From the IMG/VR virus record IMGVR_UViG_3300034375_003795, positions 1-25,819 of that record: DNA of 25,819 bases. The stretch is one strand, 5' to 3'. Within the stretch, counting starts at the first letter, position 1. Each line of letters starts with the position of its first letter. The DNA comes from a virus. Of this stretch, positions 1 through 25,819 are shown piece by piece. Made by a program: the position numbers and the translations under genes. The notes under the pieces are model-generated. The model searched no databases. It was not told where the DNA came from and saw nothing but the letters and a program-made list of their open reading frames with translations.

Positions 1-1
1 C

Positions 2-274
2 CCCACGGTGGGCATCGTGCTGGTTGGTGAGTATGCCCAGACCCCGCCGGACTACGCCCTGAACGACACGATTGACCTGCTGCCGGACGCGTTCTTCACC
101 GCTGTGGTCGATGGGACGGTCTATCTGGCGGAATCTGTGGACGATGAGCACGTTAATTCTGGACGGGCCAAGCTCTTCCAAGATTCCTTCCTTGCTACGC
201 TAGGCGCTTCGCTACAGGCCCGCTCCGTGACCGATACGGAAGAAGGGGCTATGCGGGCGAATGAGGTGGTCTAA
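2..274 (+). CDS. C-terminal part of a phage connector/adaptor-like structural protein (5' truncated)
   Basis: The reading frame is open to the left window edge, so this is the end of a longer gene. The GTG at 8 is only the first possible start inside the window and should not be taken as the true start. The visible 91 residues hold a beta-strand-like piece (VGIVLVGEY), a loop with PDYALNDTIDL and then two helices rich in Asp, Ala and Leu. This resembles the C-terminal end of the phage adaptor-type proteins (DUF6682-like) as I remember them, where a 'planned dimension then helical bundle' tail ends the protein. Its stop overlaps the next start (TAATG at 272-276), so it is translationally coupled to the next connector-like gene. 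The family call is by pattern memory and is uncertain; membership of the virion connector region is more secure from context. Confidence 0.45.
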   Translation, partial: PTVGIVLVGEYAQTPPDYALNDTIDLLPDAFFTAVVDGTVYLAESVDDEHVNSGRAKLFQDSFLATLGASLQARSVTDTEEGAMRANEVV

Positions 275-1047
275 TGGCCGACCGTGACTTCACGACGCTT
301 GTCCCTCGGGTGAACGCCAGCGTCCCCGGCTGCCCGCAGCCTACAATTTTTAACTACATCCGCGATGCGGCGATCCGCACCTGCGAGCGCACCCTGGCTT
401 GGCGCTATCTCGTGCCCAAGTACAATCTGCTGCCCGGCGTGCATGAGTACCTCTACAACAAGCCCGACAACACCGATGTCCATGTGATGTTTGAAATGCT
501 GGTCAACGACCTGCCCCTGGACCGTCTGGTGCTTGAGGAGGCGATTCGTCGCTTCCCCCAGTGGGCTGACCTGTACAGCGGTCAGCCTGCCTCCGTGCTC
601 TGGAGCGAGACCCCTCCGGGCACCTACAACTCCTTCGACTACAACGAGGAGCTGTTCAACGGCGGCTCCCAGTTCGTGCTGCCCGAGTCGGTCGTTGCGG
701 ATGCAAGCACGCCGCAGGCGGTGTGTCAGCTATCTCCTGACAAGTACATTGTGCTTCCTCTACCTGATGGCGACCGGACCTACGAAGTGCGCATGTTCCT
801 CGCGCTCAAGCCCAAAAAGACGGCTACAGCGATGGATGAGGTCATCTTCGACGACCTTGAAGAAACGATCATGCACGGCGCCCTGCAGCACCTGCTGGTG
901 CTACCGAATACGAACTGGTCCGACCGGGAGCTGGCGAGCTATCACGCCCGGCAGTACACCTATAACATCGCTGAGCGCCGCGCTCGGGCAAACCTTGGAA
1001 ACATGCGGGGCATGATGCGCGTGCGCATGCAGCCTTTCGGAGTCTGA
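274..1047 (+). CDS. Phage connector/tail adaptor-like protein (257 aa)
   Basis: The ATG at 274 overlaps the previous stop and has a GAGGTGG ribosome binding site at 263-269 inside the upstream gene. The N-terminus (DFTTLVPRVNASVPGC, then a helix around IRDAAIRTCERT) is followed by a beta-rich middle. The C-terminal helical part (about residues 190-245) carries a pattern I know from connector proteins of short-tailed phages: a 'hGALQHLL-x-P-x-x-x-W' helix, then an 'LASYHARQYTYNIAERRARA' helix pair. Such proteins would sit between portal and tail or nozzle and act as adaptor or gatekeeper ring. No signal peptide or membrane segment is present. Being first in the visible late operon, just before the receptor-binding genes, fits the role. 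The exact adaptor subtype cannot be fixed from sequence reading alone. Confidence 0.5.
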   Translation: MADRDFTTLVPRVNASVPGCPQPTIFNYIRDAAIRTCERTLAWRYLVPKYNLLPGVHEYLYNKPDNTDVHVMFEMLVNDLPLDRLVLEEAIRRFPQWADLYSGQPASVLWSETPPGTYNSFDYNEELFNGGSQFVLPESVVADASTPQAVCQLSPDKYIVLPLPDGDRTYEVRMFLALKPKKTATAMDEVIFDDLEETIMHGALQHLLVLPNTNWSDRELASYHARQYTYNIAERRARANLGNMRGMMRVRMQPFGV

Positions 1048-1048
1048 A

Positions 1049-2632
1049 ATGGCAGCCAAACGAATCCCTCAGCTTGATCCTGTCTCTGCTGCGAACGTCG
1101 ATAACGGCGACTCGCTGGTGCTTTTCGATGCCGGTGCTGACGAGACCAAGCGTGTACTGCGCTCCAACCTCTACGGCGCGGGCGACGGCTCTGCGGCTAT
1201 TGGATATAACCAAGGTGGCACAAACGCGGTAGACCGGAATGTTCTGGATAGGCTCCGTGATTCCGTCAGTGTTAAAGACTTCGGCGCTGTCGGTGATGGT
1301 GTGACGGATAACACGACTGCGATTCAAGCGGCACTTGACTACTGCATGGGTAATAATAAAGCTTTATTTTTTCCTGCGGGGACGTATTTAACACAACCCG
1401 GACTTGTCGCACTTACTAGCGGAACACCGAGCAGCGGCAATTTGATTCTTTTTGGAGAAGAAGGTTCTGCTCGTAGGCATTATGATATGCCGTCGCGTAT
1501 AGTTTTTACTGATGACGGGAATACAACAGGCGGTATAGGGCTTGATAGCAATTACAGTGCGTATTTCAAATATCTTCAGTTTGATACGCAAGGCGGCGAT
1601 ACGCGTAACAAAACAGGTGATTTTATTGGGTATCGCGGTCCGGGTGGATCGTTCTGCGCTGAGCAATGTATATTTCTTAGCTGTTCGGGAGCTGCATTAA
1701 AGCTAAGAGATATTGGCTATGCGAGCATGGCAGATTGTATTTTTAGGTATAACAATATCGGTTTAGAAGAATACCTTGTTAATTGGCCTGCTAGCACGAC
1801 AGGTTCTTTTGTTAGGGTACACGGATTTCAAAACGTAAATGTATTTAAGTGCCCAACGCTAAATCACTCTTCTTGGAAAGACTGTATTTGGGAATATAAC
1901 AGCTACGGAGTTAATACATTTGCACAGAATTGCGAGTTTATAAATTGCTACGCTGAAGCCAACTACATTTACGGCGCTTATAGTGGATCGACTAGAGGTG
2001 CTGTCTTTATAGGCAACTATTCAAATTCACCGACCGATGCTTTTGTTGCTACGGGCAGCACAACTAACTTTGGTTTTGACGGTATCGGCGCTAGTATAAT
2101 TAACCAAAATAGCGCCCAGCTAAAGCAAATTAAGTTTTATGACCGATCTGGAAATGACGCAGAAGTCATTAAAGCGTCCAACACAGGTTTTTCCGGTGTT
2201 ACAGTTATTGAAAATACGGCTGGGGATGTAGTAGGTGTTGTACCTAAACAATTAGCCGCGCAAGTTTCTGGTTACGCAGACCAAACTATTATGTTCATGG
2301 TCAAAGGCGGCTCTGTTTATGGATCACCATCCGGTTGGACTATAACAAAAACGGGCACGGGGGTATGGCGTATTGATTGGCCTTCCCTAAAGACAGGGTC
2401 CGTAAGGTGGCCTTTTATCCAAGCTCAAGGCATCCCAGTACAAAGCACTTCTGTTGGCCCTGGGAACAAAGATATTTTGGCTTTTGTGAGAGCTAGAGAC
2501 TCTGGTACGGGCGTATGGAACGCTTTTGCGAATATGAATATCGGTTTTGAAATTCGTATCTACGATGTCGATCCGACTACTGGGGTTATGACAGCCGCAG
2601 ATGAAGGGGCAATGGTTCAGGTTTGCTGGTAA
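1049..2632 (+). CDS. Tail spike protein 1, pectate-lyase-type beta-helix (527 aa)
   Basis: The protein likely binds, and perhaps cleaves, host surface polysaccharide at adsorption. Residues 1-70 form a short N-terminal region (KRIPQLDPVSAANVDNGDSLV) of the kind that anchors spikes and fibres to phage tails. At about residues 74-97 the classic entry to a Pectate_lyase_3 right-handed beta-helix appears (VKDFGAVGDGVTDNTTAIQAA). The helix runs to about residue 385 with many Asn/Cys/aromatic turns. The last 130 or so residues look like a separate beta domain ending in VQVCW. The first 250 bases have the GC-rich codon use of the backbone. From about 1350 on, AT-rich codons take over (aat, aaa, tta, ttt), which suggests a swapped-in receptor-binding part on a resident anchor. 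Catalytic residues cannot be assigned by eye. Confidence 0.85.
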   Translation: MAAKRIPQLDPVSAANVDNGDSLVLFDAGADETKRVLRSNLYGAGDGSAAIGYNQGGTNAVDRNVLDRLRDSVSVKDFGAVGDGVTDNTTAIQAALDYCMGNNKALFFPAGTYLTQPGLVALTSGTPSSGNLILFGEEGSARRHYDMPSRIVFTDDGNTTGGIGLDSNYSAYFKYLQFDTQGGDTRNKTGDFIGYRGPGGSFCAEQCIFLSCSGAALKLRDIGYASMADCIFRYNNIGLEEYLVNWPASTTGSFVRVHGFQNVNVFKCPTLNHSSWKDCIWEYNSYGVNTFAQNCEFINCYAEANYIYGAYSGSTRGAVFIGNYSNSPTDAFVATGSTTNFGFDGIGASIINQNSAQLKQIKFYDRSGNDAEVIKASNTGFSGVTVIENTAGDVVGVVPKQLAAQVSGYADQTIMFMVKGGSVYGSPSGWTITKTGTGVWRIDWPSLKTGSVRWPFIQAQGIPVQSTSVGPGNKDILAFVRARDSGTGVWNAFANMNIGFEIRIYDVDPTTGVMTAADEGAMVQVCW

Positions 2633-2642
2633 GGAGAAGCAA

Positions 2643-2903
2643 ATGGCTCTTAAAGTAAATGCTAAGGTAGAAGCCTTTGGGAGAACGCTTGATTTCCCAT
2701 CAGCATACGCAAAAGTAGAAAGTGTGCGGGCAGATAAAAACTACGTCGAAGCAAACGTAGTAGTTAAGGACCAAGCGAACGGAGTAGTTTTGTCCTCCGA
2801 GCAATACTATTTTGCTTCAAACCTTGAAGGGGCAAACTTTATTCAACAAGCTTACGAGCACCTTAAAACCCTTCCTGAGTTTGCTGGCGCGGAGGATGCG
2901 TAA
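2643..2903 (+). CDS. Small phage protein following spike 1 (86 aa), unknown function
   Basis: I chose the ATG at 2643 because AAGGAG at 2631-2636 lies six bases before it; the earlier ATG at 2601 would overlap the spike and lacks a site. The product begins MALKVNAKVEAFGRTLDFP and ends with a characteristic NFIQQAYEHLKTLPEF helix. I associate that ending with small proteins encoded directly after fibre or spike genes in many phages. It has no membrane segment or signal. It shares the AT-rich codon use of the preceding spike, so it was probably exchanged together with it. A role in folding, capping or docking of the spike is plausible but is inference only. Its stop overlaps the fibre start (TAATG at 2901-2905). 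Confidence 0.72.
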   Translation: MALKVNAKVEAFGRTLDFPSAYAKVESVRADKNYVEANVVVKDQANGVVLSSEQYYFASNLEGANFIQQAYEHLKTLPEFAGAEDA

Positions 2904-4213
2904 TGTCGATTAAGAAGAACGGCGGCATTTTCGGTCGCAATCCGACCTACTATAACGTCGAGGTCGAAAATGATCTCCGAGTAGGCGGTGATCTCATCAT
3001 CAATGGCGAGACCGTTACCGGGCTTGATTTTGAAGGCTCATGGGATGCCAGCACCAACACGCCGGATGTGACGGCTTCGCCGACCGTAGGCCAGTTCTGG
3101 ATTGTCTCTGTTGCGGGCAGCACGGACCTCAGCGGCATCACAACCTGGGATGTAGGCGACTGGGCGCTCTATGACGGCTCCGCGTGGCAGCGGGTAGAAG
3201 GCGGCGGGAACGGCACGTTCACTAAAGTCAACGTGGACAACTTGCAGCTAGACGGCAACACGATCAGCAGCACGGACACTGACGGCGATGTTATTCTTGC
3301 GCCCAACGGAACTGGGCAAGTAGAGATTACAGGAACTCAGCCTGCTCGTATGTACGGAGCCGGGGGCAGCGGACTTATAAAAGGAGATGATCTTTTTACC
3401 ATATCATCTTCGGGCAAATTAGCTTCTTCACTCAAAAGCACCGGCGCCGCTATTATTGTGCTTGGCTCCGAAAGTGCAGGCGGTGGAGCGCAAGCGGGAA
3501 CCAATATTCAGTTCTGGACTAACGAGAATGGGTATACAAACACCGTTGTTGGTTTGAGGGCGGTAATAAATAGAAGGGGCGGCTTCGTCACTACGCCCAT
3601 TGCGGATGGGACAACTGTTTTCAACGAAGACGGTGTAGACGCCAACTTCCGCGTCGAATCTAGTACAGACCCCAGTGCGTTTTTTATAGACGGCGGGACA
3701 AGCGACGTAACAATCGGCTCGGGCAACCTCATCATCGGCACCTCGGGCAAAGGCATCGACTTCTCCGCCACCGCTGGCACTGGCACCAGCGAGCTGCTCA
3801 ACGATTATGAGGAAGGCACTTGGTCTCCGACTTACGATGACACTGGGGGCACTGGCTCTTATACCCAAGATGTCTCCCGTGGTTTGTATACAAAAGTTGG
3901 GAATAAAGTAACTGTTCATTTTGAGGTCAGGACTGATGCTGTTTCTGGTGCAACTGGGGATGTAATAATTACTGGCCTTCCTTTTACTCCGTCTGGGACA
4001 GACTACAATGAAACAGGTGTTGGGGCTGTTGCTGCTCTAACTATTCAAGGATTTACAACACAAGCGCCGACAGCTTGCGTAGCACAAGTATCTGGAAATA
4101 TTGCCTTAGTTTACGACAATGGTGGCGTCACAGCGAACCTTCCAGCGGCAAACCTTGGGACTGGCACAAACAGCAACAGACTGCGTGGAACAGTCACCTA
4201 CCTTATCGCATAA
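2903..4213 (+). CDS. Tail fibre / receptor-binding protein (436 aa)
   Basis: The start overlaps the previous stop. Residues 1-35 (IFGRNPTYYNVEVENDLRVGGDLIINGETV) look like a beta-prism-type repeat start. Residues about 38-105 form a module known from phage fibres: GSWDASTNTP, then VGQFWIVSVAGSTDL, then WDVGDWALYDGSAWQRVE. The middle (about 110-290) has repeated 'hydrophobic-x-D-G-x' strands typical of triple beta-spirals (LQLDGNTISSTDTDGDVIL). Residue 300 onward (NDYEEGTWSPTYDDTGG, then GLYTKVGNKVTVHFEV) is a C-terminal beta-sandwich that I recognise from many aquatic phage fibres, probably the receptor-binding tip. Base composition switches inside the gene: GC-rich 2903-3330, AT-rich about 3340-3710, GC-rich about 3710-3860, AT-rich again to the end. 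Confidence 0.75.
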   Translation: MSIKKNGGIFGRNPTYYNVEVENDLRVGGDLIINGETVTGLDFEGSWDASTNTPDVTASPTVGQFWIVSVAGSTDLSGITTWDVGDWALYDGSAWQRVEGGGNGTFTKVNVDNLQLDGNTISSTDTDGDVILAPNGTGQVEITGTQPARMYGAGGSGLIKGDDLFTISSSGKLASSLKSTGAAIIVLGSESAGGGAQAGTNIQFWTNENGYTNTVVGLRAVINRRGGFVTTPIADGTTVFNEDGVDANFRVESSTDPSAFFIDGGTSDVTIGSGNLIIGTSGKGIDFSATAGTGTSELLNDYEEGTWSPTYDDTGGTGSYTQDVSRGLYTKVGNKVTVHFEVRTDAVSGATGDVIITGLPFTPSGTDYNETGVGAVAALTIQGFTTQAPTACVAQVSGNIALVYDNGGVTANLPAANLGTGTNSNRLRGTVTYLIA

Positions 4214-4224
4214 AGGATCGGATC

Positions 4225-5784
4225 ATGGCGCTGACAAAAGTTTTCAACAGAATGATCGAAGGCTCTGAGATCAATATAAAAGATTTTGGAGCGGCCGGTG
4301 ATGGCGTCACTGATGATGCTGCCGCAATCCAGGCGGCCGTTAATGAACTTGGGACTGGTCGTATTGTATTTGATGGCAACAGCACATATGCAATCGGCTC
4401 AACAGTTACAATCCCCCAAGGTGTTTTTGTGGATGCTCAATGGGCGACTATTAAGCCAACATCGGATATTGGTTGTTTTGTGCTTCGTCAAGGCAGCCAG
4501 CTAAAAGATGTTCGGGTTGATGTAACAGCACTTACTTATACAAAAGCGGCAGTAACTTTGTCTCCGACTACAAATGTTCGAGGTGGTGAATGGCCTCAGC
4601 CGTGGGTTGATGGCTTAAATGTAGAGTTTACTGGCCCGTCCCCGACCGATGGAACTGCGCTAAAATTTGATGCAACGTCATACTATATCCAAGAAACAAT
4701 TATTGACAATGTTGTTGTGTATTTTGGTAATCAAGCTGTAAGTCTAACGGCTGGCGCGGGTGAATATTGCAACGGCAACTATATTAAAGTAATTGCGCAC
4801 GATAGTGTATATGCAATTTACGAAGATGATGCTGGCGGCGGACCTGTTGCTGGTAACGTATATGAGCTAATCGCTGAAAATAATGCTAACAACTGTGAGG
4901 TTCAACTAAATGAAACTGCAACAGTAAATGGCGCATTGTGGGATCGTGCTGTTCTTACTTTCAAGGGCGATTATAACCGTGTATTTTCTGGTACGGGGCT
5001 TGTAAATGATAATCTAACTGATGAAGGTGAGTTTAATTCAATCCAAGGCAAAGATGTAGAGTATTATTACAACAAACGCAGCAAGCAGCTTTACTCAGAT
5101 AATCGCAGCAATCTTCGTCTTCGTGGGTGGGGTGAGTACGCCGACGATTTTATGACCGGAAAACTCGGCAATAGCACTATGGTTGTTGATAGCACTAGCG
5201 GATCGGGCACAGTTGTTTTTGACCCACAAGACTACGGTGGAGCTAATAAAAAATGGGTAGGTATGCGGGTTCGTTTGACGACCGGGGCAACGTCTGGCGA
5301 TAGTATGTGGATGCGTTGGTCTGATAGTGGCCTTATGGCTGGGCACGACCCTGTGTATTTCTGCACCGCACACATCCAAGAAACTGCCGATGCTTTGCAT
5401 GAATTTGGTTTTTATAATGACAGCAACAATTACATACTTTATCGAACTGATGTTAGTGCGGGAACAATCACTCCTCGGGTCAAAGCTGGCGGCACGGAAA
5501 CTGTTGGGACACCTATAAGTGTTACATTCAATCAAATCTTTTGGTTCCGCATCGTAGTAACAAATACTTCTGTAAAGTTTGCAGTCGGCAATTATGCGAC
5601 AGGTTCAAATAATGTTGGGGATGGTATTTATAATCTTGGAAATGAAGAAACAATCACAACAAATATCCCTACGGCTCTAAAATTAATGCCGCGCACTTAT
5701 ATTGAAACATCTACAACAGCAACAAAAACCCTAAATGTTCTAAACACTCAGATAAATTGGTGTTCTGGGTATTTAGTTCCTTAA
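4225..5784 (+). CDS. Tail spike protein 2, pectate-lyase-type beta-helix (519 aa)
   Basis: The start at 4225 is preferred over an upstream ATG at 4075, which would lie inside the fibre gene. An AAAGGA site at 4212-4217 precedes 4225. The beta-helix begins almost at once: residues 16-38 hold the Pectate_lyase_3 entry motif (IKDFGAAGDGVTDDAAAIQAA). The helix continues to about residue 350. A C-terminal lectin-like or jelly-roll region follows (about 360-515: GTVVFDPQDYGG, GDSMWMRWSDSG, FGFYNDSNNYI). Only about 15 residues come before the fold, so there is no room for a normal tail anchor, unlike spike 1. Codons are AT-rich through most of the gene. The likely role is binding or depolymerising a surface glycan, attached to another receptor-binding protein rather than directly to the tail. 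Confidence 0.85.
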   Translation: MALTKVFNRMIEGSEINIKDFGAAGDGVTDDAAAIQAAVNELGTGRIVFDGNSTYAIGSTVTIPQGVFVDAQWATIKPTSDIGCFVLRQGSQLKDVRVDVTALTYTKAAVTLSPTTNVRGGEWPQPWVDGLNVEFTGPSPTDGTALKFDATSYYIQETIIDNVVVYFGNQAVSLTAGAGEYCNGNYIKVIAHDSVYAIYEDDAGGGPVAGNVYELIAENNANNCEVQLNETATVNGALWDRAVLTFKGDYNRVFSGTGLVNDNLTDEGEFNSIQGKDVEYYYNKRSKQLYSDNRSNLRLRGWGEYADDFMTGKLGNSTMVVDSTSGSGTVVFDPQDYGGANKKWVGMRVRLTTGATSGDSMWMRWSDSGLMAGHDPVYFCTAHIQETADALHEFGFYNDSNNYILYRTDVSAGTITPRVKAGGTETVGTPISVTFNQIFWFRIVVTNTSVKFAVGNYATGSNNVGDGIYNLGNEETITTNIPTALKLMPRTYIETSTTATKTLNVLNTQINWCSGYLVP

Positions 5785-5797
5785 TACCCCTAGAGGG

Positions 5798-5808
5798 TGG
5801 ACAGTCCA
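5798..5808. repeat. Short perfect palindrome between spike 2 and the next gene
   Basis: TGGACAGTCCA is a perfect inverted repeat of two 5-base arms around one base, in the 39-base gap before the 5824 gene. As RNA it could form only a 4-bp stem with a 3-base loop. It might be a protein-binding site or chance; no T-run follows, so it is not an intrinsic terminator. Confidence 0.25.
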
Positions 5809-5823
5809 GCCAAGGAGATAAAA

Positions 5824-6096
5824 ATGGCACTTTCTGAAGAAACCAAGAACGACAAAGTTGAAGTGCTGCAGCTTGCTGCAGGCTACCCGGTTGTGCAGGT
5901 GCGCACGGCGACGATCATCAAGCGCGATGATGTGGAAATCAGCCGTACCTATCACCGCCACATGCTTACCCCGGATGCAGACCTCTCTCAAGAGGATGCG
6001 GATGTCGTAGCTATCGCGAGCGTGGTGTTCACCGACGAAGCCAAGGCTGCCTACGCAGCGGCTCAAGAAGCAGCAAAACCGCCTGCTGAGGAGTAA
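5824..6096 (+). CDS. Small phage protein following spike 2 (90 aa), unknown function
   Basis: The ATG at 5824 follows a strong AAGGAG at 5812-5817; the in-frame GTG at 5797 has no such site. The protein reads VVQVRTATIIKRDDVEISRTYHRHMLTP, then an acidic stretch (DADLSQEDADV), then a helical Ala-rich tail ending PPAEE. The VQVR, EISR and HRH pattern is one I have seen in small conserved proteins downstream of fibre genes in many tailed phages, where the function is unassigned. Unlike spike 2 it uses the GC-rich backbone codons, so it appears to be resident rather than exchanged with the spike. Position and size parallel the 86-aa gene after spike 1, but the two sequences are not clearly related. 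Confidence 0.75.
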   Translation: MALSEETKNDKVEVLQLAAGYPVVQVRTATIIKRDDVEISRTYHRHMLTPDADLSQEDADVVAIASVVFTDEAKAAYAAAQEAAKPPAEE

Positions 6097-6098
6097 CG

Positions 6099-6242
6099 AT
6101 GAACTCAATCCGCATCCTTCATCCGATCTTCCACAAGATTCTGAGCAGCGTGTTCAATGCTGACCTGCACTTTGGAAACTTGGAGTTGGAAGATGGGTTT
6201 AACTTGCTGCAGGAAGATGGCAGCCTAATCAATCTGGAGTGA
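6099..6242 (+). CDS. 47-aa phage miniprotein with Leu/Glu-Asp-Gly motif, unknown function
   Basis: This complete short frame starts two bases after the previous stop and is preceded by GAGGAG at 6088-6093, five bases before the ATG. It reads MNSIRILHPIFHKILSSVF, then a short repetitive end (LELEDGFNLLQEDGSLINLE). That ending resembles the 'LLLEDG' strands found in small proteins and fibre tips of aquatic phages. The next gene starts three bases after its stop, using GGAG at 6236-6239 within this frame, so it is clearly part of the operon. No function can be assigned. The tight spacing and ribosome binding site support that it is real. Confidence 0.6.
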   Translation: MNSIRILHPIFHKILSSVFNADLHFGNLELEDGFNLLQEDGSLINLE

Positions 6243-6245
6243 CCT

Positions 6246-6440
6246 ATGGACACGATCCTGGCTTTCTTTGAAGCGTTCCCGGCATGGCTCACGGCCATCA
6301 CCAGCGTTGTCACGGCAGCAACGGCGATCACTGCGCTCACGCCCACGAAAGTGGATGACCAGTACATTTCCATCCTGCTCCGTGGCCTCAACGTCCTGGC
6401 GGGCAACGTGGCGAAAAACAAGAACGCAGACGACGAGTAA
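6246..6440 (+). CDS. Small one-TM membrane protein (64 aa), holin-like candidate
   Basis: Residues about 11-33 ([21 protein letters not shown]) form one hydrophobic, Ala/Thr-rich membrane helix. It follows an acidic N-terminus and is followed by a hydrophilic tail ending in [11 protein letters not shown]. The gene is the first of several small membrane proteins before the 3TM holin and endolysin, so it probably acts in host lysis as an accessory holin, antiholin or pinholin-like protein. A minor virion membrane protein is the alternative. The start is supported by GGAG at 6236-6239. I recognise similar small proteins in aquatic phages, but no named family. Confidence 0.65.
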
Positions 6441-6464
6441 CGAAGGGCGTGATGAGGGCCACCA

Positions 6465-6617
6465 ATGTCAGCTTTGGACGCCGTTACGGCCCTCTGGCCG
6501 ATATTTCTTGGCTTCGTTACGTTGGTGATTGTGCTGGCGAAAATGCACGCGGACTTGGAAACGGTCAAAGAAAAGATTCGCGTGCTGTTCGACCTCTGGA
6601 ATGGGCGGGATAAGTAA
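6465..6617 (+). CDS. 50-aa single-pass membrane protein with amphipathic tail, lysis-associated candidate
   Basis: The frame begins MSALDAVTALWPIFLGF; residues 9-25 are strongly hydrophobic. Residues 27-48 form a charged amphipathic helix (MHADLETVKEKIRVLFDLW). GAGGG at 6454-6458 is the ribosome binding site. Its stop overlaps the holin start in a TAATG junction (6615-6619), so its synthesis is coupled to that of the holin. The topology, N-terminal TM then coiled-coil-like helix, fits a holin regulator or a minimal inner-membrane spanin-like subunit, but it is far shorter than usual Rz proteins. No Rz1-type lipoprotein partner was found. Function is inferred from context only. Confidence 0.62.
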   Translation: MSALDAVTALWPIFLGFVTLVIVLAKMHADLETVKEKIRVLFDLWNGRDK

Positions 6618-7012
6618 TGTGGCAGGCGCTAGTAGCTCCGGTTGCTAACCTCCTCGACCAATTCGTCGAGGACAAGGACCAGAAAGCTCGCTTGGCGCAT
6701 GAAATTGCTACGATGGCGGAACGCCATGCGCAGGAAAGTGCGCTGGCGCAGATCGAGGTCAACAAGGCCGAGGCCGCGAGTCGCAACCCGTTTGTGGCTG
6801 GATGGCGTCCTTTCGTTGGTTGGACCTGTGGAGTGGCGCTCGCATGGCATTTCGTTTTAGCGCCCTTCGTGATATTTGTTGCAGCATGGTCTGGGGTACA
6901 ATTACCCGCATTGCCCGAGTTCGACATGGACAATCTGATGACGGTGTTGCTGGGGATGCTGGGGCTAGGCGGCCTCAGAACCTGGGAGAAATCCAAGGGG
7001 CTGGCAAGATGA
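6617..7012 (+). CDS. 3TM-type holin (GTA_holin_3TM family-like)
   Basis: This holin likely permeabilises the inner membrane at the time of lysis and releases or activates the endolysin encoded next. The protein has an N-terminal soluble helix (LLDQFVEDKDQKARLAHEI), a coiled region (residues 30-55), then the family hallmark NPFVAGWRPFVGW at residues 57-69. Hydrophobic segments follow at about 66-91 and 105-120, and the end is basic (RTWEKSKGLAR). Length (131 aa) and layout match the holin superfamily first described from the Rhodobacter gene transfer agent and common in phages. It starts on the previous stop (TAATG) and its own stop overlaps the endolysin start (ATGA), giving a coupled lysis unit. 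Confidence 0.85.
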   Translation: MWQALVAPVANLLDQFVEDKDQKARLAHEIATMAERHAQESALAQIEVNKAEAASRNPFVAGWRPFVGWTCGVALAWHFVLAPFVIFVAAWSGVQLPALPEFDMDNLMTVLLGMLGLGGLRTWEKSKGLAR

Positions 7013-7452
7013 GGACGAGCGATGAAGGAATCTCCCTTATCCGCTACTTTGAGGGTTGTCGCCTGGACGCTTACTTGTGCCCTGCTGGGGTGTGGACTAT
7101 TGGCTATGGCCACACTCGGTCTGTTAAGCAAGGTGATGTGATTGACCAAGAGCAGGCGGAAGCCCTGCTCATCGAAGACCTTGAAGAATTTGAAGGCTAC
7201 GTCAACAGCATGGTCGAGGTGGCCCTGAAGCAAAACGAGTTTGACGCTCTGGTATCATGGGTCTTTAACCTTGGGCCGGGCAACTTTAAGGAGTCCACGC
7301 TCCTCAACCGGGTTAATTACGGACCCATGTCCGATGTGCCTTACCAGATCAAACGGTGGAACAAGGCCGGGGGCAAGGAATTAGCAGGGCTGACCAAGCG
7401 GCGGGCTGCGGAAGCAGCGCTTTGGGAAGGCAAAGACTGGCGTGAGGCGTAG
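7009..7452 (+). CDS. Endolysin, T4-lysozyme-like muramidase (glycoside hydrolase 24 type, 147 aa)
   Basis: The enzyme should hydrolyse the N-acetylmuramic acid to N-acetylglucosamine bond of peptidoglycan. The start at 7009 overlaps the holin stop (ATGA); longer in-frame starts would lie inside the holin gene. Residues 11-36 carry the family signature: IRYFEG, then AYLCPAGVWTIGYGHT. Catalytic Glu is E15, and the Thr of the triad is T30. The position of T4 Asp20 is Cys24, giving the known E-x8-C-x5-T variant rather than the Asp form. Further conserved parts are NEFDALVSWVFNLG (about 77-90) and GLTKRRAAEAALW near the end. No signal peptide or SAR-type N-terminus is present, so export should depend on the holin. 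Confidence 0.93.
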   Translation: MRTSDEGISLIRYFEGCRLDAYLCPAGVWTIGYGHTRSVKQGDVIDQEQAEALLIEDLEEFEGYVNSMVEVALKQNEFDALVSWVFNLGPGNFKESTLLNRVNYGPMSDVPYQIKRWNKAGGKELAGLTKRRAAEAALWEGKDWREA

Positions 7453-7457
7453 CCTCA
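7443..7457 (+). other. Small hairpin at the endolysin stop codon
   Basis: TGAGGC and GCCTCA can pair into a 6-bp stem with a GTA loop that spans the TAG stop at 7450-7452. No T-run follows, so it is not a typical intrinsic terminator; it might modulate mRNA stability or be chance. Confidence 0.25.
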
Positions 7458-7477
7458 AGACTACAAAGGTGAGTTAA

Positions 7478-7783
7478 ATGACTACGCTTGTATCTACCAC
7501 GATCTCGACCGACGACACCTTCACCGATGCGGTGCGGCTGGAGGGGTACTTCAATGTGTCCATTCAGTCCGGTGGCTCCTTCACCACCGCAACGACTGTG
7601 ACTGTGCAGCGCAGCATCGACAATTCCACTTGGTATGACGTTGATGACTTCACTACGCCCACGGAGGATTACGGCTTTGAGCCTGAGCTGATGTGGTACA
7701 GGATCGGTGTGAAGAGTGGTAATCTTAATGCTGGCGAATCAGTTGTGGTACGCATTGGCCGCGAAGACGAAGACCGGCATTGA
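7478..7783 (+). CDS. Small beta-rich phage protein (101 aa), probable virion decoration or structural protein
   Basis: AAAGGTGAG at 7465-7473 precedes the ATG. The sequence alternates short hydrophobic strands with Thr/Ser/Asp turns (VRLEGYFNVSIQSGG, TTVTVQRSIDNSTWYDVDD, MWYRIGVKSGN, GESVVVRIGRE). This is the pattern of a single immunoglobulin-like or jelly-roll domain, with the 'V-Q-R-S-x-D-x-x-x-W-x-D' core seen in many small phage structural proteins. It has no membrane segment and lies inside the lysis cassette, which is an odd place unless it is a virion protein. Function beyond 'structural-type beta domain' cannot be given. Confidence 0.68.
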   Translation: MTTLVSTTISTDDTFTDAVRLEGYFNVSIQSGGSFTTATTVTVQRSIDNSTWYDVDDFTTPTEDYGFEPELMWYRIGVKSGNLNAGESVVVRIGREDEDRH

Positions 7784-7795
7784 GGAGCCTGAACC

Positions 7796-8020
7796 GTGGA
7801 AGACATCACCCACCGCGAGATTTATGACCGGCTGGTCGAAGTTGAATCAAAAGTCGATAAGCTCGACGAGAAAACCGACGCAGTAGTAAACGCGTTTGAA
7901 GCGGCGACGGGTGCTTTTGTGGTACTTGAGTTCCTCGGAAAACTGGCAAAGCCACTCTTGTGGATTGCTGGCCTCTCAGCGGCAGCAGTCGCTGCCTTTG
8001 AAAACATTAAGTTTCGCTAA
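7796..8020 (+). CDS. XhlA-like small membrane protein (74 aa), holin-associated candidate
   Basis: The start is GTG at 7796 with GAGGAG at 7782-7787, eight bases before it. The layout is that of haemolysin XhlA-type phage proteins: an N-terminal coiled coil with acidic/basic heptads (residues 5-30, IYDRLVEVESKVDKLDEKTD), then a C-terminal membrane helix (about 52-68, KPLLWIAGLSAAAVAAF), then a short basic end (NIKFR). XhlA proteins work with holins in host lysis, which fits the neighbouring holin and endolysin. Similar topology also occurs in other small phage membrane proteins, so the family call is moderate. Confidence 0.6.
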   Translation: MEDITHREIYDRLVEVESKVDKLDEKTDAVVNAFEAATGAFVVLEFLGKLAKPLLWIAGLSAAAVAAFENIKFR

Positions 8021-8032
8021 GGAGCGACTCCC

Positions 8033-8182
8033 ATGATGAAGAAAAAGCCCGGTATGAAGCCTAAGTCCTACCAAAGAGGTGGCATGGTCACGAAGAACAA
8101 GCCGTTCAAGACCTGTGCCTCCTGCCCCACCCCCGCCAAGTGCAAGCGAGCAGGCAAGTGCGCTAAGCGTGCTAGCGCCTAA
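8033..8182 (+). CDS. 49-aa Lys-rich, four-cysteine miniprotein, possible metal- or nucleic-acid-binding protein
   Basis: The frame starts eight bases after AAGGAG (8019-8024), which overlaps the previous stop, and ends 21 bases before the nozzle gene. The first half is strongly basic (MMKKKPGMKPKSYQRGG); a GGMVTKNKPFKT segment links to a cysteine cluster. The four Cys lie at residues 28, 31, 37 and 43 (C-x2-C-x5-C-x5-C), interleaved with Lys, Arg and Pro. About one third of residues are Lys or Arg. The spacing could bind one zinc ion or form disulphides; the charge suggests DNA or RNA binding, perhaps as a packaged core protein. I recall similar Lys/Cys-rich mini-ORFs in aquatic phages, all of unknown role. 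Confidence 0.6.
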   Translation: MMKKKPGMKPKSYQRGGMVTKNKPFKTCASCPTPAKCKRAGKCAKRASA

Positions 8183-8203
8183 AGGCTCCGCCTAGGAGTT
8201 GCC

Positions 8204-10630
8204 ATGTCGGGCGTCAAAATCACAAGATTTTTGGGTAAGGCGCCAAAGATTTCTTCGGAGCTTTTGCCCGACACGGCAGCGCAGGTAGCCAGCAACTGCA
8301 AGCTGTACTCTGGGGATTTGATCCCCTACCCGGAGCCGGTGGTTGTCGATAACCTCAATCGCACCGGCCCGATCAAAACCCTCTATGTGCTGCGCGACCC
8401 GAGTACGGGCGATCTTGCGTGGTTGTCCTGGGCCACAGATGTGGACATCGCCGTCGCGACGGCAAACGACAACGACGAGCAGCGCTTCTACTACACGGGC
8501 GACGGGGTTCCGAAGGTCAGTAATTACCTCCTTGCCACGACCGGGGCTCCGCCCTATCCCGTGGATTATTACGAGCTAGGCCTTCCTGTCCCGCCCGACA
8601 CGGCGACTCTGACCACCAGTGCAGCGACTTTTACCACCAAGGCCACGGCGACCTACGCTCGGGATGCGGGCAGCATCGCCACTATCGTGACCTCGACACC
8701 CCACGGCTTGCGTACTGGCAATACGATCTCTGTCACCGGCTTCAGCTACCTCACGGGTACTTACAACCAAGCCGGTACGACGACCATCACGGTGACGCTC
8801 ACGGCTCACGGCCTGTCTAACGGCGCCTCGGTTACGCTGGACTTCACCTCGGGCACGGCGACCGATGGCACCTTCGTCATTTCCAACGTGACGGCTAACA
8901 CCTTCGACATCACCGCCGATGTGGCGGCGACCACCAGCGGCAACGTCAACTGGAACATCAGCAACTTCAACACCTCCGGGTCCATCGTGACGGTCGTCAA
9001 CAGCACGACTTTCACCTACTTCAGCCCCGGTTTTGCAGTTACGACCACGGCCTACACCGATGGCCGCGTTGAGCTTGGGGGCCTTACCCAGTCTCGGACC
9101 TATGTGTTCACTTGGTTCACGCCCTGGGAAGAAGAGTCCATCGCCTCCAAACCCTCAGCAACTTTGTACGAGAAGGAAGGGGTTACCGTTACCGTGAGTA
9201 ACATGCCCACGGCGCCGCCGTCTGGGCAGAACTTTGTGCGTGGTGTACGGCTCTACCGCACGATCACCTCCACGGCGGGTACGGAGTATTTCCGCCTGCA
9301 GACTCTGTGGTTCCCCACGGCCCTGCTCACTGTGCAGCGCACGAGCAACGTATCGCGTGTAACCCTGCTGTACCCGCACAACTTCGGCATCGGTGATCGC
9401 TTCAAGATCAGTGGCTGCACGGACGCCACCTTCGACATCACCGGCGGGATCGTTACGGACCTCATCGACGACAACACCTTTGAGTACGCGCAGGTTGCTG
9501 CGGATGTGCCGTCTACGAGCGTGGGTGCTGGCACCCTGTACCATGATGTGTCTGAAAACCCGCCGACCACGGCGGCGCGCTACTGGGGTGATTCGACCTA
9601 CGACTTCACGGACGACTTCGACTCCTTGGCACTTACGGACATTCTGGCTTCGGACGAGTACGACCCGCCCCCGGATAATCTTGAGGGTCTGACGACCATC
9701 CAGAACAACATCCTCGCGGGCTTTGTGGGCAACCAGTTGTACTTCAGCGAGCTGGGCCTGCCGCACGCGTGGCCCCGTCGCTACGTCGAAACCATCGAAC
9801 ACGACATTGTGGGCCTCGCCGCCATCAGCGGCTCCGTGCTGGTGCTGACGGATTCCTATCCCTACATTGCCACCGGCTCCGATCCGGCCAATATGTCGGT
9901 CTCGCGCATCGACGTTCAGTACCCCTGCCTCAACCGCAGGAGCATCGTGAATATGGGCTACGGGGTGGTGTACTCCACCCACGATGGGCTGGCGATGTAT
10001 TCGCCCAGCGCAGGCCCGCAGATCATCACCAAGTTTCTCTACAATAACGACACTTGGGAAACGGCCCTCGATCCGGCCACGATCATCGCCGAGTATTACG
10101 GTGAGAACTATTTTGCCTCCCACTCTACGGGGGCTTTCGTCTTTGAGCAGGACACCAAGGTCGGTGGGTTCTTTGTTGACACGGACGTAACATTTACTGC
10201 GTCGTTCTTCGACACGGTGGGTGGCAAGCTGTACTTTGTCTCGGGCACGAACGGCGACGTTTACCTCTGGGATGAGCTTACCCAGCCCAGCAAGACCATG
10301 ACTTGGAAGTCCAAGACCATCAAGACTGCGGACATGATTAACCTCGGCGCAGCGCGGGTCATTGCGGACTACAGCACGGTCACCTCGACCTGGGACTTGG
10401 ATACGCAGCAGTGGGAGTCGGCGCTTACCAACTGGAACTCCGCCGATGAGATCACCTTCAATCTGTGGGTGGACAAGCAGCTTGAGTACACCACGACCGT
10501 AAACGACACGAATGTTTTCCGTATGCCCAGCGGCTACCGCTCGGACACCTTTGAGGTTTCTGTTGAGGGCAACGTCCGGGTTCGGGCAATCCACCTTGCA
10601 CAGACGCCCACAGGGCTCAGGCAGGCATAA
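8204..10630 (+). CDS. Nozzle / tail tubular protein B-like structural protein (808 aa)
   Basis: The likely role is the distal tail tube (nozzle) of a short-tailed phage. The length is close to T7 gp12 (about 794 aa). The N-terminus (ISSELLPDTAAQVASNCKLYSG, then DLIPYPEP) has the 'all-proteins-then-Asn, gain-of-strand' entry typical of nozzle-like proteins. The second half is beta-propeller-like, with strands such as NNILAGFVGNQLYFSELG, AISGSVLVLTDSYPYIATG, MGYGVVYSTHDGLAMYSP and GGKLYFVSGTNGDVYLWDE. Three inserted beta repeats with a 'hydrophobic-x-PHGL-x-x-G' core occur near residues 160, 195 and 382. TAGGAG at 8193-8198 precedes the ATG. The next gene overlaps its stop (TAATG). The family assignment is by architecture, not by search. 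Confidence 0.6.
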   Translation: MSGVKITRFLGKAPKISSELLPDTAAQVASNCKLYSGDLIPYPEPVVVDNLNRTGPIKTLYVLRDPSTGDLAWLSWATDVDIAVATANDNDEQRFYYTGDGVPKVSNYLLATTGAPPYPVDYYELGLPVPPDTATLTTSAATFTTKATATYARDAGSIATIVTSTPHGLRTGNTISVTGFSYLTGTYNQAGTTTITVTLTAHGLSNGASVTLDFTSGTATDGTFVISNVTANTFDITADVAATTSGNVNWNISNFNTSGSIVTVVNSTTFTYFSPGFAVTTTAYTDGRVELGGLTQSRTYVFTWFTPWEEESIASKPSATLYEKEGVTVTVSNMPTAPPSGQNFVRGVRLYRTITSTAGTEYFRLQTLWFPTALLTVQRTSNVSRVTLLYPHNFGIGDRFKISGCTDATFDITGGIVTDLIDDNTFEYAQVAADVPSTSVGAGTLYHDVSENPPTTAARYWGDSTYDFTDDFDSLALTDILASDEYDPPPDNLEGLTTIQNNILAGFVGNQLYFSELGLPHAWPRRYVETIEHDIVGLAAISGSVLVLTDSYPYIATGSDPANMSVSRIDVQYPCLNRRSIVNMGYGVVYSTHDGLAMYSPSAGPQIITKFLYNNDTWETALDPATIIAEYYGENYFASHSTGAFVFEQDTKVGGFFVDTDVTFTASFFDTVGGKLYFVSGTNGDVYLWDELTQPSKTMTWKSKTIKTADMINLGAARVIADYSTVTSTWDLDTQQWESALTNWNSADEITFNLWVDKQLEYTTTVNDTNVFRMPSGYRSDTFEVSVEGNVRVRAIHLAQTPTGLRQA

Positions 10631-10989
10631 TGGCTTCCTTACGCACTCGTTTCGCAGCCGTCCCCAACGTACCCACAGCGGGCCTAAGCTCCCTTGAGTT
10701 TGCTCTGCTCAACGCCCTGAAAGAGAACGTAGAACTTCTTATCGGTTCTCGGAACGAGCCGGACGGCGGCAGTCGGGCGCTTACTAAAGCATCAGTTGGC
10801 TTGACGACTGTGCCTACGCAGAACTTGCGGCGCGTGACGGCAGAGGGGGTTGGGTTTACAATTAGTGGTGTCGAGGTAGCGTCGCTGGAAGATTTCGGGA
10901 AACTTGTCGTCAACGTACAGACTCTTGCGAACGATGTTGCGGCACTGAACGAAACGCTCAACACGCTGATACAGAATCTTCGGAGCTAG
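10630..10989 (+). CDS. Small helical phage protein (119 aa), probable virion component
   Basis: The start overlaps the nozzle stop (TAATG at 10628-10632). The protein has an Ala/Pro N-terminus, an amphipathic helix (SSLEFALLNALKENVELLIG, residues about 20-39), a Thr/Val-rich middle that looks like beta strands (GVGFTISGVEVASL) and a C-terminal heptad-like helix rich in Leu, Asn and Val (about 88-117) that could trimerise. No membrane segment. Small proteins of this kind between nozzle and internal-protein genes are usually minor virion or fibre-docking proteins, but I do not recognise a named family. Confidence 0.65.
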   Translation: MASLRTRFAAVPNVPTAGLSSLEFALLNALKENVELLIGSRNEPDGGSRALTKASVGLTTVPTQNLRRVTAEGVGFTISGVEVASLEDFGKLVVNVQTLANDVAALNETLNTLIQNLRS

Positions 10990-10991
10990 CT

Positions 10992-11792
10992 ATGTATAAG
11001 ACGGATTCCATGGACCTGCCAGCCTCGCTATCGAATATGCTGAATGTTGGCGGTACGCCTGCAGCTCCGATGGCTGGTATTAACCCCGCGCCTTCTGGGC
11101 TTTCTTCGGCTATGACTGGGCAGCAGTCCATGATCCCGTCCTACCAAGCGGGTGGGATGATTGGTCCTGGCGGTACGCCTCGTCCTCCTATGCCGCAGCA
11201 AAGCGGAATGGGTGTGGGTGTGTCGGCTGCTGGGCCGCAAGGCCCCATGCCCCCGCAGATGATTGAGTCGCAGCTCAATCAGTTCATGCGTCAGAACCCG
11301 CAGCAGGTTGCCCAGATTCGCCAAGTGATGATGCAGGCCATGCAGCAGGGGCAGTTCACGCAGGAAGAACTCAACATGCTGGGGCAGTTGGCACAGGTGG
11401 CCGTGCAGAATCCGTCGATGTATCCCTATGTGCGTCGCTTCGCCATTCAGCAGGGGATTTTGTCTGAGCAGGAAATGCCTCAGCAGTTCGATCAGGGGCT
11501 GCTCTTTGTGATCCTCCTGGCCGCTCGCGCCTTCCAGCAAGATATGGGTGGTCAGAACATGATGCAGGGCGGTTCGCCCCGCATGGCCGGTGGTCCTTCC
11601 GTGACCCCGGCGCAAGTAACCAGTGGTGCTCCCTCCATGGCAATGGGCGGTACGGTGCCTGATTCCAAGAAGTCAGATGGTTCGGTGCTTATCAACGCTC
11701 ACGAAGGTGAGTATGTGATCCCGAGGAACGTGGTCGAGATGAAGGGCAAAGAGTTCTTCGACAATCTCGTTGAAAAGTACAAGGACCGATAG
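10992..11792 (+). CDS. Met/Gln/Pro-rich internal virion-type protein (266 aa)
   Basis: GGAG at 10982-10985 precedes the ATG by six bases. Residues 1-85 are low-complexity (Gly, Pro, Met, Ala, Ser). Residues about 88-170 are helical and Gln/Met-rich (SQLNQFMRQNPQQVAQIRQV, LNMLGQLAQVAVQNPSMYP). A second flexible part follows, then a conserved-looking C-terminus: AHEGEYVIPRNVVEMKGKEF at residues 236-255. The 'H-x-G-E-[FY]-V-I-P' motif recurs at the end of phage virion and tail-associated proteins. The gene is the first of four that look like a set of internal core or ejection proteins. The exact role is not known. Confidence 0.62.
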   Translation: MYKTDSMDLPASLSNMLNVGGTPAAPMAGINPAPSGLSSAMTGQQSMIPSYQAGGMIGPGGTPRPPMPQQSGMGVGVSAAGPQGPMPPQMIESQLNQFMRQNPQQVAQIRQVMMQAMQQGQFTQEELNMLGQLAQVAVQNPSMYPYVRRFAIQQGILSEQEMPQQFDQGLLFVILLAARAFQQDMGGQNMMQGGSPRMAGGPSVTPAQVTSGAPSMAMGGTVPDSKKSDGSVLINAHEGEYVIPRNVVEMKGKEFFDNLVEKYKDR

Positions 11793-11801
11793 GGGGCTAC
11801 C

Positions 11802-14519
11802 ATGGGTGGTTTTAACTTCAATCTTCCGGGCTTGAATCTCAATGCGCGGGATATTCAGGAAGGCGTAGCCAGACTCCAAAGAGCTGGACAGCTACCCGTT
11901 CAACAGCCTATTCCACAAACGGTTGCACCGATTGCTGCTGCCACTCCGGCGCGTGTGAATACCGGCGCTCTCCCGGCGAGGGATTTTGCCCCTAATGTTC
12001 CGGGTGCGGGTACGGCGTTTGACCCCACGACCATGACTTCTACGCCCAGCATTCCGCCTGCTGCGCAAGAGTTTGCGCCTTTTGAACCTGTCTTTACTGG
12101 GACGGCGGCATTGGAGTTCACTGGTGAGCGCGATTTCGATTCAATTATTCAGGACGCAAGAGACCAGCAAAGTTCGACCCAATTCCAGCAGTATCTTAGA
12201 GAACAAAAGGCTGCTGGAAACCCTCAGTATCAGGATTGGATTTATGGCCTGCCCGGTGGCAAGCCCGGCGTTATCGAAGTAGGCGTCAATGATGAGGGAA
12301 CCAGGGGGGAGTTCTACGAGGTAATTCCCTATAGCACCCCGGAAGAATATCGAGCCGCTTATAATAAATGGCGCTCCACCCCACGGCCACCTGAGTCTTG
12401 GAGAGATCAAAGAAGCGGTTTTGGCCTTAAAGAAATTCTCAGTATTGCTGCCAGTATCGCAATTCCCGTCGCCGCTCCCGCCATTGCAGGTGCTTTGGCT
12501 ACCTCTACAGGTATTGCCGCTCTCGGCGGTACTGCAGGTGCTGCGCTCACGGGTGCTGCCCTCGGCGCTGGTAAAGCCGCTGCGTTCGATGAAGATATTG
12601 GTACGGGTGCTCTGCTTGGTGGTGTGAGTGGTGGTGTAGCCGGTGCGCTACAAGGTGCAGGCGCTGCAGGTGGTGCCGCCGCAGGCGGACCTCAGCCGTT
12701 GACCATGGCAGAACTTGTTGGTGGAACTTCGCCCGCTGCTGGAACGGTCAATATCGGCGCCGGTCTTCCCGGCGGTAGCCTTGCGGCTGCTGCACCCAGC
12801 ATCACGGCTGGTGCGCCCTTAACTGCAGCCAATGTCTTTGGCGGTGCTCCCGGCGCCACGGGCGGTCTGAATGTCGGCCTTGTGGATACGCTTACGCAGC
12901 AGGCCGCTGCTAATCTTACGGGTGCTGCCGCAGCCGGTGCTCCTTTGACCGCTGTCGCCCCTGGGGCAGTGAATCTTGGTGCTGGCCTTGCTCCTGATAT
13001 TGCTGCTGCCTTGCCTGGGCCTGCGACCACTACGCTGGCGCCTCTTGCGCCGACTGGCACTCAGACTTTTGTGGAGCCCACCAGCGCTATCGACATTACG
13101 GCAGGTGCAGGCACCGCTCCTGGGGTTGACGCTGGGGCTGTGGATATTACGGCGGGCTTGCCCGGCGGCGACCTAACCGGCGGTCTTCCTGTTGTCGATC
13201 CTAATGCGCCTCTAACGCCTGCAGTTTTGGGTGGTGGTGCTGCAGCAGGTGGTGTGAACATTACGGCGGGCTTGCCCGGCGGCAGCTTGACTGGCGGCCT
13301 CCCTGGCGTCGATATTGCTACGGGTATTACCCCTGCGTTTGTTGGTGCCGGTGGCGCCACGGGCGGTATGAACACTGCACTTGTTGACCAACTCACGCAG
13401 CAAGCCACAGACAATCTTGTTGGTACTGCAACTGGTGTCGATACGATAGCTGGCGGTGGTGGCGGAATTGGTACGAGTCTTGGCGGCGGTGGGGCAGCAG
13501 GCGGGGCAGGTGCCGGAGGCGGAGCAGGAACGGGCACTACCGCAGGCGGAGCAGGAACGGGCACTACCGCAGGCGGAGCAGGTGCCGGAGGCGCAGGAAG
13601 CGGTGCCATTGAGGAAATCGTTGTGACTGGGCAGATGCCGTCCGGCCTTGACACTGGATTAGTTGGCCCCGTTGTCGCTGGCGGCGCTCTTGGTGGTGGC
13701 GCGGCTGTCCTTGCTGGTGGAGGCGGCGGCGGAGCTGGAGGTTCTGAAGGTACGGGCACAGATGGTACGGGCACAGATGGTACGGGCACAGATGGTACAG
13801 GAGCTGGAGGCGCCGTAGCCGGTGGAGCAGCCGGTGGAGCAGCAGCCGGTGGTATTGGCGAGTACCTAGGAAACGTAGGCGAAGGACTTGTCAGCGGCGT
13901 AGCCGAAGCACTCAGTGCTGAAAACATTGCCGATCTGATCCTGCGCGGTGCGGGTGCCCTTGCCATTGACGCCCTTTCCGGTGGCGGTGACGGTGGTGCT
14001 TCCGCCCTGGCCGGTCTATCTGCTGAGGAGCAGGCTCTGGTCCTTGAAATGCGGAACGAGCTGGCTGACCTACGAGAGCAGAACGCCAACCTCTTCAACC
14101 AGCGGCTGCAGCAAGCCTACGCCCTCATCGGGGATGTGGACTACTTTGACCCCGAATACTTCGGTCTCCAGAGTGCGCGTCGCGCCCAGCTCCAAGCGGC
14201 ACGGGCCAAGCAAGCTGGCCTCCGGGGTCTAACAGGTGAAGAGCGCGCAGCAGAAGAACGCCGCTTTGATCTTGAGACTGGCCGTTCTGCTGGTACGGCG
14301 TATGATGTGGGCTATGGCACTGGCCTTGAAGCTCGCACGCGGGCTCGCCAAGCAGGTATTGAAGCGATGCCTACGTTCTACCCGTCTGCCCTGTCTGAGT
14401 TGAGCACGATCCAAGACATCTACCGAGGTGGTTCGGCACGGGCAGCATTGGCAGCAGAAGCACGGCGGCAAAACACGGCTGGCCTATTCGGCAATATCTT
14501 CGGTACACAAGGGAGCTAA
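11802..14519 (+). CDS. Gly/Ala-rich repeat-containing internal virion-type protein (905 aa)
   Basis: AGGGGGC at 11791-11796 precedes the ATG. The protein starts GGFNFNLPGLNLNARDIQEG, has a folded part to about residue 215 and then a Gly/Ala hydrophobic stretch (IAASIAIPVAAPAIAGALA, about 210-290) that could insert in a membrane. Residues 310-690 are built of degenerate repeats (see the repeat entries). The C-terminus (about 740-905) is well-composed helical: a coiled coil (ALVLEMRNELADLREQ), then GDVDYFDPEYFGLQSARRAQ and further Arg/Ala helices ending NIFGTQGS. This layout resembles ejected core proteins of short-tailed phages. No enzymatic motif was found. Confidence 0.62.
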   Translation: MGGFNFNLPGLNLNARDIQEGVARLQRAGQLPVQQPIPQTVAPIAAATPARVNTGALPARDFAPNVPGAGTAFDPTTMTSTPSIPPAAQEFAPFEPVFTGTAALEFTGERDFDSIIQDARDQQSSTQFQQYLREQKAAGNPQYQDWIYGLPGGKPGVIEVGVNDEGTRGEFYEVIPYSTPEEYRAAYNKWRSTPRPPESWRDQRSGFGLKEILSIAASIAIPVAAPAIAGALATSTGIAALGGTAGAALTGAALGAGKAAAFDEDIGTGALLGGVSGGVAGALQGAGAAGGAAAGGPQPLTMAELVGGTSPAAGTVNIGAGLPGGSLAAAAPSITAGAPLTAANVFGGAPGATGGLNVGLVDTLTQQAAANLTGAAAAGAPLTAVAPGAVNLGAGLAPDIAAALPGPATTTLAPLAPTGTQTFVEPTSAIDITAGAGTAPGVDAGAVDITAGLPGGDLTGGLPVVDPNAPLTPAVLGGGAAAGGVNITAGLPGGSLTGGLPGVDIATGITPAFVGAGGATGGMNTALVDQLTQQATDNLVGTATGVDTIAGGGGGIGTSLGGGGAAGGAGAGGGAGTGTTAGGAGTGTTAGGAGAGGAGSGAIEEIVVTGQMPSGLDTGLVGPVVAGGALGGGAAVLAGGGGGGAGGSEGTGTDGTGTDGTGTDGTGAGGAVAGGAAGGAAAGGIGEYLGNVGEGLVSGVAEALSAENIADLILRGAGALAIDALSGGGDGGASALAGLSAEEQALVLEMRNELADLREQNANLFNQRLQQAYALIGDVDYFDPEYFGLQSARRAQLQAARAKQAGLRGLTGEERAAEERRFDLETGRSAGTAYDVGYGTGLEARTRARQAGIEAMPTFYPSALSELSTIQDIYRGGSARAALAAEARRQNTAGLFGNIFGTQGS
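12747..12940 (+). repeat. Protein-level repeat copy 1 in the 905-aa protein
   Basis: Residues about 316-379 begin VNIGAGLPGGSLAAAAPS, continue with GGAPGATGGLNVGLVDTLTQQ and end near NLTGAAAAG. The same order of motifs returns at 13254-13436, so this is a degenerate duplication of roughly 62 residues. Confidence 0.7.
13254..13436 (+). repeat. Protein-level repeat copy 2 in the 905-aa protein
   Basis: Residues about 485-545 begin VNITAGLPGGSLTGGLPG, then GAGGATGGMNTALVDQLTQQ, then NLVGTATG, matching copy 1 at 12747-12940. A shorter third piece (VDITAGLPGGDLTGGLP) lies at about 13140-13195. At the DNA level a 24-base block around ATTACGGCGGGCTTG is shared between the 13147 and 13260 areas, which shows recent duplication. 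Confidence 0.72.
13518..13571 (+). repeat. Tandem repeat, 2 exact copies of 27 bp
   Basis: Copy one is 13518-13544 and copy two 13545-13571, identical base for base; a third copy begins at 13572 and then diverges. Each codes for a Gly/Ala/Thr nine-residue unit (GGAGTGTTA). It probably arose by slippage within the 905-aa gene. Confidence 0.85.
13749..13793 (+). repeat. Tandem repeat, 3 exact copies of 15 bp
   Basis: The unit GGTACGGGCACAGAT occurs three times in a row (13749, 13764, 13779), followed by a diverged fourth copy. It codes for GTGTD three times, an acidic Gly/Thr linker in the 905-aa protein. Copy number may vary between related phages. Confidence 0.88.
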
Positions 14520-14522
14520 ATC

Positions 14523-16340
14523 ATGGCTAGGGGTTTTGGCGAACGGCTCGCTGGTGCTGGGCAGGCCCTACAAGCCTTTGATGCGGCATATATGCAGGCT
14601 AGAGAGCGGCAAGAACGACAACGCCAACTCCGTGATGCCCAGCGCTTAAGACAAGCTCGCGAGTTAGCAGCAACTCAAAACCCAGCGTTTGGGGCGCCTG
14701 TCACTGCACCATCTATGGCAGGGTTACCTGTGGCCGGTCTCGCGCCCGTTGCCGGGACGCAGGCGCCTGCGCAGCGGCAGGCCGCCCCAACCCAACAAGC
14801 AGCGCCGCAGCAAGCTGGCCTTGCAATGATGCCGCAGGTTCCCAGTGCCGGTGCGCCCGACAGAGCCTTAGCTGCGATTGACTACGCAGACACCATGATC
14901 CTACCCGCTCAGGGCGCCGGTGTTATGCGTGGACGTGGCGCACAGAAATTTGGCGCTCCACGAGGACGTACCCGTAGCGACGTAGAGCAGGAACTGGCGG
15001 AAGCACGCAATCGTCTGAGCACTGCCAGCGCTCGCGCTGGTCGCATGGGGCCTGACCCTGCCACCCGCGCTAGAAATATCGAAGCCGCTCGTGCAGAGGT
15101 GACACGGCTAGAAACTGAACTTGGCCGTATGCCTGTGCAGCTAGGTGCCATTCCTCCTGCGCCTGCTCGCCCCGCAGCGTCTGCCGCTGGCGTTCGCCCC
15201 GACATGATGCGGTTTGACGGGACTGTCAAATCTGAACGAGGGTTCCTCGGGCCTATCACCAACAACATTTCTGGCAAGACCATGACGGAGCTTTCCGTAG
15301 GCTCTCCCGGCTCTCCCGAGGGCTACTATCCGTTGCTGGTGCCCACGCTCACGCAAGATGAAATTCGCACCCTGCAGAACTTGAATATTGGGACGGACCC
15401 GATTCCGCCGTCTATTCTGCGCAAGGCGAAAGCGCACGCTGACCAGCGCATTGCTCAAGGGCTAAGCCCGTTTTACCAAGACGGGGAGACAACTGCTGCT
15501 CCTGCTACGACGGCTCCGCCCAAACAGCAAAAGGCACAGGAAGAACTTGTGCAAGCTGCGCAGTCCGTACCCATGGGCGAAGGCCCTGCTCCGCAGAAGC
15601 TGGCAGACACGGTGGCCGCTGCCGCCGGTGGCATTATGTACGGCAAGGGTGCTGAAGCCTTTGATCCGCAAGCCATTGACACTGCTGTACAGCAGTCACT
15701 TCAGATGCGGCAAGCATTGGTAGCGCAGTACAACGCACTCAACCAATATGGCTTTGGGTTCCGTGCAGCAGAGCTGATTCCGCAGATTCAAGCCATCGAC
15801 CTCGGCCTCTATAAAGCCCAGGGTGAAATGGGCGTCTACGAAGGCGTTGGGTCTGGCAACTGGAGTCGTGCTGTTACGGTTCTTTCCCAGTTCAAAGGCA
15901 TTCCTCACCAAGTGCTGGATCGTGGCGATGGCACCTTTGACCTCTACGTTAATGGTCGTGTGTCCGAGACTGCTCAGTCTCCTGCGCAGTTGGCAGATTA
16001 CTTCCGCTACCAGCTCGACGAAGGTTACCGCAACCAAAAATCTCAGATCGCCGGGAAGGAATACGAGCGACAGGTGGAGCTTGAGAAAGAAATCGTCAAG
16101 GCGGTCATCAAAGCACAAGGCGATCAGCAGGTGGCGCTTACAAATATCCAAGGTACGCTCGCACAAGACGCGCAAAAATACGGTCAGGTGTCCGTATCTC
16201 CCGCAGGTGATGGGCGGACTATCATTGTGCAGCGAGGGGATAACGTGTTCGGCGTAGACTTACAGGGCAATACCTATGAAGTTGGCGGCACGCAATTTAC
16301 TATGCCCACGACGACCCGAGTCCCTGGCATTGGTGGATAA
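14523..16340 (+). CDS. Internal virion-type protein with conserved GFLGP domain (605 aa)
   Basis: GGAG at 14511-14514 precedes the ATG. Residues 1-50 are helical and basic (LQAFDAAYMQARERQERQRQ). A Pro/Ala/Gln-rich linker follows, then a coiled coil (about 155-200, VEQELAEARNRLSTASARAG). Residues about 239-320 form a compact domain that I have seen in other phage virion proteins: GFLGPITNN, MTELSVGSP, LLVPTLTQDE, then IPPSILRKAKAHADQRIAQG and SPFYQDG. The C-terminal 200 residues mix helices (PQIQAIDLGLYKAQGEMG) with beta strands (DGTFDLYVNGRVS) and end in a Lys/Glu helix. The position just before the giant gene suggests a core or ejection protein. The function of the domain is not established to my knowledge. 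Confidence 0.65.
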   Translation: MARGFGERLAGAGQALQAFDAAYMQARERQERQRQLRDAQRLRQARELAATQNPAFGAPVTAPSMAGLPVAGLAPVAGTQAPAQRQAAPTQQAAPQQAGLAMMPQVPSAGAPDRALAAIDYADTMILPAQGAGVMRGRGAQKFGAPRGRTRSDVEQELAEARNRLSTASARAGRMGPDPATRARNIEAARAEVTRLETELGRMPVQLGAIPPAPARPAASAAGVRPDMMRFDGTVKSERGFLGPITNNISGKTMTELSVGSPGSPEGYYPLLVPTLTQDEIRTLQNLNIGTDPIPPSILRKAKAHADQRIAQGLSPFYQDGETTAAPATTAPPKQQKAQEELVQAAQSVPMGEGPAPQKLADTVAAAAGGIMYGKGAEAFDPQAIDTAVQQSLQMRQALVAQYNALNQYGFGFRAAELIPQIQAIDLGLYKAQGEMGVYEGVGSGNWSRAVTVLSQFKGIPHQVLDRGDGTFDLYVNGRVSETAQSPAQLADYFRYQLDEGYRNQKSQIAGKEYERQVELEKEIVKAVIKAQGDQQVALTNIQGTLAQDAQKYGQVSVSPAGDGRTIIVQRGDNVFGVDLQGNTYEVGGTQFTMPTTTRVPGIGG

Positions 16341-16343
16341 GAC

Positions 16344-19300
16344 ATGGCAAAAGCTGGCCTGACGTTTGAAAGCTCCCTTTACCAAGACATCGGTGGATCG
16401 CCTGTAGCGCCGGTAAATCCCTACACGGGGTTGAATGCTGCGGCATCCACGGGTGCTGATGCCCTTCGTCGAGGTTTGGCTGACATTGCCATAGCAGGGG
16501 AGCAGGCGCGTGGCGCCCTCCAGTCTCAGTTCACCATGCCCACCATGCGTCCGCCTGCGCGGACCGAGCCCGATACCTACTTCAACCCTGCCACTCGCCA
16601 GCTCTATATCAACGGCATCATTGTGGACGAGCAGGACGAAGCGGGTATCGTCAACGCAGCGCGAGCGGTTGGGCAGGGGCAAGCTGGCGCACCGCAAGGG
16701 GAAGGCTGGCAGGCTCTGCCGGGCAACGTGCTACCCAGCATCGTTCAGGGCATCGAAGACCCCACCATGGGGCGCCTTATCTCTCGCAACATTGGCCGTG
16801 GCGTCGATGTTATGCAGATGCTTGGCGGTCAGGCGCTGCGCTTTGCCGGTGCTGAAGAACTGGGCCGGGGCATCGTCGAACAGCAAGAAGCTGACCTTGC
16901 CAGAACTGCGCCCTACGAGCGGACCTTCACGGAAATTGAAAACGCCGATGACCTCGGCGACTGGTTCGTAGCCAACTTTGCTCAGCAAGTACCCAACATT
17001 CTTGAGTCTATCGCGGCTGCAGGGGCAGGTGCTGCGGCGGGCGCTGCTTTAGGTACGGCTGCTGGCCCTGTGGGCACGGCGGTCGGTGGTGCGCTTGGCG
17101 GCATCGGTGGATTCATCGGGAAACTTCTTGCCAAGCAAGGGGTTAAGAACGCCGTAACGAAGGCGGCTGCGAAGAAGGCCGCCGGGCAAGTGCTCGACAC
17201 CGCAGAGCGTAAGCTCCTGAACAAAGTCGGTGGTGCTGCGGCAGCTACCTTTGCCTCCAGTTACGGCATGGGCATCGGTGATATTTACGGCGAGCAGATT
17301 GAAGGCGGCGCGCCTGATCGGGTCAAGGCAGCTTTGTCTGCCATTCCCTACGCCACCCTTGAATCTGTGGGTGACCTGTTCCTCGGTTCTCGCGTTCTGG
17401 CGCCTACTGCGCGCACCCGACGCACGCTCGTTACGCCCGATGGGGAAACCACGATCACTACTGGGACGGGTCTGCTGGGTCGTGTAGGCCGTGGCGTTGC
17501 TGCCGGTGGCGCCGTTGAAGGTACCACTGAGGCGCTGCAAGAAGTTATCAACATCGCGAACAACCCGTCCGTAGACTTCGACAGCCCGGAAGCGATCAAC
17601 CGCCTGATTAACTCCTTCGCTGCTGGTGCTGCCATCGGTGGTCCCCTCGCTGGTGCTGGTGCGGTTCGCTCACCCGTTGAAGATTTGGGCCGCATGGAAC
17701 TGCTGCCTCCCCCTCCTCCTCGCGTTGATACTGAGCAGCAAGACGCTAACCTGCTGAATCCACAGCAGTCTGCGGCGCTGCCTACGCCGACCACACAAGA
17801 AGAACGCGCTGCAAGCGCGGTGGAAGCAACGGGCCTTGGTCCTCGCGAACCGGGTATGGCGCCCGGTCAACGCCTTCTCATGGGTGGTGCAGCTCCTGGC
17901 CAGTTTGGCCCGCAGGGTGTACTTGATCTTGGCCCTCAGCCCGTGGCTGATGTGGCTAGGCTGTCTCGGCGGCCAACGCCGGTGCTGCCTGAAGCACGGC
18001 GCCAAGAGTTAGGGCTTCCTTCCCCTCCGCTTCCAGAAGCGTTGATTCCGTTCCAGCCGGAGATTTCAGAACGGCAAGTTCCTCTTGATTTTGCTCCGCC
18101 TGCACCCGGCGGTGTTCGCTTCACGGAGGAACAGCAGGTAGCCAACCCGGTCCTGCAGCGTCGTCTGGCTGCAGAGCTGGCAGAGCAGCAGCGCCAAGCG
18201 CAGTTGCAAGCGCAGCGGGATGCGGACTACACGCGAGCCCTACGGCAGCGTGAAATGCAGATTGCTCAGCAGGGGCAGCCGCCTGCCGTTGGTGTTGTTC
18301 CTTCGCCCCGCGTGCAGGGCGCACCGCAGACTGCAGCAGAACAACTTCGCTTGTTCGGTCGTCGTGCCATGCCGACGCCCTCTCGGGCACAGGCTGAGGC
18401 AGCCGCACGTTTGCGTCGTGGAACTGTTCCACCGGCAGCACCGGCAGCCGCACAGCAACAACTTGGTCTACAGCGTGAAGCACAGCAACTTGGTCTGCCC
18501 TACATCGGCCAGCCGGTTACGACCGAGCAGGCTCAGGAAACGTGGAACGACCAGCGTCCGCGCAACGTGCGCAAGTGGGATAACCTGTCCGAAGAGCGCC
18601 AAGCCCAGTGGGCTGATGCCATTGCTAATGGCCGCGCCACCCCTGCCCTGCGCAAAGAGATTAGCCGCCAAGAGTCGGCGGGAAGGCTACGTCCCCGCCC
18701 TGCTGAGGAGCCTACAGATGCCGTTCAAGAGCCAAGCTCAGCGCCGGTACCTACACGCGCAGCACCCGAAGATCGCGAAGCGGTGGGAGAAGGAGTACCC
18801 GGTGAAGGGGCCGCTCCCAGAGCGGAGGAACAAGCGGAAGTAAAAAAGCCCCAAGCGGCGGCACCCGTCGCCGCAGAAGAAAGACCCGCAGAACCTGAAG
18901 CCGAGGTTGCAGCGGAGCCGGAACCTGCGCCCGAGCCTGAAGTCGTTGAAGAACCCGCACCCGAGCCGGTGGCCGAAGCTGTTGAACCACGCAGCCCGCA
19001 GGAAAGCTGGGACGAAGAGGTGGAACCCGGCGATGTGAAATACGCCGATCTGCCGCAGGCAGCCAAGGATGAGTGGGCTGACTCGGACTTCAGTGGCGCA
19101 GCCATGATCGTCATCATGGACCGTATCGACGAAGGCGACATCAAAATGACTGTCGCCGAGACCTTCAATTATTACTTGGCTGTGGCTGATGCAGCGCTGG
19201 ATGCCAACAACATTGATCGGTTTAACGAGGCGTTGCCCACGCTTGTGGAAACGGCGTACTTCACGAACGAAAGCCCCAACACCATTGAGCGCATCAACGA

Positions 19301-22300
19301 AGCTCGCGAGTATCTGGCTGACGTAGACAACTTCAACGCTGCCCAGCAGAACGCCATCGTCGATCAAATCGTTGAGCAGATGCCGCAGCGCATCGACGCT
19401 CGTTACACCCGTGGCGCCAACAAGGGCGCAGCCAAGCCGTGGTACACCTTCTTACAAGCCATGCCCGGTGCGCTACAGCGCGTAACCAACAAAGGCACGG
19501 TGTTCAGTGGGCTGACCCAAGAAGAAGCGCAGTCCCTCCTCGACCGTGGTGTCCTCTACGAAACCAACCTACCTGCGTCCACGCTCAAGGCGTTAGGCAA
19601 AGAGCAGACTGCGACTCAAGAAGCCGACGCCAATCCTCAGCGCAGCCCAGCCGTCAAGCTGGCAGCTCTCATCCGTGACACCAATGGCCGCACCACTTCG
19701 GTCAGTCCGTCCACGCAAGCCGACATCAAGCGGAACCTTGCGGACCTGTGGGATGAGGTGCAGGAAAAAGACATCGACACCACGGAGCAAGATGCGCTCC
19801 TTGGTAACCCGCTCAGTGCCTACTTCGACGAAGATGGTCAGCCCATCACCAACACGATTTCTGGGCGCTTGCGTATTGCAACGAAGAAGCTCACGCAGGA
19901 ACAACTTTCTGAGGCAGAGGCCACGCGCCGTGCCGATGCACAAGCGCAGAAAGAAGCGGACGAGCTGGGCGACATCCCCACGCTGGAGGACTACGACGAG
20001 TACGCCGACCGCGATACGGATGAACCTACGTCTTGGCTCCGTGCCATGGAAGAGGGCGACGGGCGCTTTGCCCGTGCTGAGGGCCGCACGTTTAACAAGC
20101 CCATGGCGAAGGGCCGCGTGCAGTTTATGGTTCGCGCATTCCTCAACAAGTTGGCGATCAAGCCGCGTGTCTATGTGTACCGCAACCAAGACGAACTGCG
20201 CACCCAGAACCGCAAGCTCTACGACCGGGCCGCTGCCGCTCGCCCGCAGGGTGACTTCGCCACTATCCCTGCCAAGGGGTACTCCTTCGGCAAGAACGAG
20301 ATCATCCTGTTCACTGACCGGCTGCTGACCGAAGATGATGTGAACTTCGTCCTGGCCCACGAGACCAATGGTCATATCGGTCTGCGCGCTCTGATCCCTG
20401 CCAAGCAATTCGACCGGCTCATGGAGTCTATCTACGACGCCGACGACTCCATCCGCGACGCGGTGGATGCCAGCATGGAAGTGCGTGGCATGGGCAAGGC
20501 TGAGGCAGTGGAGGAATATCTGGCTGATTTCGCAGCGGACCTCGACGTTAGCCTGATTAACCGCATCTGGAACGCCATCAAGGGTGCCCTCAACAAGCTG
20601 GGTGTGAAGTTCGGCGATGAGGTGTCCCGCTACTGGGTGAACCAAGCCCGGCGCTATGTGCGCAACGGGGAGGTGAGCCACCCCTTCACCATCGGTGGCG
20701 ATATGGGCATGGCCTTCGCCATTGAGACCGGGCAAGACCCGGAGAACGTGGGCCGCTTCTCGCAACCGCATACGCTGCGCAGTGCCAACCTTGCTGCTGG
20801 CCTCATGGTGGACAACGTAGGCGGGAACCTCACCAGCATCGAAGAGGCCGCCCGTACAATCCGTGACTCCGTTGGTGATGCACGCGACGCTGCCGACAAG
20901 TTCCTGGCAAGTGCTTTCAGCTTGCTCAACTACCGTGTTCGGGAGAACCCCGGCTTCTCTGCACTAGAGCGTGTGTTGAACGAGGGTCGTGGCATTGCCA
21001 TGAAGGTCAAGAACTCGCTCAACGAGACCATGCGTCCCCTGCTCGCTCGGGCTGTGAAGGTGCCCTTCTCTGACATTGAGGTCGGTGGCATCACCGAAGC
21101 CCAGCGCGAGACTGTCCACAAGATGCTTTACGATGCGCAGCGCCGCGCATCCAGCCGCATTACGCGATTGAGCCAGCTTGGCAAGACGCCGCTCTACACC
21201 TTGGACGAGGCCACCGGGTCACTGATCCCGAATCAACCTGAGATCGACCGGCTTGTGGCTCAAGGCCGCATTACTCTTGAGGAAGCGCGCAACGGCTACT
21301 CTTATGAGGCCAAGTTTGAGCAAGATGGTAGGACGGTCACTGAAACAGTACAGGTGCCCGGAATCCCTGGCCTGACCGAAGACAGCATCGAGTGGAAAGC
21401 CTACGTCGCTGCCCGTGACGCTATGCAGGCGGTTGAGTTGGAAATGCTCAAGGCCCGCTATGTGGCGAACATCCAAGAGCGTGATCTGGTCTTCCGTGAA
21501 ATAGGCAACATGACCAACACGCGGGAGCTGGCCTCGGGGGAGAAGCAGTTCTTCGACCGCATGTACCGCACCTACCGAGACCTGTGGCTGGCTGACCAAA
21601 CCACCGATGAGAACGGCGACCCGGCACTCAACCCGGAGTCCATTGAGAAGGCCAACGAGTTTATCGAAGCCCTGAACGCCGCCATCATTGGCCGTGGTAC
21701 GGACCGCAACGAAGCACTCAGAGCCTATTTCGACGGCGCTGCCTTCGACGATGTGGTGGCTTCCATCGAAGCCTTTAAGGATCGCTTCGCCCTGAGCGAC
21801 GACACGCGTTTCGTTGTGCAGAACCAGATGAAGAAGCTGGTGGTGGATGAAATCTCCAACAGCGACGCGGACCTGTACACCAAGCGGTCACTCGCCAGCG
21901 GCTACACGCCTTTGATTCGTGAAGGTGCGTTCCAAGTTCGAGTCATGGCAAAGGACAAGAACGGTAATGATGTTCTCCTGAAAGACTCCTACAAAGAACA
22001 ACTGGTCTACTCGCAGTTTGAGCGGGAAAGCGAAGCCAAGCGGTTTGCGGAACTTACCAACGAAGCTTTCACGGATGACAATGGCAACACGCGCACGTTC
22101 AAGGTGGAAGCCTACGACTCCAAGACTCGGGAGTATGTGCAGACTGAGGTGACGCTCCAAGCTGTGCCGGAGGCTGCGCTGGATTCCATTTCCGTGCCGC
22201 CTGAGCTGAACCTCAACGACTTTGTGCGTGGCTTGCGGCGCTTCGATATTAACCTCGCTCCCAAGAAGCTGGAGCAGGTGGTGGTCGCCATGACGCGCCA

Positions 22301-24323
22301 GAACAACCGTGCGCGTAACCGCCTACAGCGGGCCTTCGTCCCCGGCGCCAGCACTGATGCGTCCAAGGCTATCTCTCAGCATATCGAAGCGCGGGCTTCC
22401 AGCATCGCCAAAATCCTCATGCGTCCTCGCATCAGCGAGCTGACCAACCTCAACATGCGCTCCACGCAACGCTTGTGGAACGGTGATGCCGAGAAGCTGG
22501 CAGCCCTCAAGGCCGAGTACGAGGCAACCCGCGACGACCCGCAGGCTACTGACGAAGCCAAGATGTACGCCAAGCGTGAGTACGACCGCTATGCCTACAT
22601 GTACGAGCGGACCAACCCCACGGGCGAAGCCTCTCGGGCCAACCAGTATTTCAACGAGGCCACTCGGGTGCTGGGCTTCCTTGAGTCCAACCAAGACATC
22701 GTGGAGTCGGACTTCGGTGCTGGCCGTGTGGCTTCTAGTATTCGCGCCTGGACCAGTATGGCCCAGCTCGGTGGCTCCATCGCCACGGGCGCCCTGAACT
22801 ACTTGGGTGCTGTCACCAACGGCATCCCGTACCTCGCGACGTACAACGACAAGACTGCCTTCGGCGGTGGCTTTGGCTTTGGCAAGTCGGTCTCCCAGTT
22901 CATGACGGCGCTCAACCAAGTGGGTCTGCTCAAGGCAATCGGCGGTCGCCTCAACGGCGTCGATATGAACACGGCTGCGTTTTACGATGCAGTCGCTGCT
23001 GACCCGGAACTGCAGAAGCAGTACAACTTGAGTGAGCGCGAAGCGCGATTCCTCGCTCTGGAAATCCGTGAAGGTGAAATGATCCCTGCCCTCACCAACG
23101 CCATGGTGGGCTCTGCTCGGGGCCGGGTGACCAGTGGTGCTGCTCAGAAAGCCATTGACGGATGGATGTGGACCTTCAACTCCACGGAGCAAGCGACGCG
23201 CCGTGCTCTCGGACTGTCTGCCTACCGCATGTCCTTTGACCGTGCCAAGGCTGCGGGGCTCAGCGATGCTGATGCCAACGCCAAAGCTCGGGACTTCGCG
23301 GTCTCTGCGCTGCGCTACACGGTGGGGGACTACTCGGTGATTAACCGGCCTCCGATCTGGCGCAGTGGCATCCAGTCGTTCATCTACATGTACAAGGTCT
23401 TCCCGACCACCACGATCCAGCTTCTGAAGCGGCTGCCCCGACAGGGCCAAATCTACATGCTGGCGTCGCTGTTCGTCCTCGGTGGCATGACGGCCTTCCC
23501 CTTCGCTGAGGACATCGAAGACCTGCTCGACAGCATTGCCCAAGCACTTGGGTTTGGGACGGCCAGCGTTCGCTTTGAGATCGCCAAGGCCATCGACTCC
23601 GTGGCACCGGGCCTGTCTCCCTTCGCCATGCGTGGCTTCGCCAACGCCTACCTCGGCCTCAACTTGGCGGATCGGATCAGTGCGGGTAACTTCATCCCCG
23701 GCACGGGCATCTTCCTAGCCGGTGCGGACGTAGGCCGCGAACTCACGGACATCATGGGACCGGCGGCATCCTTCCTCACTGGTGCGGCGACCGCCTTCCC
23801 GCAAGCTATTCGTGCGGTGGCAACTGAGCGGGTGGACTTTGTGGATGTGTTCCGTGAGTCGCCCATCACCATGCTCCGGGCCTTTGGTGACATGTACGCC
23901 TACACCCAAGCGGGTGCCATCGTGGACAAGCGGGGCTATGTGGTTTCCCCTGACCTCTCCGCGTACACCATGGTGGGGCGTGTGCTGGGCTTCTACCCGG
24001 CGGCTGCCTCTGAGCAGTACGATGTTATCCGGGTCTCCCGCCGCATCGTGGACTACCAACGTGAAGTAACTTCTGGCTTCCGCACCGCGTGGATCAAGGC
24101 CAACATCGAACGGGACCGGGAGAAGCAACGCGCCATCGAAGACGCGGTGCGGCAGTGGAATGAGGTGAACCGGGGCACGGCGCTGGAGATCAGGAACTTC
24201 CGCCAAAACTCTGTCCGTGCCCTACGCGAAGCCCAGCGTCCTGCTGGTGAGCGGTTCCTCCGCACTACCCCAAGGGCAGCGCGGGATGAGGTGGCAACGG
24301 TAGCCGAACTCCTCGGCTACTAA
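16344..24323 (+). CDS. Giant polyvalent virion protein with zincin-like metallopeptidase domain (2659 aa)
   Basis: This protein probably rides in the capsid, is ejected with the DNA and helps entry or host takeover. Visible parts in order: an N-terminal disordered region; residues about 222-265, a Gly/Ala membrane-like stretch (AAAGAALGTAAGPVGTAVGG) with further hydrophobic pieces to 440; Pro/Gln-rich linkers to about 720; a Trp-containing domain at about 730-778 and its second copy at about 884-932, separated by a Pro/Glu/Ala linker. At residues 1339-1344 a metallopeptidase motif HETNGH is followed by GLRALI, with candidate third ligands E1390/E1391 in VEEYLADF. Long helical regions follow to the end, with a late hydrophobic segment (about 2369-2390). 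Polyvalent phage proteins with such zincin domains are known (Iyer, Burroughs and Aravind). The stop overlaps the minus-strand gene by four bases. Confidence 0.8.
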   Translation: MAKAGLTFESSLYQDIGGSPVAPVNPYTGLNAAASTGADALRRGLADIAIAGEQARGALQSQFTMPTMRPPARTEPDTYFNPATRQLYINGIIVDEQDEAGIVNAARAVGQGQAGAPQGEGWQALPGNVLPSIVQGIEDPTMGRLISRNIGRGVDVMQMLGGQALRFAGAEELGRGIVEQQEADLARTAPYERTFTEIENADDLGDWFVANFAQQVPNILESIAAAGAGAAAGAALGTAAGPVGTAVGGALGGIGGFIGKLLAKQGVKNAVTKAAAKKAAGQVLDTAERKLLNKVGGAAAATFASSYGMGIGDIYGEQIEGGAPDRVKAALSAIPYATLESVGDLFLGSRVLAPTARTRRTLVTPDGETTITTGTGLLGRVGRGVAAGGAVEGTTEALQEVINIANNPSVDFDSPEAINRLINSFAAGAAIGGPLAGAGAVRSPVEDLGRMELLPPPPPRVDTEQQDANLLNPQQSAALPTPTTQEERAASAVEATGLGPREPGMAPGQRLLMGGAAPGQFGPQGVLDLGPQPVADVARLSRRPTPVLPEARRQELGLPSPPLPEALIPFQPEISERQVPLDFAPPAPGGVRFTEEQQVANPVLQRRLAAELAEQQRQAQLQAQRDADYTRALRQREMQIAQQGQPPAVGVVPSPRVQGAPQTAAEQLRLFGRRAMPTPSRAQAEAAARLRRGTVPPAAPAAAQQQLGLQREAQQLGLPYIGQPVTTEQAQETWNDQRPRNVRKWDNLSEERQAQWADAIANGRATPALRKEISRQESAGRLRPRPAEEPTDAVQEPSSAPVPTRAAPEDREAVGEGVPGEGAAPRAEEQAEVKKPQAAAPVAAEERPAEPEAEVAAEPEPAPEPEVVEEPAPEPVAEAVEPRSPQESWDEEVEPGDVKYADLPQAAKDEWADSDFSGAAMIVIMDRIDEGDIKMTVAETFNYYLAVADAALDANNIDRFNEALPTLVETAYFTNESPNTIERINEAREYLADVDNFNAAQQNAIVDQIVEQMPQRIDARYTRGANKGAAKPWYTFLQAMPGALQRVTNKGTVFSGLTQEEAQSLLDRGVLYETNLPASTLKALGKEQTATQEADANPQRSPAVKLAALIRDTNGRTTSVSPSTQADIKRNLADLWDEVQEKDIDTTEQDALLGNPLSAYFDEDGQPITNTISGRLRIATKKLTQEQLSEAEATRRADAQAQKEADELGDIPTLEDYDEYADRDTDEPTSWLRAMEEGDGRFARAEGRTFNKPMAKGRVQFMVRAFLNKLAIKPRVYVYRNQDELRTQNRKLYDRAAAARPQGDFATIPAKGYSFGKNEIILFTDRLLTEDDVNFVLAHETNGHIGLRALIPAKQFDRLMESIYDADDSIRDAVDASMEVRGMGKAEAVEEYLADFAADLDVSLINRIWNAIKGALNKLGVKFGDEVSRYWVNQARRYVRNGEVSHPFTIGGDMGMAFAIETGQDPENVGRFSQPHTLRSANLAAGLMVDNVGGNLTSIEEAARTIRDSVGDARDAADKFLASAFSLLNYRVRENPGFSALERVLNEGRGIAMKVKNSLNETMRPLLARAVKVPFSDIEVGGITEAQRETVHKMLYDAQRRASSRITRLSQLGKTPLYTLDEATGSLIPNQPEIDRLVAQGRITLEEARNGYSYEAKFEQDGRTVTETVQVPGIPGLTEDSIEWKAYVAARDAMQAVELEMLKARYVANIQERDLVFREIGNMTNTRELASGEKQFFDRMYRTYRDLWLADQTTDENGDPALNPESIEKANEFIEALNAAIIGRGTDRNEALRAYFDGAAFDDVVASIEAFKDRFALSDDTRFVVQNQMKKLVVDEISNSDADLYTKRSLASGYTPLIREGAFQVRVMAKDKNGNDVLLKDSYKEQLVYSQFERESEAKRFAELTNEAFTDDNGNTRTFKVEAYDSKTREYVQTEVTLQAVPEAALDSISVPPELNLNDFVRGLRRFDINLAPKKLEQVVVAMTRQNNRARNRLQRAFVPGASTDASKAISQHIEARASSIAKILMRPRISELTNLNMRSTQRLWNGDAEKLAALKAEYEATRDDPQATDEAKMYAKREYDRYAYMYERTNPTGEASRANQYFNEATRVLGFLESNQDIVESDFGAGRVASSIRAWTSMAQLGGSIATGALNYLGAVTNGIPYLATYNDKTAFGGGFGFGKSVSQFMTALNQVGLLKAIGGRLNGVDMNTAAFYDAVAADPELQKQYNLSEREARFLALEIREGEMIPALTNAMVGSARGRVTSGAAQKAIDGWMWTFNSTEQATRRALGLSAYRMSFDRAKAAGLSDADANAKARDFAVSALRYTVGDYSVINRPPIWRSGIQSFIYMYKVFPTTTIQLLKRLPRQGQIYMLASLFVLGGMTAFPFAEDIEDLLDSIAQALGFGTASVRFEIAKAIDSVAPGLSPFAMRGFANAYLGLNLADRISAGNFIPGTGIFLAGADVGRELTDIMGPAASFLTGAATAFPQAIRAVATERVDFVDVFRESPITMLRAFGDMYAYTQAGAIVDKRGYVVSPDLSAYTMVGRVLGFYPAAASEQYDVIRVSRRIVDYQREVTSGFRTAWIKANIERDREKQRAIEDAVRQWNEVNRGTALEIRNFRQNSVRALREAQRPAGERFLRTTPRAARDEVATVAELLGY
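18531..18675 (+). repeat. Duplicated Trp-domain, copy 1, in the giant protein
   Basis: Residues about 730-777 contain AQETWNDQ, then VRKWDNLSEERQAQWADAI. The same order (QE-[ST]-W-[ND], V-[RK], L, then WAD) recurs at 18993-19140. This suggests an old internal duplication flanking the linker that carries the nested gene. Confidence 0.6.
18705..18710 (+). promoter_or_regulatory. Ribosome binding site of the nested 41-aa gene
   Basis: GAGGAG lies seven bases before the ATG at 18718. In the giant frame these bases code for Glu-Glu. The site is as good as those of the regular genes of this operon and fixes the start of the nested gene. Confidence 0.7.
18718..18843 (+). CDS. Nested out-of-frame gene: 41-aa MPFKS-AQRR family phage protein
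   Basis: This complete frame lies wholly inside the giant polyvalent gene, shifted by one base relative to it. The product starts MPFKSQAQRRYLHAQHPK and ends with LPERRNKRK, with IAKRWEKEY between. I recognise this as a small phage protein family (pattern MPFKS-x-AQRR-x-x-x, K-x-W-E-x-E, LPER, Lys-rich end), normally encoded as a free-standing gene and of unknown function. Its strong basic charge suggests nucleic-acid or polyanion contact. A GAGGAG site seven bases upstream fits translation. In the giant frame the same bases encode low-complexity Ala, Pro, Glu and Gly, where a second message is easily tolerated. An open frame does run upstream to 18220, but that part looks like a shadow, not a family member. 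Confidence 0.72.
   Translation: MPFKSQAQRRYLHAQHPKIAKRWEKEYPVKGPLPERRNKRK
18993..19140 (+). repeat. Duplicated Trp-domain, copy 2, in the giant protein
   Basis: Residues about 884-932 contain SPQESWDEE, then DVKYADLPQAAKDEWADSD, matching copy 1 (18531-18675) in order and spacing of Trp, Leu and WAD. Similarity is clear at protein level only; the DNA has diverged. Confidence 0.6.
24300..24320. terminator. Stem-loop on the convergent stop codons, possible bidirectional 3'-end element
   Basis: The arms GTAGCCGA (24300-24307) and TCGGCTAC (24313-24320) pair perfectly over 8 bp around a 5-base loop (24308-24312). The right arm touches both stop codons of the two converging genes (TAA at 24321-24323 on +, TAG at 24322-24320 on -). 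Neither strand shows a T-run after the stem, so classical intrinsic termination is doubtful. mRNA 3'-end protection or a roadblock between convergent transcripts is possible. Confidence 0.4.
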
Positions 24324-25819
24324 ACCCCCTTGAGTTGCCCCAGGGCCAAGTCCTCTGCGGCTTGGTCCGCATCGTCTAGGATGCCGTGGAGTCTGGGGTG
24401 GTTGAGGTTCACCCCAATGACGTAGCTCTGGCCCAGCTTAACCGGCGTGTCCTTACCGAGATAGGCTTTCTGGGACTTGGGCGTCGCCACCACGTTCTCA
24501 TCCGCAAGCTCATTCGTGAAGGACTTATAGTCTGCCCCTCGGGCAGCGAGCCAGCGGCGGAAGTGGGTGCGGTCTACCATCACCGTGCCCCGGTCAAAGG
24601 GCGAAGCCGAGTCACCCCGGTACAGATCGAAGCGTACCCTGATGTCTGCTCGTGGCATGTGGGCGTAGTCTGGGGTGGGCTTCTGGGTTCCGGTGTGCAT
24701 GATTGTGACTGCTGCGTCGGCAGAGTCGTTGAGGTATTCCGTCAGCAGGTCGAAGGCGTCCACCTTGTTCTCGACGATTGTCCGCCGGATGGCGCCAACC
24801 TGATGGAGCACCCAGTCAATGCCCTGGGAGTGATCGAAGTCAATGAAGTCCCAGTCCTTGGCAAGCTGCCCGGCGAAGTCAGCGAAGATGATGGCCTGCT
24901 CCCAGTACCGCTCCTCGCCTCTGAAGTTTGCCTTGTATCGTCGGTGGAATGTATTCGTGGCTTCTGCGATCCCGGCGCGAATGCCCTCCGGTCCAAGCTC
25001 CATCAACTTCTTGAGGAATGCCAACCCAACGTGGCCGTGGTTCGCACTGAGGAAATCGTAAATCTTCCGCCCGGCCTCGCTGTCCTTGGTGAAGAGCGGG
25101 TGCGACGGCACACTGACCTCAAGTATCCGGGCCATCTGCGCATCCGTATCCAACCCTGATGCGATCAGCTTGGAGGACAGAGAACGATTGGTAGAAACTG
25201 TCACAGGCATAGCCCAGGTCTTGGCATCCCGCTCCTCAGCGTTGCGGTTGAGCCGCGCCTTGTCCCGCCCCTGGCTTACCCAGTAGGCGAAGTCCCCCAC
25301 TTCCTTGTCCGCCATCATGGTTACTTCGTCGATGGTCATGGGCAGGTGGGCGTAGAAACCCATGCGCCCGAACAAGGTGTTCTGGGTAAACTTGGCTGCG
25401 AAGTGCAGCTTCTCGGGCACACCCCAGACAGACTGCTGCCAATACTGCGCCAGCGTTTTGCCACCCCCGGTGGGGCCGTAGAGGGATACGGTCAGGCCCT
25501 TCAGGCCAGTGAATGCGTAGAGGGGAGCGGACAGGCTCACGCACAGGGCAAACATGTGGGCCTTGAGATCGGCTTTCTCCAACAAGCTGGTGAACTTCAC
25601 CCAGTTACCTAAGTCGCCTGCGCATTCATACAGCTCGTTGCCTAGGCGCTGGCTTCCCGAGGAGAGGGCGATGTCCTCCTCCGATACGCTTCCATCTGCG
25701 TTGCGGCGCAGAATCGTGTTGCCGATGACAAACTGCGAGAAGTTTTCCTTCCATCCCATGGTGGAGTAGAGGTTTGTCATGGCCCGCTTCTGCCGCAACT
25801 CGTCCATGTATGAGCGCAG
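24320..25819 (-). CDS. DUF927-like P-loop ATPase, probable replicative helicase (5' partial)
   Basis: The gene runs leftwards; the frame is still open at the right window edge, and the first Met in view (codon at 25807-25805) is not necessarily the start. Counting from that Met: a helical N-terminal part (1-100), Walker A GPTGGGKT at 111-118, SVWGVPEKL with the family's post-Walker region, Walker B-like MTIDEV at 157-162 with catalytic DE, and a sensor-1-like VTVSTNRSL at 202-210. Together with the Trp-Gly after Walker A this matches DUF927-type helicase-like ATPases, which in phages and plasmids often follow a primase domain and help open DNA for replication. The missing N-terminus could carry such a domain. 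The C-terminal 150 residues are not recognised. It is the only minus-strand gene here and begins another functional arm. Confidence 0.75.
   Translation of the reverse strand: MRSYMDELRQKRAMTNLYSTMGWKENFSQFVIGNTILRRNADGSVSEEDIALSSGSQRLGNELYECAGDLGNWVKFTSLLEKADLKAHMFALCVSLSAPLYAFTGLKGLTVSLYGPTGGGKTLAQYWQQSVWGVPEKLHFAAKFTQNTLFGRMGFYAHLPMTIDEVTMMADKEVGDFAYWVSQGRDKARLNRNAEERDAKTWAMPVTVSTNRSLSSKLIASGLDTDAQMARILEVSVPSHPLFTKDSEAGRKIYDFLSANHGHVGLAFLKKLMELGPEGIRAGIAEATNTFHRRYKANFRGEERYWEQAIIFADFAGQLAKDWDFIDFDHSQGIDWVLHQVGAIRRTIVENKVDAFDLLTEYLNDSADAAVTIMHTGTQKPTPDYAHMPRADIRVRFDLYRGDSASPFDRGTVMVDRTHFRRWLAARGADYKSFTNELADENVVATPKSQKAYLGKDTPVKLGQSYVIGVNLNHPRLHGILDDADQAAEDLALGQLKGV

Follow-up and report, generated by a model that had tools for sequence, protein, structure and literature searches.

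A small-protein gene nested out of frame in a giant phage gene, at a position that evidence marks as a slot for exchangeable genes

The window analyzed here is the whole of a 25.8-kb virus record (IMG/VR record IMGVR_UViG_3300034375_003795; 25,819 nucleotides) and represents a late-gene block of a podovirus-like phage, with genes for tail-spike-like proteins, an endolysin, an internal virion protein matching phrog_511 (8204-10630, plus strand), a giant protein and a convergent primase/helicase-like protein. The giant gene lies downstream of the phrog_511 gene in the same late-gene block and is a single open reading frame (ORF) encoding 2,659 amino acids (16344-24323, plus strand). Its product matches phrog_11358 (E = 1.5e-34), gives tblastn matches (E = 2e-16 to 3e-24) to records annotated as DarB-like, PLxRFG or structural, and is colinear over its whole length with the giant of a related locus, L001 (52-54% identity), on both sides of the position discussed below. 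By homology it qualifies as a giant of the polyvalent or DarB/PLxRFG-like structural type; its assignment as a virion protein rests on how these relatives are annotated (structural, DarB-like, PLxRFG). The convergent DUF927/primase-helicase-like gene (24320-25807, minus strand) shares four bases with it, the two genes overlapping at their stop codons.

Completely enclosed in the giant gene, in its +1 frame, is an ORF of 41 codons (18718-18843, plus strand) that translates as MPFKSQAQRRYLHAQHPKIAKRWEKEYPVKGPLPERRNKRK followed by a stop codon. A Shine-Dalgarno (SD) sequence, GAGGAG (18705-18710, plus strand), precedes its ATG with a 7-nt spacer. Read in the giant's frame, at about codon 792, the same bases (18717-18842, plus strand) encode a Pro/Glu/Ala-rich, disordered-looking linker, DAVQEPSSAPVPTRAAPEDREAVGEGVPGEGAAPRAEEQAEV, with a net charge of -7, against +10 for the nested peptide. 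The nested frame happens to be open for 192 codons upstream of the ATG in the window, which is why an ORF lister reports it as 18220-18843; most relatives have a stop 0-40 codons ahead of the corresponding MPF start, identifying 18718 as the conserved start. At least 430 relatives of the nested gene were found in IMG/VR, with the identical +1 frame in every giant host checked, so that the ORF cannot be put down to chance. As a complete ORF with its own start signals in a different frame of another gene, it is an embedded gene by definition, and at the level of sequence 18718-18843 is confirmed as real and complete, although its translation has not been shown. A preliminary description of this DNA had proposed just such a complete out-of-frame gene, belonging to a usually free-standing phage family and having its own start signals, and had judged a chance origin unlikely; the SD sequence, the ATG, the 41 codons, the homologues and the constant frame bear out both points.

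Members of this family, which we call type A, share the motif MPFKSxxQRR..(A)xxPxxAxxW followed by a basic tail, both present in the window protein, and M1, P2, S5, Q8, P17 and A20 are invariant in three alignments (A1, A6 and A9). Against phrog_1375, the window protein alone scores no better than E = 0.052, and 33 of 50 aligned type A members match this profile weakly (best E = 2.9e-5). This family of unknown function is known as a separate gene, with no annotation as a nested one. No Pfam family fits the type A protein, and when Pfam, PHROG, PDB sequences and PDB folds were searched for what the 41-aa protein might do, only the weak phrog_1375 link emerged. A tblastn search with the 41-aa product did recover the expected relatives, including separate genes in Streptomyces phages (gp48, directly ahead of the holin gene), in phage 023Pt_psg01 and, unannotated, in phage C75C1; free-standing homologues also occur in many contigs. 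The relatives in IMG/VR were retrieved with an alignment of these tblastn matches. With homologues outside the overlap, the gene does not fit the criterion for de novo overprinting, under which they would be absent. At other loci (L023, L024, L027, L032, L033, L051, L072 and L093) type A forms, in frame, the N terminus of proteins of 440-1225 aa, and the protein of L072 carries DUF6321.

Judged by their reading frames, type A genes lie out of frame, always +1, in at least five types of host gene: window-like giants, L052-like giants, L055-like giants, a gene of ~410 aa and an 11-kb structural-protein gene of elemo phages. Two loci with hosts of only 158 and 164 aa (L036 and L092) were excluded as evidence of nesting. 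The nested frame of L001, VPFQSQAQRKYLHANNPKLAKEWEQKYPPKGKLPPK, is preceded by AAAGGAG and is identical to that of the window at 23 of 36 positions, compared with 15 of 36 in the giant frame and 15 of 36 in the unused frame. Giant loci, 80 in all, were collected with giant sequences by means of peptide patterns outside the slot. The patterns of scans A4 and A5 lie outside it; scan A8, whose pattern lies inside the slot itself and therefore biases the carrier rate upward, was left out of the prevalence estimate. A large share of the 80 loci carry type A, around giant codons 740-1170 (complete ORFs), and the frame retained in these homologous giants is always +1. All carrier genomes examined contain a single type A copy. 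In L089, L062 and L303, a free-standing type A gene directly follows the stop codon of an L052-like giant.

The ~410-aa family was likewise surveyed by means of patterns that avoid the slot. Of its 80 loci, 75 contain a nested +1 ORF that begins with MP, and a further one, L257, has it inside a longer ORF. A variant, MPFKHKRQMIAMLLSKSPKTVATAKKWLKKYGPPKKK, occupies the same slot in L183, L185-L189, L191 and others; it may be a diverged type A or a third family. In Flavobacterium phage elemoF and podovirus ctfjg026, a relative of the ~410-aa gene is flanked by the portal gene and another structural gene and does not contain the nested gene; given this position, the host gene may encode a scaffolding or head protein. 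One such host gene (L098:4820-6043) has no Pfam or PHROG match. Elemo phages carry a type A member, MPFKSKAQMKACYSQDNPKWDCKKWSKETPNKKSLPNKVKKK, at +1 within the 11-kb structural-protein gene, and it is present in 68 Flavobacterium elemo records (some of them RefSeq duplicates). When ctfjg026 was compared with a 600-base elemo query, DNA similarity was limited to 131 bases spanning the nested gene.

Many window-type giants without type A carry an unrelated small gene, type B (MPLKKGSSNKVVSANV...), at the equal position, in the +1 frame and with its own SD sequence. Type B proteins match phrog_2423 (3e-10 to 4e-7) and also DUF6496 (PF20106), the latter below its own cut-off; of 83 HMM hits among the loci surveyed, 71 are free-standing genes and 12 are nested at +1 in a large ORF. 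Scored on a tree of window-type giants, 32 carry A, 16 carry B and 21 carry neither, with carriers and non-carriers interspersed; since no recognised cassette is found in 21 of 69 scorable giants, the cassette is not essential to the giant. One tight clade combines all three states (A in L127, B in L147, L148 and L160, empty in L146). The giants of L127 and L147 share 88% identity; at the DNA level they hardly differ up to the end of the SD sequence, diverge from the start codon and become similar again past the cassette. In L161, compared with L130, the slot segment is cleanly missing. With A, B or nothing at the equal position in closely related giants, the evidence points to a slot for exchangeable small genes. 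A search of annotated phages with the giant and with type B found no isolate with an occupied window-type slot, and a scan of genome contigs returned only four distant giants, none with the cassette.

The presence of carriers in both halves of the deep tree, at a single position and in a single frame, could also reflect a single ancient overprint that was inherited vertically and in places lost, without exchange of cassettes. Such an origin would have to account for 14 changes between A, B and empty states on the giant tree (4 of them between A and B), for an unrelated B gene in the equal slot of giants 81-88% identical to A carriers, and for the occurrence of the type A family in unrelated host genes and as free-standing genes. 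Contradicted above all by the mixture of A, B and empty states among near-identical giants, it remains very unlikely.

Three further loci were observed. At L292:5977-6048, a 1-nt shift breaks the giant frame just upstream of the slot, probably through an assembly error, the alternative being a real split. At L331:5001 and L347:1381, type B is nested at +1 in giants of 2,268 and 2,178 codons, at codons 548 and 459, respectively; these giants are possibly further host families.

Start signals are conserved together with the nested genes. In giants, the nested start is ATG or GTG followed by a Pro codon, and an SD 4-mer precedes 47 of 56 such starts, compared with 1,326 of 7,086 control starts, the controls being the remaining ATG and GTG codons that these giants have in that frame (p about 1e-25). 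By type, the SD core is found at 33 of 41 type A and 14 of 15 type B starts. These signals bear on programmed frameshifting, whereby slipping ribosomes would make a shortened giant ending in a basic C-terminal domain and no separate small protein, as the long open stretch upstream of the nested start in the window would allow. Many relatives have an in-frame stop 0-10 codons ahead of the nested ATG or GTG (0 codons in L234, 1 in L087 and L217, 2 in L019 and 4 in L052), the start codon and Pro are conserved with an SD sequence in giants, and the boundary of the A/B swap falls on the start codon; frameshifting is accordingly an explanation to which we attach only minimal weight. In ~410-aa hosts, none of 72 nested starts has an SD sequence (0/72), so that initiation there would need another route. 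Annotated relatives infect Flavobacterium. Bacteroidota are known not to depend on SD sequences.

We then compared conservation in the three frames of the overlap. For type A genes in giants (first 27 codons), mean amino acid identity is 0.60 in the nested frame, 0.39 in the giant frame and 0.45 in the unused frame, with the nested frame ahead of the giant frame in 423 of 430 pairs; the corresponding means for type B are 0.57, 0.36 and 0.38, with nested above giant in 118 of 119 pairs. Across 26 close pairs, changes that are synonymous in the nested frame and nonsynonymous in the giant frame are in excess (197.5 observed versus 84.5 expected), those that are synonymous in the giant frame and nonsynonymous in the nested frame are depleted (57.5 versus 96.8), and the giant frame has no deficit of nonsynonymous changes (288.5 versus 249.6 expected, summed). 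The pairs are drawn from related sequences and are not independent, so these counts are descriptive. This substitution pattern indicates purifying selection on the nested protein and none on the giant's residues in the overlap beyond an open frame. Selection on both products, which the preliminary description had raised as one possible origin, is not what is seen: the giant's amino acids are no better conserved there than those of the unused third frame, and only openness is kept.

Openness itself is strictly maintained. The giant frame is open across the cassette in 41 of 41 type A and 15 of 15 type B carriers, as is the host frame in 72 of 72 of the ~410-aa hosts; given the nested protein and giant codon usage, the openness expected by chance averages 0.03 or less. 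The host-equivalent frame is open in only 4 of 44 free-standing genes, from which we infer that the main source for filling a slot is another nested copy. The codon for Phe3 is TTC in 30 of 30 giant-nested genes with Phe and TTT in 27 of 42 free genes; TTT before Lys would create a stop in the giant.

The same selection weighs against a relic, in which two virion genes would have fused across a small gene to form the giant, leaving a nested frame in decay. The slot does lie within a variable linker, the giant of L159 is split at the slot (L159:10589-13707) by two inserted ORFs (245 and 539 aa), neither of which matches Pfam, and diverged copies exist in L103, L106 and L170. Purifying selection on the nested frame is nevertheless strong, start and stop codons are retained, and even these diverged copies still have an SD sequence, a start codon and an ORF of 59-67 codons. 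The fusion of two neighbors that had been put forward is not demonstrated, the evidence favoring an exchangeable slot, and a decaying relic is extremely improbable. A constraint on the DNA itself, such as a packaging or recombination site encoding no protein, could suit a slot that is a recombination point, but can practically be discarded given that conservation tracks nested codon position (0.65, 0.83 and 0.56 at positions 1, 2 and 3), that two unrelated sequences occupy one place and that free-standing homologues exist elsewhere.

We therefore favor, with a probability of roughly 0.86, a late-expressed, exchangeable small-gene cassette residing in a linker that the giant virion gene can do without. 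Sequence alone shows the nested gene and its conservation, the selection on it, the constant frame, and slots that are swapped or empty; translation, late timing and exchange by recombination are inferred. On the late mRNA, some ribosomes would read the giant frame while others would initiate separately at the internal SD sequence and ATG to make a strongly basic two-helix protein of 41 aa. Selection would act on the small protein, the giant frame across the cassette being a passenger that must merely stay open, and the cassette would be exchanged among slots between phages, always at +1, with A and B replacing each other or leaving the slot empty.

In AlphaFold models, type A is predicted to form a hairpin of two helices plus a basic tail (pLDDT 84) and type B to form two helices (pLDDT 70); a PDB fold search with the type A model found no match. 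Mean net charge is +11 for A and +12.5 for B, and both lie in or adjoining virion genes. The likeliest function, held at somewhat less than even odds, is that of a nucleic-acid-binding accessory protein made together with the virion proteins, which, late in infection, could be packaged with phage DNA or host nucleic acid or could act on either; binding is inferred. Cassette turnover suggests an anti-host or anti-defense role as the main alternative. A broader proposal, which could just as well prove wrong as right, is that a standing pool of cassettes fit for the +1 frame of disordered virion linkers is swapped through recombination events that use the shared SD region upstream as their anchor, perhaps supplying late anti-host or anti-defense peptides.

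The closest precedent is lambda Rz1 in Rz, likewise a small gene that lies whole within a second phage gene at +1; mutations in the ~40 host codons that it overlaps are silent, and linkers can replace this stretch (PMC5295617). Rz1, however, is a lysis lipoprotein that partners the product of its host gene, whereas the hosts here are giant or other virion genes, the small genes are soluble, basic and from families that are also free-standing, and slot content swaps between unrelated families. A two-component spanin (Rz/Rz1) was considered and rejected, as the nested product, a basic peptide of two helices, has neither a secretion signal nor a lipobox. Viral overprinting, such as phiX174 E in D and others, also involves same-strand overlaps that are mostly +1, but the nested frame there usually arises de novo and has no homologues (Pavesi review, PMC8227390); here, the nested gene is widespread and conserved and the host frame across the overlap is the unconstrained novelty. 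The host giant resembles the polyvalent phage proteins (Iyer 2017, PMC5512222), its relatives being annotated as DarB-like. That article describes cassette-like domain ORFs near the main gene; it contains nothing on "overlapping," "linker" or "disordered," and uses "nested" and "reading frame" for other matters. The open-access literature searched yielded no earlier account of phrog_1375, phrog_2423, DUF6496 or such nested genes. Within that literature an exchangeable out-of-frame slot appears undescribed, embedded +1 phage genes being already known.

These observations reverse the usual order of overprinting: here the nested gene is the old, transferable one, and it is the large host frame that is improvised. 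Unrelated small genes swapped out of frame within near-identical giants would amount to modular exchange inside another gene, and an alternative-frame cassette system, if true, would be invisible to standard annotation. As had been predicted for annotators, the elemo records that were opened list only the giant and leave the nested gene unannotated. Gene callers and proteomic databases miss such genes, even in 68 phage records, and small proteins of late phage genes are consequently undercounted.

A separate observation concerns phage C75C1 (L018:3001-3254), whose record has annotated genes on either side of a type A gene but no annotation for that gene itself. A 55-aa ORF matching phrog_27331 (7e-29) overlaps, in a different frame, the coding sequence annotated next (3066-3254), for which the record may have chosen the wrong frame.
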